NCBI RefSeq assembly: GCF_005377625.1
Contig: NZ_CP040098.1
Coordinates: forward strand, 868,001 to 932,000
Direction of reading: 5' to 3'
Source: Desulfoglaeba alkanexedens ALDC
Lineage (GTDB): Bacteria > Desulfobacterota > Syntrophobacteria > Syntrophobacterales > DSM-9756
Length of the DNA: 64,000 nucleotides
The position numbers were made by a program, and so were the translations under genes. Numbering within the stretch: position 1 is the first letter of the stretch; every line of letters begins with the position of its first letter. This document shows, piece after piece, positions 1 through 64,000 of the stretch. The notes beneath the pieces were generated by a model that worked only from the letters and a program-made list of their open reading frames with translations, was not told the origin of the DNA and did no database searches.

Positions 1-1497
1 GGCCGCGTCTTGGATGGCTTCCGTGGAAAGTCCCGTCTTCCCCGCCACATCTTCCAGTTCCACCTTTTCCACGCTTCGCACGAGCTTCTCGAAATCCTGG
101 GTTCTTTCGGCAACGAAGGCTTCGTCGTAGAGTTTTTCGTCCAGGACCACCTTGATGAAGCCGCAAACGAGCGCCGCTTCGGACCCTTCGGAAACGGCCA
201 GATGGAGGTCGGCGGTCTTGACGAGCCCTACGGGCTGAGGATGAGCGACGATCAGGCTCGCTCCTTCCCGCGCCGCCTTGCGCGCTCGGATCGCCGCGAT
301 CGCATGCCTTTCCAGCGTGTCGGACCCCAGAACCAGAATGGATTTCGCCTGCGCGATATCGTCCAAGGGATGGGTCATGGCTCCGAGACCCAGGCTCGAC
401 GAAAGGCCTTCATAGAGCGGAAGCTGCCAGGGGCCGCCCACGTTGTCCACACTGTTCGTTCCCAGCGCCGCCCGGGCGAGTTTCTGCGCGAGGTAGTATT
501 CTTCGTTGGTGAGCATCCCGCCGGTGAGTACGGCGACCGCGGATCCGCCGCTTTCCTTGCAGACGGCCTTGAGTCTTCGCGCGGCGTCCTGCAACGCCTC
601 GTCCACCGAAACGGGCTTGAGCTTTCCGTCGTCGCCGAGGATCTGTGCCGCCGTCAACCGGTCAGCCGAACTGATGAAATCGATATTGAACCGCCCCCGC
701 TTGCACAGAGCGCCGCCACTGGCGGGTGATCGAAAATCGCCGCGAACCCGGACGATCTTTCCTTCATGGGTGTCGTAGCGCGCCAGGCAACCCATAGGGC
801 ACTGGAGACAGACCGTGCTGCCGCTTGCCAGCTGCCAGGCACGCACCTGGTAGCGGCCGGCCCGCCAACCGATGGCGTCCACGGGGCAGAAATCCGCACA
901 CATCCCGCACAACTCGCACCCGGCTTCCTCCAGCGGCAGATCGAAAGCCGTGGAAATCCTCTGGTTGAATCCGCGGCCCACCTTGGTCCAGACATCGGCG
1001 CCCTGGATCTCGTGGCACGCCCGGATACACCGCCTGCAAAGCACACACTTGTTCATGTCGATGTGCAGGTAAGGATTGGGGTCGGAATCCTCGGGGTACT
1101 TGTGCCGTTCGCCTTCAAACACCTCCGGCTTGACCCGGTACCGGTAGGCCAGATCCTGCAGCTCACATTCCCCCGCAGCCTGGCAGGTCATACATGCGTT
1201 GGGATGGTCGGACAGCAGAAGCTCCAGGATCGTCTTTCGCGCTTCCCGGACCTTTTCCGAGTCGGTCTCGATCACCATACCCTGGCGGACAGGGAAGACA
1301 CAGGCCGCCACCAGCGTGGACCACCCTCGGCGCACCTCTTCCACCACGCAGACGCGGCACGCCTCCTCCAGCGGCAGGCAAGGATGGTAGCAGAGCGTGG
1401 GAATATAAACGCCCGCCAGCCGGGCCGCCTCCAGGATGGTGGATCCTTCTTCTACCTGCACTTCCTGGCCATTGATCTTCAACGTGATCTTCGCCAT
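1..1497 (-). CDS. nuoG: NADH-quinone oxidoreductase subunit G (NuoG), 3' part outside window
   Basis: The large iron-sulfur subunit of the complex I peripheral arm, carrying electrons from the NADH-oxidising subunits towards NuoI/NuoB. The frame opens with ATG at 1497 and stays open for 499 codons to the window edge, so the C-terminus is missing. In order it shows a [2Fe-2S] ferredoxin fold with Cys in YIPTLCYHPC and CRVCVVEE, the His-Cys3 motif HPNACMTCQAAGEC, two [4Fe-4S] motifs (CVLCRRCIRAC and CELCGMCADFC), then a molybdopterin-oxidoreductase [4Fe-4S] motif CLQCPMGC..GALCKRG and the start of the MopB fold. It lies last in the nuo operon, after a flavinless NuoF-like gene, rather than between nuoF and nuoH. 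The motif order also fits formate dehydrogenase alpha subunits; the operon context favours NuoG. Confidence 0.9.
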   Translation of the reverse strand, partial: MAKITLKINGQEVQVEEGSTILEAARLAGVYIPTLCYHPCLPLEEACRVCVVEEVRRGWSTLVAACVFPVRQGMVIETDSEKVREARKTILELLLSDHPNACMTCQAAGECELQDLAYRYRVKPEVFEGERHKYPEDSDPNPYLHIDMNKCVLCRRCIRACHEIQGADVWTKVGRGFNQRISTAFDLPLEEAGCELCGMCADFCPVDAIGWRAGRYQVRAWQLASGSTVCLQCPMGCLARYDTHEGKIVRVRGDFRSPASGGALCKRGRFNIDFISSADRLTAAQILGDDGKLKPVSVDEALQDAARRLKAVCKESGGSAVAVLTGGMLTNEEYYLAQKLARAALGTNSVDNVGGPWQLPLYEGLSSSLGLGAMTHPLDDIAQAKSILVLGSDTLERHAIAAIRARKAAREGASLIVAHPQPVGLVKTADLHLAVSEGSEAALVCGFIKVVLDEKLYDEAFVAERTQDFEKLVRSVEKVELEDVAGKTGLSTEAIQDAA

Positions 1498-1614
1498 GAC
1501 CCCTCTTCCCTCTCGAAAAACATTCACATGGGTTCGTGGTGCCGCTCGAACAAATGGCCGGCGCATGACCCGACGCACGCTTCAGCCCGGACCCCGCACC
1601 GCCTGGAACCTTCG

Positions 1615-2490
1615 TCACTTTCTTTTCTTCTTCGCCTTGGGCGCCATCCGCTCCCTGAAAGCCTTTTTTCTCTGGATGGCCACCAGTTCCTCGCACACAC
1701 CCGCGGGGCAACGCTGATCTTCAATGTGCGCCAGGAACTCATCCTCGAAATACGTGACGGCACTCATGACCGGCCGCGTGCTCGCCATGGCGAATTCACA
1801 GTACGCCGCCTGGATCATGGCCTCACCCAGAACCCGGATCTGATTGAGGTCCTCGAGGGTGCCGTTTCCCACGACTATCCGATGTACGCTTTCCCACATG
1901 CGCTTCATCCCCAGCCGGCAGGGAACGCACTTGCCGCAGGACAATCCTTCCTCGAAATCCAGAAAATACCTGGCCACATCCACCATGCACACGTGGTCGT
2001 CGATGCCGGCCAAAAGCCCGGTTTCTCGCTCAAAGAGGATATCCGATCGATAGGATCGGTTCGGACTGATTGATAGAAAAGGAAACAAAAGCCGTCCCCG
2101 AACCAATGTCTCCCGGACCACCTCATCGGCCGCCTCCGGCGGCACACGCAGATAGAAGAACCCTTTCTGAGGGAACCCAATGAAGGGACCCGAAAGGCAG
2201 CGCCCACCACAGCCGGTCTTGGCATATCCAACTTCCACGGGCAACCCCGCCCGGTCGATGGACTCCACCAGCGCCTCCCGCAACGCTCCCGCATCGCAGG
2301 TGCATCCTTCCGTCGGCCGGCACACCGTGAGGCACGGCCGTTTGGCATCTGGATCGCAAAAGGGCCCGGCTTTCCGCTTCTTCGTCTCCTGAGGCGCCGC
2401 CCCCACCGGTCCAGACTCATCCTTCCTTCCGAACGGCGTCAGCCCCTTTCCCTTGATTTCCCGCGTCAGGTCTCTCAGACGTTCCAGCAT
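1615..2490 (-). CDS. Short NuoF-like iron-sulfur protein lacking the FMN/NADH domain
   Basis: A 291-residue protein built from two separated parts of NuoF. Residues about 50-135 are a thioredoxin-like [2Fe-2S] domain (CRPTEGC near 57-63, CGGRC at 94-98). Residues about 155-267 match the NuoF C-terminal N3 domain, with CMVDVARYFL, SCGKCVPCRLG (Cys185, 188, 191) and a fourth Cys at 231. The glycine-rich FMN/NADH fold and SLBB domain, about 300 residues in the full NuoF at 12629-14482, are absent. The chain is uninterrupted and ends in a Lys/Arg-rich tail, so it looks like a designed short form rather than decay. It lies between nuoN and nuoG on the same strand. I infer an electron-wire subunit that bridges centres in a complex I variant; it cannot itself oxidise NADH. 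Confidence 0.8.
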   Translation of the reverse strand: MLERLRDLTREIKGKGLTPFGRKDESGPVGAAPQETKKRKAGPFCDPDAKRPCLTVCRPTEGCTCDAGALREALVESIDRAGLPVEVGYAKTGCGGRCLSGPFIGFPQKGFFYLRVPPEAADEVVRETLVRGRLLFPFLSISPNRSYRSDILFERETGLLAGIDDHVCMVDVARYFLDFEEGLSCGKCVPCRLGMKRMWESVHRIVVGNGTLEDLNQIRVLGEAMIQAAYCEFAMASTRPVMSAVTYFEDEFLAHIEDQRCPAGVCEELVAIQRKKAFRERMAPKAKKKRK

Positions 2491-2560
2491 GTCGTCATCC
2501 GTCTTTCTTTGAGCTTCGTCCGGGCCAGGTCCCGGAGGATCGTGCCGCCGCCCCCGGCGG

Positions 2561-3982
2561 CTACCGCAATGCCGCAGCCGCCGCTTCCGCCAGCAGCACG
2601 AACTTGTCGGGGAAGATGCCCACGTAGATCATGAGGATCACTAAGACGATGCTGAGCGACCGCGTCCAGCGGTCCACCCTCACCGGCCCGTATTCCCTCA
2701 CGGGTTCCAGCAGATAGGCCGCCTTGATCACGATCAAGTAGTAGTACAGCGAAATCGTCGCGTTGATCATCGCGATGATGACCAGCAGCAGGTAACCCTT
2801 TTCCAAGGCGGCGGCGAACACGAAGAACTTTCCAGTGAACCCCACCGTGGGCGGAATGCCCGCCAGCCCAAAAAGACCCAGCATGAGCGTCATGGCAAGG
2901 AGGGGCGAGCGCTTGTGCAGCCCCGCCAGTTCCTTGATCTGCAGGTTGTGTCCGTCGTCGGCCACTTTCAGGATCACCATGAAGCAGGCGAAGTTCATGA
3001 TGAGGTATGCCAGCGCGTAATAGACGGCGCTCGCGTACCCACGCGGAGTCATGGAAAGGATCCCCACCAGCATGTACCCGGCATGGGCGATGCTGGAATA
3101 GGCCAGCAGCCGCTTCACATCCTTCTGGATGATGGCCACCAGGTTTCCGAAGGTCATGGAAACGACGGAAAGCACCATGAGGAGCATGACGAAGGCTTCC
3201 GTCCCCTCCCCGGCGAACCCGATGAAACGGATCACCATGGCCGCAGCCGCTATCTTGGAGGTCGTAGCGATGTAGGTGGTCACCTGGTTGGCCGCGCCCT
3301 GGTAGACATCGGGAGCCCACATGTGGAACGGAAACAGGGCCTGTTTGAAGAAAAACCCGCCCAGGGCCAGCACCAGGCCGATAACCGCCGCCGGCTCATG
3401 AAACAGCCCGGGCAGTCTAGCCATGATTTCCGCCACGTAGGTGGTTCCGGTGATCCCGAACAGGTAACTGAAACCGAAAATCATGAAGGCCGACGCCGTG
3501 GATCCGATCATGAAATACTTCACACCCGTTTCCACGAACTCGTCCGCCCGGCGTCGCATGGGAACCAGCAGGTAAAGCGAATACGAAGACAACTCCAGCG
3601 CAATGTAGATGGTGAGCAGCTCCACCGCGCTCACCAGCATCATCATGGCCACCGTGCAGACGGCGAGCAGGAAGAAAAACTCCGCGTGCCGCCGGGCGTC
3701 GATCCCCTTCAGTTCACTGCAGACCACCACCACCCAGAACATTCCGAGGGCCAGAAAGATCTTGAACACCTGGCTGAACAGATCCACCCGGTACGAATCG
3801 AAGAAAAGGGTCCCTTCGCACCGGGCCGCCGCCACGGCGACCACGAGCCCCACCCCCGAAAGCACCACGGCCCACACGTACAGCCGCCTCACGTTCAGAT
3901 GCCGCTGGATCGAGCACCAGAAAAAGACTCCCGCCATCAGCAAGTAATACAGCTCGGGGGTGAATAAGACCCATTTCATCAT
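2561..3982 (-). CDS. nuoN: NADH-quinone oxidoreductase subunit N
   Basis: Antiporter-like proton-pumping subunit of the complex I membrane arm, 473 residues and hydrophobic throughout, with roughly 14 predicted membrane segments. The conserved lumen of the family is visible in [14 protein letters not shown] and in the region [20 protein letters not shown], with the membrane Lys residues expected for proton transfer. Length is normal for NuoN. It follows nuoM by 22 bases on the same strand and is the last membrane subunit of the operon before the short NuoF-like gene, from which it is separated by 70 bases. Confidence 0.95.
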
Positions 3983-4004
3983 GACGATTCTTTCCCTCTC
4001 ATCG

Positions 4005-5486
4005 CTACAGGCTGTTCACAAAGGGAACCACCGCACTTTGGATGACGTCCAGGATCAGCCGGGGAAACAGGCCGAAGAACACCAGAATCCCCACCAGAAT
4101 GATGCGCGGTGAAGCGAGAAAGAGCGGAACATCCGGAATGTGCTCCCAGCGTTCGTTCTTTTCCCCGTAAAAGGTCTTCTGAACCACTCGCAGCATGAAC
4201 AGGGCGCTCACCACCAGCCCCATGACCGCAAATACGCCGCGGACCGGGTACGTCTTCACCGCCGAGATGAACACCAGCAGTTCCGCCCAGAAGCTCGCCA
4301 AGCACGGCACCCCGATCCCGCAGAAGGCCGCGATGATGAAAAACGCCGACGCCACCGGCATGGTCTTAGACAGCCCCCCCAATTCGGGAATCATCTTGGT
4401 GTGCGTCCGGTCGTAGATGTAACCCACAGCGGAGAAGAGGAGGGCCGTCATGATGCCGTGCGAAAACATCTGGAAGACAGCGCCGTTGATCCCGTCCACC
4501 GTCATGGTGGCCAGCCCCAACCCGACGATCCCCATGTGCGAGACGCTGGAATAGCCGATGACATACTTGAGGTCCGTCTGTGCCAGTCCCACGAACGCGC
4601 CGTAGACGATCCCGATGGTCGCCAGCAGCGCCATGAGGTCCGCCCAGTAGACCAGGCCTTCCGGGCACAGCGTCATGCCCACCCGCAGGATCCCGTAGGC
4701 CCCCAGCTTCATCAGCACGCCCGCGTGAATCATGCTCACCGCCGTCGGCGCCGCCACGTGACCCACCGGCGACCAGGTGTGGAACGGCCAGACACCCGCG
4801 AGGATCCCGAAGCCCAGGTAGAGGAGCACGAAAGCGATCCGCTGGGCTTCCACCGTGAATCCGATCCGCTGCAACTCGAAGAGATCGAAGGTCCCGGCTC
4901 CACCCAGCACCCACAGGTACAGGATCCCGGGAAGAATGAGCGCGCTGCCGGCCAGAAGGTACAGCGTGAGCTTCATGGCCCCGTATTCCTTCCGAGTGCC
5001 GCCCCATATGGCGATCAGCGGGTACATGGGAAAGAGCGATACGTCGTACCAGACAAAGATGAAAAACAGGTCCATACTCATGAAAACGCCGTAGACGCCC
5101 GCAACCAGGAGGAAAGTGAGGGCAAAGTACTCCTTGACCCTCTTTTCGAGCTCCCACATGGTGAGAACGCCTGTAAAAAGCACCACGGAGGTGAGTACCA
5201 GCATGGGAAGGTTGATGCCGTCCACGGCGTTGAAGTAATAGATCCCCAGGCTCTTCACCCACAGCACGCGCTCCACGAACTGCAAGCCTCCCTTTTCCGT
5301 ATCGTAGGCGAAGTAGAGCGCGATGCACAGCATCAGTCCCACCGCCGAAAATCCGAGGCTCACCTGCTTGATCAGCCTGGTCCGGTGTTCCGGGATAAAC
5401 AGGATCACCAGAAGGGCCAGCAGGGTGGAAAGAAGGATCGTGCTCAGGATCGGAAATTGTGCTGGTTCCATGGGAGTCATAAGCAA
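4005..5486 (-). CDS. nuoM: NADH-quinone oxidoreductase subunit M
   Basis: Second antiporter-like subunit of complex I, 493 residues, multi-pass membrane protein. Family motifs include [17 protein letters not shown] near the middle, the segment [20 protein letters not shown] and [16 protein letters not shown]. The first Met at 5486 is used; another in-frame Met five codons later is also possible. A 132-base gap without a gene separates it from nuoL, the widest nuoL-nuoM-nuoN spacing in the cluster apart from the repeat-filled nuoK-nuoL gap. Confidence 0.95.
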
Positions 5487-5618
5487 GCCCGCTCATTCTT
5501 CTTTCATGAGGTTTGCGTCATGGGAGGCCCTGATCCGGATACCCCGGCATCCCGGCACCCGTTCCGTACGGCATCGGCGGCCGGCCTGAAGCCGTTCCGG
5601 CCGCAACATTCCGGCCGG

Positions 5619-7538
5619 TCACAGGACGAAGAAGAGAACCATCAGCCCGACGCCGGCGACCATGATCACAAGGTTGTACTGCAGCCATCCCGACTGGAGG
5701 AAACTCAGGGAGCGCCCGCTTCCGACGGTGAACCGACAGATCCCGTCGATGCCGCCGTCGATCACACGGCGATCGTTCCGGGTGAAGGCGTTCGTCAGGC
5801 CGCAGTAGACCAGGGCATCCAGGAGCAGCCGGTAGAGGTCGTCCAGGTACCATCGCCGGGCGAAGAAGGCTTCCACGCGGGGATAACGCCGGAGAAAGCC
5901 TTCCTGCTTCGCCCGCTTCCAGCCGAACTCCACGTATGCCCAGAAGATTCCCGCAAGCCCCATGGAAACCGCCGTCGCCAGCACCACATAATGGCCGATA
6001 CCATGCACCCCGGCATGAGATGCCTCGACGCCGTGGGCCGCCGCCGTCCATTCGGTCAGGAAACGTTCCAGCCAATGCTGGCTGAACCCCAGCACCAGGG
6101 TGACGCCGGCGAGGATCATCACCGGCCAGGCCATGGCCCAGTAGGTGTATCCGTGGTGTTCGCCGTGGCCGTCGCCGTGGTGGGCGTCGTCGGGGGCGGC
6201 GTCCTTTTTCGGAAACAGGATGAAGAAGATCAACCGGAAGCTGTAGTAGGCGGTGAGTAACGCGCCGAAGAGTCCCGCCGCCAGCCAGAGCTTGTTAGAA
6301 GAACCCGCCAGGGCGGCCATGACGGCTTCCTTGCTGAAAAAGCCCGAAAACGGAAAAACCCCGGCCAGGGCAAGCGCCCCGATGGTCATGCAGATCATAG
6401 GTACCTTCATCCTTCGCCCGCCCTGACGCCCGATCATCCGCATGTCGTTGGTGTGATATTCATGGATGAAGATCCCCGAACAAAGAAAGAGCAGCGCCTT
6501 AAACCCCGCATGGGTCGTGAGGTGGAACACGCCGGCGAAATAGCCCCCCGCGGCAAGGCCCATCACCATGAACCCCAGCTGACTCACCGTGGAATAAGCC
6601 CAAACCTGCTTGATGTCATAGGTCGCCATGGCCATGGTCGAACTCAGAAGCATAGTGATCGTCCCGATGACCAGGGCTACGGCCATGGCGTCGGGTGAGG
6701 CCGCAAAGAACGGAAAGATGCGGCCCATGAGGTACACGCCAGCCGCCACCATGGTGGCCGAATGCAGCAGGGCGCTCACCGGCGTCGGGCCTTCCATGGC
6801 GTCGGGCAACCAGGTGAGCAGCGGAAACTGGGCGCTCTTGCCCATAACGCCGCAGAAGATCAAAAGCGCCCCCAGGGTCACGATCTGCTGCGGAATCCGG
6901 TTGGCCTGCGCCGCCTCGTTCATGTCCAGGATCCCCAGGTTTCCGAATCCCAGAAGCACCGTGATGATCCCCAGGAAAAAGCCGATATCGCCCAGGCGCG
7001 TCATGACGAAGGCCTTCTTTCCGGCCTGGGACGCACTCCACTTTTCATAGTAGAAGCCGATGAGCAGATAGGACGCAAGCCCCACCAGTTCCCAAAAGAC
7101 GTAGAGCTGCAGCATCCCCGGTGCGATCACCATGGTCATCATGGCCCATGCGAAGAGCGACTGGAACGCATAGTAGCGGCTGAAGCCGGGATCGCCGGCC
7201 ATGTAGCCCAATGAGTACACCTGCACCAGAAAGCTGATGGCCGCCACGATGACGAGCATCAGAAGACTCAAACGGTCCAGCAGAAAACCGAACGGAATAT
7301 GAATGTCGCTGGAAACCATCCAGGCCACCTCGTATTCCACGGGACCGGGAGCATGCCGCAGGGTCACCAGCAGATACAAAGACGCGATAAGCGCCGTCGC
7401 CACGGCTCCGATGGAAATGGCCGCGGAGAGCTTCGGGTTCCTTCGCGTACCGATCAAGATGACCGCCATGGCGATGAACGGCAGCGAGGCACACGAAGAA
7501 GCCGCCAGGAGCACGGGATCCTTGAGAAGCCAGGTCAT
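5619..7538 (-). CDS. nuoL: NADH-quinone oxidoreductase subunit L
   Basis: Largest antiporter-like subunit of the complex I membrane arm, 639 residues, ending in the long C-terminal region that forms the lateral helix. Signature segments are GVMGKSAQFPLLTWLPDAMEG split by a His/Lys-containing channel region, LLHSATMVAAGVYLMGR and VWAYSTVSQLGFMVMGL. A His/Asp-rich cytoplasmic loop (DDAHHGDGHGEHHG) occurs near residue 435. Its start lies 245 bases downstream of the nuoK stop, and that gap holds three REP-like hairpins. Confidence 0.95.
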   Translation of the reverse strand: MTWLLKDPVLLAASSCASLPFIAMAVILIGTRRNPKLSAAISIGAVATALIASLYLLVTLRHAPGPVEYEVAWMVSSDIHIPFGFLLDRLSLLMLVIVAAISFLVQVYSLGYMAGDPGFSRYYAFQSLFAWAMMTMVIAPGMLQLYVFWELVGLASYLLIGFYYEKWSASQAGKKAFVMTRLGDIGFFLGIITVLLGFGNLGILDMNEAAQANRIPQQIVTLGALLIFCGVMGKSAQFPLLTWLPDAMEGPTPVSALLHSATMVAAGVYLMGRIFPFFAASPDAMAVALVIGTITMLLSSTMAMATYDIKQVWAYSTVSQLGFMVMGLAAGGYFAGVFHLTTHAGFKALLFLCSGIFIHEYHTNDMRMIGRQGGRRMKVPMICMTIGALALAGVFPFSGFFSKEAVMAALAGSSNKLWLAAGLFGALLTAYYSFRLIFFILFPKKDAAPDDAHHGDGHGEHHGYTYWAMAWPVMILAGVTLVLGFSQHWLERFLTEWTAAAHGVEASHAGVHGIGHYVVLATAVSMGLAGIFWAYVEFGWKRAKQEGFLRRYPRVEAFFARRWYLDDLYRLLLDALVYCGLTNAFTRNDRRVIDGGIDGICRFTVGSGRSLSFLQSGWLQYNLVIMVAGVGLMVLFFVL

Positions 7539-7633
7539 GGAGTCGATCCTTCAGCGATTCTATGGGTTAAAAGATGGCTCTTTCGCTTCCGCCCCCGAAC
7601 GGTTGACACAACGCTCAACCTGAGCCCTTTTGT

Positions 7634-7740
7634 GGTAGGAGCCGGCTTGCCGGCGATTAAGGTCAACGCGGCATTGCCTGTTTTGCGAATCGCGGGCAAG
7701 CCCGCTCCTACAGATGCGCATCGCGGCCAAGGCCGCTCCA
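7634..7740. repeat. Cluster of three REP-like palindromes inside the nuo operon
   Basis: The gap between nuoK and nuoL contains three short imperfect palindromes at about 7635-7656, 7690-7712 and 7720-7740, each with a GGAGC..GGC / GCC..GCTCC core and ending in CGCGA or CGGCGA. The first two are inverted relative to each other and separated by a linker that also occurs, reverse-complemented, at about 51516-51593. This is the mosaic arrangement known from REP/BIME elements in other bacteria. It is transcribed with the operon, so the hairpins may affect message stability or processing. Confidence 0.8.
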
Positions 7741-7782
7741 GCCGTGGATATGGATCGCTGTCTCTTCTTCTCGGACGGCCCG

Positions 7783-8091
7783 CTAGCCGCCCAGCCGCCG
7801 GGCCCGCTCGATGTTGATGGAACGCAGCCGCCGAAACAGCGTCAGGATGATGCTCAGGCCGATGGCCGCTTCCGCCGCCGCCAGCCCCATAATGAACAGG
7901 GTGACGATCTGCCCGACGGCGGGCTCCGGGGCCAGAAACCGATTGAACGCCATGAAATTGATGCTGGCGCCGTTTAGCATCAGCTCCAGTGAAATGAGCA
8001 TGGCGATGAGGTTTCGCCGCATGAGCACGCCGAAGAGCCCAAGGCTGAAGAGAACGGCGGCGATGACGAGATAGACGGTCAGCGCATTCAC
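7783..8091 (-). CDS. nuoK: NADH-quinone oxidoreductase subunit K
   Basis: Small complex I membrane subunit of 102 residues with three transmembrane helices and the conserved buried acidic residues of the family (SLELMLNGASINF; GLAAAEAAIGLSI). It starts with GTG at 8091, which overlaps the nuoJ stop codon as GTGA, implying translational coupling. Length matches NuoK elsewhere. Confidence 0.95.
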   Translation of the reverse strand: MNALTVYLVIAAVLFSLGLFGVLMRRNLIAMLISLELMLNGASINFMAFNRFLAPEPAVGQIVTLFIMGLAAAEAAIGLSIILTLFRRLRSINIERARRLGG

Positions 8092-8615
8092 GAAGTCAAC
8101 CTCCGGCTGAAACCGGCTGTCAGGATGGCGCCGATGATGGCCACCAGCAGCACCAGCGAGATCAATTCAAAGACCAGGCTGTATCGGGTGAGAAGCATGT
8201 GGCCGATGGTGGTGATGCTCCAGTCCGTGCTTCTTTCCGGTGCAGCCTGCCACGCGGTCTTCCAGAGAACGGCCACGATCGAAACCAAGAAGATCCCCAC
8301 TGAAAAGCCGCCCAGGACCATCTTCGGCATCTTTCGTTTGGGCATTTCCAGGTGCAGGGGGCGGGACAGCATGATGGCGAACACGATGGCCACGCAGATG
8401 GCGCCCACATAGATCAGCAGCTGCATGAGCCCCAAGAAAAGGCTTCCCAGGTACACGTAGAGGCCCGCCACTCCCGCCAGGCAAAGGACCAGCCCCAGGA
8501 TGTTGTAGATGATGTTTCGTGGAAACACCGCGATTCCCGCGCCCGCGAAGACGATCCCAACCAGGATCCAGAACGCCGTGTGAGCGAAACCCAGGGTGAA
8601 GAAATCAGCCGTCAT
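8088..8615 (-). CDS. nuoJ: NADH-quinone oxidoreductase subunit J
   Basis: Complex I membrane subunit, 175 residues, five predicted membrane helices. The third helix carries the family motif YVGAICVAIVFAIML. The ATG at 8615 overlaps the nuoI stop by one base (TGATG); a longer reading frame upstream would run through nuoI out of frame and is rejected. The C-terminal stop overlaps the nuoK GTG. Confidence 0.95.
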   Translation of the reverse strand: MTADFFTLGFAHTAFWILVGIVFAGAGIAVFPRNIIYNILGLVLCLAGVAGLYVYLGSLFLGLMQLLIYVGAICVAIVFAIMLSRPLHLEMPKRKMPKMVLGGFSVGIFLVSIVAVLWKTAWQAAPERSTDWSITTIGHMLLTRYSLVFELISLVLLVAIIGAILTAGFSRRLTS

Positions 8616-9058
8616 CACCGCCCGTCCTCCAATCTTTCCATCAGGTCGATCACCCCGTCCCACCGCGAGTCGCCTTCCAGTTCGTATTCGCGGGAAAACT
8701 TGAGCGTCTGGGTCGGGCACGATTCCACGCAAAGCCCGCACAGGCTGCACCGGGTGAAGTCGATGACGTAATGGGTCGCCACCTTGCCGCCGCGGGCGTG
8801 TTCCTTGATCCCTTGGACCTTGATGACACCTGTGGGGCACGTGCGCTGGCAGGTCCCGCAGGCGATACAGCGATGGGTGCCCGTGTCCGGGAAACGGACG
8901 AACTCGATGTGTCCGCGGTAGGCCGGTGACATCTCGAGCCTTTTGCGCGGATACTGAACGGTCACAACGGGCTTCACCAGCCGCCGCACCGTCACCCGCA
9001 TCCCCTCCACCAGGCTCCAGCCACCTTCAACGATTTCTTTCCAGTACCCCATGTCCAC
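8615..9058 (-). CDS. nuoI: NADH-quinone oxidoreductase subunit I (2x[4Fe-4S])
   Basis: Peripheral-arm ferredoxin-like subunit of 147 residues that holds clusters N6a and N6b, passing electrons to NuoB. The two binding motifs are CIACGTCQRTCP and CSLCGLCVESCP. The N-terminal amphipathic segment that packs on NuoH is present. It sits 43 bases after nuoH and is coupled to nuoJ by an overlapping stop/start. Confidence 0.96.
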   Translation of the reverse strand: MDMGYWKEIVEGGWSLVEGMRVTVRRLVKPVVTVQYPRKRLEMSPAYRGHIEFVRFPDTGTHRCIACGTCQRTCPTGVIKVQGIKEHARGGKVATHYVIDFTRCSLCGLCVESCPTQTLKFSREYELEGDSRWDGVIDLMERLEDGR

Positions 9059-9101
9059 CTTCCGCTTTGGGTTGGAAACGCACCACCCGGAAACGAAGCT
9101 T

Positions 9102-10094
9102 TCACAACAGCTTGAGCACGGCGGCCGTGACCACCAGGTTGACGAGACTCAACGGAATCATCACTTTCCACGAAAAATTCATCAGCTGGTCGAAACGCAC
9201 CCGGGGAAAGGTCCAGCGAAACCACATGAGCACGAAGAGCAGCACATAGGTCTTCAGAAGAAACCACACCACCCCGGGGATCCTCAGACCGAAACCGAAG
9301 GGACCGTGCCAGCCGCCGAAAAACAGCGTGGCGGCCACGGCGCACACAATGAACATGTTCGTGTATTCGGCCAGGAAAAACAGCCCGAAACGCATGCCGC
9401 TGTATTCCGTGTGAAACCCGGCCACCAGTTCCGATTCGGCCTCCGGAATGTCGAAGGGCGCCCGGTTGGTTTCCGCCGTGGCGCAGATGAAGAAGATGAG
9501 CCCCGCCACGGGCTGCAGGAAGATGAACCAGACCCGGTGCTGCGCCATCACGATTTCGGAGAGGTTGAAGGAACGCACCATGAACACCACGGCCATGGCC
9601 GCCAGCAGCAGGGGAATCTCGTAGGCTACGTTCTGGGCTACCGACCGGATCGCTCCCAACAAAGCATACTTGTTGTTGGAAGCCCACCCGCCGGTCAGAA
9701 TGGCCAGCACGGTGAAAGTTGAAAAAGCAAATATAAGGAGCAGCCCCACGTTCATTTCCCGGATCACCAGTTGGGGACCGAAGGGAAGCACCAGGAAGGC
9801 CAACAACACCGGCATGAACACGAGCACCGGCGCCAGCGGAAAGAGAATCCGGTCCGCCCGGCTGGGCGTGATCAGTTCCTTCCCCAAAAGCTTGATGCCG
9901 TCCACGATGGTCTGGAGCAACCCGTGGGGGCCCACTTCCATGGGCCCCAGCCTCAACTGGATGTGACCGGCCACCTTCCGCTCCAGCCACACCAGGAGAA
10001 GCGCGTTGAGCGGCGCAAAGATGAGCACGACCACCAGGCCGATTATGATCCGGAGCCAATCCGATCCTGCGCTCGTGGCGACTGTTTCCGTCAT
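9102..10094 (-). CDS. nuoH: NADH-quinone oxidoreductase subunit H
   Basis: Membrane subunit that forms the quinone-entry channel with NuoB and NuoD; 330 residues and about eight membrane helices. Recognisable segments are [17 protein letters not shown] near the N-terminus, [16 protein letters not shown] and [19 protein letters not shown], the last being the charged loop facing the quinone site. It follows nuoD directly, since nuoE, nuoF and nuoG are not in their usual place between nuoD and nuoH. Confidence 0.96.
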
Positions 10095-10151
10095 GCGTGA
10101 TCCACTCCTCGGGATTCCATGGGTTGCGGTCCGGCGCCCCCGTTCACCGCC

Positions 10152-11270
10152 TCACCGATCGATTTCGGGCACCACGATGTCGATGCTTCCCAGAATCGAG
10201 ATGGCGTCTGCGACCAGTGTTTCCTTCAAGACCTCGGTGAGGCAGTGCAGGTTTCCGTAGCTGGGCACCCGGACATGGCAGCGGTACGGGTAGGCACTGC
10301 CGTCGCTCACCAGGTAGTAGGCGGTCAGTCCCCTGGCGCTTTCGAAGGCGAAATAGACTTCGCCGCGCCGGGGCTTGATCTTCAGTCGCAAACCCTCCAG
10401 CCGATGCGGCCCTTCGGGCAGCTGGTCCAGGGCCTGCTCGATGATCCGGCAGCTCTGCTCCATTTCCTCCAGCCGGACGCAGTACCGGTCCAGGGCATCG
10501 CCTCGTGTCCCCGTCGGGACTTGGAAATCGAACCGGTCGTAGACTTCGTACGGTTCCACTTTCCGCATGTCGAAGGGCACCCCGCAGGCCCTCAGGTTGG
10601 GCCCCGTCACGCCGAACTGCCTGGCCGTTTCCCGGTCGATCACCCCAACGCCGCGGGTCCGGTGGATGAAGATCACGTTCTTGGTAACCAGGTTGTGGTA
10701 ATCCGTCCAGCGGCTTCGGAGCCGCTGGATGAAGTCCCGCGTCGCTTGGACGAAAACCTCGTCGATGTCCCGTGCAACCCCTCCGAAACGGCAGTAGCTG
10801 TAGGTCAGGCGCGACCCGCTCACTCGGTCCAGGATGTCGAGGATCCGCTCCCGATCGTCGAAGCAATAGAGAAACGGCGTGAAGCCCCCCAGGTCCATCA
10901 CGAAGGTTCCGAACCACAGGAGGTGGCTGGAGATGCGGTTCAATTCCGAGCAGATCACCCGAATGTACCGGGCTCGCTCGGGCGGCACGATACCGGCCAG
11001 CTTTTCCACCGCCAGGCAAAATCCGTGATTGTAGATCATGCCCGACAGGTAATCCATGCGGCTGCAGTTGGGCATGAACTGCAGGTAGGTCCGGCTTTCG
11101 GCCATCTTTTCGTGGCCTCGGTGCGCGTAGCCGATGATGGGGTCGGCCTCCACGATAAACTCACCGTCCATGGTGAGGAGCACCCGGAGCACCCCGTGGG
11201 TGCTGGGATGCTGCGGGCCCAGGTTGAGGCTGTACGTCTGTTGGACCGGCGGCGCTGACTGTTCAGCCAT
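10152..11270 (-). CDS. nuoD: NADH-quinone oxidoreductase subunit D
   Basis: 49-kDa-type subunit of the peripheral arm that forms the quinone-binding pocket, 372 residues. The N-terminal loop LNLGPQHPSTHGVLR, with the His that contacts the quinone headgroup, is intact. The segment PRRGEVYFAFES corresponds to the family EAPRGE region, and the C-terminus IDIVVPEIDR is a variant of the usual GSIDPVMGEVDR. I choose the ATG at 11270, eight bases inside the end of nuoC; an in-frame Met at 11339 would give an unlikely 23-residue extension inside nuoC. Confidence 0.95.
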   Translation of the reverse strand: MAEQSAPPVQQTYSLNLGPQHPSTHGVLRVLLTMDGEFIVEADPIIGYAHRGHEKMAESRTYLQFMPNCSRMDYLSGMIYNHGFCLAVEKLAGIVPPERARYIRVICSELNRISSHLLWFGTFVMDLGGFTPFLYCFDDRERILDILDRVSGSRLTYSYCRFGGVARDIDEVFVQATRDFIQRLRSRWTDYHNLVTKNVIFIHRTRGVGVIDRETARQFGVTGPNLRACGVPFDMRKVEPYEVYDRFDFQVPTGTRGDALDRYCVRLEEMEQSCRIIEQALDQLPEGPHRLEGLRLKIKPRRGEVYFAFESARGLTAYYLVSDGSAYPYRCHVRVPSYGNLHCLTEVLKETLVADAISILGSIDIVVPEIDR

Positions 11271-11736
11271 AGATCTCTTCCCGTCTCCGGTGGGCGTGAA
11301 CCCGGCCGAAATCCTTTCGATGGGGGTGGAAATCCGCATCTTCCGGCAGAAGAAGCGGCCTCAGGTCCGGATGGCCCGTGAACACAATGCCGAAAAATTC
11401 CCACACCTCCCGCTCCAGCCACAGGGCCGAACGGTAAACATCGCTCACCGTCGGCACACCCTCACCCCGGGGCACCGGCACCCGAAGCGCGATCCTCGCC
11501 GACGGTTCGTAGCGGTTCATGTGATAAACCAGCTCCAGCGTATCCTTGAAGTCGAGTCCGGTGAGCGATTCCAGGTACCAGCCTTCCGTTTCGAAGGTTC
11601 GCATCACCTCGTGCAGCACGTCCCTTGGAACCTCGGCGGAAAGCACCACCCCCTTTTCAAAATCCGGTTCCAGCCGGAGGCGTTCCTCGCCCACCCACCG
11701 CTTCAGTACCTCGGACATTCGTTCCCTCGCGGCCAT
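11263..11736 (-). CDS. nuoC: NADH-quinone oxidoreductase subunit C
   Basis: 30-kDa-type peripheral subunit of complex I, 157 residues, structural and without cofactors. The family core is visible in YHMNRYEPSARIALRVPVPR and in WLEREVWEFFGIVFTGHPDLR, which includes the ERE-x-D/W-E-F-GI signature. It begins four bases after the nuoB stop and overlaps nuoD by eight bases. nuoC and nuoD are separate genes here, not fused as in enterobacteria. Confidence 0.95.
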   Translation of the reverse strand: MAARERMSEVLKRWVGEERLRLEPDFEKGVVLSAEVPRDVLHEVMRTFETEGWYLESLTGLDFKDTLELVYHMNRYEPSARIALRVPVPRGEGVPTVSDVYRSALWLEREVWEFFGIVFTGHPDLRPLLLPEDADFHPHRKDFGRVHAHRRREEIYG

Positions 11737-11739
11737 GCC

Positions 11740-12255
11740 TCAGACCCTGCCTTCCTTTCGAGTGAACCTTCGGATGATATTGCGTTTTTCTCCCTTGGTG
11801 ATCTTGTCTTCCAGCGCCAGAAAGCCCTGAATCAGCCCCTCGGGACGCGGCGGGCAGCCCGGAACGTAAATGTCCACGGGCACGATGAGGTCGACGCCAG
11901 GCACGATGGCGTACTGGCCCTCGTACTGGAAAGGTCCGCCGGAGATGGCGCAGTTACCCATGGCGATGCACCACTTGGGGTCCGGCATCTGATCCCAGAG
12001 CCTTCGGATGGTCGGAGCCATCTTGCGGGCGACGGTTCCGGCCACGATCATCACGTCCGACTGCCGGGGCGACGGCCGGAACACACCGGCCCCGAACCGG
12101 TCCAGGTCGAACCTCGCCGCACCGGCCGCCATCATTTCAATAGCGCAGCAGGCTATGCCGAAGGTCATGGGCCAAAGCGAATTGGCCCGGGCCAGATTCA
12201 GCAAATCCTCCAGCAAGGCGAACTGAACAACCGGTTCTACTCTTTGCTCCGCCAC
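11740..12255 (-). CDS. nuoB: NADH-quinone oxidoreductase subunit B
   Basis: Peripheral subunit of 171 residues carrying cluster N2, the immediate electron donor to quinone. Ligands are visible as the adjacent pair in [11 protein letters not shown], the Cys in NCAISGG and the Cys in VPGCPPRPE. The ATG at 12255 overlaps the end of nuoA by 19 bases. Confidence 0.96.
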
Positions 12256-12617
12256 TCAAAGACTCCTTTTCGCCACGCATAGACAATGGCCAAAGAGAGG
12301 ATTCCCACAAAAAGCACCACTTCGAGAAAATCCCGGATCCCGTATTCCCCGTAGACCAGCGCCACCGGAAAAAGGTAGAGAACGTCCACGTCGAAGGCGA
12401 GAAAGATCAGCGCGTAAATGTAGTACGCCGCCGTGAACTGGATCCAGGCGCTTCCGATGGTTTCCATACCGCTTTCATAAGTGGCGTCCCGGAACAGCCC
12501 TTTCCCCCGGCGGACGATGAGCCGCGAAATGATGAGAGTGATGACCGCAAACGCAACCCCCACCAGGAGATAAGAAGCAACCGAAAGAAAATCGATAAGA
12601 AGCGCCGTTGGAAGCAT
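12237..12617 (-). CDS. nuoA: NADH-quinone oxidoreductase subunit A
   Basis: Small three-helix complex I membrane subunit, 126 residues. The conserved [11 protein letters not shown] segment (loop near the quinone site) and the helix with [12 protein letters not shown] are present. It begins 11 bases after the nuoF stop, so nuoE and nuoF are transcribed ahead of nuoA rather than after nuoD. Confidence 0.95.
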
Positions 12618-12628
12618 AAAGTTTCCCT

Positions 12629-14482
12629 CTACTCAATATATATGGCCCCAAACTTACAATTTTCCATGCAAATCCCGCACCGAACACACAGCTCCTCGTC
12701 GATGCAGTGGCATTCTTTCTTGGCGCCGATCACCGCGCCTTCGGGGCACTTGATCCGGCACAGCCCGCAGCCGGTGCACTTGTCGGGATCGATGACGTAG
12801 GTGATGAGCGCCTTGCAGATCTTGGCGGGGCAGCGCTTATCGTAGATGTGCGCCTCGTATTCGTCACGGAAGTACTGAATCGTGCTGAGAACGGGGTTGG
12901 GAGCGCTCTTTCCCAGTCCGCACAGGGCGGTCTCTTGGATGGCGTGGCACAGCTCTTCAAGACGCTCCAGGTCCCCCGGCCGGGCCCTTCCTTCGCACAT
13001 GTCGGTCACCAATTCGTGCATGCGCTTGACACCCACCCGGCAGGGAATGCACTTACCGCACGATTCTTCCACCAGGAAGTTCAGGAAGTACCGAGCCACG
13101 TCCACCATGCAGGTCGCCTCGTCCATGACGATCATGCCTCCTGAACCCATCATGGACCCGGCTTCCTTGAGTTTCTCGAAGTCGACCGGCAGATCGATGA
13201 GCCGTTCGGGAATGCAGCCGCCGGAAGGCCCTCCGGTCTGCACCGCCTTGAAACGCTTCCCTTCGGGAATGCCTCCCCCGATATCGTAGATGATGGTCCG
13301 AAGCGGAGTCCCCATGGCCACTTCCACCAGGCCGGTGTTGTTGATCTTTCCGACCAGCGAGAAGATCTTCGTGCCCTTGCTCCGTTCCGTCCCCATGGAG
13401 GCATACCAATCGCCGCCGTTGTTGATGATGAGCGGCACGTTGGCCCAGGTTTCCACGTTGTTCAGGTTGCTGGGGCGGCCCCAGAGGCCCTTTTCCACGG
13501 TGTGGATATGCTTGCCGCGCGGCTCACCCACCTTGCCTTCAAGCGATGCCATGAGCGCCGTCGACTCCCCGCAGATGAAGGCGCCGCCACCCCGATTCAC
13601 GTGCATATCGAGGCCGAAGGGGGTCCCCATGATGTTTTCGCCCAGCAACCCGTAGTCCTTGGCCTGCTTGATGGCCCATTCGGCGTTCTTCACGGCCATG
13701 GGGTATTCGAAACGCACGTAGATATAGCCTTCCACGGCCCCGATGGCGTAGGCGCCGATGATCATCCCCTCCAGTACCTGGTGCGGGTTTCCTTCGAGAA
13801 GCGACCGGTCCATGTAAGCCCCGGGATCGCCTTCGTCGGCGTTGCACATCACGTACTTGATGTCCCCGTGGGCCCTCCGGCACGACTCCCACTTCACACC
13901 GGTGGGGAATCCTCCTCCGCCCCGCCCCCGGAGCCCCGAACGCTTCACCTCGTCGATCACCTCTTCCGGCTTCATACCGGAAAGGACCTTGGCCAGCGCG
14001 GAATAGCCGCCGCGGGCGATATAATCTTCGATGTCGGTGACGTAGTTGGACCCGGTGTCCTTGAAAACCAGCCGCTTCTGTTTGGCGAAAAAGGGGATCT
14101 CGAATTCGTGAACGATCCGCTCGCCCGTGGTCGGATCCACGTAAAGCAGTTCCTCGATGATCTCGTCGCCCACCACCGACCGCTCCACTATGGCCCTCAC
14201 CTGCTCGGGCTTCACCCGCTGGTAAAACACCTCTTCCGGTTCGATCACCACGATGGGCCCGCACGCGCAAAACCCGTTGCAACCCGTGGGAATGACCATG
14301 TACTCCCGAGTGAGGCCGCGGGACTCCAGTTCCTGCTGAAACGCATCCACAAGGCGCCGACTTCCCTGGGAATGGCACCCCGTCCCCGTGCAAACCCGGA
14401 TGCGTTTTCGGAGTTCTTTGCGCTTCTCGATGATCCGCTGTCTCAGTCCGTCCAGGTCCTGAATGCTTTTAAGCCGCTCCAT
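12629..14482 (-). CDS. nuoF: NuoF/HydB-type NADH-oxidising flavoprotein with C-terminal ferredoxin domain
   Basis: The NADH-binding flavoprotein, 617 residues, about 180 longer than canonical NuoF. Domains in order: thioredoxin-like [2Fe-2S] (Cys31, 36, 68, 72); FMN/NADH fold with RGRGGGGFPTG at 185-195 and CNADEGDPGAY at 213-223; SLBB region about 370-440; N3 [4Fe-4S] domain with SCGKCIPCRVG (Cys475, 478, 481) and Cys521; C-terminal 2x[4Fe-4S] ferredoxin (CTGCGLCRIKC at 569-579, CVRCGICMENC at 599-609). This architecture is that of the beta subunits of electron-bifurcating [FeFe]-hydrogenases and NAD-dependent formate dehydrogenases. Its position, 10 bases after nuoE and 11 before nuoA, ties it to complex I. 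Bifurcation itself is inference. Confidence 0.93.
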   Translation of the reverse strand: MERLKSIQDLDGLRQRIIEKRKELRKRIRVCTGTGCHSQGSRRLVDAFQQELESRGLTREYMVIPTGCNGFCACGPIVVIEPEEVFYQRVKPEQVRAIVERSVVGDEIIEELLYVDPTTGERIVHEFEIPFFAKQKRLVFKDTGSNYVTDIEDYIARGGYSALAKVLSGMKPEEVIDEVKRSGLRGRGGGGFPTGVKWESCRRAHGDIKYVMCNADEGDPGAYMDRSLLEGNPHQVLEGMIIGAYAIGAVEGYIYVRFEYPMAVKNAEWAIKQAKDYGLLGENIMGTPFGLDMHVNRGGGAFICGESTALMASLEGKVGEPRGKHIHTVEKGLWGRPSNLNNVETWANVPLIINNGGDWYASMGTERSKGTKIFSLVGKINNTGLVEVAMGTPLRTIIYDIGGGIPEGKRFKAVQTGGPSGGCIPERLIDLPVDFEKLKEAGSMMGSGGMIVMDEATCMVDVARYFLNFLVEESCGKCIPCRVGVKRMHELVTDMCEGRARPGDLERLEELCHAIQETALCGLGKSAPNPVLSTIQYFRDEYEAHIYDKRCPAKICKALITYVIDPDKCTGCGLCRIKCPEGAVIGAKKECHCIDEELCVRCGICMENCKFGAIYIE

Positions 14483-14492
14483 GACCGCCCCG

Positions 14493-14966
14493 TTACGCCG
14501 CCTTCTGCGCTTTGATCGCTTTGATGATCTCCGCCATCTTGTTCGGCGTCATCTCGCTGTAGGTTTCTCCGCCCACCACCACCACCGGCGCCGAAGCACA
14601 CGCGCCCACGCAGTTGACCGTTTCCAGGGTCAAAGCCATATCCTCGGTGGTTTCTCCGGGATTCAGCCCCAGGTCCTGCTTCACCCGGTCCAGGATTTTC
14701 GGTGCCCCCCTCACGTGACACGCCGTTCCGGTACACACGTGAACAATGGTCCGCCCGCGAGGCTTCAGGCTGAACACCTTGAAGAAGGTCGCCACGCTGT
14801 ACACCTGGCTGATGGGCATCCTCAGGCGCTTTGAAATGCGTTCGATGCTTTCCCGAGGCAGGTAATTGAAATGGTGGTTCACGTCGAGCATGATCTGGAG
14901 GAGGGATTCTGGCTTCGCCCCCCATTGATCGATGATCTCATCCACGGCCTGAAGATTGCGTTCCAT
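14493..14966 (-). CDS. nuoE: NADH-quinone oxidoreductase subunit E ([2Fe-2S])
   Basis: 24-kDa-type subunit, 157 residues: N-terminal helical bundle (SQVYSVATFFKVFSLKPRG) and a thioredoxin-like [2Fe-2S] domain with ligands CTGTAC and CVGAC. It pairs with the NuoF flavoprotein downstream (10-base gap). It is the first gene of the nuo operon, preceded by about 200 bases with no other gene, where the operon promoter should lie; a good GGAGG ribosome site (TGGAGGCACC) stands before the ATG. I could not identify a confident -35/-10 pair. Confidence 0.95.
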   Translation of the reverse strand: MERNLQAVDEIIDQWGAKPESLLQIMLDVNHHFNYLPRESIERISKRLRMPISQVYSVATFFKVFSLKPRGRTIVHVCTGTACHVRGAPKILDRVKQDLGLNPGETTEDMALTLETVNCVGACASAPVVVVGGETYSEMTPNKMAEIIKAIKAQKAA

Positions 14967-15170
14967 GTGGTGCCTCCAGCAGGTTCGTACCGGTCCTCAG
15001 CAGTGTAGCGGGAGGAGTGAAAGGCGATCGAGCGTCGTTCGTGCTTCTATGCAAAATGACCGTCACAGGTCAAGTGGAAACTTGTGCATTGTCACCTGAA
15101 CCCGGGCCGGGCCGCCCGGGTCCGCCCTTGTCCCGCCTCACCCCCCGCGTTGCTCGCGCCGCAGCGTCGA

Positions 15171-16298
15171 TCACCTTGTACCATTTGTCACATTATCCCC
15201 GCCCGCCGCAGAAACGATCACCTCGAAGGTCGACCCCCGCCCCAGTTCGCTACGGACCCGAAGGCAACCCCCGTGAGCCCGGACGATCTTCTGAGCTATG
15301 GCGAGCCCCAGGCCCGTCCCTTCGAGCGAGCGGACCCGGGAGTCCTTTCCACGGTAGAACTGGTCGAAGATGAAGGGAAGTTCCGTTTCGGCGATGCCGA
15401 AGCCGGTGTCCGTCACCTGGATGGAAACGCCCCCGGGGCATGCTTCGGCCCGCACCACCACCACGCCCTTTTCCCGGTTGTATTTCACCGCGTTGGAAAT
15501 GAGGTTGCTCAACACCTCCCGGAAAGATCCGGGGTCCGCCAGGATCTTCGGCAGATCTTCCGGCAATTGCACCTGGATGGCCACGTCCTTTTCCCGCGCG
15601 GCCCACTCCAGCCCCTTCAACGCTTCATCCACGCAGGCCGCCAGATCCACCGGGCGGAGGCGCCGAACGATGTCCCCTTCCTGGATGCGGCTCATGTCGA
15701 GCCAATCGTTGATGAGTTCCAGGAGTCCCTGGAGCCTTTCGCGGGCGCGCTCCAGCATCTCCCGCTGGACCTCCGTAAGCTCCCCCCCGATGCCCTCCAG
15801 CAGTACATCGAAGTATTGAAGGATCGCCGACAGCGGCGACCGGAGCTGGTGAGTCACCATGGTCACGAAGTTCCGTTCGATCGCCGCCTTTTCTTCACGC
15901 AGCGCCCGGGATTCCAGGTCGAGGCGCCGCTTTTCGAGGCCGCGCCGGACGACGATCAGCAGTTCATCCGGCGTGAAGGGCTTGGGAAGGTAGTCGTAGG
16001 CGCCTTGTTTCATGGCGGCCACGGCGCTTTCCACGGTTGCGTACCCGGTTATGATGACGATCACGATGGAAGGATCCAACTCGTGAATGCGCCGCGCCAC
16101 CTCCACGCCGTCCATTTCCGGCATCTTGAGGTCCACCAGCACCAGGTCGTGGGGGTCGCGCGCCAGTATCTCCAGCCCCTCACGACCGCTCGGGGCAAGC
16201 GTAACCTCGATCCCTTCACGGCTCAGCACTCGGCGGCAGGCCACCCGGGCGATTTCTTCGTCATCGATGACCAGCACTTTCGGGGGATTCACCATCAT
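15171..16298 (-). CDS. Receiver-histidine kinase (REC-HisKA-HATPase)
   Basis: A cytoplasmic 375-residue protein with a receiver domain first (residues about 7-120, phospho-acceptor Asp56 in LVLVDLKMPEMDG, Lys in LPKPF) and then a histidine kinase core: H-box THQLRSPLSA with His150, N-box NLISNAVKYN, G1 DTGFGIAE, F-box FIFDQFYRG and G2 GTGLGLAIA. It lacks membrane segments and a PAS domain, so input probably comes by phosphorylation of its own receiver. It lies 117 bases downstream of a single-domain receiver gene on the same strand and upstream-adjacent to nothing but the start of the nuo operon, which points the same way. Its target is unknown. Confidence 0.9.
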   Translation of the reverse strand: MMVNPPKVLVIDDEEIARVACRRVLSREGIEVTLAPSGREGLEILARDPHDLVLVDLKMPEMDGVEVARRIHELDPSIVIVIITGYATVESAVAAMKQGAYDYLPKPFTPDELLIVVRRGLEKRRLDLESRALREEKAAIERNFVTMVTHQLRSPLSAILQYFDVLLEGIGGELTEVQREMLERARERLQGLLELINDWLDMSRIQEGDIVRRLRPVDLAACVDEALKGLEWAAREKDVAIQVQLPEDLPKILADPGSFREVLSNLISNAVKYNREKGVVVVRAEACPGGVSIQVTDTGFGIAETELPFIFDQFYRGKDSRVRSLEGTGLGLAIAQKIVRAHGGCLRVRSELGRGSTFEVIVSAAGGDNVTNGTR

Positions 16299-16415
16299 CG
16301 CCCTCGGTTCACGGCCACCCGCCGGCGACGTGAATACACCACAAGGCCGCCCCCGGACGCGACGCGTCTTGAAGCCGCGGCCATGGGCCCGCCGCTGCCG
16401 CCCGGCCGGGACTGC

Positions 16416-16841
16416 TCAAACCTTCGAACGGTAACGCCGCAGCAGGTCGGCCACCCGTTCCAGAAGTTCCTTCGGTTTGAACGGCTTGTCCAGGTAGTCG
16501 TCGGGGTCCGGGAGCCCCCCCATGTCCTCCGGATCTTCGAAACTGAACCGGGACCCGGTATCGGCCCGGACACTCGAAACCATCAGGATGGGGATGTTTT
16601 TGAACGACGCAAAGGCGGGATCCGACCTCAAAGAGGCGAGCAGGCTGAAACCTTCGAACATGCTTTCCATCATGATGTCGAGGATGATCAGGTCGGGCTG
16701 AACCTCTTGAACCTTCTTCAGTCCCTCCTTCCCATCCCCGGCGGCGACCACTTCGTATCCGTCCGCAAGCAACATCATTTTGGTGGATTTCACGAAATCC
16801 GGATCGTCATCCACGATGAGAATCCTGCCCTTTGCTGTCAT
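16416..16841 (-). CDS. Single-domain response regulator
   Basis: Receiver-only protein of 141 residues. The acidic pocket (ILIVDDDP), Asp55 (LIILDIMM) and the Lys of YLDKPFKP are present. Between strand 4 (ILMVSSV) and the Lys there is an acidic insert, SRFSFEDPEDMGGLPDPDDY, longer than in ordinary receivers. I choose the ATG at 16841, preceded by GGAGG at a good distance, rather than an upstream Met that would add 35 unconserved residues. It has no output domain; the REC-kinase gene 117 bases downstream is its likely partner. Confidence 0.88.
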   Translation of the reverse strand: MTAKGRILIVDDDPDFVKSTKMMLLADGYEVVAAGDGKEGLKKVQEVQPDLIILDIMMESMFEGFSLLASLRSDPAFASFKNIPILMVSSVRADTGSRFSFEDPEDMGGLPDPDDYLDKPFKPKELLERVADLLRRYRSKV

Positions 16842-17035
16842 GGGTGTTCCTCCGGAGTCTCGAAGAAGGGGTTGGGCGTGGAGCGGGAATGCGGCCTTTA
16901 TTGTGAAATCGTTTATTCGGATAGCGGAATTGGGCTTGTCTGTCAACAGCGAATCCGGTACCTTCCTTCACCGAAAATCGCCCTAACGACCAAGCGGCCG
17001 GCCCCCTGCAGCCGCCATCGGCGCCCCGGGCGTTT

Positions 17036-17629
17036 TCAGAACACATAAAAGAAGTCTTCTTCAAGGGCAAACCGCAATCGTTTCATCATCAGGACCACAT
17101 CCCGGGTCTTGCCCGCGGCGGTCATGAAGTAGTCTTCCAGGGTGCACTTGACCTCGAAGCCCAGCTGCCGGAAAGCCTTCACCGCCAGTTGATTTTCCGC
17201 CAGAATCTCGGCTCTGAGGAAAAAGAGGCCCTGGCGAGTGCCGATTTCGACCAGTTCTTTGATGAGCGTGGATCCAAGGCCCAACTTCCGGTGGGAGGTG
17301 CCGACGACGATTCGGATTTCGGCCACGTGGCGGTACACACCCTTCATCCGGTGGAGGGTACAGACGGCGACGATCCCCTTCATGGCGGCGTCCCAGGCCA
17401 CCAGCGGTGTGACGTACCGGTAGTCGAGGCTCTCGATCCAGCGCGAGATGGTCCGGGGGTTGCGCACGTCGTCCCGGAGCGTTTCCACTTCCCGGTCTGG
17501 AATACCCTCGAAGAATTTCCGCAGCGCCTCTTCGTCCACGGTTTCCAGGAGCCTCAGGACAACGACTTCTCCGTTGTTGAGCAGGCTTTCTTTCGGAGAG
17601 GGCAGTTCGTGGGCCGCGATCGCGTTCAT
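17036..17629 (-). CDS. GNAT family N-acetyltransferase
   Basis: A 197-residue acyl-CoA-dependent acetyltransferase of unknown substrate. The acetyl-CoA loop is in VVGTSHRKLGLGSTLIKELVE (pattern R/K-x-x-G-x-G/S), followed by the strand LFFLRAEILAENQLAVKAFRQLGFE typical of motif B. The N-terminal 80 residues form an extra region with a charged IPDREVETLRDDV stretch. It is followed downstream, after 194 bases, by the response regulator. It is divergent from proC, with 182 bases between the start codons. Confidence 0.8.
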   Translation of the reverse strand: MNAIAAHELPSPKESLLNNGEVVVLRLLETVDEEALRKFFEGIPDREVETLRDDVRNPRTISRWIESLDYRYVTPLVAWDAAMKGIVAVCTLHRMKGVYRHVAEIRIVVGTSHRKLGLGSTLIKELVEIGTRQGLFFLRAEILAENQLAVKAFRQLGFEVKCTLEDYFMTAAGKTRDVVLMMKRLRFALEEDFFYVF

Positions 17630-17811
17630 CTGACGAACCTCGATCCAAAAGTGACTTGAGGAAACTATTCAAGAGAGGGACGACGGTCGGCGGCGGCAAC
17701 GCCTTCGGGGCGTCGCCCGCCGCATTAACAATCTTAGCGAAAGGATTCGGAAGGCACAAGCCTTTCGGGCATCCGACAACGGCTCACGAAACGGACGGAA
17801 AGGAGGACAAC

Positions 17812-18630
17812 GTGTTCGAGCAGGTTCACATCGGCTTCATAGGCGGCGGCAACATGGGCGAAGCGCTCATTAGGGGGCTTCTGAAGGCGAGACTCGTTCC
17901 CCCGGAGCGTGTTCATGTCTGCGATGTGAGCAAGTCGCGCACCGCGCACCTGGCGGCCGCTTACGGGGTTTCCATCCTTGAAGACGAAGCCCGGATCGCG
18001 AGTTCCTGCGGGATCGTCGTCATCGCCGTGAAACCCCAAAACGTTTTCCAGGTTCTGGAACGCATCCGGGACCACCTGGCCCATCGCCCGTTGATCGTCT
18101 CCATCGCGGCCGGCGTGTCCCTTTCGTCCTTGGTCGAAGCCCTTCCCGCCGAAACCCCGGCGGTCCGGGCGATGCCTAACACCCCGGCACTCGTCCTTCA
18201 GGGCGCTTCCGCCCTCGCCCGCGGCCCCTGTGTGGCGGACCGGCAGATGGCCCAGGCCCTGGCGTTGTTCAAGGCGGTAGGGATCGCGCTCGAGGTCGAG
18301 GAACAATGGATGGACGCGGTGACGGGCCTGAGCGGCAGCGGCCCGGCCTACATCCTTTTGGTCCTCGAAAGCCTCGTGGACGGCGGAGTGCTCATGGGCC
18401 TTCCCCGCGCCATCGCCCGGGACCTGGTGGTGCAGACCGCCCTGGGAACGGCGGCCATGCTCCGGGAAACCGGAAAACATCCTGCGGAACTGAAAGACCT
18501 GGTCACATCCCCGGGCGGCACCACCATCCACGGCCTGCAGGTGCTGGAAGACTCCGGCATCCGCGGCGGCATCATGACGGCGGTCCAGGCGGCCGCCTTG
18601 AGATCCCGGCAGCTGGGGAAGAACCCGTGA
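17812..18630 (+). CDS. proC: Pyrroline-5-carboxylate reductase
   Basis: Last enzyme of proline synthesis: NAD(P)H-dependent reduction of 1-pyrroline-5-carboxylate. Evidence is the N-terminal nucleotide motif GFIGGGNMGEALIRG, the segment VIAVKPQN, AMPNTPALVLQGASAL and the C-terminal signature TGLSGSGPAYILLVLESLVDGG..SPGGTTIHGLQVLE. The reading frame is open from 17656, but the GTG at 17812 with AGGAGG seven bases upstream fits the family N-terminus (272 residues). It appears monocistronic; rnz follows after 177 bases. Confidence 0.95.
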   Translation: MFEQVHIGFIGGGNMGEALIRGLLKARLVPPERVHVCDVSKSRTAHLAAAYGVSILEDEARIASSCGIVVIAVKPQNVFQVLERIRDHLAHRPLIVSIAAGVSLSSLVEALPAETPAVRAMPNTPALVLQGASALARGPCVADRQMAQALALFKAVGIALEVEEQWMDAVTGLSGSGPAYILLVLESLVDGGVLMGLPRAIARDLVVQTALGTAAMLRETGKHPAELKDLVTSPGGTTIHGLQVLEDSGIRGGIMTAVQAAALRSRQLGKNP

Positions 18631-18807
18631 GGCGGCGGCCGTCGGCCGCCATGGCACTGGTGTCGATGTGCGCGGCCGGTTCAATGAATCTACCGGTTTC
18701 CCGCAGCATCCAGCAGGCATAGGAAAGGGCGGTAAGATCATCGAATCCGGACGGAAAGAAACTCAAGGCGATCGAAACGCGCCGGAGGAGCGGAAAGAGG
18801 CGTCCCG

Positions 18808-19749
18808 ATGGAATGCGTTCTGCTTGGAAGCGGCGGCATGATGCCCATGCCCCACCGGCTGCTCACGTCCGTCGCGGTGAAGACGGGAGGCAGGCTTTAT
18901 CTTTTCGATGCGGGCGAAGGAACTCAGATCGGCCTGAAGGCGGCCCGGATGGGCCTGGGCAGGCTCGCGGTCCTCGCCGTCACCCATCTCCACGCGGACC
19001 ACTGCCTGGGACTTCCCGGCCTCCTCATGCTTCGCTCCCAGATCCCGAACCCCTGCCCGCTCGCGGTCCTCGGGCCTCCCGGCATTCGGGAATTCGTCCT
19101 ATCGACCCAGCGACTTCTCGGGTTTCACCTCGCCCCTCCGGTCCGGTTCGTGGAATGGGCCGAGAATCGAAGCCCTGTGGCCTGGGAAGACGAAGCGGTC
19201 CGCATCAGTTGGCTGCCCCTGGAGCACACCCGGTTCTGCCTGGGATACCGGCTGGAAGAACCTGACCGCCCGGGGCGCTTCCATGCGGAAAAGGCGGAAG
19301 CCCTGGGGATCCCCTCCGGCCCGCTCCGGGGACGGCTCCAGCGAGGCGAAACCGTCATGCTGCCGGACGGCACGGAAATCACTCCGGCCGATATCCTCGG
19401 CCCGCGGCGGCGGGGACGGCGCATCGCTTACGCGGTCGACACCCGGCCCGTGGAAGCCGTGGTCGAACTGTGCCGGGGCGTCGATATCGCCTTTCTCGAC
19501 GGGATGTTCCATTCCGCCGAGGCCGAACACGCCCGGGAAAAAGGCCACATGACCGTAGCGGAGGCCGCCCGCGCCGCCCGGAAGGCCGGAGCGCACCGGT
19601 GCGTCCTGGTGCACCTGAGTCCCCGGTACCAGGACGAGGATCTCGATCGGCTCGAACAGGAAGCCCGGAAGGAACACCCGGGGGCCGCGATGGGCCGGGA
19701 CCTCCAGCGCTTCGACGTGCCCCTTCCCGGTGATGAAACTGCTCCGTAG
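18808..19749 (+). CDS. rnz: Ribonuclease Z (tRNA 3'-processing beta-lactamase fold)
   Basis: Metallo-beta-lactamase-fold endonuclease that trims the 3' trailer of tRNA precursors, 313 residues. The zinc motif THLHADHCLGLPG, the glycine-rich DAGEGTQIGL at the N-terminus and downstream metal ligands in AYAVDTRP and LVHLSPRY are present. The start ATG at 18808 has AAAGAGG upstream. The next tRNA-processing gene is the CCA-adding enzyme on the opposite strand, though tRNA-Arg in this window has an encoded CCA. Confidence 0.92.
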   Translation: MECVLLGSGGMMPMPHRLLTSVAVKTGGRLYLFDAGEGTQIGLKAARMGLGRLAVLAVTHLHADHCLGLPGLLMLRSQIPNPCPLAVLGPPGIREFVLSTQRLLGFHLAPPVRFVEWAENRSPVAWEDEAVRISWLPLEHTRFCLGYRLEEPDRPGRFHAEKAEALGIPSGPLRGRLQRGETVMLPDGTEITPADILGPRRRGRRIAYAVDTRPVEAVVELCRGVDIAFLDGMFHSAEAEHAREKGHMTVAEAARAARKAGAHRCVLVHLSPRYQDEDLDRLEQEARKEHPGAAMGRDLQRFDVPLPGDETAP

Positions 19750-19754
19750 CCGCT

Positions 19755-19970
19755 TCGCCGGCAAGCCGGCTCCTACAGGACACGAGCCGTTGTGGGAACG
19801 GCGCCCTCGCCGCGATGAAGGCTGTTTCCCCTCCCCTTGTGGGAGGGGATTAAGGGGAGGGGAATGTAACTAATTGACATACACTAATTTTCCCACCCTC
19901 ACCCCAACCCTCTCCCATCAAGGGAGAGGGGGGATTTTTTGACCTTGTTCCCAAGCTCCAGCTTGGGAAC
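19755..19970. repeat. Repeat cluster between rnz and cca, with a terminator-like hairpin
   Basis: In order: a REP-like palindrome (19755-19778, GCCGGCAAGCCGGCTCCTAC), a CCCCTCCC/GGGAGGGG hairpin (19828-19848), a CCCTCTCCC/GGGAGAGGG hairpin (19908-19930) followed by TTTTTT at 19935-19940, and one palindrome with arms GTTCCCAAGC/GCTTGGGAAC (19947-19970). The third hairpin plus its T-run would work as an intrinsic terminator for rnz. The palindromes belong to families found elsewhere in the window. Confidence 0.75.
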
Positions 19971-20002
19971 GAGAGGAAACACGTTATTCTGTGGACCTGT
20001 AC

Positions 20003-21349
20003 TCAGTTCGATGGCAAGGATCCGTACCTGGACTGTATCCAATCCAGGAGTCTCTGCCTGTCGTTTTTTTCAGGATCGTCGAGCACCAGCTCCTGGACCC
20101 GTTTTAAGATTTCACCCACCATGGGTCCCGGCCCGATGTCCAGCCGGTCCATTACGTCGGCCCCGTCGATGGCCAGTTCCCCCCGCTCCAGGGGCGGACT
20201 TTTTTCCAGTTCATCCCGAACCCGAACCTTCAGCCGATCCAGGGCGGCCAGGGACGCTTCCGGATCCACGTGATCCAACCGGTCCGCACGCGCAAGGTCG
20301 AAAAGGTCGGGAAGGCGTTCCTTGCCCACGCGGCGGATGAAACGCCGCACTGCGGCGCCGCTCCACCGGTCGCTTCCCAGGAGCATGTGGTTCCGGACCA
20401 AAACGACCACGTCCTGGACCAGTCTCCCGGGAAGCCGCCACCGGGTGAGGACGGCCGCGGCCACTTCGGCACCGGCCGCGGCGTGTCCGTGGAACCGGAA
20501 TTCTCCGCCGACGCTTTTCCGGACGCGAGGCTTGCCGATGTCGTGAAGCAGCGCGGCGAGGCGTACCGGGAGCCGCGCCGGAGCGTTTCGTACGACCTGG
20601 ATTGTGTGCCGATACACATCGTGGCGGTGATACCGGTTCTGACGCACACCGAAGCCTTCCAAGATTTCCGGAAGGATCCATGGGAGCAGCCGGCCGTTTC
20701 GAAGCAGGGAAAAGGCGGGCTCGATGTAGCTTCCGAGAAGCAAACGGCACATTTCGTCGCGGACCCGTTCCACGGCCACCTTCCGGAGTCCTTCCGCTTC
20801 GGATCTGAGCGCCCGGTAAGTGGCTGCATCCACTCGAAAACCCAGGCAGCTCACGAACCGGGCCGCTCTGAGGACTCGCAGCGGATCTTCCCGGAACCGA
20901 GCTTGCGGATCTCCCACGGCCCGAAGGCAGCCGGTCTCCAAGTCCTTTTTCCCCTCGCCGGGATCCAGGAGCCCTCCGTCGGGATATGCCCACGCCATGG
21001 CATTGATGGTGAAATCCCGGCGGCCTAGGTCCCGCAGCAATCCCTCCACACCTGGCCCGCGAAGACTGGTGATCTCCACCTCTCGTTTCGGGGTGATCGC
21101 CCGGACGGTCCCGTGCTTCAGCGCCACGGGAACCACGGTGAAGTGAGGACGGAGAATCCGAAGGACCTCCTCCGGCGCCGCTTCCGTCGCCAGGTCCCAG
21201 TCCCTGGGGGCGGCTCCCAGCAGGTGATCGCGCAGCACGCCGCCGACCACCCATGACCTGCTGCCGGCCACCAGCAGCAGGTCCAGCACACGGCCCACGT
21301 CAGCAGGGATCTCGAGTCCGCCCATCCTTGAACCCACAGGTATCTCCAT
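20003..21349 (-). CDS. cca: CCA tRNA nucleotidyltransferase with HD domain
   Basis: Class II nucleotidyltransferase of the poly(A) polymerase/CCA family, 448 residues. The catalytic part shows GGVLRDHLLGAAPRDWDLAT (metal Asp pair), GLLRDLGRRDFTINAMA and the neck motif EDPLRVLRAARF. The C-terminal half carries an HD phosphohydrolase domain with LAALLHDIGKPRVR and a later HxxHA. Such HD-fused members repair or add the CCA end and may remove 2',3'-cyclic phosphate. A start at 21325 (second Met) is equally possible. Divergent from the leu leader transcript. Confidence 0.9.
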   Translation of the reverse strand: MEIPVGSRMGGLEIPADVGRVLDLLLVAGSRSWVVGGVLRDHLLGAAPRDWDLATEAAPEEVLRILRPHFTVVPVALKHGTVRAITPKREVEITSLRGPGVEGLLRDLGRRDFTINAMAWAYPDGGLLDPGEGKKDLETGCLRAVGDPQARFREDPLRVLRAARFVSCLGFRVDAATYRALRSEAEGLRKVAVERVRDEMCRLLLGSYIEPAFSLLRNGRLLPWILPEILEGFGVRQNRYHRHDVYRHTIQVVRNAPARLPVRLAALLHDIGKPRVRKSVGGEFRFHGHAAAGAEVAAAVLTRWRLPGRLVQDVVVLVRNHMLLGSDRWSGAAVRRFIRRVGKERLPDLFDLARADRLDHVDPEASLAALDRLKVRVRDELEKSPPLERGELAIDGADVMDRLDIGPGPMVGEILKRVQELVLDDPEKNDRQRLLDWIQSRYGSLPSN

Positions 21350-21382
21350 GGTGCAACATCCCGACGGCTTCCTGTTTTTTCC

Positions 21383-21410
21383 TTGATCTTTCCATGACCG
21401 CTTTTATAAT
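21383..21410 (+). promoter_or_regulatory. Predicted sigma-70 promoter of the leu leader transcript
   Basis: TTGATC (21383-21388), a 16-base spacer and a perfect TATAAT (21405-21410). Transcription would begin near 21417 and read through the 43-codon frame, the leucine leader peptide, the attenuator and leuA. It is the only strong promoter-like match I see upstream of leuA. Confidence 0.65.
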
Positions 21411-21471
21411 ACGCTTCAAGACTCAGTTCGCTCAAGTTGCGGGACTTGTCCAACACTCAGCGGAGGCCGTA

Positions 21472-21603
21472 ATGGACGCCGTCCGGACCATGGAAGAAGC
21501 CAACAGGATCATCGAGGATTTCCCGCCGCACAAGTACGCGATCTACATCTTCCTGTTTCTGCTTGAAATCGTGACCGTGTTCTGTATCGGCCTGACCATC
21601 TGA
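21472..21603 (+). CDS. Small single-pass membrane peptide, unknown function
   Basis: A 43-codon frame starting at ATG 21472 with GGAGG five bases upstream. The product has a charged N-terminal half (MDAVRTMEEANRIIEDFPPH) and a C-terminal hydrophobic helix (YAIYIFLFLLEIVTVFCIGL) that would span the membrane once. It lies between the predicted promoter and the leucine leader peptide, so it may be made from the same transcript. I do not recognise a family. It is not a leader peptide for leucine: leucine codons are few and scattered. A longer in-frame start at 21253 would run into the cca gene and has no ribosome site that I can see. Confidence 0.5.
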   Translation: MDAVRTMEEANRIIEDFPPHKYAIYIFLFLLEIVTVFCIGLTI

Positions 21604-21648
21604 GAGACCACCGCCTGGACCTTCGTGGTTGAACGCCCAAGGAAGTCG

Positions 21649-21750
21649 ATGATGACGGGAACCCTGACCAACCTGGCTCTGCTCCTTCTTTTGCTGTGCC
21701 TTCGGGCCCAGGTTTGGGAACCCGGCGTCTTCCTCTTGCGGTCGCCATAA
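21649..21750 (+). CDS. leuL: Leucine leader peptide
   Basis: A 33-codon frame (ATG 21649 or 21652, stop TAA 21748-21750) with AAGGAAG upstream. It encodes MMTGTLTNLALLLLLLCLR and continues for 14 more residues. Nine of the first 18 codons are Leu, including six in a row at 21679-21696. It is followed by a rho-independent terminator (21776-21810) and then leuA. This is the arrangement of classical amino-acid attenuators: stalling at Leu codons under leucine starvation changes folding of the RNA downstream. Confidence 0.85.
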   Translation: MMTGTLTNLALLLLLLCLRAQVWEPGVFLLRSP

Positions 21751-21810
21751 GCCATCGCGACGCAAAGCAAAAGACAAGGCCATGGGTTCCCGCCCATGGC
21801 CTTTTCTTTT
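21716..21810 (+). terminator. Leucine attenuator: terminator with competing antiterminator pairing
   Basis: The terminator stem is AAGGCCATGGG (21776-21786) with CCCATGGCCTT (21793-21803), a six-base loop and TTTTCTTTT through 21810. An upstream segment GGGAACCC (21716-21723), inside the leader frame, is exactly complementary to GGGTTCCC (21784-21791), which spans the 5' arm and loop of the terminator. A ribosome stalled on the Leu run leaves this segment free to block the terminator; one that reaches the stop at 21750 covers it. A third hairpin (21736-21745 with 21757-21765) lies between. Confidence 0.75.
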
Positions 21811-21962
21811 GACTGGACTCCGAAACGAAATCTTCGGCATGGAAGGAGGTGAAGGACATGGGACTTGCTGGCCCAGCGGATTCATCTGACCCGCCCGAAC
21901 CGCCTCTGGCGAAACGGGACCATCGTATCGAGGATTCCAACACGAAACGAAAGGAAGGTATC

Positions 21963-23474
21963 ATGAGCCGAAAAATTCACATTTTCGACACCACGCTGCG
22001 GGACGGCGAACAGGTTCCCGGAGCGAAACTCAACCGGCGCCAGAAGCTGGAAATCGCCGAACAGCTGGCCAAGCTGGGCGTGGACGTGATCGAGGCGGGG
22101 TTCCCTTGCTCCTCCCCGGAAGATCTGCAGGCGGTGCGTTCCGTCGCCGAACAGGTCAAGGGGCCTGTCATCGCCGGGCTGGCCCGCGCGGTGCCTCAGG
22201 ACATCGACATCGCCTGGGAAGCGGTGCAGAAGGCCGAAAGGCCTCGCATTCACGTGTTTCTCGGATCTTCCGACATTCACCTGCAGAAGAAGCTCCGCCA
22301 GGACCGCGAAAGCGCCTTGCAACGGGCCGTAGACGCGGTACGGTACGCCAAGAAATACTGCGAGGACGTGGAATATTCCACCGAAGATGCGTCCCGGAGC
22401 GACTTCGAGTACCTGTGCCGTGTGGTGGACGCCTGCATCCAGGCGGGGGCGACGGTGATCAACATCCCCGACACGGTGGGCTACGCCATTCCCGACCAGT
22501 TTGGAGAACTCATCCTCAAACTGAAGGAAACAGTGCCGGCCCTGGACCGGGTCCGATTGAGCGTCCATTGCCACAACGACCTGGGCCTGGCGGTGGCCAA
22601 CACGCTCGCGGCCGTTCGAAACGGCGCCGAACAGGTGGAATGCACCATCAACGGCGTGGGGGAACGGGCCGGGAACGCGTCGCTGGAAGAAATCGTCATG
22701 GCGATCCGGACCCGCGAGGCCTTCTTCGACGCTCACACGGACATCCGGACCACGGAGATCTACCGCACCAGCCGCATGGTGAGCCGACTCATGAACATCC
22801 CTGTGCAGCCCAACAAGGCCATCGTCGGAGCCAATGCCTTCGCGCATTCCTCCGGGATCCACCAGGACGGCATCCTCAAGGATCGGAGCACCTACGAAAT
22901 CATCCGGCCTGAAGATGTGGGCATCAAGGCGCACACGCTGGTTCTGACCGCCCGGTCCGGCCGCGCGGCCCTGAGACACCGGCTCAAGGAACTCGGCTAT
23001 GACCTGACCCCGGAACAGTTCGAACGGGTCCACCAGCGGTTCCTGAACGTCGCCGACCGCAAAAAGGAAATCAGCAGCCAGGATCTCAACAGCATCGTCG
23101 AAATCGAACTGAGCAAGGTACCTGAAACCTACACCTTCGAGAGCCTCCAGATCATGAGCGGAAGCACCATGACACCCTTGGCGTCGGTCACCTTGATGAA
23201 GGAGGGCACCGCCTTCACGGACGCCGCCACGGGAAACGGCCCCGTGAATGCGGTTTTCAATTGCATCGAACGTATCATAGGGCAGCAGGGCACCCTCAGG
23301 GACTATGACCTGAAAGCGGTCACCATGGGTAAGGACGCTCTGGGGGAAGCCATGGTCCGCGTGGAGATCGGCGGAGCCATCTATTCGGGCATCGGCACCA
23401 GTCCCGACGTGATCGAAGCCAGTGCCCGGGCCTACGTAAACGCCTTCAACCGCTTTTTCGCCAACTCCCACTGA
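21963..23474 (+). CDS. leuA: 2-isopropylmalate synthase
   Basis: First committed enzyme of leucine synthesis, condensing acetyl-CoA with 2-ketoisovalerate; 503 residues. The N-terminal TIM barrel has [17 protein letters not shown], the metal/substrate motifs [16 protein letters not shown] and [15 protein letters not shown], and the linker [11 protein letters not shown]. The C-terminal regulatory LeuA dimer domain (residues about 370-500) includes the glycine-rich [19 protein letters not shown]. The ATG at 21963, preceded by GGAAGG, matches the family start. An in-frame ATG at 21858, with a stronger GGAGG, would add 35 residues. Expression is probably controlled by the leucine attenuator upstream and by feedback inhibition through the C-terminal domain. 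Confidence 0.93.
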
Positions 23475-23489
23475 CACCGCCGGGCGCCG

Positions 23490-23525
23490 GGGCGGTTCGG
23501 GACTTCCGAACCGCCCTTTATTTTT
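23490..23525 (+). terminator. Intrinsic terminator of leuA
   Basis: Perfect 11-bp stem GGGCGGTTCGG (23490-23500) / CCGAACCGCCC (23506-23516), five-base loop, then TTTATTTTT. It overlaps the stop codon of the convergent permease gene by a few bases. Confidence 0.9.
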
Positions 23526-24669
23526 CGGATTCCGCGGGAGCCGACACGGACGGAACCGGCGGGTGTTCCGATTCGAGCAGATCGCGGTATTCGATCTGGT
23601 AGATGTAGAGCATCACCATGGCGAAGGCGAGAATCAAGGGACCGTAGAGGATGCCCACCAGCCCGAAGTATTGGACGCCGCCGATGATGGCGAGGAAGAT
23701 GTAAAAGGGGGACATATCCGACTGCCCCCGCATGAAAAAGGGCCTCAGGAAGTTATCGATGCTTCCCACGAAAACCACGCACCAGGCGGCAAGAAACAGG
23801 GCGGATTTCCACTTTCCCAGAAACAACAGGTAGCCCACAGCGGGCATCCACACCAGCGCCGTCCCTACCAAGGGGATGAGCGATGCGAAGGCCATGGTCG
23901 ATCCCCAGAAGAGTCCGGGGATACCGACGATGGACAGCCCCACCCCGCCCACGATGCCCTGGCACAGAGCCGTGGCGAAACTCCCCAGAAAGACCGAACG
24001 GGTGACCATTTTGACCTTCAGCAGGATGCGGTCTTCCTGTTCTTCCCGGAGCGGCGAGAGGTATTTCACGGCATGGACCATCTCCCGGCCGTCCCGGACG
24101 ACGTAGAAGGTCACAAACAGCATGATGAAAAAATGGGTGACGAGAGTCGCCATGTCTCCGAGGAGGCCCGCGACACGGCTGATCAGGAACTGGCCGAAGT
24201 TCTTGCTGAACTGAAGCAGCGGTTCCTTGAAGCTCACCGTCGAAAGGTCAAGGAAATCCAGCTGATGGTTCGCCCAAGCCGTCATCTTGAGGAAGAATGG
24301 GTGTTCGGCCATCTTTTCCAGGTTGCCGGCCCGGATCCATTCGGTGACCTGGTTGATGGATTCCACGCCCTGATCCACCAGCTGGGTCACGAAAAAGAAA
24401 AAGGGCAGCGCGATCAGAAAGACGACGGCCAGAATCACCGTGAAGGCGGCCGCGTTTCTTCGCCCCCGGTAGGCGCGCACCAACCGGTCCTGTAGCGGCT
24501 GGGAGAGCGACGCCAGGACCACGGCCAGAATAAGCGTGTGAAGAAACGGCCTCAGGATGATGTAGGCAAGGTACAGGGCGAAAAAGAGCATCACCAGAAG
24601 AAACGGGCGATGCCCCTTTTCCGCCGCTGCTCCCGCCCCCGATTTCGATTTGGACTCCATGCCGTCCAC
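23518..24669 (-). CDS. AI-2E family transporter (PerM/YdiK-like permease)
   Basis: Inner-membrane protein of 383 residues with about eight membrane segments, of the AI-2E exporter superfamily. Family landmarks are the paired N-terminal helices (LYLAYIILRPFLHTLILAVVL), the large loop after residue 90, PGLFWGSTMAFASLIPLVG and the C-terminal GGVQYFGLVGILYGPLI. Substrate cannot be told from sequence; members export autoinducer-2 or act as Na+/H+ antiporters. It is the last gene of an apparent operon rlmD-PBP-lipoprotein-permease, 15 bases after the lipoprotein gene. Confidence 0.85.
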   Translation of the reverse strand: MDGMESKSKSGAGAAAEKGHRPFLLVMLFFALYLAYIILRPFLHTLILAVVLASLSQPLQDRLVRAYRGRRNAAAFTVILAVVFLIALPFFFFVTQLVDQGVESINQVTEWIRAGNLEKMAEHPFFLKMTAWANHQLDFLDLSTVSFKEPLLQFSKNFGQFLISRVAGLLGDMATLVTHFFIMLFVTFYVVRDGREMVHAVKYLSPLREEQEDRILLKVKMVTRSVFLGSFATALCQGIVGGVGLSIVGIPGLFWGSTMAFASLIPLVGTALVWMPAVGYLLFLGKWKSALFLAAWCVVFVGSIDNFLRPFFMRGQSDMSPFYIFLAIIGGVQYFGLVGILYGPLILAFAMVMLYIYQIEYRDLLESEHPPVPSVSAPAESEK

Positions 24670-24684
24670 TCCTCTGAACGAACA

Positions 24685-25263
24685 TCACAGCCGTGCGGCC
24701 CGATCGCGATACCACCGGGCCTTTTCGGGGTCGTTCAGCGCCTGGTGGAGATCGGCTTGAAAGAGGTACACGTCCTTCAGTTTTGACGTTCTGTTCTGAA
24801 AGAGGATTTCGGCCTTCCTGGCGAATTCCAGGGACCGGGCAAGCTGCCCTTTCCGGCGCCATGCCTTGGCCAGCCCGAAAAAGGCGTCGCCGTTGTAAGC
24901 GTCCACCTGGACGGCCTGCTCGTAAAAGGCGATGGCCTCATCCGCGTTTCCTTGAGCCAAGTGAGCGTCACCCTGTTCCACGAAGCCCGTGGAGGCCAGG
25001 CGCTGAGGGGTCGCCGGTTCCTGACTCGCACCGGCTGCGGCGCCTTCGGCCCCGCTCACGTCGCGTTCCTGGATGGGAGCATCGGGCGCCAGGATCGGCT
25101 GCTGCGATTGGGACGGAGTCGACGCCTGCCGGGGCTTCTCAGGCGGGTAACGCCATTCCACGGGGACGTGAACGGCCGCTCGCGGCGCGCACCCCCCGAC
25201 CAGCAGCGCCCAAGCAACGACCAAAAGCCAACGGGAATGCGATCGGGTGTTGTCTTGCATCAC
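24685..25263 (-). CDS. TPR-containing lipoprotein
   Basis: A 192-residue predicted lipoprotein. Residues 1-25 are a type II signal peptide ending in the lipobox LVGGC. A Pro/Gln-rich linker follows, then two or three tetratricopeptide repeats from about residue 95 (GDAHLAQGNADEAIAFYEQA; YNGDAFFGLAKAWRRKGQLA; SLEFARKAEILF). It is 30 bases downstream of the penicillin-binding protein gene, so it may be an outer-membrane partner of that synthase, as LpoA/LpoB are in enterobacteria; that is inference, since there is no sequence likeness to Lpo. Confidence 0.75.
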   Translation of the reverse strand: MMQDNTRSHSRWLLVVAWALLVGGCAPRAAVHVPVEWRYPPEKPRQASTPSQSQQPILAPDAPIQERDVSGAEGAAAGASQEPATPQRLASTGFVEQGDAHLAQGNADEAIAFYEQAVQVDAYNGDAFFGLAKAWRRKGQLARSLEFARKAEILFQNRTSKLKDVYLFQADLHQALNDPEKARWYRDRAARL

Positions 25264-25293
25264 GTGTCTCCCTCATAGGTTAGGACGTCCATT

Positions 25294-27585
25294 CTACCTC
25301 GGCGCATGGTAACTGCAGGCACTCCTTGGTGTGTTTTCAGGCAGAAAATATTCGATGATCCTTTCCGGACAGTACTGCGTGGCCAGCTCCCCTGAAACCG
25401 GGCACACGAGACGTTCCACAACCCCCGGGGGGATCTGGAATTCCCTCGGATTCATCCAGGGTTCCACACTTTTCATGAACCGTATCCAGATGGGAAGCGC
25501 GCCGCTGGAACCCGACAGCCCCGTGGAACGATTGTCGTCGAATCCCACCCAGACCAACACCAGCAGGTCGCTGGTGTAGCCCACGAACCACGCGTCCCGA
25601 TAGTCGCTGGTGGTACCGGTCTTACCGGCGCAGGGAAAATCGATTCCCATGGAAAGGGCGCGCCGCGCGGTTCCCTCTTGCACCACCGCCTGGAGCAGGT
25701 GAGTGATCAGGAACGCCTTGGCTGGAGACGTCACGGATTCCAGGTCCATGTACCGGCGTTGCTCCACCGTCCCTTCGGCGGTCACCACGCGCCGAAGACT
25801 CAAGAGGAAGGGACGCTGCCCGTCGTTGGCGAGTGTGGCATAGGCGGTGGCCAGTTCCAACGGCGTGACTTCGAAAGACCCCAGGGCCAGCGAGGGAAAC
25901 GGGCGCATTTCGGACTGAATCCCAAGGGCGCGCGCCGTAGCGATGATCCGTTCCAGTCCCACCTGCATGGCCAGGTTGACCGTTGCGGCGTTCAACGAAT
26001 GGGCGAGGGCATCTCGGAACAGTACCCGCCCCCGATAACGGCCGTCGTAGTTTCGGGGAGACCAGAGGTCTCCGTTGGTCCGGTAGGTGATCGGTTCGTC
26101 CAAGAGCCAGCTCACGGCTGTGAACTGGTCAAGCGCTGCGAGATAGACAAAAGGCTTGAAGGCCGATCCCGGCTGCCGCCGGGCGAACAGCGCTCGGTTG
26201 TAATTGCTCACGGCGTAGTCCCGCCCTCCGACCAACGCCAGGACCTCCCCCGTCCTGGGCTGAACCGCCAGCAGGACCGCCTGAAGGGCCTTCTCCGGAT
26301 CGGAAGCCTTGAGTTTCGGCCGCGCCTTTTCCAACTCCCGAAGTCCTTCCGCCACGGCCCGCTCCGCGGCGAAGGCCAGTTCCGGGTGAAGGCTCGTGTG
26401 GACCAGGAGCCCTTCGGAAGCGAGGACTTCCGGCTCGTAGAGTTCCTCGAGCTGATACCGGACGTAATCGGTGAAATAGGGCGCCGCCTTGACCGGCAGA
26501 TGAGACGGGGCCACCGTGATCGGCTCCGAAAGCGCGGCCTCGAGCTCCTCTGGTGAGATTTTCCCGATCTCCCGCATGCGGTGCAACACCATCGCGCGGC
26601 GTTCCTTGCAGGCGTCCGGGTTACGGTACGGGGAATATCGGTTCGGGGCACGGATCATGCCGGCCAGCACCGCGGATTCAGCCAGGGTGAGGTCTTCCAC
26701 GTTCCGTCCGAAGTAGTACCGGGCCGCTTCCCCCACCCCGTGAACGGCCACGCTGCCGCGCTGCCCGAGGTAGATTTCGTTCAGGTACATCTCGAGGATT
26801 TCTTCCTTGCTGTAGCGGACTTCAATCACCAGGGCGAGCGCGGCTTCCATGACTTTGCGGCGCAGCGTCCGTTCGGAGGAAAGAAAATAGTTCTTCACCA
26901 ATTGCTGCGTAATGGTGGAACCGCCCTGAACCACGCGGCCGGCCCTGAGGTCCGTCCACAGGGCCCTCAGGATGGCCCACCAATCCACGCCGGGATGTTC
27001 AAAGAACCGGTGATCCTCGATGGCGGTCACCGCGTCCAGCAGGTGCTGGGGCACCTGGCGGATGTTCACCAGATGCCGGCTTTCCCGCTCCGGCCCGAAC
27101 AACCGGTCCAGCACCACCGGCTCGATTTCCAGGTAGGGAAGCGGCTCCTGCGGCGACGCGATGGCCTTCAGCCGTCCGTTTTGAAACTGGAGCGTCACCA
27201 GTCGGGAGGGGAGCCTTTTCCCCGGAAGCTGAGAATCCCGGAAGTAGACCTTCAGCCGATCCCGGCCCGCATGAAACTCCCCGGGCTTCAAGTCACCGGT
27301 CTTCGAAGGCCGATAAAGCCGCCTTTCGAGCATCTGCGTGACGTCGGTAAGAGAAAGCGAGCGGCCGGGGTAGAGGATCACCGTATCGGAAAGGATCGTG
27401 GCGGGGACACTCCATCTCTTGGCCCCGAACCGCTTGTCCACCTGGACGGCCAGGTAGACGAAGATGCCGCCGCCCAGAAACACGATTACCGTCCCGAAAA
27501 CCAGCAAGGCTTTGAGCCACCGGGCCCGCCTTCCACCCGTCTTTGGGGGCTTTCCGCTCCTGTTTTTCTTTTTCTTGGCCGTCAT
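25294..27585 (-). CDS. Class A penicillin-binding protein (PBP1b type)
   Basis: Bifunctional peptidoglycan glycosyltransferase/transpeptidase, 763 residues. A short Lys-rich cytoplasmic tail and one membrane anchor (ALLVFGTVIVFLGGGIFVYL) lead into a UB2H-like region (about 50-150). Then comes the GT51 domain with the catalytic Glu in AIEDHRFFEHPGVDW and GGSTITQQLVKN, and the transpeptidase domain with SAFKP (SxxK), SLN and KTGT. I start at the ATG at 27585, next to GGAGCGGG, because the frame upstream of it (to 27822) is not family-like. It is 88 bases downstream of rlmD and is followed by the TPR lipoprotein gene. Confidence 0.92.
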   Translation of the reverse strand: MTAKKKKNRSGKPPKTGGRRARWLKALLVFGTVIVFLGGGIFVYLAVQVDKRFGAKRWSVPATILSDTVILYPGRSLSLTDVTQMLERRLYRPSKTGDLKPGEFHAGRDRLKVYFRDSQLPGKRLPSRLVTLQFQNGRLKAIASPQEPLPYLEIEPVVLDRLFGPERESRHLVNIRQVPQHLLDAVTAIEDHRFFEHPGVDWWAILRALWTDLRAGRVVQGGSTITQQLVKNYFLSSERTLRRKVMEAALALVIEVRYSKEEILEMYLNEIYLGQRGSVAVHGVGEAARYYFGRNVEDLTLAESAVLAGMIRAPNRYSPYRNPDACKERRAMVLHRMREIGKISPEELEAALSEPITVAPSHLPVKAAPYFTDYVRYQLEELYEPEVLASEGLLVHTSLHPELAFAAERAVAEGLRELEKARPKLKASDPEKALQAVLLAVQPRTGEVLALVGGRDYAVSNYNRALFARRQPGSAFKPFVYLAALDQFTAVSWLLDEPITYRTNGDLWSPRNYDGRYRGRVLFRDALAHSLNAATVNLAMQVGLERIIATARALGIQSEMRPFPSLALGSFEVTPLELATAYATLANDGQRPFLLSLRRVVTAEGTVEQRRYMDLESVTSPAKAFLITHLLQAVVQEGTARRALSMGIDFPCAGKTGTTSDYRDAWFVGYTSDLLVLVWVGFDDNRSTGLSGSSGALPIWIRFMKSVEPWMNPREFQIPPGVVERLVCPVSGELATQYCPERIIEYFLPENTPRSACSYHAPR

Positions 27586-27673
27586 CGAATCCCGCTCCAG
27601 AGCTCCGCCACCGGGCCCGGCTTTCGGCCGCACCCGCCGCCCCGTCTTTTCCTTTCCGGCGTCCCCACAAGCA

Positions 27674-29098
27674 TCAACCCTTTCGTTCCAGCCGCACCAC
27701 GCATTCCACGTGCGGGGTGTGCGGAAACAGATCGAAGGGTCGAACCTCCATGATTCGATACCTTTCCTGGAGGAGCGAAAGATCCCGGGCCAGGGTTGAA
27801 GGATTGCAGGAGACCGCGACAATACGCCGAGGCGCCAGTTGCAGCAGCGCGGCCGTCACTTTGGGATGCATGCCGGCCCTCGGAGGATCCGTCACCACCA
27901 CGTCCGGACGGCCCAGCCCCGCCGGAGCATCGGACGCCTGACCGATGACGTCCTTCAGGTCCCCGACGCGGAACCGGCAGTTTTCGATGCCGTTCAACGC
28001 GCAGTTCCTGTAAGCGTCCTCCACGGCTTCCGCCACCGCCTCGAAACCGGCGACGGCCCGCGCCCGACGAGCCAGAAAGAGCGCGATACTTCCCGTTCCA
28101 CAGTAAAGATCCCAGACCGTTTCCACCCCCGTCAGCCCGGCGAACTCGCGGACCGTGCGGTAGAGCGCTTCCGCTCCCAGTGGATTGGTCTGGAAGAAGG
28201 AATGGGCGGAAATGCGGAAGGTGAGGTCTTCGAGCCTTTCTTCGATGAAGCCCGGACCGAAGCAGGTTCGGGATACCGGCCCCACGGCCACCTGGGCGCG
28301 CGAGGTGTTCACCGAGTGCACGACCGTGGACAGCGCGGGAAAACGTGCCCGGAGCGTTTCCGCCAGGGCGTCCACGGCGGAGGCGCCCCCAGGAAGGTCG
28401 CCGGTGATGAGGTGAGCCAGCATCTGCCCCGTGCGCTTGCCGTCGCGAAGCACCAAAAACCTCCAGAACCCCCGGTGGTTTCGGATGCTGTAGGCCGGCA
28501 GCCCGCTTTCGCGGCACCACTCACGGACAAACCGCAAAATCTCCATGGATTCCGGAACCGGGAGATGGCAGCGGTTCACGTTGAAGACGCGATCGAAAAA
28601 ACCGCGGACGTGCAACCCCAGGGCGAAGCAACGGTCGTAGACCACCTCCTGGGCGGCGATTTCTTCGGGCGAAAGCCAACGCTGGTCGGAAAACGTGTAC
28701 TCCATTTTGTTGCGGTAGCCGGTCACTTGAGGGGAAGGCACCGCATCGGAAACCACCTCTTCAGCCACACCTTCGAGATGCTGGAGGCATTCCAGCACGT
28801 GGCGCCGCTTCCAGTAGAGCTGTCTTTCATACGCCAGGTCCTGCCAGCGGCAGCCGCCGCAGACGCCGAAATGCTCGCAGAACGGTTCCCGGTAGTCCGG
28901 CGTCTGCCGGAGAACTTCCAACAGCTGAGCTTCCGCGTGGTTTCGTTTTTTCCTCGAGATGCGCACCCTGGCCCTTTGACCGGGAAGGGCCCCGTCCACG
29001 AAGACGACGAAACCGTCCACCCGGCTGAGGGCCTGGCCCCCGTAGGCGAGTTTTTCGATTTCAACGTCCAGTTCCCGGCCTTTCTTGAACGTCGTCAT
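27674..29098 (-). CDS. rlmD: 23S rRNA (uracil-C5)-methyltransferase, RlmD family
   Basis: SAM-dependent RNA m5U methyltransferase of 474 residues. N-terminal TRAM domain (about 1-60), a [4Fe-4S] motif CEHFGVCGGCRWQ with a later Cys, central insertion, and a Rossmann domain with VWDLYCGTGSIALFLA. The catalytic motifs are VTDPPRAGMH and the nucleophile region AVSCNPSTLARD. Family members methylate U1939 or U747 of 23S rRNA; RlmD versus RlmCD specificity is not decidable here. First gene of its operon. Confidence 0.9.
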   Translation of the reverse strand: MTTFKKGRELDVEIEKLAYGGQALSRVDGFVVFVDGALPGQRARVRISRKKRNHAEAQLLEVLRQTPDYREPFCEHFGVCGGCRWQDLAYERQLYWKRRHVLECLQHLEGVAEEVVSDAVPSPQVTGYRNKMEYTFSDQRWLSPEEIAAQEVVYDRCFALGLHVRGFFDRVFNVNRCHLPVPESMEILRFVREWCRESGLPAYSIRNHRGFWRFLVLRDGKRTGQMLAHLITGDLPGGASAVDALAETLRARFPALSTVVHSVNTSRAQVAVGPVSRTCFGPGFIEERLEDLTFRISAHSFFQTNPLGAEALYRTVREFAGLTGVETVWDLYCGTGSIALFLARRARAVAGFEAVAEAVEDAYRNCALNGIENCRFRVGDLKDVIGQASDAPAGLGRPDVVVTDPPRAGMHPKVTAALLQLAPRRIVAVSCNPSTLARDLSLLQERYRIMEVRPFDLFPHTPHVECVVRLERKG

Positions 29099-29277
29099 GG
29101 TCTCCTTGTTTGCTCACCAGACATCCATACGATCGAGCGTACCTCATCACCAACATGCTGCATCCCTCTGAAGCGGGGGCTTCACATCCGCCGCTTCAAG
29201 GCTCCGGCGGCCGGCCCGCTGAAGTCGCCAACAGGCTAAGGTGTGCGGACGCTCGGCGGCCGTAAAGCAAAAGTCGG

Positions 29278-29305
29278 TTGCATCCCAAGCCGCTTATGCT
29301 AATAA
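29278..29305 (+). promoter_or_regulatory. Possible promoter of the UbiA-UbiE-UbiD genes
   Basis: TTGCAT (29278-29283), 16-base spacer, TAATAA (29300-29305). It lies in the 273-base divergent gap between rlmD and the prenyltransferase, about 67 bases ahead of the latter's start. The match is moderate, and a TTGACT at 29318 is an alternative -35 without a good -10. Confidence 0.35.
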
Positions 29306-29371
29306 ATGTGCTCGTCCTTGACTAGCGGTTTATCCCAAACGTACCCGATTTTCTCGATCCCGGCGGCCGTC

Positions 29372-30232
29372 ATGCGGTTTCGTTCGCTTTTCACCTACGG
29401 CAGGTTGATCGCCTTCAGCCACACCATTTTCGCCCTTCCTTTCGCACTGGCTTCGGTGGTCCTGGCGGCGCAGACCCATCCTTTTTCGTGGGGAAAACTT
29501 CTCTGGATCGTCATCGCCATGGCCGGAGCCCGATCGGCCGCCATGGGCTTCAATCGTTACGCGGACCGGCGGTACGACCGGCGGAATCCTCGGACCGTCA
29601 GCCGTCCTTCCGTCACGGGGGAAATCGGCTCCCGGTCCCTGCTTCTTTTCGTCGGCGCCTCTTCCGCGGTTTTCGTGGGAAGCGCCGCCATGCTGAACCG
29701 CCTGTGCCTGTGGCTGGCCGTCCCCTGCCTGGCGGTCCTCTTTTTCTATTCCTACACCAAGCGCTTCACGGTCTTTTCCCATCTTTTCCTTGGATTCGCC
29801 ATCGGCCTGGCTCCAGTGGGAGCCTGGATCGCTTGGACCGGCGGCCTGGACCCCCGGATCCTTCCCCTTTCGCTGGCGCTCATGACCTACATCGCCGGAT
29901 TCGACATCTTGTACGCCTGCCAGGACGTCGACTTCGACCGCAGGGCCGGGCTGCATTCCATCCCCTCACGCTGGGGCATCCCCGCCGCCCTCCTGATTTC
30001 ATCAGCCCTCCACGGCGCCACCTTTCTGCTGCTCCTGGCACTTCAGCCGCTTTTCCAGTTGGGGCGCATCTACACAGCGTTGCTCGTCGTCATCGGTTCC
30101 CTGCTCCTCTTGGAACATCTTCTGGTCCGGCCCAGCCGACTGGACAAGATCCCCATCGCTTTTTTTCACGTCAACAGCGCGGTCTCCGTCCTGCTTATTC
30201 TGGCGATCTTCCTGGACCGCGCCTTCGTCTGA
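29372..30232 (+). CDS. mqnP: UbiA-family polyprenyltransferase (MqnP-like)
   Basis: Integral membrane prenyltransferase, 286 residues, about eight helices. Both Asp-rich motifs are visible: NRYADRRYDRRNPRT and DVDFDRRAGLHSIP. The enzyme attaches a polyprenyl chain to an aromatic acid. With UbiE and UbiD family genes 15 and 90 bases behind it, the likely product is a menaquinone precursor in the futalosine route (MqnP role); ubiquinone synthesis is unlikely in an anaerobe but not excluded by sequence. The ATG at 29372 gives the family N-terminus; an earlier ATG at 29306 is possible. Confidence 0.85.
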   Translation: MRFRSLFTYGRLIAFSHTIFALPFALASVVLAAQTHPFSWGKLLWIVIAMAGARSAAMGFNRYADRRYDRRNPRTVSRPSVTGEIGSRSLLLFVGASSAVFVGSAAMLNRLCLWLAVPCLAVLFFYSYTKRFTVFSHLFLGFAIGLAPVGAWIAWTGGLDPRILPLSLALMTYIAGFDILYACQDVDFDRRAGLHSIPSRWGIPAALLISSALHGATFLLLLALQPLFQLGRIYTALLVVIGSLLLLEHLLVRPSRLDKIPIAFFHVNSAVSVLLILAIFLDRAFV

Positions 30233-30247
30233 AAGGCTTCCCCCACC

Positions 30248-30967
30248 GTGAAACCCGTCTCCATAGACAAGAACCAGCGACGCATCCGAGAGATGTTCGA
30301 TGGCATCGCGGCCACCTACGATTTCCTGAACCATTTCCTGTCCGCCGGGCTCGACCTGTGGTGGCGGCGGTCCGCCGCCCGTATCCTGGCTCCCGCTCCT
30401 CGATCCCGCCTCCTGGACGTGGCCACGGGAACGGGAGATCTCGCTTTCGCCGCCCTGGCCCGCGAACCCTCGCTGCACATCATTGGAGTCGACCTCGCCC
30501 CGGAAATGTTGAAACGGGCCATGGCCAAGGCGGAAGCCCGGCGGATCGTTGACGGCCGCTACCGGGTCCTGGTCGGCGACGCCCTTCACCTTCCCTGTCG
30601 CGACGGGTCTTTCGACGCGGTAACCATCGCCTACGGCATTCGAAACGTCCCCGACATGGGAGCGGCCTTGCAGGAATTCCACCGGGTCCTCAAAAGCGGC
30701 GGCCGCCTGTTGATCCTCGAATTCAGTTTGCCCACCCACCCTCTCTTCCGATGCTTTTACCTCTTCTACTTCGAAACCGTGCTCCCGGCGGTGGGCCGCT
30801 GGATATCCCAGGACCGGGAAGCATACGAATATCTTCCCGCGTCGGTCGGGGCCTTCGTGAGCCCCGACGCCATGGAAGCCATCGTCCAGCGGTCGGGGTT
30901 CCGACCGGAATCGGTGACCCCGCTCCTGGGCGGGGTCACCTACGTCCTCACCGCGCGGAAGCCTTGA
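30248..30967 (+). CDS. menG: Demethylmenaquinone methyltransferase (UbiE/MenG)
   Basis: SAM-dependent C-methyltransferase of 239 residues, last step of menaquinone synthesis. Motif I is LLDVATGTGDLAFAAL, preceded by the family block MFDGIAATYDFLNHFLSAG. Downstream IAYGIRNVPDMGAALQEFHRVLK and LEFSLPTHPLFR are UbiE signatures. It lies between the prenyltransferase and the UbiD-type decarboxylase on one strand. Confidence 0.92.
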   Translation: MKPVSIDKNQRRIREMFDGIAATYDFLNHFLSAGLDLWWRRSAARILAPAPRSRLLDVATGTGDLAFAALAREPSLHIIGVDLAPEMLKRAMAKAEARRIVDGRYRVLVGDALHLPCRDGSFDAVTIAYGIRNVPDMGAALQEFHRVLKSGGRLLILEFSLPTHPLFRCFYLFYFETVLPAVGRWISQDREAYEYLPASVGAFVSPDAMEAIVQRSGFRPESVTPLLGGVTYVLTARKP

Positions 30968-31057
30968 ACATGTGGAAACCCAGCGGCGCGGCGGTTCTTT
31001 TTGGGAAGCGGGCCGATTCGAACCGCGGGCAACCTGAAACCCAACGAAAGTGAAACC

Positions 31058-32896
31058 ATGACCCAGAGGGCTTACCGAAACCTTGGAGCATTTGCGGCCG
31101 CCTTGGAAAAGGCCGGAGAACTTTTGCGCATCCAGGCGCCCGTATCCAGAGACCTGGAGATCACCCAGATCACGGATCTTGCCAGCAAAAGCCCCGGAGG
31201 CGGCAAGGCGCTGCTTTTCGAAAACGTCACCGGCAGTCACTTTCCGGTGCTCACCAACGCCTTCGGAAGCGAACGCAGGATTTGCATGGCGCTGGGGGTG
31301 CCCGATCTGGATGTGCTGGCTCACCGTGTCCGGCGATTCATCGAAATGGAGCCGCCCAAGTCCTTTGGGGACGCCGTCCGCCTGCTTCCCCTGGGCTGGG
31401 ATCTCCTCCGGTTCTTCCCTCGCCGGGTCAACAAGGCACCCTGCCAGGAAGTGGTTTATCGGGACCGGGCCGTGGACCTGGGCATTCTTCCGGTCCTCAA
31501 GTGCTGGCCCCTGGACGGCGGCCCCTTCATCACGCTTCCTGTGGTGATCACGCGAAGCCTGAAGACAGGAAGAAGGAACGCCGGCATGTACCGGCTCCAG
31601 GTCTTCGACGCGAAGACCACGGGCATGCACTGGCACATCCACAAGGACGGGTCCCACTACTATCAGGAATACCGAAAGGCCGGCCGGCGCATGCCGGTGG
31701 CCGTCGCCATCGGCACCGACCCCGCGACCACTTACGCGGCCACGGCCCCTCTTCCCCGGGGCGTGGACGAAATGATCCTTTCCGGATTCATCCGCCGAAA
31801 GCCGGTCCCCATGGCCCGGTGCCTGACCGTGGACCTGGAAGTTCCCGCGGAAGCCGAGTTCGTTCTGGAAGGCTACGTGGATCCCGAAGAACGCCGCCTG
31901 GAAGGCCCCTTCGGTGACCATACGGGCTACTATTCCCTCACCGACGAGTACCCGGTCTTTCATGTGACGGCCGTCACCCACAGGCGGGGAGCCGTCTACC
32001 CGGCGACCGTGGTGGGCCGGCCGCCCATGGAAGACTGCTACCTGGCCAAGGCCACCGAGCGGCTCTTCCTGCCCCTGCTGAACGCCGTGCTTCCCGAAAT
32101 CCGCGATTACTGGCTTCCCTGGGAAGGCGTCTTCCACAACATCACGGTGGTGGCCATCGACAAGGAGTATCCCGGACATGCACGCCGCGTCATGAGCGCC
32201 CTCTGGGGGCAGGGGCAGATGAGCTTCTGTAAGGCGCTGGTGGTGGTGGACGCGGACGTCGATTTGAAGAACCCGAGGCGGCTCCTGGAGACGATCCTCA
32301 ATGAATCGGACCTGGAATCGGATCTATACGTGACGGAAGGCGTCCTGGACGTCCTGGACCACAGCGCCCCGGAACCCCTTTTCGGCGGCAAGGTGGGCCT
32401 GGACGCCACCCGCCGGCTGGCGGGCGAAAGAGGCCGCGCACTTCCGGAGGCTCCACGCCTTCCCGACATATCGAACGTCCACAAGGCGCTGGAAGACCTA
32501 TCGGGAGCCTTCACCGGGTTCTTGGTTCCGCACCTCGCGGTTCGCAACCCGGCGCTCCTCTTGAACGTCGCCAAGGACGGTTCCTTCTCAAGCCGCCGGC
32601 TGGCCACGCAGCTCCTGGAACACCCCGGGTTGACGGCGTTTTCCATCGCGTGCCTCTGCGACGCGTGGATCGACCTGAACGACGCCTCGCTGGTCTTATG
32701 GAAGATTTTCAACAATGTGGACCCAAAGCGGGACATCTTGAAACGGGGTCGACGCATCGTGGTGGACGCCACCCGGAAGGGACCGGAAGACGGCCACGAC
32801 CGTCCGTGGCCCGACGATATCGTGATGGATCCGGAGGTGGTGGAACGCGTCCGCCGCCGGGCGAAAGAACTGGGCATCGAGGCGTTCCTTCACTGA
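31058..32896 (+). CDS. mqnL: UbiD-family decarboxylase (MqnL-like)
   Basis: Prenylated-FMN-dependent aromatic acid decarboxylase of 612 residues. Family landmarks are MYRLQVFDAKTTGMHWHIHK (prFMN/metal site), EGPFGDHTGYYS with the catalytic Glu/Asp network, and a C-terminal WKIFNNVDPKRDI. The long form matches the MqnL/UbiD branch. It needs a UbiX-type flavin prenyltransferase, which is not in this window. I start at ATG 31058; an in-frame Met at 31001 would add 19 residues. Confidence 0.88.
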   Translation: MTQRAYRNLGAFAAALEKAGELLRIQAPVSRDLEITQITDLASKSPGGGKALLFENVTGSHFPVLTNAFGSERRICMALGVPDLDVLAHRVRRFIEMEPPKSFGDAVRLLPLGWDLLRFFPRRVNKAPCQEVVYRDRAVDLGILPVLKCWPLDGGPFITLPVVITRSLKTGRRNAGMYRLQVFDAKTTGMHWHIHKDGSHYYQEYRKAGRRMPVAVAIGTDPATTYAATAPLPRGVDEMILSGFIRRKPVPMARCLTVDLEVPAEAEFVLEGYVDPEERRLEGPFGDHTGYYSLTDEYPVFHVTAVTHRRGAVYPATVVGRPPMEDCYLAKATERLFLPLLNAVLPEIRDYWLPWEGVFHNITVVAIDKEYPGHARRVMSALWGQGQMSFCKALVVVDADVDLKNPRRLLETILNESDLESDLYVTEGVLDVLDHSAPEPLFGGKVGLDATRRLAGERGRALPEAPRLPDISNVHKALEDLSGAFTGFLVPHLAVRNPALLLNVAKDGSFSSRRLATQLLEHPGLTAFSIACLCDAWIDLNDASLVLWKIFNNVDPKRDILKRGRRIVVDATRKGPEDGHDRPWPDDIVMDPEVVERVRRRAKELGIEAFLH

Positions 32897-32960
32897 AGCG
32901 GAACCACCGGCCGGGCGTAACGGCGGGACCCCCTGGGATCGTTTGACGCAGGAAAGGTGT

Positions 32961-33908
32961 TCAGTCCGTCAACTGGCTGGCCCAGACAGGATTTATGATT
33001 TTTTTGTTTTCGAGCTTGAGGCAGGCGTAGATGACCTGGTTCAGGGGTGTCTGAATTCCCGCTTCCTTGCCGAGACGCACCACCATGCCGTTCAGGGCTT
33101 CGATCTCCATGGGCCGGTGCCATTCCAGGTCCCGAAGCATGGAGCATTTGAAGCGCTTGTTGTAGGACTGGGCAAGCTCCATCGACTGCCGGACCACGTC
33201 GTCCTCAAGGGCGATGCCGCGCTTTCGGGCCAGCGTTTCCACTTCCCGCATGACGTTTTCCAGCAGGTCGCGGGTTTCGGGGCTGGCCAGAACCAGGCCC
33301 AACGTTGAACGCGACAGGGTGCTCACCCCGTGCACGCCGCAAATGAAAAGAAACTTCGACCACAATACCTCGTGGATACGGGTGGTCAACTCCGCATCGA
33401 TCCCGGCTTTCAAGAAAACGTCCAGCACGGCTTCGGCACGAGCCGTCCGTTCGCCGTTGAGTTCACCGAACACCAGGCGCCCCGGCTTGCCCGTATGTGC
33501 GATCACTCCGGGGGACGCGATGGTGGACTCGATGTAGGCGGTCCCGCCCATCACCCTTTCGCGGCCGAAATGGGCGCTCAGTTTGTCCACGTTGTCGATC
33601 CCGTTCTGAAGCGAAAGCACCACCGTCTCTTCCACCACCATGGGCTCGGCAAGCTGGGCCGCTTGATCGGTATCGTGGGACTTGACACAGAAAAGGAGCA
33701 GATCCACGGGCCCGATTTCGTCCGCTTCGGCGGTGGCGTGAATCCTCACCCTGAAATTCCCGTGGTTGGTGACCAGCTCAAGCCCCTCGTCCTGGAGCGC
33801 CCTCAAGTGCTTTCCGCGTGCGATGAAGTGTATGTCGCTTCCGGAACGCGCGAGAAGTCCTCCAAAGTAGCCCCCGACACCGCCGGTTCCCATAACCCCG
33901 ATCTTCAT
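32961..33908 (-). CDS. panE: 2-dehydropantoate 2-reductase
   Basis: NADPH-dependent reduction of ketopantoate in pantothenate/CoA synthesis, 315 residues. N-terminal Rossmann motif VMGTGGVGGYFGGLLARSG, the segment LLFCVKSHDTDQAA, SLQNGIDN and the catalytic Lys in LWSKFLFICGVHGVSTLSR, then the C-terminal helical domain with SMLRDLEWHRPMEIEALNG. It ends convergent with the UbiD gene, 64 bases apart. ApbA/PanE paralogues with other ketoacid substrates exist, so the substrate is probable, not certain. Confidence 0.85.
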   Translation of the reverse strand: MKIGVMGTGGVGGYFGGLLARSGSDIHFIARGKHLRALQDEGLELVTNHGNFRVRIHATAEADEIGPVDLLLFCVKSHDTDQAAQLAEPMVVEETVVLSLQNGIDNVDKLSAHFGRERVMGGTAYIESTIASPGVIAHTGKPGRLVFGELNGERTARAEAVLDVFLKAGIDAELTTRIHEVLWSKFLFICGVHGVSTLSRSTLGLVLASPETRDLLENVMREVETLARKRGIALEDDVVRQSMELAQSYNKRFKCSMLRDLEWHRPMEIEALNGMVVRLGKEAGIQTPLNQVIYACLKLENKKIINPVWASQLTD

Positions 33909-33957
33909 GGACCGCCCCTCCGTCTCCCTTTAATCCCCCCGCACAAGGATTTCTGTT

Positions 33958-34242
33958 AACCCAGAACCAGGAACCCAGAACCCAGAACCCAGATTTATGT
34001 GGGTGGAAGCTAAACGAACGTACTTATACCGCCACGGATAATCGCCGTCAAATCAAAGAAAAACCATTGGTTCCAGACGCCTTAGAGCTTCTCCAAAACA
34101 AGCTCATAAACTCCCCTCGTTCCCAAGCTCTGGCTTGGGAACGGCCTTGTGGATCGAAGCTGGAGCTTCTGCACAGTTGTGTTCCCAAGCTGGAGCTTGG
34201 GAACAAGGTGGAAGTGGGGCCACGGCAAGCCGGCTCCTACAG
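33958..34242. repeat. Repeat-filled gap between panE and the nuclease gene
   Basis: The 365-base gap 33909-34273 holds no gene. It contains an AACCCAG heptamer run (33958-33993, about five units, one imperfect), two palindromes with arms GTTCCCAAGC/GCTTGGGAAC (34119-34142 and 34181-34204) joined by a segment with GAAGCTGGAGCTTC and GCACAGTTGTG, and a REP-like half (34222-34242, CGGCAAGCCGGCTCCTACAG). The stretch just after it (34262-34285) nearly matches 55909-55930. Confidence 0.8.
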
Positions 34243-34273
34243 ACGATCGGCCCGGTTTTCCGTTAGGGTATAC

Positions 34274-37063
34274 TCAGACAGCCTCTTGTCGCTCCTGCGC
34301 GCAATGAGTGACGTCTTGCAGAAAAGCGCTACAAAGGAGCGCATACGGACACTCCGAAGCACAACCCCGATCCTCGCCGCTCCATCGCGGTACCAGTTCG
34401 CCACGCAATAGGGCCGCGAGCGCCTCGCCGACCCGCGTTTCCCAGTCGGCGAGGAAGGTGTCCAGCTGCCCTGAATCCTTGAGTACCACGATGTGCCGGA
34501 CGTTTCCGGCGGAGGTGAGTTCGATGAATCCGGCTTCCAGGCGGTCCGATTCCAGGCTCAACCCGGGCACGACGCCCCGCTTCACCGCCAGCAGGTACGC
34601 GGGCAGCTGGGGCCGGGACATTTCAGTGAAGATTTCCTTCGTCGAAGGCGGCCGACCCGTCTTGTAGTCCCAGCAGATCCATCCTTCTTCAGGATGATGA
34701 TCCAGCCGGTCCAGGCGACCCTTGAGAGTCACCGGAACGCCGCGGATTTCGAGCCCCTGGAACGCTCTTTCGGCAAAGACCCAGGACCAGCCCGACTCCA
34801 GCCGCTCCCATTCCTTTTCCAGCCACACCACCAAAAGTCCTCTGACCGCCTCCCCCACGCCGAGTAGTCGCTTTTTTTCGACCTGCCAGTAGGCTATGGA
34901 ATCGACCTCGCGCCAGGCCTTCGCCAGCTGATCGCGCAGGAGCGCTTCGAGGGTCTGGAAATTCCAGCGGGCCGGCTCTCGGCGCTTGATCTCCTCCGCC
35001 CGGGCGCTGAACGCGGCCAGTATCCCGTGCACCGCACGGCCCCGCTCCCTGGGGTCCAGCCCCCGAATCGCATCAGGAAGCGGCTCGACGCCCAGCACGT
35101 GCCGAAACAGGTAGAGGCAAGGACACTTGAGGAGCGTCTCCAGTTCCGTCGCTTGGATTTGCCGCGGGACGAGTTGTTCCGCCAGGGCAGCCGGCAGGTT
35201 CGTTGCCGTCGAAACGGCCGCCGGGTTCATGGCTGCGGCGGCCGAAGTCGCAGGCTCCAGAGTCCCCGGCCCTTCCAACGATTTCGCCGCGGCTCCCGAT
35301 TCAGCATGGCGGCCGGCCAGAGCCGCCAGGCCTTCCGCCACCCAGGAAGCCCGCTGAAGCGCCGGTCCAGGGTCCAACCAGACGCTGGAAGTCCCCGAGG
35401 ACCGCTCCCTTTCCTGCAACCAGAAAGGAGACGGCGGGAGCGGTTCTCCCTTCTCGTCGGCTCCAGGCCGTGTGAACACCACTTCCGGCGCCACGGCCAG
35501 AAGCTGGTGGAAGAGATGCTCCCCGAATCGCAGCTGGCTTTCCACCGTACCGCCTTGAACCGCGCTCCTTTCCTCCCGCGACAGGAACGGAAAAGACCGC
35601 GCCGGCTGGGGAAGGACGCCCAGGACCAGGCCGGGCACGTAAAGCCTCCTGAAAACCAGGCCGCGGGCTTCCAGTGCGCCGATCACCTGGAAGCCGGCCT
35701 CTTCCGTCCCCTTCCGCTGAACCACCACCTGCCGGGCCGCCTCCCGAATCCACCCAAGGAAGTCTCCGCCCGTCATCGCCTCGTCCCCGAACGCCTGTTC
35801 GAAAGCCGGCAGAACCTGTTTCAGATGCTTCCACTCGTTGCGGTCCTCTTCCCCGGAAAGTACGGGAAATTCCAGTTCTTCCCAGGCGGCCCGAAGGGCG
35901 CGCACCCAGTCGGACCCCGAACGAAGGCCCGTCGATCGAAGGCCGGAAACCGCGCGCGCAACCTCTTCGCCTCCCTCCGGAAGCACCGCGCGCACCTCGG
36001 GAGGCACGACCGACAGCAAGAGCGCGAGGCCTTTTTCCACCGCCTTTTCCCGCCACAGCCGATCCCACCGGCACAGGGCCCGCGTTCGGGGGGCAAACCT
36101 GCCGAAATAGGGCGAACGAAAGAGGCTCAACAGGTCCACACGCCGCTCCCCCTGGACGGCAAATTCCAGTGGAAGCAGCCCGGCGCAAAATATGGGCGAT
36201 CGTTCCAGTGAATCGCCGCCGGGAACGTTGTAGGCGGCCAGAGAACCCTGGAGCGGGGCTCCGTAGACATCGGCCAGAAGTTTTCGGAATCCATCCCGAT
36301 AGTGCTCTGGATCCAGCAACACCACCGCGGTTTCATGAAGCGCCCCTCGGCGCGCATCTTGGTCCAGCCGCTCAAGAATGCCGTGCCTTTCCTGTTCTCG
36401 ATCCGCAAAGGCGAGAAACGAAGCGTTTTCCGCGTTCCCTTGAGGAAGGGGAAAGACCCTGGCCCCTTCTTTCTTCACCAGCATCTCCAGGAGCCGCTTC
36501 TCCCAGGTTCCGGCGAATTCGAAACCCACGGCCGCCACAGGCCCCGAGGCAAGCCTTCGTCCGCGTTCCCGCGCTTCGACCAGCCGCCGGGGGAGTTCGG
36601 CTTCGTGGAAGAATCCGGCGGTCTCCATTCTTTCCCGAAATCGCCGCCAGACCCCGCGCCGCCATTGCACCAGTTCGTTGGACGATCCACCTTCGCCGGG
36701 ATCCAGCCCGTAGCGGAGGCACCACCTGAAGGTGTCGTCCAGTTCAAGGACCAGTGCGGCGTCTGCAGCCAGCGGCCCCGGCGGCGGCTGGTTCCGCAGG
36801 CAGTCGCTCAGCACGCGCCAACGGTACAGGGCGCGCGCCGGCATCTCCTTCGGCCACGCCGATTCCCAGATCCGCCTGAGAAAACCGTTCAGTGAAAAGA
36901 TTTGAGGCCTTTCCCAGCCGCCGGATTCCGTCGCGGCGCGGGCGAGTCGCCAGGCGTAGAGCAGCTGGTGCGCCAGCCGCTCACTTTCCGTGATGACCGT
37001 CACGCCCTTTTCCAGAAGAGCGGCGAGATGTTCCTGGAGAGCCTGGTTCGTCATAGTCTGCAC
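34274..37063 (-). CDS. PD-(D/E)XK nuclease, AddB/RecB-like DNA repair protein
   Basis: A 929-residue protein with an N-terminal UvrD/AddB-like fold lacking a Walker A motif (so probably no ATPase) and a C-terminal RecB-family nuclease. The nuclease motif is GRLDRLDHHPEEGWICWDYK, with an upstream RGRAVHGILAAF His. Four Cys, KCPCLYL at about residue 655 and CASECPYALLC near the C-terminus, fit an AddB-type [4Fe-4S] staple. The family is annotated as a probable DNA repair protein. No AddA-like helicase is adjacent, unlike addAB operons, so either the partner is elsewhere or it acts alone. Divergent from the cysteine synthase fusion. Confidence 0.8.
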   Translation of the reverse strand: MQTMTNQALQEHLAALLEKGVTVITESERLAHQLLYAWRLARAATESGGWERPQIFSLNGFLRRIWESAWPKEMPARALYRWRVLSDCLRNQPPPGPLAADAALVLELDDTFRWCLRYGLDPGEGGSSNELVQWRRGVWRRFRERMETAGFFHEAELPRRLVEARERGRRLASGPVAAVGFEFAGTWEKRLLEMLVKKEGARVFPLPQGNAENASFLAFADREQERHGILERLDQDARRGALHETAVVLLDPEHYRDGFRKLLADVYGAPLQGSLAAYNVPGGDSLERSPIFCAGLLPLEFAVQGERRVDLLSLFRSPYFGRFAPRTRALCRWDRLWREKAVEKGLALLLSVVPPEVRAVLPEGGEEVARAVSGLRSTGLRSGSDWVRALRAAWEELEFPVLSGEEDRNEWKHLKQVLPAFEQAFGDEAMTGGDFLGWIREAARQVVVQRKGTEEAGFQVIGALEARGLVFRRLYVPGLVLGVLPQPARSFPFLSREERSAVQGGTVESQLRFGEHLFHQLLAVAPEVVFTRPGADEKGEPLPPSPFWLQERERSSGTSSVWLDPGPALQRASWVAEGLAALAGRHAESGAAAKSLEGPGTLEPATSAAAAMNPAAVSTATNLPAALAEQLVPRQIQATELETLLKCPCLYLFRHVLGVEPLPDAIRGLDPRERGRAVHGILAAFSARAEEIKRREPARWNFQTLEALLRDQLAKAWREVDSIAYWQVEKKRLLGVGEAVRGLLVVWLEKEWERLESGWSWVFAERAFQGLEIRGVPVTLKGRLDRLDHHPEEGWICWDYKTGRPPSTKEIFTEMSRPQLPAYLLAVKRGVVPGLSLESDRLEAGFIELTSAGNVRHIVVLKDSGQLDTFLADWETRVGEALAALLRGELVPRWSGEDRGCASECPYALLCSAFLQDVTHCAQERQEAV

Positions 37064-37199
37064 TCTGTGAAGGCTTAGCGTTCGAAGGATGCGGAATCCA
37101 TAAAAATCGCGAGGGTTTCTTTTACCTCTTTTCGGCCGAGGGAAAAAGCCGCAAGAGAACCGCCGCTGAGCGCCCCGCAGTGCCGGCCAGGGAAACGTT

Positions 37200-37229
37200 T
37201 TGACAACATTTCCGGTATCCGCCTATATT
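37200..37229 (+). promoter_or_regulatory. Predicted sigma-70 promoter of the cysteine synthase fusion gene
   Basis: Consensus TTGACA (37200-37205), 18-base spacer, TATATT (37224-37229). Start of transcription near 37236, giving a leader of about 60 bases before the ATG at 37298. Confidence 0.75.
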
Positions 37230-37297
37230 CTAAAGGCTTCGCCTCGGGCGGCCGCCTTTGGTCCTTACGGCATTTCAGCTGGAGTCTCTCATCCGCT

Positions 37298-39610
37298 ATG
37301 AAGAACGTATTCGGTAATATTCTCGGGTGCATCGGCAATACGCCGCTGGTTCGAATCAACCGGCTCAATCCCAATCCCCGCGTCACGGTCTACGCCAAGC
37401 TGGAAATGAAGAATCCGGGCGGGTCCATCAAGGACCGGGCGGCGCTTTCCATGATCGAAGCGGCGGAAAAGAGCGGAGAACTCACGGCCCGAAAGACCAT
37501 CATCGAAGCCACCAGCGGCAACACGGGAATAGGGCTCGCCATGGTGGCCGCAGTCAAGGGCTACCGGATCGTCCTCGCCATGCCGGAAACCGCCAGCATG
37601 GAACGGCAGAAGATCCTCAAGGCCCTGGGCGCCGAACTGCTTCTCACGCCGGGCAACCTGGGAACCGACGGGGCTATTGAAGAGGTCTACCGGCTGGTCC
37701 GGGAAAATCCGGACCGTTACTACATGCCAGACCAGTTCAACAATCCCGCCAACCCCGGCGCCCACTATCACGGAACCGGCCCGGAAATCTACGAACAGAC
37801 GGACGGCAAGGTGAACGTGGTGGTGGCCACCCTGGGAACCGGCGGCACCGCCATGGGGCTCGTGCGCTCCCTCAAGGAACGCGATCCCGCCATCCAGGTG
37901 GTGGGCGTAGAGCCCTATCCCAGCCACAAGATCCAGGGACTCAAAAACATGAAGGAATCCTACGTCCCGGGCATTTTCGACCGCCATGCCCTGGATAGCG
38001 TGATGCACGTGAAGGACGAAGAAGCCTTCGAGACGGCCCGGCGGCTCGCCCGAGAAGAAGGGATCTTCGTCGGCATGAGCTCCGGCGCCGCCATGGCGGT
38101 GGCCCTGAAGATCGCTCAGGAAAGAACGGACGGTATCGTGGTGACCGTACTCCCCGACGGAGGCGACCGCTATCTCAGCACCAACCTCTTTACCACCATG
38201 ATGGAGCCCGACTTCCGCTTCTTCGACCATCTTTCGAGAGCGAAGAAGGACTTCAAGCCGGTCCAGGAGGGGAAGGTCCGGATTTTCATCACGGGTTCCC
38301 CCCTGGATCAGAGCCTCACCCTCCAGGCGTCGCGGCGATTCGTGCTGGCGGACCTCCTGGTGCGTTTCCTCATGACCAAAGGGTTCCAAACCGAATCCGC
38401 CGTGCTCATTCCCGATCTGGACAGCCGGACCATTCATGGAGCCATCCAGGCGGGAAGCAAACTGGAAGACTATGCCGCCGCCCGGGAAGCGGCGCTGCTG
38501 AAGGAAATGGACAGCCTGGGGATTCGCCGCCCCACCTGCGCCCGGATATCCGACCATGTGTCGGCCATGGTCGACTATGCCCGGGAACTCCTGAAAAAGG
38601 GCTACGCCTACGAAAAACTCCGCTCCGTCTATTACGCCCTGTCTGAGTTTCCACGCTACGGAGAACTGGCACGGATCGATCCCCGCAAGACCCGAGCGGG
38701 CTCCACCGTGGACTTGGAGGCCTACGAGAAACTCAACCCCCGGGACTTCACCCTGCTCAAGCGCGCCACGCTGGCGGAACTGAAGCGCGGGTTCTACGTC
38801 AAGACCGAATGGGGAAACGTCCTTCCCACCTGGCATATCGCCGCTGCTTCCATCGCCATCAGCCAATTGGGAAGCCCGCTCGATCTGTGCGTGAGCAGCA
38901 CCGATTTTCTCTTCCCGCATCTGGAAAACGTTCGGGCCATCGCGGAAGCCATCACCGGAAAGCCGTATGCCAACACCTGGATGCTCGCCGAAAGAGTGAC
39001 GACGGCCAGGGAACCGGAGAGCGGCGGTCCGCGCGAAAACGTTCTTCTGGAAGACGTACTTTCCAGGGGCTTTGAACCCATGGCAATCCGCTTCTGGTTC
39101 CTGAGCAGCCATTACCGGAAGCCCCTCCATCTTTCCGATGCCGCTCTCAACAACGCCGCCCGAGGCTACCGCCGCCTGCGCGAATGCATCAACCGGCTGC
39201 AGCACGCCAGGGAAAACCGCGAAGACCACCCCACCCTGGCCGAAATGCTTTTCACCATGGAACAGAACTTCTTCGACGCTCTGGCCGACGATCTCAACAC
39301 CCCGCAAGCCTTCGCCGCTCTCTTTCGTTTTGTCCGCCGGCTCAACCCGATCCTCGAAAGCGAAGCCATCAGCCGAACCCAACGGGACCAGGTCCTGGAA
39401 GTCTTTCACAAGATCAACACCGTGCTCGGCCTTTTCGACCTGGAACTGCAGCCGCTTTCCGAAGAGGAAGAACGGCTGCTTTCGGCCCGGGAATCCGCCC
39501 GCAGGGAAAAGCGCTGGGACGAAGCGGACCGGTTGCGCGAAGCGTTGAGGCGCCGAGGGATCGCCGTCGTGGACACGCCTCACGGCCCCCGCTGGGAGCG
39601 CCTCCACTGA
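37298..39610 (+). CDS. Cysteine synthase fused to a cysteinyl-tRNA synthetase-like domain
   Basis: A 770-residue fusion. Residues 1-305 are a PLP-dependent O-acetylserine sulfhydrylase: GGSIKDR with PLP Lys45, SGNTGIG at 73-79, GTGGTAMG at 180-187. Residues about 325-770 align along their whole length with class I cysteinyl-tRNA synthetase (NPRDFTLLKR, WHI, FPHLEN, ADDLNTPQAF, SARESARREKRWDEADRLRE). The catalytic signatures are lost: the Zn Cys of YVCGPTVY is Thr332 (ITGSPLD), HIGH is replaced by 339-343 SLTLQ, WHIECS is WHIAAA (512-517), HHEN is HLEN (541-544) and no KMSKS occurs at 565-585. The synthase half should make cysteine; the second half probably cannot aminoacylate and may bind tRNA or regulate. 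Confidence 0.9.
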   Translation: MKNVFGNILGCIGNTPLVRINRLNPNPRVTVYAKLEMKNPGGSIKDRAALSMIEAAEKSGELTARKTIIEATSGNTGIGLAMVAAVKGYRIVLAMPETASMERQKILKALGAELLLTPGNLGTDGAIEEVYRLVRENPDRYYMPDQFNNPANPGAHYHGTGPEIYEQTDGKVNVVVATLGTGGTAMGLVRSLKERDPAIQVVGVEPYPSHKIQGLKNMKESYVPGIFDRHALDSVMHVKDEEAFETARRLAREEGIFVGMSSGAAMAVALKIAQERTDGIVVTVLPDGGDRYLSTNLFTTMMEPDFRFFDHLSRAKKDFKPVQEGKVRIFITGSPLDQSLTLQASRRFVLADLLVRFLMTKGFQTESAVLIPDLDSRTIHGAIQAGSKLEDYAAAREAALLKEMDSLGIRRPTCARISDHVSAMVDYARELLKKGYAYEKLRSVYYALSEFPRYGELARIDPRKTRAGSTVDLEAYEKLNPRDFTLLKRATLAELKRGFYVKTEWGNVLPTWHIAAASIAISQLGSPLDLCVSSTDFLFPHLENVRAIAEAITGKPYANTWMLAERVTTAREPESGGPRENVLLEDVLSRGFEPMAIRFWFLSSHYRKPLHLSDAALNNAARGYRRLRECINRLQHARENREDHPTLAEMLFTMEQNFFDALADDLNTPQAFAALFRFVRRLNPILESEAISRTQRDQVLEVFHKINTVLGLFDLELQPLSEEEERLLSARESARREKRWDEADRLREALRRRGIAVVDTPHGPRWERLH

Positions 39611-39628
39611 GACCCTGCACGGCCCCAT

Positions 39629-39690
39629 GGGAATCGAAGCTGGAGCTTCGATTGAGGCGGTTCCCAAGCCAGAGCTTGGGCACGAGGGAA
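39629..39690. repeat. Degenerate copies of the GTTCCCAAGC-type palindrome
   Basis: Behind the fusion gene lie GAAGCTGGAGCTTC (39634-39647) and a palindrome with arms GTTCCCAAGC / GCTTGGGCAC (39660-39683, one mismatch), the same two-part module as at 34119-34204, in shortened form. Confidence 0.7.
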
Positions 39691-39739
39691 AACGTAGGCT
39701 GGACGGGCTTGTTCGACGTTCACTGCCATGGCGTAGACT

Positions 39740-39952
39740 TCATGCCGTGCGTGCAAGCTTGTGTGCTTGCTCGTCTACAGCCTTGATGACGTCCTGGACT
39801 GCGTTTACCTCGGTTTCTTCGAAATAGACTTCTCCGCATTGCGTGCACACCCAAGCGGGAACGTTGTCGAAGCTGACGTGGATATTTTCACGATCAATAT
39901 GAAATGGCGCATGTCCGCGCACCATTGTGCCCTGACAATACATGCATTTCAT
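39740..39952 (-). CDS. YgiT-type zinc finger protein (MqsA-like antitoxin part)
   Basis: A 70-residue protein with two CxxC knuckles, MKCMYCQGTM and WVCTQCGEVYFEE, the YgiT-type zinc finger found at the N-terminus of MqsA antitoxins. It has no C-terminal HTH. Such short forms are normally encoded right after a DUF4258 (RelE/MqsR-like fold) gene. Here the ATG overlaps (ATGA) the stop of a remnant of exactly such a gene. The C-terminal helix VNAVQDVIKAVDEQAHKLA may bind the toxin. The partner is broken, so this may be an orphan antitoxin. Confidence 0.8.
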   Translation of the reverse strand: MKCMYCQGTMVRGHAPFHIDRENIHVSFDNVPAWVCTQCGEVYFEETEVNAVQDVIKAVDEQAHKLARTA

Positions 39953-40032
39953 GACTTAATCCTCGCTCTGAAGTCTCTAGACCATTGATCTTCGTCCGGA
40001 ATATACGCCGTTATTACCGCCAAGTATCCACC
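39949..40032 (-). pseudogene. 3' remnant of a DUF4258-type toxin gene cut by a repeat
   Basis: Reading the minus strand into the YgiT gene, the last 25 codons give YLAVITAYIPDEDQWSRDF plus RARIKS, the typical C-terminal end of DUF4258 proteins (ITAYxPDxxxWxxDFRxR). Upstream of base 40032 the frame enters a GTTCCCAAGC palindrome (40035-40083) and the expected His/Arg-containing N-terminal two thirds of the domain are missing. The open frame continues to 40209 but only as repeat translation. I therefore call a disrupted gene. Confidence 0.65.
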
Positions 40033-40034
40033 TT

Positions 40035-40083
40035 GTTCCCAAGCTCCAGCTTGGGAACACAACTGTGCAGAAGCTCCAGCTTC
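40035..40083. repeat. GTTCCCAAGC palindrome module within the toxin remnant
   Basis: A palindrome with arms GTTCCCAAGC/GCTTGGGAAC (40035-40058) followed by ACAACTGTGCAGAAGCTCC and AGCTTC (40059-40083), i.e. one palindrome plus the companion segment of the two-part module seen at 34119-34204, in reverse orientation. Confidence 0.8.
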
Positions 40084-40205
40084 GCCCCGCGTGGCAAGAC
40101 GTCCCGGAGTCCGCCGGAGAAGAAAGCGTTCCATGAATCCCGACGGGTTCTGCGGCATGCGGATGCCGTCGGTCCGGTTCTTCCGGCCGACGAACGTCAA
40201 CGTTT

Positions 40206-41336
40206 TCATTCGGCCGAAAGGAATCGCTTCAGTTCGTCTTCTTCACCGGGCATGAGCGGGTATTCCCGGTTCTTTCCCGTGAAATCCCGGAAGACCACCC
40301 GATCCTGCTTCACACGGTGAATGGCGTTGGGAAGCAGCGGCACTTTGCCGTGCCCCCCGGGAAGGTCCACCACAAACTGAGGGATCGCCAACCCTGAGAT
40401 GCGGTTTCTGAGAGACTGGACGATGGCGAGGCCCCGGTGGAGCGGTGTTCGAAAGTGGGCCGTGCTTTCCATCAGGTCCATCTGGAACAGGTAGTACGGG
40501 CGGACGCGTAGGCGCAGCAGGCCCACGAAAAGCTCCCGGAGCACTTCCGCCGAATCGTTTACGGACTGAAGCAGCACCGTCTGGCTTCCGAGCGGGATGC
40601 CCGCGTCCGCCAGGCGTGAACAGGCCAGGGCCGAACGGGAATTGATTTCCCGGGGATGATTGAAGTGGATGTTCACGTAGAGGGGATGGTACAAGGCCAG
40701 CATACGGGCGAGTTCCGGGGTGATTCGATCGGGATCCGCCGAGGGCACCCGGGTGCCGATCCTCACGATCGCCACGTGACGGATGGCACGCAGTGCTCGG
40801 AGATACTCTTCCAGAGTGGAAGGATGAAGCATGAGTGGATCGCCCCCGGAAAGCAGCACATCCCGGATTTCCGGGTGCTTCTTGATGTAATCCAGCCCGG
40901 CCGCCTGAAGCGACGCGTCCGCAGGCACCGAATCGGTCCAGCGCCGCTTTCGGGTGCAGAAGCGGCAATGAACGGCGCATCGGTTGCATACGATCCACAA
41001 AACGCGGTCCGGATAGCGGTGAACCAGGTTGGGAACGGGCGAACGTTCTTCTTCGCCGAGGGGATCTCGAAAGCCGCCCGCGTCCTGCAATTCCCGGGGA
41101 TCCGGAACCACCTGCATCCAGATGGGATCGCCCGGCCGCTGCATCAGGCGCTCGAAGTGAGCGCTCGTTCGAAAGGGATAGACTTCCGCCACCCGCCGGA
41201 GCGGTTCCGCGGGAACGGACCAGCGGCCGGCAAAGGCTTCGATCCTTCCCGCCCCGCCGCTTACGGCGGCTTGTCCACGCCCTTGAACCACCAAAGATCC
41301 GGAAGCCTCCCCGGTCTTCGCCTCGATCTCAAACAT
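40206..41336 (-). CDS. KamA/EpmB-family radical SAM aminomutase
   Basis: Lysine 2,3-aminomutase-family protein of 376 residues, using SAM, a [4Fe-4S] cluster and PLP. The cluster motif is CAVHCRFCTRKRRW; DVLLSGGDPLML, HFNHPREI and the PLP Lys motif PGGHGKVPL follow. The two Asp that bind the substrate's epsilon-amino group in lysine 2,3-aminomutase are conserved (FQMDLMES and VVDLPGG), favouring a lysine-like substrate over glutamate. It is shorter than clostridial KamA (about 416). EpmB, which modifies elongation factor P via lysine, is an alternative; no efp or epmA is in the window. It ends just upstream of the toxin remnant. Confidence 0.82.
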   Translation of the reverse strand: MFEIEAKTGEASGSLVVQGRGQAAVSGGAGRIEAFAGRWSVPAEPLRRVAEVYPFRTSAHFERLMQRPGDPIWMQVVPDPRELQDAGGFRDPLGEEERSPVPNLVHRYPDRVLWIVCNRCAVHCRFCTRKRRWTDSVPADASLQAAGLDYIKKHPEIRDVLLSGGDPLMLHPSTLEEYLRALRAIRHVAIVRIGTRVPSADPDRITPELARMLALYHPLYVNIHFNHPREINSRSALACSRLADAGIPLGSQTVLLQSVNDSAEVLRELFVGLLRLRVRPYYLFQMDLMESTAHFRTPLHRGLAIVQSLRNRISGLAIPQFVVDLPGGHGKVPLLPNAIHRVKQDRVVFRDFTGKNREYPLMPGEEDELKRFLSAE

Positions 41337-41455
41337 CGGGAAAAACCCTCCTCCGTCTCAAGGTCCCCATGACTTTAATCCATACTTTAATCCATCCCGG
41401 ACCAACCTGTCTCATGAATAATGGCATCGCCCCGCCCGGCCGCCTCCACCAATAC

Positions 41456-42053
41456 ATAAGCGCTAAGTTGTTTTTGCCCGGTATCGACTGGAAAATTGAA
41501 CATCGAACATTGAACATCGAACATCGAACATTGAACATTGAACATCGAACATTGAACATTGAACATCGAACATTGAACATTGAACATTGAACATTGAACA
41601 TTGAACATCGAATGGTGAAGGGTGAATGGTTAATGGGAAAAAAGGAACTTGCTTCTTGTTCCCAAGCTCCAGCTTGGGAACACAACTGTGCAGAAGCTCC
41701 AGCTTCGGTGAGGCCGTTCCCAAGCCAGAGCTTGGGAACGAGGGGAAACAACCCAGTGGCATAAATGGAACCCGGTTTTTCATTCGATGTTGGACGTTCA
41801 ATGTTCGATGTTCGACGTTCATCTTTAAAAACAACCCAATGGCATAAATGCGCCCCGGTTTTTCATTCGATGTTGGACGTTCAATGTTCGATGTTCATCT
41901 TTAAAAAGAACCCAGCGGCATAAATGCAACCCGGTTTTTCATTCGATGTTCAACGTTCGATGTTCAATGTTCGATGTTCGACGTTCATCTTTAAAAAGAA
42001 CCCAGCGGCATAAATGCAACCCGTGAATGCTTACAAAATAACTTAGCGCTTAT
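41456..42053. mobile_element. Composite TIR-bounded repeat element, copy 1
   Basis: A 598-base noncoding block with matching inverted ends: ATAAGCGCTAAGTTGTTTTT from 41456, and the reverse complement of ATAAGCGCTAAGTTATTTTG ending at 42053. Inside, reading left to right, are a CATYGAA heptamer array (41501-41612), a two-palindrome GTTCCCAAGC module (41658-41739) and three related units of about 80-100 bases containing TTTTTCATTCGATGTT..TCATCTTTAAAAA and CATAAATG. Copy 2 lies at 61923-62380 in the opposite orientation. CTCCACC occurs just outside both ends (41444-41450 and 42055-42061), a possible target duplication offset by a few bases. No transposase frame is present. Confidence 0.75.
41501..41612. 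repeat. CATYGAA heptamer array, 16 units
   Basis: Sixteen tandem heptamers, each CATTGAA or CATCGAA, preceded by a partial unit at 41495. Because seven is not a multiple of three and the unit has no stop, all three frames on each strand stay open, producing spurious repetitive peptides such as NIEHRTL. There is no ribosome site or gene context for any of them. Confidence 0.9.
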
Positions 42054-42173
42054 TCTCCACCGGCCCCCACGTCGGCTCACTCCCAAGGAACCACTTAACG
42101 GCGCCCCTGATCCCTGCGGTTTGCCCCCGCCGGCCCTCCTCGGTTATCATGCGCAGGAAACGCCAACACGACG

Positions 42174-44114
42174 GTGAACAAACCGATGCCTCCGAAACCT
42201 GTGATCGCAGACAACCCGGTGGATCCCGGTCTGATCGAGGAAGCCGCCAGGCTTCCCCATCAGCCCGGCGTGTACATCTTCAAGGCGACGGACGGCGAAG
42301 TGCTTTACGTGGGGAAGGCGGTCGACCTCAAGAACCGGGTGAACAGCTACTTCCGATCCGGACAGGGCGCCACCGTGAAAACCCGCGCTCTGGTGGCCCG
42401 CGCCGGTCACCTGGAATACATGGTAACAGCCACCGAAAAGGAAGCGCTCCTTCTGGAATCGAGCCTCATCAAGCGCCACCGGCCCCGCTACAACGTGGTG
42501 CTTCGAGACGACAAGAATTACCCCGCCCTGAGGATCGACCCCCGGGAAGAATACCCGCGCCTCACGGTGGTTCGCCGCTTCGAACGGGACGGTGCCCTGT
42601 ACTTCGGTCCCTACCACAGCGCCCACTCCCTCCGCGAAACACTCAAAATCTTGAACCGCGCCTTCCCCCTCAGACAGTGCAAAGGCAAGAAGCCTCCGCC
42701 GCGCCAACGCCCGTGCCTCAACTATTCCATGGGCCTGTGCCTGGGGGTCTGCGCCGGGAAGGCCGACAAGGAAGACTACCGCCGGATCGTCGATGAGGTG
42801 ATCCTTTTCCTTCAAGGCAAAGCCGACCGACTTCAGGCACAGCTCAAAGAACGGATGGAATCCGCCGCCGCGTCCCTTCGCTTCGAAGAAGCGGCCCTCT
42901 GCCGCGACCGGCTCCGGGCCATCGAAGAGGTGCTCGAACGGCAGCACATCATCTCCGACCGCTTCAACAATCAGGACGCCATCGGCATCTTTCGCGAGGC
43001 GGGCGAAACCGCCGTGGTGGTACTCTTCGTACGGCACGGCGCCCTGGTCGGTCAGCGGCGCTACCGGCTGGGGGACCTGCCGGGGGACACCCCCGAGATC
43101 CTCTCCGGGTTCATCCAACAATTCTATTCGAAGGAACACCTCATTCCCGACGAAATCCTGGTTCCCCAACCGGTGGCGCACCGCGACGTCCTGGAAGAGT
43201 GGCTGCGCGATCAACGCGGCCGCCGAGTGCCCGTCCGGCCGGTTCGAAGAGGAACCGGCAAATCGCTCCTGGAACTCGCTCATCGAAACGCCAAGGAATT
43301 CTTGAAGAGCGAAAGGAATGATTCGGAAAAGACCGAGCGGATTCTGTCCCAGTGCTGCGATCTCTTCGGGCTTCCGCGAAAACCGCATCGCATGGCCTGT
43401 GTCGATGTCTCCAACATCCAGGGACGCCACGCCGTGGGATCGGTGGTGATCTTCGTGGACGGCCGGCCCCACCCCCTGGACTATCGGCGCTACACGGTGA
43501 AGAGAAAGGCCACACCGGACGACCCGAACATGATGGCCGAAATCGTGGAGCGTTTCCTCGAAGAGGAAAGGGATCAGGTCAGCCGGCTGGATCTCTTCGT
43601 GGTGGACGGCGGGAAAAGCCAGCTCAACCGCATTCGGCGACTGTTCGTGGAACGCGGCCTGGAAACCGGCCTGCCACTCATCGCCTTCGCCAAGGAACGG
43701 GAAAAAGATCTGGGCGGAGAAGGCCGCGGCTTCTATGAAAAGGTCTATCTTCCGGGCCGCCGGAACCCGATCTTTTTGACCGCCAGGCCGGAAGTCCTCC
43801 ACCTGCTGCAGCGCCTGCGGGACGAAGCCCACCGCCACGCCGTCACCTTCTACCAGAAACGCCACCGCCGCGACCTGGTGGCCTCCACCCTGGACGCCGT
43901 GCCGGGCATCGGCCCCAAGCGCCGCCGGCTGCTTCTCCTTCACTTCGGCAGCGTGGAAGCGATTCAGCAGGCGGACGTGGACGCGCTGGCCGCCGTGCCC
44001 GGCATCCCCCGCCCGCTGGCCGCAAGCATCCTCGAACACCTCTCACGGCTGGAAGAACGCACCGAAAAACCTCCCGCCTTCGGGGACACGGAAAGCCAAA
44101 GCGAAGAAAGCTGA
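42174..44114 (+). CDS. uvrC: UvrABC system protein C
   Basis: Nucleotide-excision-repair endonuclease making both incisions around UvrB-bound damage, 646 residues. GIY-YIG domain with PGVYIFKATDGEVLYVGKA and KNRVNSYF; UVR domain around 200-240; C-terminal RNase H-like endonuclease with MACVDVSNIQGRHAVGS and FVVDGGKSQLN; two helix-hairpin-helix motifs at the end (LDAVPGIGPKRRRLLL, ALAAVPGIPRPLA). The start used is GTG at 42174; ATG four codons later is possible. It stands alone between repeat blocks. Confidence 0.95.
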   Translation: MNKPMPPKPVIADNPVDPGLIEEAARLPHQPGVYIFKATDGEVLYVGKAVDLKNRVNSYFRSGQGATVKTRALVARAGHLEYMVTATEKEALLLESSLIKRHRPRYNVVLRDDKNYPALRIDPREEYPRLTVVRRFERDGALYFGPYHSAHSLRETLKILNRAFPLRQCKGKKPPPRQRPCLNYSMGLCLGVCAGKADKEDYRRIVDEVILFLQGKADRLQAQLKERMESAAASLRFEEAALCRDRLRAIEEVLERQHIISDRFNNQDAIGIFREAGETAVVVLFVRHGALVGQRRYRLGDLPGDTPEILSGFIQQFYSKEHLIPDEILVPQPVAHRDVLEEWLRDQRGRRVPVRPVRRGTGKSLLELAHRNAKEFLKSERNDSEKTERILSQCCDLFGLPRKPHRMACVDVSNIQGRHAVGSVVIFVDGRPHPLDYRRYTVKRKATPDDPNMMAEIVERFLEEERDQVSRLDLFVVDGGKSQLNRIRRLFVERGLETGLPLIAFAKEREKDLGGEGRGFYEKVYLPGRRNPIFLTARPEVLHLLQRLRDEAHRHAVTFYQKRHRRDLVASTLDAVPGIGPKRRRLLLLHFGSVEAIQQADVDALAAVPGIPRPLAASILEHLSRLEERTEKPPAFGDTESQSEES

Positions 44115-44170
44115 CGCCTTGGAGACTCTCCGACAAGGATAAGACAGCGATCCGGACCCCTTTTCCCCTC

Positions 44171-44416
44171 GTTCGCAAGCTCTGGCGTGGGAACGGCCTC
44201 ATGGGAATCGAAGCTGGAGCTTCTGCACAGTTGTGTTCCCAAGCTGGAGCTTGGGAACAAGGGGGAGGGGATGCTGGAGCTTGGGAAGAAGGGGCAGTTG
44301 TGTTCCCATCTGGAGCTTGGGAACAAGGGGGAACGTCGGTCCCCGATGAGGTTTCTTGCTCCTGATAGGAGCGGCCTTGGCCGCGATGGACATCGCGCCG
44401 GCAGGCCGGCTCCTAC
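44171..44416. repeat. Repeat block after uvrC (palindromes plus REP pair)
   Basis: The 318-base gap between uvrC and the DUF721 gene has no gene. It carries the two-palindrome module (44171-44194, arms slightly degenerate, and 44235-44258), two decayed partial copies (44272-44287 and 44302-44324), and an inverted pair of REP-like hairpins (44364-44386, GGAGCGGCCTTGGCCGCGAT; 44392-44416, GCCGGCAGGCCGGCTCCTAC). Confidence 0.85.
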
Positions 44417-44432
44417 CCAAGGGCTCTGAAAC

Positions 44433-44942
44433 CTATCCTCGGTCAAGCTCCTGGGGGATTTCCGGGGGAGTGGTACGGCGGAGCAGCCTGGATCCGATCT
44501 TTCGAAGTTCCTTGTCGGGGATCGCCGCCAGCAGCGCTTCCTCTTCAGCGGTGAGGGGGCGGAGCTTGGCCTGCTGTCTGCGAGTCCGCTGTTTTTTCGC
44601 TTTCAGACGGTCCAGCAGCTGGTGGCCGGGATTGATGGCCGCCTCTTCCTCCGGAACTTCGCCGATTCGAATCACGATCTTTTCCACCAGCGGCTTTTCC
44701 CGACCAGCGTTGATCTTTTCGCGAAGGATTTCCTTGTGGAGTTCCATGTGGTGTTTCCAAACGGCGTCCGAGGCGACGAGAACGAGAAGCCCTTCTTTCA
44801 GCGATTTGGGCCGGCAATGGCGGGCCACTTGATCCCCCGCCAGCTCCTTCCAGTCCCCCAGCGGATTGGCGCTGAAGGCCGGATGGCGGTTCAGCGCGTC
44901 CCGAAGGAACGCGCCCAGGCGTGAAGTGTTTCCGCGCATCAC
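44433..44942 (-). CDS. DUF721 (DciA-like) protein
   Basis: A 169-residue protein with an N-terminal DUF721/DciA domain: ALNRHPAFSANPLGDWKELAG, VARHCRPKSLKEGLLVLVASDAVWKHHMELHK and a KIVIRIG strand. DciA proteins load or assist the replicative helicase in bacteria without DnaC/DnaI. The C-terminal part is Arg/Lys-rich and predicted helical (LLDRLKAKKQRTRRQQAKLRP) and unrelated to the domain. The last codons overlap sequence repeated at 51595-51630. A promoter precedes it at 44992-45021. Confidence 0.75.
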   Translation of the reverse strand: MMRGNTSRLGAFLRDALNRHPAFSANPLGDWKELAGDQVARHCRPKSLKEGLLVLVASDAVWKHHMELHKEILREKINAGREKPLVEKIVIRIGEVPEEEAAINPGHQLLDRLKAKKQRTRRQQAKLRPLTAEEEALLAAIPDKELRKIGSRLLRRTTPPEIPQELDRG

Positions 44943-44991
44943 GTCCCCCCCGTCGGTGGTCTCCGAAGATCAGGCCATCGCCCTGCCGCCT

Positions 44992-45021
44992 CTTATAGCC
45001 TGTTTTTCCCGCTTTGTTCAA
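44992..45021 (-). promoter_or_regulatory. Predicted promoter of the DUF721 gene
   Basis: On the minus strand TTGAAC (45021-45016), 18-base spacer, TATAAG (44997-44992). Transcription would start about 45 bases before the gene. Confidence 0.5.
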
Positions 45022-45025
45022 GCGA

Positions 45026-45054
45026 TTGACACGGCTCCCCCCCTGTGCTAAGGA
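45026..45054 (+). promoter_or_regulatory. Possible promoter of tRNA-Arg
   Basis: Consensus TTGACA (45026-45031) with a 17-base GC-rich spacer and a poor -10 (TAAGGA, 45049-45054). It lies 24 bases ahead of the mature tRNA 5' end, back to back with the promoter on the other strand. Confidence 0.4.
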
Positions 45055-45077
45055 CGGCCATTGTTCCAAGCCCTAAC

Positions 45078-45154
45078 GCCCCCGTAGCTCAGGAGGATAG
45101 AGCACAGGATTCCTAATCCTGGTGCCGCAGGTTCGAGTCCTGCCGGGGGCACCA
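45078..45154 (+). tRNA. tRNA-Arg (anticodon CCU)
   Basis: A 77-base cloverleaf: acceptor GCCCCCG/CGGGGGC, D arm GCTC..GAGC, anticodon stem CAGGA/TCCTG with loop TTCCTAA (anticodon CCT, reading AGG), T arm GCAGG-TTCGAGT-CCTGC, discriminator A and genomically encoded CCA at 45152-45154. Confidence 0.97.
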
Positions 45155-45326
45155 ATGGATACCAGCCACCCAAATCCCCATGCCGCCCGGGATGTGCCGT
45201 CAAGCATTATATTTTGGCACGCGCAGCGGCGCCTGCCCGAACACACTTGGCCGGCGGTCCGGCCAAGGGCGGGGTGGTGCGTGCGCGTCCCAGCCCAAAG
45301 CCCTTGCCCTCAGGCCCACCGGGCTT

Positions 45327-45734
45327 TCACACCGCTCCCTTACCGGTGAGGTACGGACCGTAGGCCTTGTCCGTCTGAAGGATGTGTTTGCTCAGCCAGT
45401 CTTTGAGGAAATTGCTGATCTGGATGGGGCTTGTGATCTCGCCGGCTTCGAACTTCTCGACCAGCGCGTATACATGCTGGGTCATCTTTTCGTGCTTTTG
45501 CCTGTGATCCGCGTAACCGGGATAGTCGTACATCTTCATGAGGGCCTCTTCCGAAGCGAAGTGCGTCTTGGTGTAGGCCACCAGTTCGTTCAGGACTTTG
45601 CCGAGGACCTCTTTTCCCTTGCCGCTGTGCATGGCATCGTAGAGATCGTTCAGCAACCGCACCAGGTTCCGGTGCTGGTCGTCGAGTTTTTTGATACCCA
45701 CACTGTAGTCGTCTTTCCAGTCAAAAAAGGCCAT
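45327..45734 (-). CDS. Bacteriohemerythrin
   Basis: Single-domain hemerythrin of 135 residues that binds O2 (or senses redox/NO) at a di-iron site. Ligand motifs are DQHRNLVRLLNDL (His), THFASEEALMKMY (His..Glu), HRQKHEKM (two His) and the C-terminal HILQTDKAY (His..Asp). The ATG at 45734 has a GGGGG ribosome site; an upstream Met at 45830 is out of family. It lies 195 bases downstream of the receiver/HDOD operon and may be part of that oxygen- or redox-sensing set, which is inference. Confidence 0.93.
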   Translation of the reverse strand: MAFFDWKDDYSVGIKKLDDQHRNLVRLLNDLYDAMHSGKGKEVLGKVLNELVAYTKTHFASEEALMKMYDYPGYADHRQKHEKMTQHVYALVEKFEAGEITSPIQISNFLKDWLSKHILQTDKAYGPYLTGKGAV

Positions 45735-45929
45735 GTCGTCCCCCTGTGATGTTTGGCGTTGATTCCGCGCGATTCGGCGAGTGTGCTCCGCCCGGGACTC
45801 CTGCCATATCCAGGCGTTCGAAGACAACAATCGGACAGAGCGGCCGGGATCTCAAACCGGTTGCGTGGAGGGCCATGAACCGGAACCGTTTGGACGGGCG
45901 AAGAAGGCGGCCCATGAGCGGACAGCGGC

Positions 45930-46439
45930 CTAAAACACGTCATCGATGATGATGGTTCCCGAGGCGTCTTCCCTGAGCTCGGTGATCCCGGGATAGGATC
46001 GCTCCAGGGCTTTCAGCGCCGCCGCCCGGCTGTGTTCTTTTTTACGGATTTCGGCGACCTTCTTCACCAGGCTCCGATGTTCCAGTGCCTGACGAATGGT
46101 GGCCGTCAGGTTCGATTCACTGATGGGTTTGGTCAGGAACCGGTAGATACCGCCTTCGTTGATGGCGCGGATGGCCGCCTCCAGGCTGGCCTGCCCGGTA
46201 AGCACGATGCGGATGGTTTCCGGGTAAGCTTCCGCCACAAGGGCCAGGAAGTCCGAACCGGACATGCCGGGCATCTTTTCGTCGGAAACCACCACGTCCA
46301 CTTCCCGGCCGCCCAGGATATTGAGCGCTTCCTTCGCCGAGTTGGCACACAGGACTCGGTACGGTTCCCTTCGAAGAATCCGTTTCAGGGCATCGGTTAT
46401 CTTGGGTTCATCGTCCACGAACAGGACCGTCGCCGACAT
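45930..46439 (-). CDS. Response regulator with short C-terminal helix
   Basis: A 169-residue protein. Receiver domain 1-120 has VLFVDDEPK, phospho-acceptor Asp53 (VVVSDEKMPGMSG), IVLTGQAS and the Lys of FLTKPIS. The remaining 45 residues are mostly helical and charged (LVKKVAEIRKKEHSRAAALK) with no DNA-binding or enzymatic domain. GGAGGAG precedes the ATG at 46439. It is the last gene of the operon, 44 bases after the REC/HD-GYP-like gene. Confidence 0.85.
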   Translation of the reverse strand: MSATVLFVDDEPKITDALKRILRREPYRVLCANSAKEALNILGGREVDVVVSDEKMPGMSGSDFLALVAEAYPETIRIVLTGQASLEAAIRAINEGGIYRFLTKPISESNLTATIRQALEHRSLVKKVAEIRKKEHSRAAALKALERSYPGITELREDASGTIIIDDVF

Positions 46440-46483
46440 GTTCTCCTCCCCTTGAACCGGACCGGAACGGAAGGCCCGATCCA

Positions 46484-47638
46484 TCAGAACACCCAGTCCC
46501 CCACGGGCACGAGCACCTCGACCGGTTGCCGGATTTTCATGGTCTGGGAAAAGTTGTTGAGGCGCTGCAGCAGCGGCCGGGTGGCCACGTTTCCCGAAGT
46601 AATGAGCAGTCTTCCGTCCATGGCCCGAACATCGGCGGCGAAGATCATGTTTTCCTTGAGCTCCGTGAGCTTGCAGGATCTCCGAGCATAGCCGCTGTCC
46701 ATGCGGATCACGTCTTCGAGCGCCGCCACAACGGCGGGGTCGTACACCCCGTTGCGTCCCTTGATTTCCTGCAGCGCGTCCCTCTGTGACCGCCCCGCGG
46801 TCTCCAGGATGTCGAAGTCGAGGGCCACCTTGAGGATGCGGGCTCCCAGGGGGATCTCTTCGCCTTTTCGGGGCACCGGGGCCTTCCCCGCTCCGTCGAA
46901 GCGGTTTTCCTGACAGGCGACGATCTCGGCCACTTCGCTCATGCGGGGAATCTTCTCCAGGAGATCGGCGGCCACCGCCGGATGCATCCGATAGACCGCC
47001 TCTTCGTCCACACTCAGCGCTTCTCCTCGGCAAAATTTTTGCAAAATTTCTTCCGGAAGCGTGATGCAGCCGATCTGTGAAAGCATGGCGGCGGTTTCCA
47101 GCTTCCAAGTGTTGGAACTCTTGAGCCGGGCGGCGATCTTTTTGACGTACCGGGTGACACGCGTGGAACGCCCGAAGGCCTCCTGGTTGGTGAGAGCCAG
47201 CACTTCGGTGAGCACCTTGACGGCTCCCTTGAGGGTTTGCTCCAGCAGTTCCTTTTCCGCGTGGATCAGCCGATACTGCTTGACACCCGCTGCGATGGCC
47301 TGGGCCAGCAGTTCGGGCGGGCAGGGCTTGGTGAGGAACCGGAAGATGTGGCCGGAATTCACCGCCTCGATGGCCGTCTTCACGTCGGCGTATCCCGTCA
47401 GCATGATCCGGACGCTCTCGGGAGCGATCTCCTTAGCCCGCGAAAGAAACTGTACCCCGTCCATGACCGGCATTTTGAAATCGGAAACGATCACGGCGAA
47501 CCCGTTCCCGCCCGCGATTCTTTGCAGCCCTTCCTTGCCGCTCGGGGCCACCTCCATGTCGAACAGTTTCCGAAACTGCCGCTTGAACGCCTCGAGCACG
47601 TTGGATTCGTCATCGACGAAAAGCACCCTGTCCTTCAT
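46484..47638 (-). CDS. Response regulator with degenerate HD-GYP domain
   Basis: A 384-residue protein. Receiver domain (1-125): VLFVDDESN, Asp53 in IVSDFKMPVMDG, LTGYAD, FLTKPCP. Residues about 145-330 follow the HD-GYP c-di-GMP phosphodiesterase fold (STRVTRYVKKIAARL, LPEEILQKF, MHPAVAADLLEKIP, GEEIPLGARILKVA). The catalytic residues are changed: the usual HDIGK is LSQIG, and HHERWDGSGYP is CQENRFDGAG. It is therefore unlikely to hydrolyse c-di-GMP. A C-terminal 50-residue region (ITSGNVATRPLLQRLNNFSQ) is an extra all-alpha/beta tail. The ATG overlaps the stop of the REC-HDOD gene upstream (ATGA). Confidence 0.85.
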   Translation of the reverse strand: MKDRVLFVDDESNVLEAFKRQFRKLFDMEVAPSGKEGLQRIAGGNGFAVIVSDFKMPVMDGVQFLSRAKEIAPESVRIMLTGYADVKTAIEAVNSGHIFRFLTKPCPPELLAQAIAAGVKQYRLIHAEKELLEQTLKGAVKVLTEVLALTNQEAFGRSTRVTRYVKKIAARLKSSNTWKLETAAMLSQIGCITLPEEILQKFCRGEALSVDEEAVYRMHPAVAADLLEKIPRMSEVAEIVACQENRFDGAGKAPVPRKGEEIPLGARILKVALDFDILETAGRSQRDALQEIKGRNGVYDPAVVAALEDVIRMDSGYARRSCKLTELKENMIFAADVRAMDGRLLITSGNVATRPLLQRLNNFSQTMKIRQPVEVLVPVGDWVF

Positions 47639-48846
47639 AGCTCTTCCCCGGCCATGGAGTTTTCGCAGAGCTTCCGCCAATGAGGCAATCGGTCGGCTAC
47701 GCCCGCCGCTTCAACATAATCGGAATCCACTTCCTGCTGGATAAACACCGGGGAGTTCTTCTGCAGATCGTGGGTCAGGATGTCTGCGGCATGGACCGCG
47801 GTGAGGGCCGAAAAGCCTGGAGACGGCAAAGTACCCGGCGAATGATGATAGGCGATCGCTTCCACCATATTGTCGGGAAGCCCCCAGAGCCCCATGAGAT
47901 AGGCGCCCACTTCCCCGTGGCTTGTCCCGAAGTGCTCCCTTTCGATCATCTGCACCGGGATCCTGCGCTGCTGAGCTTCGGCAAGAACCGACATGTAGGC
48001 TTCTCCGAAATTGATCACCCACACCAGCTTTCCCAGATCGTGGAGGAGTCCGGCCATGAACGCCGCCTCGATGACCATCGGCTCCGCCTCTTCTTCCCTG
48101 GCGATCATGCGGGCGAAGGCGGCCACGGTCATGCTGTGGTCCCAGAGCGCTTCCAGAGAAAAACCGTGCAATTTCCGCCCTTCGAACTGGGAAAAGATCT
48201 GCACCGCGAACACCAGGCTCTTGATGGTTTCCAGTCCGAGGAAGTTCACGGCCTGAGCCGGGTTCGCCACGCGCCTTCGAAGCCCGAAAAACGCCGAATT
48301 CACCAGCTGAAGGATTTTGGCCGTCATGGCCACGTCCTTGGAGATGATTTCCCCCACGCGCTGTATGGAAGCGTCCGGCGAACGCAGTTCTTCCGTGATT
48401 TCCGCATACAGGGAGGGAAGACTGGGCAGACAGCCCATCCTGGAGACGACTTTCTTGAGCAGGGGATCGGCGAGGAGTTCCCGGAGCGCGCAGGCTCGGG
48501 CGACGCAGGACTTGAGCACCTCGGCGTCACAGGGTTTCGCCAGGTACTGGTGAGCCACCGGAACCGACTTCATGATCATTTCCCGGTCCGAATGCCCGGA
48601 CAGGATGATCCGCACGATGTCCGGATGCCGTTTCATGACCTGAGTGAGGAACTCCACCCCGTTCATGCCGGGCATTCGCATGTCGGTGACCACCACGTCC
48701 ACGGCTTCCTTGTCCAGAACCTTGAGGGCTTCCATTGCGCTGGTCACGAACCCCATGCGCCACTCGCGCCGCATGCTCCGGAGCATGCGGTGGAGTCCTT
48801 CCAGAACCTTGGGTTCGTCGTCTACGAAAAGCACGGTCTTCACCAT
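47635..48846 (-). CDS. Response regulator with HDOD output domain
   Basis: A 403-residue protein. Receiver (1-125): VLFVDDEPK, Asp55 in VVVTDMRMPGMNG, ILSGHSD, YLAKPCD. HDOD domain about 135-340: GCLPSLPSLYAEITEEL, DVAMTAKILQLVNSAFFG, NFLGLETIKSLV, MAGLLHDLGKLVWV and YHHSPG. HDOD is a non-catalytic relative of HD domains used in bacterial signalling. Start ATG 48846 is four bases after the kinase stop. It is the second gene of a four-gene operon. Confidence 0.9.
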   Translation of the reverse strand: MVKTVLFVDDEPKVLEGLHRMLRSMRREWRMGFVTSAMEALKVLDKEAVDVVVTDMRMPGMNGVEFLTQVMKRHPDIVRIILSGHSDREMIMKSVPVAHQYLAKPCDAEVLKSCVARACALRELLADPLLKKVVSRMGCLPSLPSLYAEITEELRSPDASIQRVGEIISKDVAMTAKILQLVNSAFFGLRRRVANPAQAVNFLGLETIKSLVFAVQIFSQFEGRKLHGFSLEALWDHSMTVAAFARMIAREEEAEPMVIEAAFMAGLLHDLGKLVWVINFGEAYMSVLAEAQQRRIPVQMIEREHFGTSHGEVGAYLMGLWGLPDNMVEAIAYHHSPGTLPSPGFSALTAVHAADILTHDLQKNSPVFIQQEVDSDYVEAAGVADRLPHWRKLCENSMAGEEL

Positions 48847-48850
48847 GGAA

Positions 48851-51283
48851 TCATCCTTTCTCAGCATTGGAATCGTCCAAGGGAAGCTGGATCAGGAACG
48901 TGGTCCCCACGCCGGGTTCCGATTCGAAGGTGATGGTACCCCCATGCTTGTTGACGACGACGTCATGGGAAATGGCCAGGCCTTGGCCGGTTCCCTTGCC
49001 CACTTCCTTGGTCGTAAAAAACGGATCGAAAACTCTGGATTGAATTTCTTCCGGAATGCCGCCCCCGGTGTCCGTGACGGCGATTTCGCAGTTGCCCCCG
49101 TTTTTTCGGGTGCGGATGGTGATGGTTCCCTTGGCCTCCGGCCGGTCTCCCGTTTTTTCCGCGATGGCCTGAGCGGCGTTCACGATGATGTTGAGAAAAA
49201 CCTGGTTGAGTTCGCCGGGAAGGCACGGAACGTTCGGCATCCCGCGATCGAAATCGGTCACCAATTCCGCCACGTATTTCCATTCGTTGTGCGCCACGGT
49301 CACCGTGTTTTCGATGGCCTTGTTGATGTCCACCGCCACCTTTTCTTCCACTCCCGGATGAGAAAACTCCTTCATGGCCAGCACGATCTTCGCCACCCGG
49401 CCGACACCGTCCAGGCTCTGCTCGATGGCCCGCGGGATCTCCTCCATCAGGTAATCCAGGTCCACTTCTTGGATGAGTTCCTCGATGGCCCGGACATCGG
49501 GGTGATCCGGCTGTTCGGACTTGACCCGTTCCAGGAGAGCCCCGTAACCCCGGACGATGCTCAGGATCTCGTCAAAGGCGTCTTTGAGAAATCGCGTGTT
49601 GTCTCCCACGTACTGAGTCGGCGTGTTGATTTCGTGGGCGATCCCGGCCGCCAGCTGTCCGATGGCCTCCAGCTTTTGAGCCTGCGCCAGTTGGCTTTCC
49701 ATGATTTTTCGGTGAGTGATATCGGCGGCCATGATCAGCACGTAGGAACCTTCCTCCCCCTCCCGGGGAATGGGCGTAAACACCATGCCGAGAAACCCCT
49801 GTTTGCCGTTGGGTCTGGTGAACCGCACTTCTTCCAACCGCTGCGGGGCTCGGCTGTCGCGGCACCGAGCCAGGATGTCGCAGACCCTTCCCCATTGCCA
49901 GCGCAGATCGCAATCTTCCAGGCGCTTTCCCCGGACCTGGTCCGCCGTGAATCCAAATACGCGTTCCGCGTGCGAATTCCACCTGACGATGCGGTTCTTC
50001 GAATCCAGAGTGATCAAGACCGAGGAAATGGCCTCGATGAGTTGGGAGAGCTCGGCGTGGGCGCGGCGAAGCGCTCTCGCCGTTTCCTTGAGGGCGGTCA
50101 CCTCCCGCGCCACGTGAACACCGCCGATCATCCGGCCGTCGGGTGCGTGGAGCGGCGAGCAACTCACGTGGAACCAGCCTTTCAGCCGTTCGTCGTAGAT
50201 TTCCGCCGAATATTCCTCCCCCGAGTTGAGCATCCGCCCGTGGGGACAGCCCAGGATGGGTTCGGAAAGACCGTGAACCAGTTCGTGGCAGTGCCTTCCG
50301 ACGGCTTCTTCCAGCGTCACCCCCAGCCGTTTGCTCATGCTTCGGTTCATCCGGACAATGCGATGGTCGGCGTCCAGGATGGCGATGAGGTCCGGTACCG
50401 CGTCGAAGGTATTTTCCCATTCTTCTTTGGCTTGAACAATGGCGTCAGCGGTCCTCTTTCTCTCGGTGATGTCGAAAAGGAACCCGCTCACATGGTCGAC
50501 CTTGCCCTCCTCCCGGCAGACGATTTTCCCCCGATCCTGGATCCAGGCCGCATCTCCGGAGCGGGTTCGGATCCGATATTCCCGGACGAACTGAAGACAA
50601 CCCGTCAGCGCATCCCGAAACGCTTTCTTGGCCCCGGGAAGATCTTCCGGCAGGATGATGTCCGGCCACCGTACTTCCCCGGAAAGGAACTCCCGGGCGC
50701 TGTAGCCGGTAAGGTCCCGAACCTTTTCGTCCACGAATACGATGGCCCAGTCTGTGGCCCCCGTGTAGACGACCCCGGGAAGCGTCTCCACCAGTTCCCG
50801 GTAACGCTCGCAGCTCACCTGAAGCTGTTTCGTCCGTTCGGCCACCAGCTTTTCGAGCGTCTCGCGGTGCAGGCGGTTTTCGATCTCGAGGCGCCGCCGG
50901 CGCAGGGCGTTTTCCACCACAATGAGTACGCATTCCAGGTCGAACGGCTTCACCACGTATCCGTAAATCCCCAGCCCAAAAGCTTCCCGCGCCACCTGGG
51001 GGTCGTCCATGACCGACACCATCACGGCCGCCGTATCGGGACAGTTTTCAAACACGTGGCGCACGAGGCTCAAGCCGGATTCACCCGGCATGTTGACGTC
51101 CGAAATCACCAACTCGAAGGGTTCGGCCTCCAGGATCGCCCGGGCTTCCCGTGCATCCGCGGCCGTCCGGCAACGGTATCCGTGTTTTTGGAGCAGCTCA
51201 CGGAGCAGGTTGCGAATCCCCGCCTCGTCGTCCACAATAAGGATCTGTTCCGTGCGCCTTGCCTCAGCAAAACCCTTTTCCAT
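48851..51283 (-). CDS. Receiver/PAS hybrid histidine kinase
   Basis: A soluble 810-residue kinase. Order: receiver (13-130; Asp62 in ISDVNMPGESG, VKPF), coiled coil (135-165), three PAS domains (about 165-285, 290-405, 410-530; VPDLIAILDADHRIVRMN, SSVLITLDSKNRIVRWN), HisKA with GIAHEINTPTQYV, and HATPase with NIIVNAAQAI, DTGGGIPEE, FDPFFTTKEVGKGTGQGLA. The second PAS contains Cys and His residues (CHELVHG, CPHGRML) that could hold a cofactor. First gene of the operon that includes REC-HDOD, REC-HD-GYP-like and REC proteins, its likely phosphotransfer partners. Confidence 0.92.
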   Translation of the reverse strand: MEKGFAEARRTEQILIVDDEAGIRNLLRELLQKHGYRCRTAADAREARAILEAEPFELVISDVNMPGESGLSLVRHVFENCPDTAAVMVSVMDDPQVAREAFGLGIYGYVVKPFDLECVLIVVENALRRRRLEIENRLHRETLEKLVAERTKQLQVSCERYRELVETLPGVVYTGATDWAIVFVDEKVRDLTGYSAREFLSGEVRWPDIILPEDLPGAKKAFRDALTGCLQFVREYRIRTRSGDAAWIQDRGKIVCREEGKVDHVSGFLFDITERKRTADAIVQAKEEWENTFDAVPDLIAILDADHRIVRMNRSMSKRLGVTLEEAVGRHCHELVHGLSEPILGCPHGRMLNSGEEYSAEIYDERLKGWFHVSCSPLHAPDGRMIGGVHVAREVTALKETARALRRAHAELSQLIEAISSVLITLDSKNRIVRWNSHAERVFGFTADQVRGKRLEDCDLRWQWGRVCDILARCRDSRAPQRLEEVRFTRPNGKQGFLGMVFTPIPREGEEGSYVLIMAADITHRKIMESQLAQAQKLEAIGQLAAGIAHEINTPTQYVGDNTRFLKDAFDEILSIVRGYGALLERVKSEQPDHPDVRAIEELIQEVDLDYLMEEIPRAIEQSLDGVGRVAKIVLAMKEFSHPGVEEKVAVDINKAIENTVTVAHNEWKYVAELVTDFDRGMPNVPCLPGELNQVFLNIIVNAAQAIAEKTGDRPEAKGTITIRTRKNGGNCEIAVTDTGGGIPEEIQSRVFDPFFTTKEVGKGTGQGLAISHDVVVNKHGGTITFESEPGVGTTFLIQLPLDDSNAEKG

Positions 51284-51405
51284 GGCACCCCCCCGGCACC
51301 TCTCGTCACGTTTTTCCCCCTGCGGATCACCCGGCCCGTTCCGCCGATGACGGCCTCATCATGATGGCCTTTTCTTGAAGTTCGGGTGTAGAAATCTAGG
51401 AGCCT

Positions 51406-51630
51406 GACCATAAACAAGCTCACGAAAGTCGGGCCCTGCGGTTACTTGTTCCTGTAGGAGGAGCGCCCTCGCCGCGATGAACAAACCCCGGCGACCGGCC
51501 CGGTGTTCCGTTATCGGTAGGAGCCGGCTTGCCCGCGACACGTAAAACAGGCAATGCCCCGTTGACCTTGATCGCCGGCAAGCCGGCCCCTACCAAAGGG
51601 CCCTAAAACTATTTTCGGGCAAGCTCCTTG
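51406..51630. repeat. REP/BIME-like repeat cluster upstream of the kinase operon
   Basis: Three REP-like hairpins at 51452-51478, 51516-51538 and 51571-51593. The last two and their linker are the reverse complement of 7635-7712. The preceding bases 51406-51455 match 55709-55763 (ACAAGYTCAYGAAAGTCGGG..CTTGTTC), and the following 51595-51630 match 44418-44452 (AAGGGCYCTRAAAC..CAAGCTCCT). The hairpins are thus embedded in longer modules. 51284-51405 shows nothing else. Confidence 0.8.
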
Positions 51631-51639
51631 CCAAGATGT

Positions 51640-51900
51640 CGTCGTATTTGCTGAAAATCTTCAGATTTTTCTGTACGTCGGGGTGCGCCCCGTTTTCAGA
51701 TCCGGGGGCGGGAAGCAGGGGCTCCGGCCGGCGCCTGGGCCGGTTTCCTTGGTGGTGAAGAACGGTTCGAAGATCCGCGAAAGGGTCTCGGCGTCCATAC
51801 CCTCCCCGGTGTCCGCCACGCACAGAACCACGTAGCGGCCGGGCTTGTGTCCCGTGGACATGGGTATTTCGCGGCGGTCGGCCCGGTGCGCAGGCGGCGC
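51640..51900 (-). pseudogene. Decayed histidine kinase ATPase fragment
   Basis: Reading leftward from about 51890, one frame gives [20 protein letters not shown], then [20 protein letters not shown] and PFFTTKE, the G1 and F boxes of a histidine kinase. The frame is then lost; a second frame continues with [10 protein letters not shown], which resembles the block after the G2 box. No H-box or N-box precedes it. The fragment is therefore a truncated, frameshifted remnant between the REP cluster and the next gene. Confidence 0.7.
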
Positions 51901-51909
51901 GGGCTCGGT

Positions 51910-52467
51910 TCAGGCGGGTGAGGAACGTTTGGCAAATGACAGCCCATCGGCAAGGCCCGCCTTTCGCAAGCAATCGTAAAGGCCGACCACGAATTCGTTG
52001 TCCGGGCTTTTTCCCTTGATGGCAAGCGCCTTCAGGCCGTCGGTCCTCACGGCCACCCCGAAGACCTCACCGTCGCTCCCACGGAGCACGAGAAGCATCA
52101 GAAGCGCCTTTTCTCCCCTGATTTCGTTCAAGATTTCGAATTTCTCCGAAAGAACGAGCTTTACCCGCTCGGCGTATTCGGGCATGGCTGCAATCCGCGC
52201 GAACCGGGCAAGTCGCCCGATGAGTGCCTTTCCTTCCCGGGCGTTAAATGGATTGGCATCCAGGACGAGCCCGTCCGACTCCACCGAAATGGTGCCAAAC
52301 GGCGTCGTGTACAGCTTTCCCGAATAAATGTCATCCGCCTTCAGCTTGACCCCGGCCGCTTTTGCCAGAAAGACGACCACGATGCGATCCATGCGGGAAG
52401 GTTCCAGCACCCGCAGAAGCTTACCTTCAGAAAGGGTGAAATCCGCAATGACCTGATAGGACGCCAT
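51910..52467 (-). CDS. Conserved-looking protein of unknown function
   Basis: A 185-residue soluble protein that I do not recognise. It is rich in alternating hydrophobic strands (YQVIADFTLSEGKLLRVL; IVVVFLAKAAGVKLKADDI; TPFGTISVESDGLVLDANPF) and ends in helices (VVGLYDCLRKAGLADGLSFA). No signal peptide, membrane segment or Cys pair is visible. GAGGAG before the ATG at 52467 and normal codon use support it as real. It is 153 bases downstream of the Cache-type kinase on the same strand, so it could be a small adaptor or response protein for it. Confidence 0.6.
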   Translation of the reverse strand: MASYQVIADFTLSEGKLLRVLEPSRMDRIVVVFLAKAAGVKLKADDIYSGKLYTTPFGTISVESDGLVLDANPFNAREGKALIGRLARFARIAAMPEYAERVKLVLSEKFEILNEIRGEKALLMLLVLRGSDGEVFGVAVRTDGLKALAIKGKSPDNEFVVGLYDCLRKAGLADGLSFAKRSSPA

Positions 52468-52620
52468 TTGCCTGACTCCTCGAGGCCACCGGAGGCCGAA
52501 CCTTCCGGTCACCGGCTTTGACCAAAGCCTTCCCGGCGGCGCAGCCGGGTCAAGAGCCCTTGAAACACCATCGGGCGCGTCGCCTTGAAGAAGCAGTGGA
52601 CCCTTTCCCGGACCGGCCGG

Positions 52621-54585
52621 TCACGCCTCTTCCCGCCGGTGGGCCGGAAGCCATACCTTGAAGGTGCTCCCGCGGCCCACCTCGCTTTCCACGGTGATCT
52701 TCCCGCCATGACGGGCCACGATGCCGTAGCTGACCGAGAGACCCAAGCCGGTGCCCTTCCCGATTTCCTTGGTCGTATAGAAGGGATCGAATATCTTCTC
52801 GATATTTTCCGGAGCGATGCCCACACCCGTATCCGAAACGGCGATTTCGACCCCGCTCCCGCGCCCTTCCCCTTCCGACGCCGCCGGAACGCTCCGCACG
52901 CTCACCCGGATCCGTCCCCCGGGATCCGTGGCGTCCAGAGCATTGATGACGAGGTTCACCAGAACGCTGCGGATCTGGCCGGGGTCCACGGTCACCAGCG
53001 GCAGGTCCGCCGCCGCCTCCACCTGCAGCTCCACCCCTTTTACCAAGGCTTGGTTTTCGACCAGGGTGAGCGTCGACCTTACCAGCCCTTCGATGGCCGT
53101 CTCCTCCGGATCGATATCCGTCCGGCGAGAAAAATCCAGCAGGCCGCGGACGATCCGGCGCACGCGTTCCGTGGCTTCGGCAATCATCTGAAGACTCTCG
53201 CGCGCCTCTTCATCCAGGTCATGCCGGTCCAGCAGCATATGCGAGAAGGCAAGAACTCCTGTGAGCGGGTTGTTGATTTCATGGGCCACTCCGGCCGCAA
53301 GGCGCCCGACGCTGGCCTGGCGTTGAGCCAGGGCCAGCATGGAGGCGCTTTCTTCGCGCTGCCGGCTTTCACGCTCCCTGATCGATGCCAGCATGCTTTC
53401 AAACGTCTTCTGCAGAACCCCCACTTCACTTTCTGAAATGGACCCGAGGTCGGGTGAGAGATTTCCGCGGGAGACTGCATCGGCGGCATCGGTGAGGAGG
53501 TGAATGGGCCGCATGATCTTTTTCTCCAGGAACCAGCCCAGCCCGACGGCCAACGTGATGCCGAGAAGGCTCAACACGGTGAAAACGGTGAGGGCTTTCC
53601 GGCGGACGTCGGCGTAAGGCTGTTCCAGGACGCCCACGTACAACATCCCGACCCGCTCTCCAAAGACGTCTTCGATGGGTTCATAAGCCGTGAGGTACCA
53701 GTCGTTCACCACGAACGCCCGGTCGGCCCAATTCAGATCCTTACCCAGAACCCGCTCCGCCACTTCCGAGGACACGCGGGTTCCCAGCGCGCGGGCACCG
53801 TTCTCTAAGAGTACGTTGGTGGCAATCCGAATATCCTTGAAGAAGATCGTGGCCGTGCCGATCTCCCGGCCCCGATAGCGTTCGTTCTTAAAGACGGTGT
53901 TCCGGACGGTATCCACGATCTCGGTGCTGCGGTTGAGCAGCACGCCCCCGTAAAGGACTCCGATGACGGCACCCTCTTCCCGGATCGGAACGGCACCGGC
54001 CAGTACCATCCCCGACGTCAGGATCGTATCTTCTCCGGATCCGGCAGGAGGCGTCGGAACCAGCTGGATGCGGGCCCTTTCCGCCAGAACCGGATCCTCG
54101 CAACGGAGCCACGCCTCGGAAAGAACCAAAGTTCCGGATACCCCTCGGTTCGTTTTCAAGCTCAACTCCGCCAGGGGATTCGGAGCACAGCGCACCGCAT
54201 CCTCCGGAACACTCTCTCCGCTGAGACGGACCATCGCCCGGCCCCTGGTGTCGGCGACTCCCGCGAAATCCAGACCCGCCCATTCGGCCACCCGCGCCAG
54301 TCGCTCCGTCAACTCCCGGCTCCGCTCGGGCTGCAGCGCCTCGCGGAAACCGCGCCCCAATGTCGTGACAGCAAGAGCCAGCTCGACGCGCCTGCAGCGG
54401 TCTTCGTACATGTGGCGGGCGGCGTTCAAGTCCTGACGCACCCGGTTGGTCGCTTCTCCCATGAAGGTTCGATAAAGAAGATGGCCCCCGACAACCAGGG
54501 AAACCGCTCCCACCAGGAACGAAACGCCGAGAAAGCTGACAATGAGCTTGGACCGCGTCGTCCTAAGCAAAGGCAGGATCCTCAT
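52621..54585 (-). CDS. Membrane sensor histidine kinase with Cache-type sensor
   Basis: A 654-residue kinase from ATG 54585. Membrane helix 1 (LIVSFLGVSFLVGAVSLVVGG), a periplasmic sensor of about 300 residues of the single-Cache type (includes IGVLYGGVLLNRSTEIVDTV and GRAMVRLSGE), membrane helix 2 (ALTVFTVLSLLGITLAVGLG), HAMP (RPIHLLTDAADAVSRGNL), coiled coil, HisKA with GVAHEINNPLTGVL and HATPase with NLVINALDAT, DTGVGIAPENIEKIFDPFYT, GTGLGLSVS. Cache sensors bind small organic ligands; ligand unknown. The frame is open a further 65 codons upstream without a family-like sequence. Confidence 0.88.
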   Translation of the reverse strand: MRILPLLRTTRSKLIVSFLGVSFLVGAVSLVVGGHLLYRTFMGEATNRVRQDLNAARHMYEDRCRRVELALAVTTLGRGFREALQPERSRELTERLARVAEWAGLDFAGVADTRGRAMVRLSGESVPEDAVRCAPNPLAELSLKTNRGVSGTLVLSEAWLRCEDPVLAERARIQLVPTPPAGSGEDTILTSGMVLAGAVPIREEGAVIGVLYGGVLLNRSTEIVDTVRNTVFKNERYRGREIGTATIFFKDIRIATNVLLENGARALGTRVSSEVAERVLGKDLNWADRAFVVNDWYLTAYEPIEDVFGERVGMLYVGVLEQPYADVRRKALTVFTVLSLLGITLAVGLGWFLEKKIMRPIHLLTDAADAVSRGNLSPDLGSISESEVGVLQKTFESMLASIRERESRQREESASMLALAQRQASVGRLAAGVAHEINNPLTGVLAFSHMLLDRHDLDEEARESLQMIAEATERVRRIVRGLLDFSRRTDIDPEETAIEGLVRSTLTLVENQALVKGVELQVEAAADLPLVTVDPGQIRSVLVNLVINALDATDPGGRIRVSVRSVPAASEGEGRGSGVEIAVSDTGVGIAPENIEKIFDPFYTTKEIGKGTGLGLSVSYGIVARHGGKITVESEVGRGSTFKVWLPAHRREEA

Positions 54586-54958
54586 CAGAAAGTGTTCGGG
54601 TCCACGCCGCTGCCGGAGCCACCGCCCGGCCTCTTCAGGCAACTTTCCATTTTTTGTCTGTACCTCAAAAAGAAACCGGCGTCCACCGCGATCACCCGCG
54701 CCGTCACCGTCGGCGTCCTCCATGAAATGACATCGGCCTGCAAGGACCGGATAAACATCAAAAAATGAAAACCTCAGCAAAAACAGCCCCGTTCCCCCTC
54801 AAACCAACCCCGTGACTCCGCCTCGAAATGGAAACGGCTTCGCCGGCTCCCAAACGGATCATTTCCAAAAACGAACCATTTCGCTATTATCTTTTTCGGT
54901 ACCCGGAAGAGCGAACGCCCCCCAACGCCGATAGAAATCCATTGGAGGATGTGCTCCC
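54586..54958. other. Gene-free divergent region upstream of kinase and HAD genes
   Basis: No credible gene. On the plus strand a weak promoter candidate TTTCCA (54862-54867), 17-base spacer, TATTAT (54885-54890) precedes the HAD gene. The minus-strand frame of the kinase stays open to 54780, so a longer kinase N-terminus is possible. Confidence 0.4.
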
Positions 54959-55672
54959 TTGGCCTGCGCCCCGAGACTTCCCGATGCGGTGATCTTCGAC
55001 TTCGACGGTGTCCTCGTCGATTCGGAACCGTACCACTACCGGGCCTTCCAGGAAGTGCTTGCACCCCTCGGCCTGGGCCATTCTTACGCAACCTACGTGG
55101 ACCGTTACATCGGCTACGACGATCGGGACGCCCTCCGGGAGATATTTCGCGATGCGGGAAGAGACCTGGACCCACCCACCCTTCGCGCCCTCATTGCGGC
55201 AAAGCAAAAGGCCTTCCAGACCATCGTCTCGGCCGGGGTCAAGGCCTTTCCCGGCGTGCATCCGTTGATTCGAAGCCTTCTAGGCGAGAAGATCCCCCTC
55301 GCCATCGCTTCCGGTTCGACCCGGCAGGAAATCGCCTCGATGCTGGACGCCCTGGGATTGCACGACGCCTTCCCCGTCATCGTCACCGCCGACGATGTGG
55401 AAAGGAGCAAGCCCGATCCGCAGACCTATCTTCTGGCGGTCTGCAGACTCAAGAGCCACAACCGCCGACCCGACCTCAGGCCCGAAGCCTGCGCGGTCAT
55501 CGAGGACACGCCGGAAGGTATTCGGGCGGCCCGAGACGCCGGCCTCTCGGTGATCGCGGTCGGTCATTCTCATCCCGTGGAAACCCTTCGTGAGGCGCAC
55601 CTGACCGTGCCGGCGCTCGCCGACATTGATTTCCGAACGCTGGAACTGGTTTTGGAACGGAGGACCGCATGA
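54959..55672 (+). CDS. HAD-superfamily phosphatase (beta-phosphoglucomutase-like)
   Basis: A 237-residue HAD hydrolase with a helical cap. Motif I is VIFDFDGVLVDSEP (nucleophile and acid Asp), motif II IASGSTRQEI, motif III Lys in ERSKPDPQTY and motif IV VIEDTPEGIRAA. The substrate, a phosphorylated sugar or glycolate-like compound, cannot be told. The only start consistent with the ribosome site GGAGG (54944-54948) is TTG at 54959. Confidence 0.85.
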   Translation: MACAPRLPDAVIFDFDGVLVDSEPYHYRAFQEVLAPLGLGHSYATYVDRYIGYDDRDALREIFRDAGRDLDPPTLRALIAAKQKAFQTIVSAGVKAFPGVHPLIRSLLGEKIPLAIASGSTRQEIASMLDALGLHDAFPVIVTADDVERSKPDPQTYLLAVCRLKSHNRRPDLRPEACAVIEDTPEGIRAARDAGLSVIAVGHSHPVETLREAHLTVPALADIDFRTLELVLERRTA

Positions 55673-55708
55673 CGCCGCCTGGAAGATCTCCGGAGCACGA
55701 AGTAAGGG

Positions 55709-55930
55709 CTTGACCAAAAAACAAGTTCATGAAAGTCGGGTCCTGAGGTTCCTTGTTCGTGTAGGAGCGGGCTTGGCCGCGATCGGAATCGCCGGCAAGT
55801 AGGGGCGCAGCGCAGCTGCGCCCCTACAGGGCATACGGCGCTCCTTAAGCGCCGTTCGCGAACCGCCCCTACGCGAAGAAACGGACACTCAATCCTCAGA
55901 AGGGTGAAGGGTATTCTCAGGCAGCCTCTA
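55709..55930. repeat. Repeat block between HAD and M24 peptidase genes
   Basis: The 322-base gap has no gene. It holds the module also seen at 51406-51455 (55709-55763), a REP-like hairpin (55760-55784), a perfect 12-bp stem GTAGGGGCGCAG/CTGCGCCCCTAC (55799-55827), a GGCGCT..AGCGCC hairpin (55838-55854) and, at 55909-55930, AGGGTATTCTCAGGCAGCC, which has a near match at 34262-34285. Confidence 0.75.
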
Positions 55931-55994
55931 AGGGCTGAAGCGAACCCGGGAGCCGGCGGGATTGCCCCGGCCGTTCACTAAAAGGAGGCAAAAG

Positions 55995-57263
55995 ATGTTT
56001 CAGGTGCCCAAGGAAGAAATCGCGAATCGGCTGGTGGCCTTTCAGGCGGCCCTGGTACAGCATCGAATCGATGCGGCCGTGATACGCCAGAACACGGATC
56101 TCTACTACCTGACGGGCACCGTCCAAGACGCCCACCTGATCGTTCCCGCATCGGGTTCCCCGTGTTTCCTGGTTCGACGCGACGTCCGGAGAGCCGAAGA
56201 GCAGTCGCCCATCCGCCCAGTGGTGCCTCTTACGAGCATCAAGGAGCTGCCGGATCACCTGGACCGGGCCTGCGGCAGCCGGCCGCCCCGAACCCTCGGC
56301 ATGGAACTGGATGTGCTTCCGGCTTCCACGTTCTTTTTCTACGACGAAAAGGTCTTCCCCAAGGATCGGATCGTAGACGTGGGGACGCTGCTGCGGCAGG
56401 TGCGGATGATCAAATCGGACTGGGAAATCGAAATGATGCGCCGGGCGGCCGTGATTTCCGACGCGGTGGCTCGAGCCGTTCCGGAGTTCCTGCGGGAAGG
56501 CGTCAGTGAACTGGAACTGTGCATCGAACTGGAGGCGGTCGCCCGAAAGGCGGGGCACTTGGGCTTTTCACGGGTGCGGACCTTCAATCTGGAAATTTAT
56601 TTCGGGCACATTCTCTCCGGCCCCGAAGCCGCAACATCGTCCTATGCCGACTCCCCCACCGGCGGCCCCGGCGTCAGTCCCGCGCTCGGCCAGGGTTCGG
56701 GAACCCGGGTGATCGGACGGGGCGATCTGGTGAGCGTGGACACCATGGTGAACCACCACGGCTACCTTAATGACCAGACACGCAACTTCGCCTTGGAAGC
56801 CCCACCCGCGGAACTCGCGGACGCCCACCGCCTGTCTCTGGAACTCCACGCATGGCTGCGGGAAGCAGCCCGGCCCGGCGCCGTCACAGGAGAACTGTAC
56901 CGGGAAGCACTGGAATGGGCCGCGTCCCGACCGCTTTCGCAGTATTTCATGGGGAGCGAAGACGCGTCGCGGGTCTCCTTCCTGGCCCACGGGCTCGGCC
57001 TGGAGGTGGATGAGTTTCCTTTCATCGCCCGGGGGCAGAAGACGATGCTTCGTGAAGGGATGACCTTCGCCTTCGAACCCAAATACATCATTCCCGGGAT
57101 AGGGATCGCCGGTATTGAAAACACCTACCGGGTGACGGCGCGGGGACTGGAATCCCTGAACCTGAGCGGCGAGCAACTGGTCGTCGTGCAGACCGGTCCG
57201 GCTTCCGGCCGGAGCGGCGCCACCGGCGGACAGCGGTCCGCGGCACGTCCCCCGGGCGAGTGA
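55995..57263 (+). CDS. M24 family metallopeptidase (Xaa-Pro aminopeptidase-like)
   Basis: A 422-residue creatinase/prolidase-family protein. N-terminal creatinase-like domain (about 1-140, RQNTDLYYLTGTVQDAHLIV) and C-terminal pita-bread catalytic domain. The metal ligands are present: Asp pair in SVDTMVNHHGYLNDQTRNF, His in FLAHGLGLEVDEFPF, Glu in TFAFEPKYI and Glu in GIENTYRVT. AAGGAGG before the ATG at 55995 fixes the start. Some family members are dipeptidases rather than aminopeptidases. Confidence 0.87.
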   Translation: MFQVPKEEIANRLVAFQAALVQHRIDAAVIRQNTDLYYLTGTVQDAHLIVPASGSPCFLVRRDVRRAEEQSPIRPVVPLTSIKELPDHLDRACGSRPPRTLGMELDVLPASTFFFYDEKVFPKDRIVDVGTLLRQVRMIKSDWEIEMMRRAAVISDAVARAVPEFLREGVSELELCIELEAVARKAGHLGFSRVRTFNLEIYFGHILSGPEAATSSYADSPTGGPGVSPALGQGSGTRVIGRGDLVSVDTMVNHHGYLNDQTRNFALEAPPAELADAHRLSLELHAWLREAARPGAVTGELYREALEWAASRPLSQYFMGSEDASRVSFLAHGLGLEVDEFPFIARGQKTMLREGMTFAFEPKYIIPGIGIAGIENTYRVTARGLESLNLSGEQLVVVQTGPASGRSGATGGQRSAARPPGE

Positions 57264-57282
57264 TTCCACGGGTTCAAAGGTC

Positions 57283-59976
57283 CTACTGCAGCGCCAGGTG
57301 AGGAGCCCTCAGGAGCCGGGCGATCTGCTTGCTGTACATCTGGATGATCCGGCGATCTCCCGCGTCTTGGTAGCGCTCCTGGACCTTGTCCTTTTTCTTT
57401 CCCTCGTCCACCGATTTGGCGATTATTCCCTTTTCCAGGTAGTACTTGATGGCGTTGGCGTAGGTGATCTTCGAAATGGATTCCGGGCTCTGAATCAGTT
57501 CCAGTTTCAGTGCTTTCTGGCCCATATCCATGATCTTCTTGAGAAAATCCTTTTCCGTGTAGGAACGCTTCTGCAGGTAACGTGTGGACCGTAAGACCAC
57601 CCAGTAGGCTTCGAAGTAGTCGCGGATCAGCCCCCTGAAGGCCTGGGCGGCATGAAGACCGCTGTGCGTCATCATGTAGTGGTAGTCTTCCCGGGGTTCC
57701 TGGTGGCGGATCCACCCCAGAGCCTCGAACACGTTGAGCACGTCCTGAGCCAGCTGATGGTCGCGCAGATCCATGTCGTAGACGAACTCGTACTTGAAGA
57801 AATCCTTCATGAACGCCAGGTCTTCCAGCACCTGGCTCAGACTGAAACGGAAGGTTTCCTGGGCCAGGATGGAGGTGGATACGAACGCGGCGGGCAGGAG
57901 GAAATGAATGATGTTGTTCTTGTAGTATTCGAGCGCGAGACGCTTGGCGTCCTCCATGGTGAAGACTTCTTCCTCGAGATCGTCGTCTTCGGCTTTCAGC
58001 TTGGACACGGTTTTACTGCGTTCCAGGTCGCGAAGCGTGTCGTCGATGACCGCTTCACAGCTCTTGAAGGTCCTGGAAAAGCCGATCCCCCGCTGTTCCA
58101 GGTAAGCCATGAACGCTTTGCAGGTCCCGAGCAGCTCGGCCTTGGACACGCCGCGGCGCGTCGTGGAAAGGAACGCTGCGGCTACCAGCGCGTGCGGGGT
58201 GACCAGCGATTCTTGGTTGATGCTGTTGATGATCCGGTAGGCGAAGTCCCGATACATGGCATGGCGCATCTTGGAACTGAGGTTTTTCAGGTCGTAACGG
58301 TGCCGCTCCAGGTATCGCTGGAGGGCCATGGGTTCTGCAAACCGGACATAGACGCGCCCGTAACGCCGCTTGAGGAAACGCCGCGCCTTTACCAACTGGG
58401 CAATGCTTTCGGCTCTCTTGCTCCCCCCGGAAATCTCCTCGACGTACACTTCCTCTTCCGGAATCCGGTCGTAGCAGATGGAGGTCGGAACGAAGACCAG
58501 GTCGTCGCAGAAGCCTTCTTCCACCGCCTGGATCAGGATGGCGAGCAGCCCCAGCTTGGGAAGCACCATCTTTCCGGTGCGGCTTCTACCGCCCTCGATG
58601 AAGAACTCGATATTGTGCCCCAGCTGCACCATGGTCTTGACGTAGAGGGAGAAGACTTCCGAGTAGAAACGGGCGCCATTGAACGCCCGGCGGATGAAGA
58701 AAGCTCCGCCCCGCCGGAAGATGGGCCCGAGGGGCCAGAAGGCGAGGTTATTTCCCGCGGCGATAAAAGGCGAATAGAGGTTGTTGCGCAAAAGGACGTA
58801 GGAAAGGATGAGGTAGTCGATGTGGCTCTTATGGCACGGCACGTAGACCAGCGTGCTGTGCCGGGCGGATCGCTTCACCCGGTGAAGGCTTTCCACGTCC
58901 ACGTCGATTCCGTCGAACAGGTTGTTCCACATCCAGGTGAGCACGCGTTCGCCCAGCTGGATCAGGGTGTAGCTGTAATCGGCGGCGATTTCGTCCAAGT
59001 AGCCGTCCGCCTCCTTGCGGATTTTCCAGAGTTCCTCCCCTCTGGCCCGCGCCCGTCGCTGCATAAAAGCCTCCAGGCGCGGATGATGGAGGATGATCTC
59101 CTTGAGTTCCAGCTTGCTCTTGATTTGGGGGCCCACGATGGCACGGCGGATTTCGTTGGTGGCGTCGATGAGGCTTCGGCGCAGCTGAAAAATTTGTTTT
59201 CTTCTCTCCCAGCGATCCTCGGAAAGCTCGGGAAGCACTTCCCTGAGATTGAGCGGTTCGCCCACTTCCATGACGGCGTTGGCGTAGCTTCGGATGAAGG
59301 AAACGATCTTCCGGAGGAAGCTCGGCTTTTCAGGATTTCCCAGGACGATTTCCCAGAAACCGCGCCGCTGGCGCCCCGGATCCCGGGAATAGAGCAGGAC
59401 CAGGGGAACGACGTAGATCGGGCGGTCCAGATCCTTTTGAATGTCCAGCAGGTGTTCCAGCGGGTCGTGCCGTACCAGGACCGTTCGCTGGTAGTAGCCT
59501 TTCTCTCCCAGCAGGAAAAAAATCCCGGCATGGTTTTCCACGATCTTGCGCCTGTAGTAGCCGTCCCCGTAGGGATCGGGCACCCCTTTCCGGGTGAAAT
59601 GCTTAAGGAAATGGTGCACCATGAGTTTCAGACCGTACCAGCGCCCCTGCCAGAAGTAGGGCCTGAGGTCGAAGGTGACGGTGGGGGTGGGCAGTCCCAG
59701 CTGGTAGAGCCGCAGGGCGGCGTAGACCATGTCCAGCTGGGACCGGTACTTGATGGCATAGACCACCGTTCCCTGCTGCCCCAGGTTCTCCAGCTGCCGC
59801 TGCTGATCTTCGGGCATGGACGTCTTGCTGACGAGCCGCTCGAACAGCCGGCGAAAAAGAAACCGGGGCCGCTCAGGAAGCGTCTGCCCGTAAGGATCCT
59901 CCGCCAGCGAGAACTCGCCGCCATTGCACGCTCCTACCAGACTCTCCTTGACTCTCTGGAGCCAGTTTTTCATCAT
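57283..59976 (-). CDS. plsB: Glycerol-3-phosphate 1-O-acyltransferase
   Basis: Membrane-associated acyltransferase starting phospholipid synthesis, 897 residues, longer than enterobacterial PlsB (about 807). Acyltransferase motifs: VPCHKSHIDYLILSYVL (HxxxxD), GAFFIRRAFNG, FFIEGGRSRTGK and VFVPTSICYDRIPEEEVYVE. The N-terminal part has a second degenerate acyltransferase-like block with RKGVPDPYGDGYYRRK. It is convergent with the M24 peptidase (19-base gap) and divergent from recN. Confidence 0.93.
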   Translation of the reverse strand: MMKNWLQRVKESLVGACNGGEFSLAEDPYGQTLPERPRFLFRRLFERLVSKTSMPEDQQRQLENLGQQGTVVYAIKYRSQLDMVYAALRLYQLGLPTPTVTFDLRPYFWQGRWYGLKLMVHHFLKHFTRKGVPDPYGDGYYRRKIVENHAGIFFLLGEKGYYQRTVLVRHDPLEHLLDIQKDLDRPIYVVPLVLLYSRDPGRQRRGFWEIVLGNPEKPSFLRKIVSFIRSYANAVMEVGEPLNLREVLPELSEDRWERRKQIFQLRRSLIDATNEIRRAIVGPQIKSKLELKEIILHHPRLEAFMQRRARARGEELWKIRKEADGYLDEIAADYSYTLIQLGERVLTWMWNNLFDGIDVDVESLHRVKRSARHSTLVYVPCHKSHIDYLILSYVLLRNNLYSPFIAAGNNLAFWPLGPIFRRGGAFFIRRAFNGARFYSEVFSLYVKTMVQLGHNIEFFIEGGRSRTGKMVLPKLGLLAILIQAVEEGFCDDLVFVPTSICYDRIPEEEVYVEEISGGSKRAESIAQLVKARRFLKRRYGRVYVRFAEPMALQRYLERHRYDLKNLSSKMRHAMYRDFAYRIINSINQESLVTPHALVAAAFLSTTRRGVSKAELLGTCKAFMAYLEQRGIGFSRTFKSCEAVIDDTLRDLERSKTVSKLKAEDDDLEEEVFTMEDAKRLALEYYKNNIIHFLLPAAFVSTSILAQETFRFSLSQVLEDLAFMKDFFKYEFVYDMDLRDHQLAQDVLNVFEALGWIRHQEPREDYHYMMTHSGLHAAQAFRGLIRDYFEAYWVVLRSTRYLQKRSYTEKDFLKKIMDMGQKALKLELIQSPESISKITYANAIKYYLEKGIIAKSVDEGKKKDKVQERYQDAGDRRIIQMYSKQIARLLRAPHLALQ

Positions 59977-60123
59977 AAGAAATCCTTAACCTGCAAACAG
60001 GATCTCAGGCGAGGTTCAAGAGTTGCGGGAAGGGGTAGCGTAGCAAATGGTCGGGGCAAAACCAAATTCTTTTTTTGGCGTAGCGCCTTGGCCCTGAAAC
60101 GGTTCACACAAGGAGACCCCGCG

Positions 60124-61839
60124 GTGCTCGCCGAGTTGATCGTTCACAATTTTGCCATCATCCGAGACCTGCAGGTCGACTTCGAACCGGGCCTGAACGT
60201 GCTCACGGGCGAAACGGGCGCCGGAAAATCGATCCTCGTGGGCGCGGTGAACCTGATCCTTGGAAGCCGCGCTTCCCAGGAAATGATTCGTTCGGGAGCC
60301 GAAGAGGCCACGGTGGAAGCGCTTTTCGTCTTTCACGATTCCCCCGTTCTCCAGGAACGCTACCGGTCTCTGGGCCTTGCTCCGGGCGAAGAGTGCGTGA
60401 TCCGCCGCGTGGTGTCGCGAACGGGACGGAACCGGGTGTTCATCGACGGTCAGCTGGTCACCCTGCAGCAACTCCAAGCGTTCGCCGAAGGACTCCTTTC
60501 CATATCAGGCCAACATGAACACCAGCTCCTTTTGAACCCGGAAGTCCACCTGGATCTTTTGGACGACTTCGGAAAGCTGGGGCCCCACGTCACCGACGTC
60601 GCCGAGGCCTTCGATCGCTGGACCCGTACCCGCGACCAATGGATGCGCCTTCGCCGGCATAGGGAGGAACTCGCACGGCAGCGGGACTTCCTGCGCTTTC
60701 AGTTGAACGAACTGGAATCGGCGTCCCTGAAGCCCGCCGAAGACGAGAAACTGCAGGCGGAAGAAAAGGTGCTGCGGCACGCGGAAACCCTCTACGAGGC
60801 GGCGAAGCGGGCTCAACGGCTGCTCTATTCCGACCAAGGCGCCGTACTGGAGCGCCTGGACCAGGTGGGAAAGGACCTGGCCGTTCTCGCCTCCATCGAC
60901 CCCAGGCAGAAGACGCTTGCGGAACACCTGGACCAGGCGACCATCCACCTGGAAGAACTGCACCACGCCCTGCAGGAATACGCCGGAAGCATCGCCTTCG
61001 ACCCACACCGCCTGGCGGAGATCCAGGATCGGCTGGCGTTGATCCAGCGCCTCGCCAAGAAATATGGACCAACCGTCGATCACATGCTGGAAAAATTGGA
61101 GGAACTCCGCACGGCGCTCGCCGACGAAGAGGAGCAGGAGTTCCGCGAAGAGGCGCTGCAGAAGGAGATGGAAACCCTTCGGAGTACCTACCTTTCCAGG
61201 GCTCGAGCTCTGTCGGAAGAACGCCGCCGGGCGGCATCGGCGCTGAGCGAGGCGGTCCGATCCGTCCTGGCTTCGCTGGATCTCCCGAGGGCGCGATTCG
61301 ACGTCCGGTTTGATGAGGAACGTGAAAACCTGGAAACCGTGACAGACGCGGCGTTCACCCGCAAGGGCGTGGACCGGGTGGAATTCCTCCTTTCCGCCAA
61401 CCCGGGCGAAGACCTGAAGCCCCTCGCGCGGGTGGCCTCCGGAGGCGAGCTTTCCCGGATTCTTCTGGCGCTCAAGAGCCTGCTCAGCCTGCAAGGGGAA
61501 GCCGAAACCCTCATCTTCGACGAAGTGGACACGGGGATCGGAGGACGGACCGCGGAACTTGTGGGGCGCCAGCTGCAACAACTCGCCCGGCGCCACCAGG
61601 TGATCTGCATCACCCACCTCCCGCAGATCGCCTGCTACGGCGCCCATCATTACAAGGTCGCCAAGCACACGTCAGGCGACGAAACCCATACCCTCATCAC
61701 ACGCTTGGACGGAGGGGAACGCGTGGAGGAGCTGGCGCGGATGCTTGGAGGCGTGAGCATTTCCGAAAAAACGCGGGCTCATGCCCGGGAATGGCTGGAA
61801 AAAGCTCAAAGGGCGACCTGCGGCGAAGCGTCCTCCTGA
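60124..61839 (+). CDS. recN: DNA repair protein RecN
   Basis: SMC-like ATPase of double-strand break repair, 571 residues. Walker A GETGAGKSILVGAV, long coiled coil (about 160-370), ABC signature VASGGELSRILLALK, Walker B TLIFDEVDTGIGG and the H-loop CITHLPQIA. Start is GTG at 60124 with AAGGAG upstream; the reading frame is open much further upstream (to 57652) but only antisense to plsB. Confidence 0.95.
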   Translation: MLAELIVHNFAIIRDLQVDFEPGLNVLTGETGAGKSILVGAVNLILGSRASQEMIRSGAEEATVEALFVFHDSPVLQERYRSLGLAPGEECVIRRVVSRTGRNRVFIDGQLVTLQQLQAFAEGLLSISGQHEHQLLLNPEVHLDLLDDFGKLGPHVTDVAEAFDRWTRTRDQWMRLRRHREELARQRDFLRFQLNELESASLKPAEDEKLQAEEKVLRHAETLYEAAKRAQRLLYSDQGAVLERLDQVGKDLAVLASIDPRQKTLAEHLDQATIHLEELHHALQEYAGSIAFDPHRLAEIQDRLALIQRLAKKYGPTVDHMLEKLEELRTALADEEEQEFREEALQKEMETLRSTYLSRARALSEERRRAASALSEAVRSVLASLDLPRARFDVRFDEERENLETVTDAAFTRKGVDRVEFLLSANPGEDLKPLARVASGGELSRILLALKSLLSLQGEAETLIFDEVDTGIGGRTAELVGRQLQQLARRHQVICITHLPQIACYGAHHYKVAKHTSGDETHTLITRLDGGERVEELARMLGGVSISEKTRAHAREWLEKAQRATCGEASS

Positions 61840-61922
61840 AGTCCTGTTCCGGCGCCTCGGCGTTTCCCTGGAACTCCCGCTCCCCCCTGAACCCCTTCCG
61901 GATGGGCCAAGCATTCATCCAC

Positions 61923-62380
<458 letters not shown>

Positions 62381-62415
62381 GCCCTTCATCCACCGGCGGC
62401 GGGCGAACCGCCCCG

Positions 62416-62475
62416 CCGCCTCCCCTCAAGCCGCCTCCCCTCAAGCCGCCTCCCCTCAAGCCGCCTCCCCTCAAG
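62416..62475. repeat. 15-bp minisatellite at the 3' end of the sirtuin gene
   Basis: Four perfect copies of CCGCCTCCCCTCAAG, with a partial fifth (CCGCCTCCGG). The sirtuin stop codon (62471-62473) lies inside the last full copy. Confidence 0.9.
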
Positions 62476-63226
62476 CCGCCTCCGGCTCCACCAACCGCGG
62501 GAGAATCTCGCCCGCCTTCCCGAGGAGACTGACGTCCAGCATGCTGCTGAACGGAGTGGGTTCCAGGTTGATTTCGGCCACGAACGCTCCGTGTTTTCTG
62601 GCGTAGAGCCCCATGGAAGCGGCCGGCTGGACCACGGCCGATGTCCCGATCACCAGCATCAGATCGCAGGATCGAAGCCCTTCGTAGACCCTCTCCAGCA
62701 CCTCGGGATCCAGCGCCTCCCCGAACCAGACCACGTCGGGCCGAAGCAGCCCACCGCACACACCGCACGTAGGCAGTTCGGGAAGCGGCACACGGCGGTC
62801 TTCGGAGGTTACGGCGCAGCGCGTGCAGCGCACCCGCCAGATGTTGCCGTGAAGCTCCAGTACATTGCGGCTTCCGGCCTCTTGGTGCAGGTTGTCGATG
62901 TTCTGGGTGACGAGGGTGAAACGGGGAAAGCGCCGCTCCATGGCGGCCAAGGCGCGGTGGCCTGGATTCGGCGAGAGCGGACCCAGCAGCTCCCGCCTCC
63001 AGTTGTAGAACGCCCATACCAGACGCGGGTCTCGGGCGAAAGCTTCCGGGGTGGCGAGATCCACGGCCCGGTGACTCCGCCACAGGCCCCCTTCCCCACG
63101 GAAGGTGGGCACACCGGACTCCGCGGAAACTCCGGCCCCGGTCAGCGCCACCACATGGTGAGCCTGACGGAGCCGTTCCTTGAGTTGAGTCAGGGCGCGT
63201 TCCAGGACGGGATCGCCTGCGCTCAC
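62471..63226 (-). CDS. Sir2-family NAD-dependent protein deacylase, SIRT5-like
   Basis: A 251-residue sirtuin. NAD motifs LTGAGVSAESGVPTFRG, TQNIDNLHQEAGS and ELHGNIW with the catalytic His; zinc Cys in VRCTRC and PTCGVCGG; GTSAVVQPA and INLEPTPF follow. FYNWRR holds the Tyr-x-x-Arg pair that in SIRT5/CobB binds succinyl or malonyl groups, so deacylation of acidic acyl-lysines is likely. The GTG at 63226 with GGAGGAAC upstream overlaps the previous stop as GTGA; an earlier in-frame ATG (63277) inside the ATP-grasp gene is less likely. The gene ends inside a 15-bp repeat. Confidence 0.9.
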   Translation of the reverse strand: MSAGDPVLERALTQLKERLRQAHHVVALTGAGVSAESGVPTFRGEGGLWRSHRAVDLATPEAFARDPRLVWAFYNWRRELLGPLSPNPGHRALAAMERRFPRFTLVTQNIDNLHQEAGSRNVLELHGNIWRVRCTRCAVTSEDRRVPLPELPTCGVCGGLLRPDVVWFGEALDPEVLERVYEGLRSCDLMLVIGTSAVVQPAASMGLYARKHGAFVAEINLEPTPFSSMLDVSLLGKAGEILPRLVEPEAA

Positions 63227-64000
63227 AACGTTCCTCCATCGTCCAGGCGTTTCAGGATCTCGTGGATGTTCAGACACCGCCTATGGAAGCCTTCCAGGCC
63301 GTAAACCATGTTCGCTTCCAGCACGTAGTAGCGGCCGTCATGCCGGCAGATGTCCAGGCCCACTTCGCCGAACCCGCACCGGCAGGCCACATCGCGCGCG
63401 AAATCCAGGGCGTCTTCCGGAATGGCATCGAACACCAGCGAAGCTCCCAGGGAAACATTGTTTCGAAATTCGCCGGGGGGTGCCACCCGCCAGTAGGCGT
63501 GCACCACCCGGCCCGCGATCAGAACCACCCGAAGGTCCCGGTCGATCGGGAGGTATTCCTGGATGTACGCGGGTCGACAGCGCGCCAGGTATCGCTCCAG
63601 GTCCTTTCGGTTTTCGATCCGCCAGACGCCGGAGCCCTGCGAAGATCCCAGGGGATCTTTCGCGATGAAGGGGTACGTGAAATCGCTGAGGATGCAGGGG
63701 CTCCGACGCCTTCCGTAATAGACTTTCGTCCTGGGATGCGAAACGTCGAGAAGCTGGAACAAGCCGGTCTGCCGGATCTTGTTTCCCATGAATTCGTAAT
63801 AGTTCCGCGGAAAGACGTCCTTTCCGGTGGAAAGGAAGAACGTCTCGTAAAGCCGGCTCGGATAGTAGATCTTGGCGGCACCGCGGATCAGGTCCCGCTC
63901 CTCCCCGGAATAGTCCTCCCAGTTGGGCCGGACCCCCAGGCACCTGAAGGACGGGCACCCCCGCGGCCTCTTACCCAGGGAGACTTTCTCACGACCCGAT
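63223..64000 (-). CDS. ATP-grasp (RimK-like) protein, 5' end outside window
   Basis: The frame is open to the right edge, so the N-terminus is missing; 258 codons are visible. Features of an ATP-grasp fold are KDVFPRNYYEFMGNKIRQTG with LFQLLDVSHPRT, FIAKDPLGSSQGSGV (ATP-binding loop), AYIQEYLPIDRDLRVVLI, and the metal site GEVGLDICRHDGRYYVLEAN with a final Glu/Asn pair. Substrate unknown; RimK-type members ligate amino acids to proteins or peptides. Its stop overlaps the sirtuin GTG (GTGA), suggesting coupled translation. Confidence 0.82.
   Translation of the reverse strand, partial: SGREKVSLGKRPRGCPSFRCLGVRPNWEDYSGEERDLIRGAAKIYYPSRLYETFFLSTGKDVFPRNYYEFMGNKIRQTGLFQLLDVSHPRTKVYYGRRRSPCILSDFTYPFIAKDPLGSSQGSGVWRIENRKDLERYLARCRPAYIQEYLPIDRDLRVVLIAGRVVHAYWRVAPPGEFRNNVSLGASLVFDAIPEDALDFARDVACRCGFGEVGLDICRHDGRYYVLEANMVYGLEGFHRRCLNIHEILKRLDDGGTL

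Follow-up and report, generated by a model that had tools for sequence, protein, structure and literature searches.

A predicted ribosome-mediated leucine attenuator upstream of leuA in Desulfoglaeba alkanexedens and its relatives

In the genome of Desulfoglaeba alkanexedens ALDC, leuA is preceded by a short ORF rich in Leu codons and by a hairpin, which raises the question of whether this leader region controls the gene and by what means. The analysis was done on a 64,000-nt stretch of contig NZ_CP040098.1 (positions 868,001 to 932,000; here called the window, to which the coordinates below refer) and on related loci. The locus is very probably a ribosome-mediated transcription attenuator through which leucyl-tRNA supply controls leuA. 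The Leu-rich leader would be a short decoy gene, and the predicted RNA switch behind it would halt transcription in ample leucine. Computation established its component parts and how far they are conserved, the competing pairings, and a model of the switch.

Leader, terminator, and antiterminator in the window

For feature coordinates, see Table 1. The ORF at 21649-21750 translates as MMTGTLTNLALLLLLLCLRAQVWEPGVFLLRSP*, with Leu at codons 6, 9, 11-16, and 18. The original prediction of a 33-codon leader with nine Leu codons among the first 18, six of them consecutive, agrees with the sequence and its translation. The ORF stands as claimed, but its start is probably the second ATG (21652), from which the Shine-Dalgarno-like AAGGAAG is better spaced, and the predicted peptide is therefore probably 32 aa long. 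The whole window, read on both strands, was used as the background for the rarity of the Leu run; among 562 short ORFs of 15-80 aa, six consecutive Leu were unique to the leader, and none of the others had more than three. The conserved Leu codons are those for the downstream pathway, with leuA lying 3' of the leader. Both the ORF and its Shine-Dalgarno sequence are present, and the ORF is kept across the 36 related regions described below.

Table 1 Features of the leuA leader region in the window
Feature	Position	Strand	Basis or remark
Promoter-like TTGATC-16-TATAAT	21383..21410	+	Possible transcript start; consensus match only
Shine-Dalgarno-like AAGGAAG	21639..21645	+	6 nt before ATG 21652; GGAAG at similar spacing in relatives
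Leader peptide ORF	21649..21750	+	Stop TAA 21748-21750; probable start ATG 21652; Leu-rich counterpart in every relative examined
Segment 1, long-range protector strand at leader start	21653..21672	+	MFE fold and ribosome scan; pairs segment 2 when ribosome-free
Regulatory Leu codons (6, 9, 11-16, 18)	21664..21702	+	Uninterrupted run 21679-21696
Short conserved helix between Leu run and segment 2	21698..21713	+	21698-21701 with 21710-21713; covariation
Segment 2, GGGAACCC (21716-21723) and GUCUU (21727-21731)	21716..21731	+	Segment 3 pairing possible in all relatives tested
Segment 3, terminator 5' arm and loop, AAGGC-CAU-GGGUUCCC	21776..21791	+	Stem and pairing analyses
Segment 4, terminator 3' arm CCCATGGCCTT	21793..21803	+	Stem; 99.4% of cells paired
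T-rich tract of terminator	21804..21810	+	Sequence
leuA, 2-isopropylmalate synthase	21963..23471	+	NF002086 and TIGR00973 above cutoff; Pfam HMGL-like and LeuA_dimer

The strong terminator expected after the leader was found as a 12-bp stem (21776-21803) followed by the T-rich tail TTCTTTT, which places an intrinsic terminator between the leader and leuA. The fold of 21649-21815 has an energy of -71.6 kcal/mol (z = -4.9 versus shuffles). An exact eight-base complementarity had been claimed between GGGAACCC (21716-21723) and GGGTTCCC (21784-21791); it is there, but the antiterminator is larger than claimed: beyond a 3x3 internal loop, GUCUU (21727-21731) also pairs with AAGGC (21776-21780). As RNA, the segment 2 partner in the terminator 5' arm reads AAGGC-CAU-GGGUUCC. 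Antiterminator and terminator are mutually exclusive in pairing tests that included the relatives. A second copy of GGGAACCC is located near the leader start (21657-21664), inside the protector helix, and sequestration of segment 2 by this upstream segment is seen in the window and varies among relatives. Leader, Leu run, terminator, and exclusive antiterminator, which had all been said to be present, were thereby identified at the sequence level.

T-box-type elements regulate leu genes in Firmicutes, and a T-box or another metabolite riboswitch could be considered for the same role here. This is extremely unlikely, as no Rfam family, T-box included, reached the gathering score in the leuA region of the window or at 11 related loci, and the T-box covariance model gave no match at the locus. 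The enterobacterial leucine leader was among the Rfam covariance models that gave nothing above the gathering threshold in the same regions.

Conservation within the order

Relatives were collected via LeuA (73-90% identity), the nearest named ones being Desulfacinum, Desulfosoma, Desulforhabdus, and Desulfoferrobacter; judged by these matches, the window falls within the Syntrophobacteria of the Desulfobacterota. Within the order, 36 distinct regions upstream of leuA were long enough to be examined; L024, at a contig edge, was left out. A Leu-rich leader, a terminator, and a pairing leader segment are present in 36/36, including L013 and L021, which have interrupted Leu runs and were missed by the first filter. 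Leu is kept while synonymous codons vary. The original prediction was to fall if relatives lacked the Leu codons and the pairing segments; all 36 keep them, and the attempt at refutation failed.

Pairing of segment 2 with the terminator 5' arm is possible in all 32 regions first examined, at -16.5 to -28.5 kcal/mol, with a mean z of -2.65 against shuffled leaders; 89% of antiterminator cells are paired among the relatives. Leaders pair with their own terminators at a mean of -22.4 kcal/mol versus -20.4 kcal/mol with those of other species, and loop and leader change together in L010 (loop TT to TA, leader AA to TA) as well as in L028 and L044. The terminator has compensatory changes at three pairs, a score reached by 0/500 shuffles. 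The 4-5 bp helix directly after the Leu run, which the original prediction did not include, has 22 compensatory cells; its covariation score is above that of 500/500 shuffles and of every slid control, and a role in pausing or protection is possible. The conservation of the peptide's C-terminal stretch [RG][EG]P.[AV]F is explained at the RNA level, the same codons making up segment 2, the partner of the terminator 5' arm. The long-range protector has a mean z of -1.0 in the relatives; it is supported on average, though not in each lineage. A uniform long-range protector across the order was rejected, since several relatives do no better than shuffles.

CUA makes up 19.6% of the Leu codons in the relatives' leaders versus 1.8% in their leuA genes, an enrichment of about 11-fold; it is absent from the window's own leader. 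In the Salmonella leu leader, changing CUA to CUG made the switch less sensitive, according to work cited in PMC1183508. Rare CUA in a distant lineage offers a cross-check on whether sensitivity governs the choice of control codons.

These data bear on the reading that the hairpin merely terminates the upstream gene for a 43-aa membrane protein, with the Leu-rich ORF arising by chance. A conserved small membrane protein gene does lie directly upstream, its stop codon 45 nt before the leader. We consider this explanation very unlikely, as a Leu-rich ORF in this position and the segment-to-terminator pairing recur in 36 regions, leader and pairing also occur where the small gene was not found (L020, L025, L026, and L048), and the CUA enrichment argues against a chance ORF.

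Two neighbouring elements were observed besides the leader. The gene for the 43-aa membrane protein MDAVRTMEEANRIIEDFPPHKYAIYIFLFLLEIVTVFCIGLTI (21473-21603, + strand) immediately precedes the leader in most relatives and carries a clear coding signature at third positions; the protein had no Pfam or NCBIfam match of meaningful score. Between terminator and leuA, a conserved element (21845-21890, + strand) consists of an extended Shine-Dalgarno sequence (GGAGGTGA) and ATGGGRCTTnnTGGCCCAGYGGATTTGTCTGA, and did not occur away from leuA in the genomes searched. It is in the leuA frame in some species and out of frame in others; a conserved N-terminal extension of leuA was rejected because the element is out of the leuA frame in about half of the relatives, and as a coding uORF it has a weak third-position bias among them.

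Modelled ribosome switch and proposed mechanism

The switch was modelled by folding RNA that ended with segment 3 while a 29-nt mask stood in for the ribosome at successive leader positions; the size of the mask and the site of stalling were assumed. In this model of the window, an A site at codons 2-12 left about 10-11 antiterminator pairs and one at codon 13 left 8.8; codons 14-16 gave just 0.1-5.9 (little or partial antitermination), codons 17-19 gave 8.6-11, and codons 22-34, to the stop, gave 0. Ribosome-free RNA had 0.8 antiterminator pairs and formed the protector instead. Averages over the 36 relatives were 8.5 pairs in the stalled state, 5.4 with no ribosome (p 2e-6 against stalled, Wilcoxon), and 5.0 with the ribosome at the stop (p 1.4e-3). 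Folding under the ribosome mask gave the predicted switch: a ribosome at the early Leu codons favoured the antiterminator, and a ribosome at the stop codon, like ribosome-free RNA, led to the protector helix and the terminator. Among synonymous recodings of the leader, the leader/terminator duplex was equally strong in 167/1000 because the peptide itself dictates much of the pairing sequence, and 14/300 switched as strongly in the model.

We infer that the leader is translated, that ribosomes stall at its Leu codons, and that transcription terminates in the cell and responds to leucine. As RNA polymerase transcribes the leader, a ribosome would begin the peptide of 32 or 33 codons. When charged Leu-tRNA is scarce, it would stall on the early Leu codons and cover segment 1; the first of these (codons 6, 9, and 11) all fall inside the antiterminating zone of the model. 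Segment 2 would then be free to pair with segment 3, no terminator would form, and leuA would be transcribed. With leucine in good supply, the ribosome would run on over segment 2 and reach the stop codon, segment 2 would re-pair with upstream leader RNA, segment 3 would pair with segment 4, and transcription would end at about 21804-21810. A ribosome on the stop codon touches only the edge of segment 2, and termination would therefore rely on the re-pairing of segment 2 with segment 1. In an untranslated leader, the protector would form by default, and the terminator would win as well.

The leader could instead act on leuA translation or via Rho, as discussed for actinobacterial leuA leaders. 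The gap of about 155 nt from the terminator to the leuA ATG, with its second conserved element and strong Shine-Dalgarno (21845-21890), favours such control, and the strong conserved terminator, U tract, and mutually exclusive antiterminator speak against it; in Actinobacteria, the LEU element forms a pseudoknot between the Leu codons and the Shine-Dalgarno of leuA (PMC1262725). Control of this kind is highly improbable as the explanation of the leader, and transcription attenuation is the reading kept here.

Distribution and comparison with known systems

A covariance model (R1) was built from the order's leaders and used to search 395 genomes sampled from the phylum. It gave 16 matches with E below 1e-12, all within the order, and weak matches elsewhere; R1 also weakly matches generic GGCC terminators across the phylum, and a match outside the order was therefore accepted only once the neighbouring gene had been inspected. 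A Leu-rich leader and terminator precede leuA at roughly 14 of 92 loci in the rest of the phylum, in about nine families, and several of these loci (L234, L254, L255, and L247) share the pairing geometry; many of the 92 have no such leader. Several mechanical leader-plus-terminator matches were discounted as ends of upstream coding genes. Tentatively, and with the odds against it, these loci might belong to a phylum-wide, perhaps ancestral, Desulfobacterota family of leucine attenuators with the post-Leu-run helix and a near-invariant AAGGCC arm, which in the order forms a conserved unit with the 43-aa gene and a strong Shine-Dalgarno element adding a layer of control.

Other candidate attenuators were seen in passing. 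A second likely one in the same genome (C1:3105023-3105123; L116, L296) has a Phe/Tyr-rich leader (...SRFFMYFFYRPKSRRLTRL), a GGCC terminator, and a matching antiterminator segment ahead of a prephenate dehydratase operon; a relative (L297) has FFFFGFYFF. In another genome of the phylum (L137), a trpE-like gene is immediately preceded by tandem hairpin terminators, which may be a trp attenuator.

Leucine attenuation is known best from enterobacteria. The original remark that no described case was known from this lineage agrees with the literature searched, the surveys Vitreschak 2004 and Lopatovskaya 2010 aside; no paper found there describes a leuA attenuator from it. The proposed mechanism is of a known type, in a lineage apparently without an earlier description of it, and would extend classical leucine attenuation to sulfate-reducing and syntrophic Desulfobacterota. 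The locus is a candidate regulator of leucine synthesis in that group, and the leader alignments provide material for a new RNA family. The locus shares with the attenuator of the Escherichia coli and Salmonella leu operons (leuL) a Leu-rich leader peptide carrying Leu control codons, an antiterminator and terminator, and leuA as the first gene, but differs in its longer Leu run, the absence of an Rfam match, a window leader without CUA, a terminator 5' arm (AAGGCCAUGGGUUCC) that hardly varies within the order, an opposite-strand gene after leuA, and the 43-aa membrane protein gene upstream. Rare CUA is common to the relatives' leaders and the Salmonella leu leader (Carter et al. 1986, cited in PMC1183508). 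The Staphylococcus aureus ilv attenuator likewise sets a Leu-containing leader peptide and a terminator over branched-chain synthesis, but it precedes ilvD, has mixed Ile/Leu codons, and uses another antiterminator geometry (PMC5794164). The actinobacterial LEU element also places a Leu run in an ORF ahead of leuA; it works through a conserved pseudoknot of Leu codons and leuA Shine-Dalgarno, with no intrinsic-terminator attenuation (PMC1262725), whereas the terminator is conserved here.
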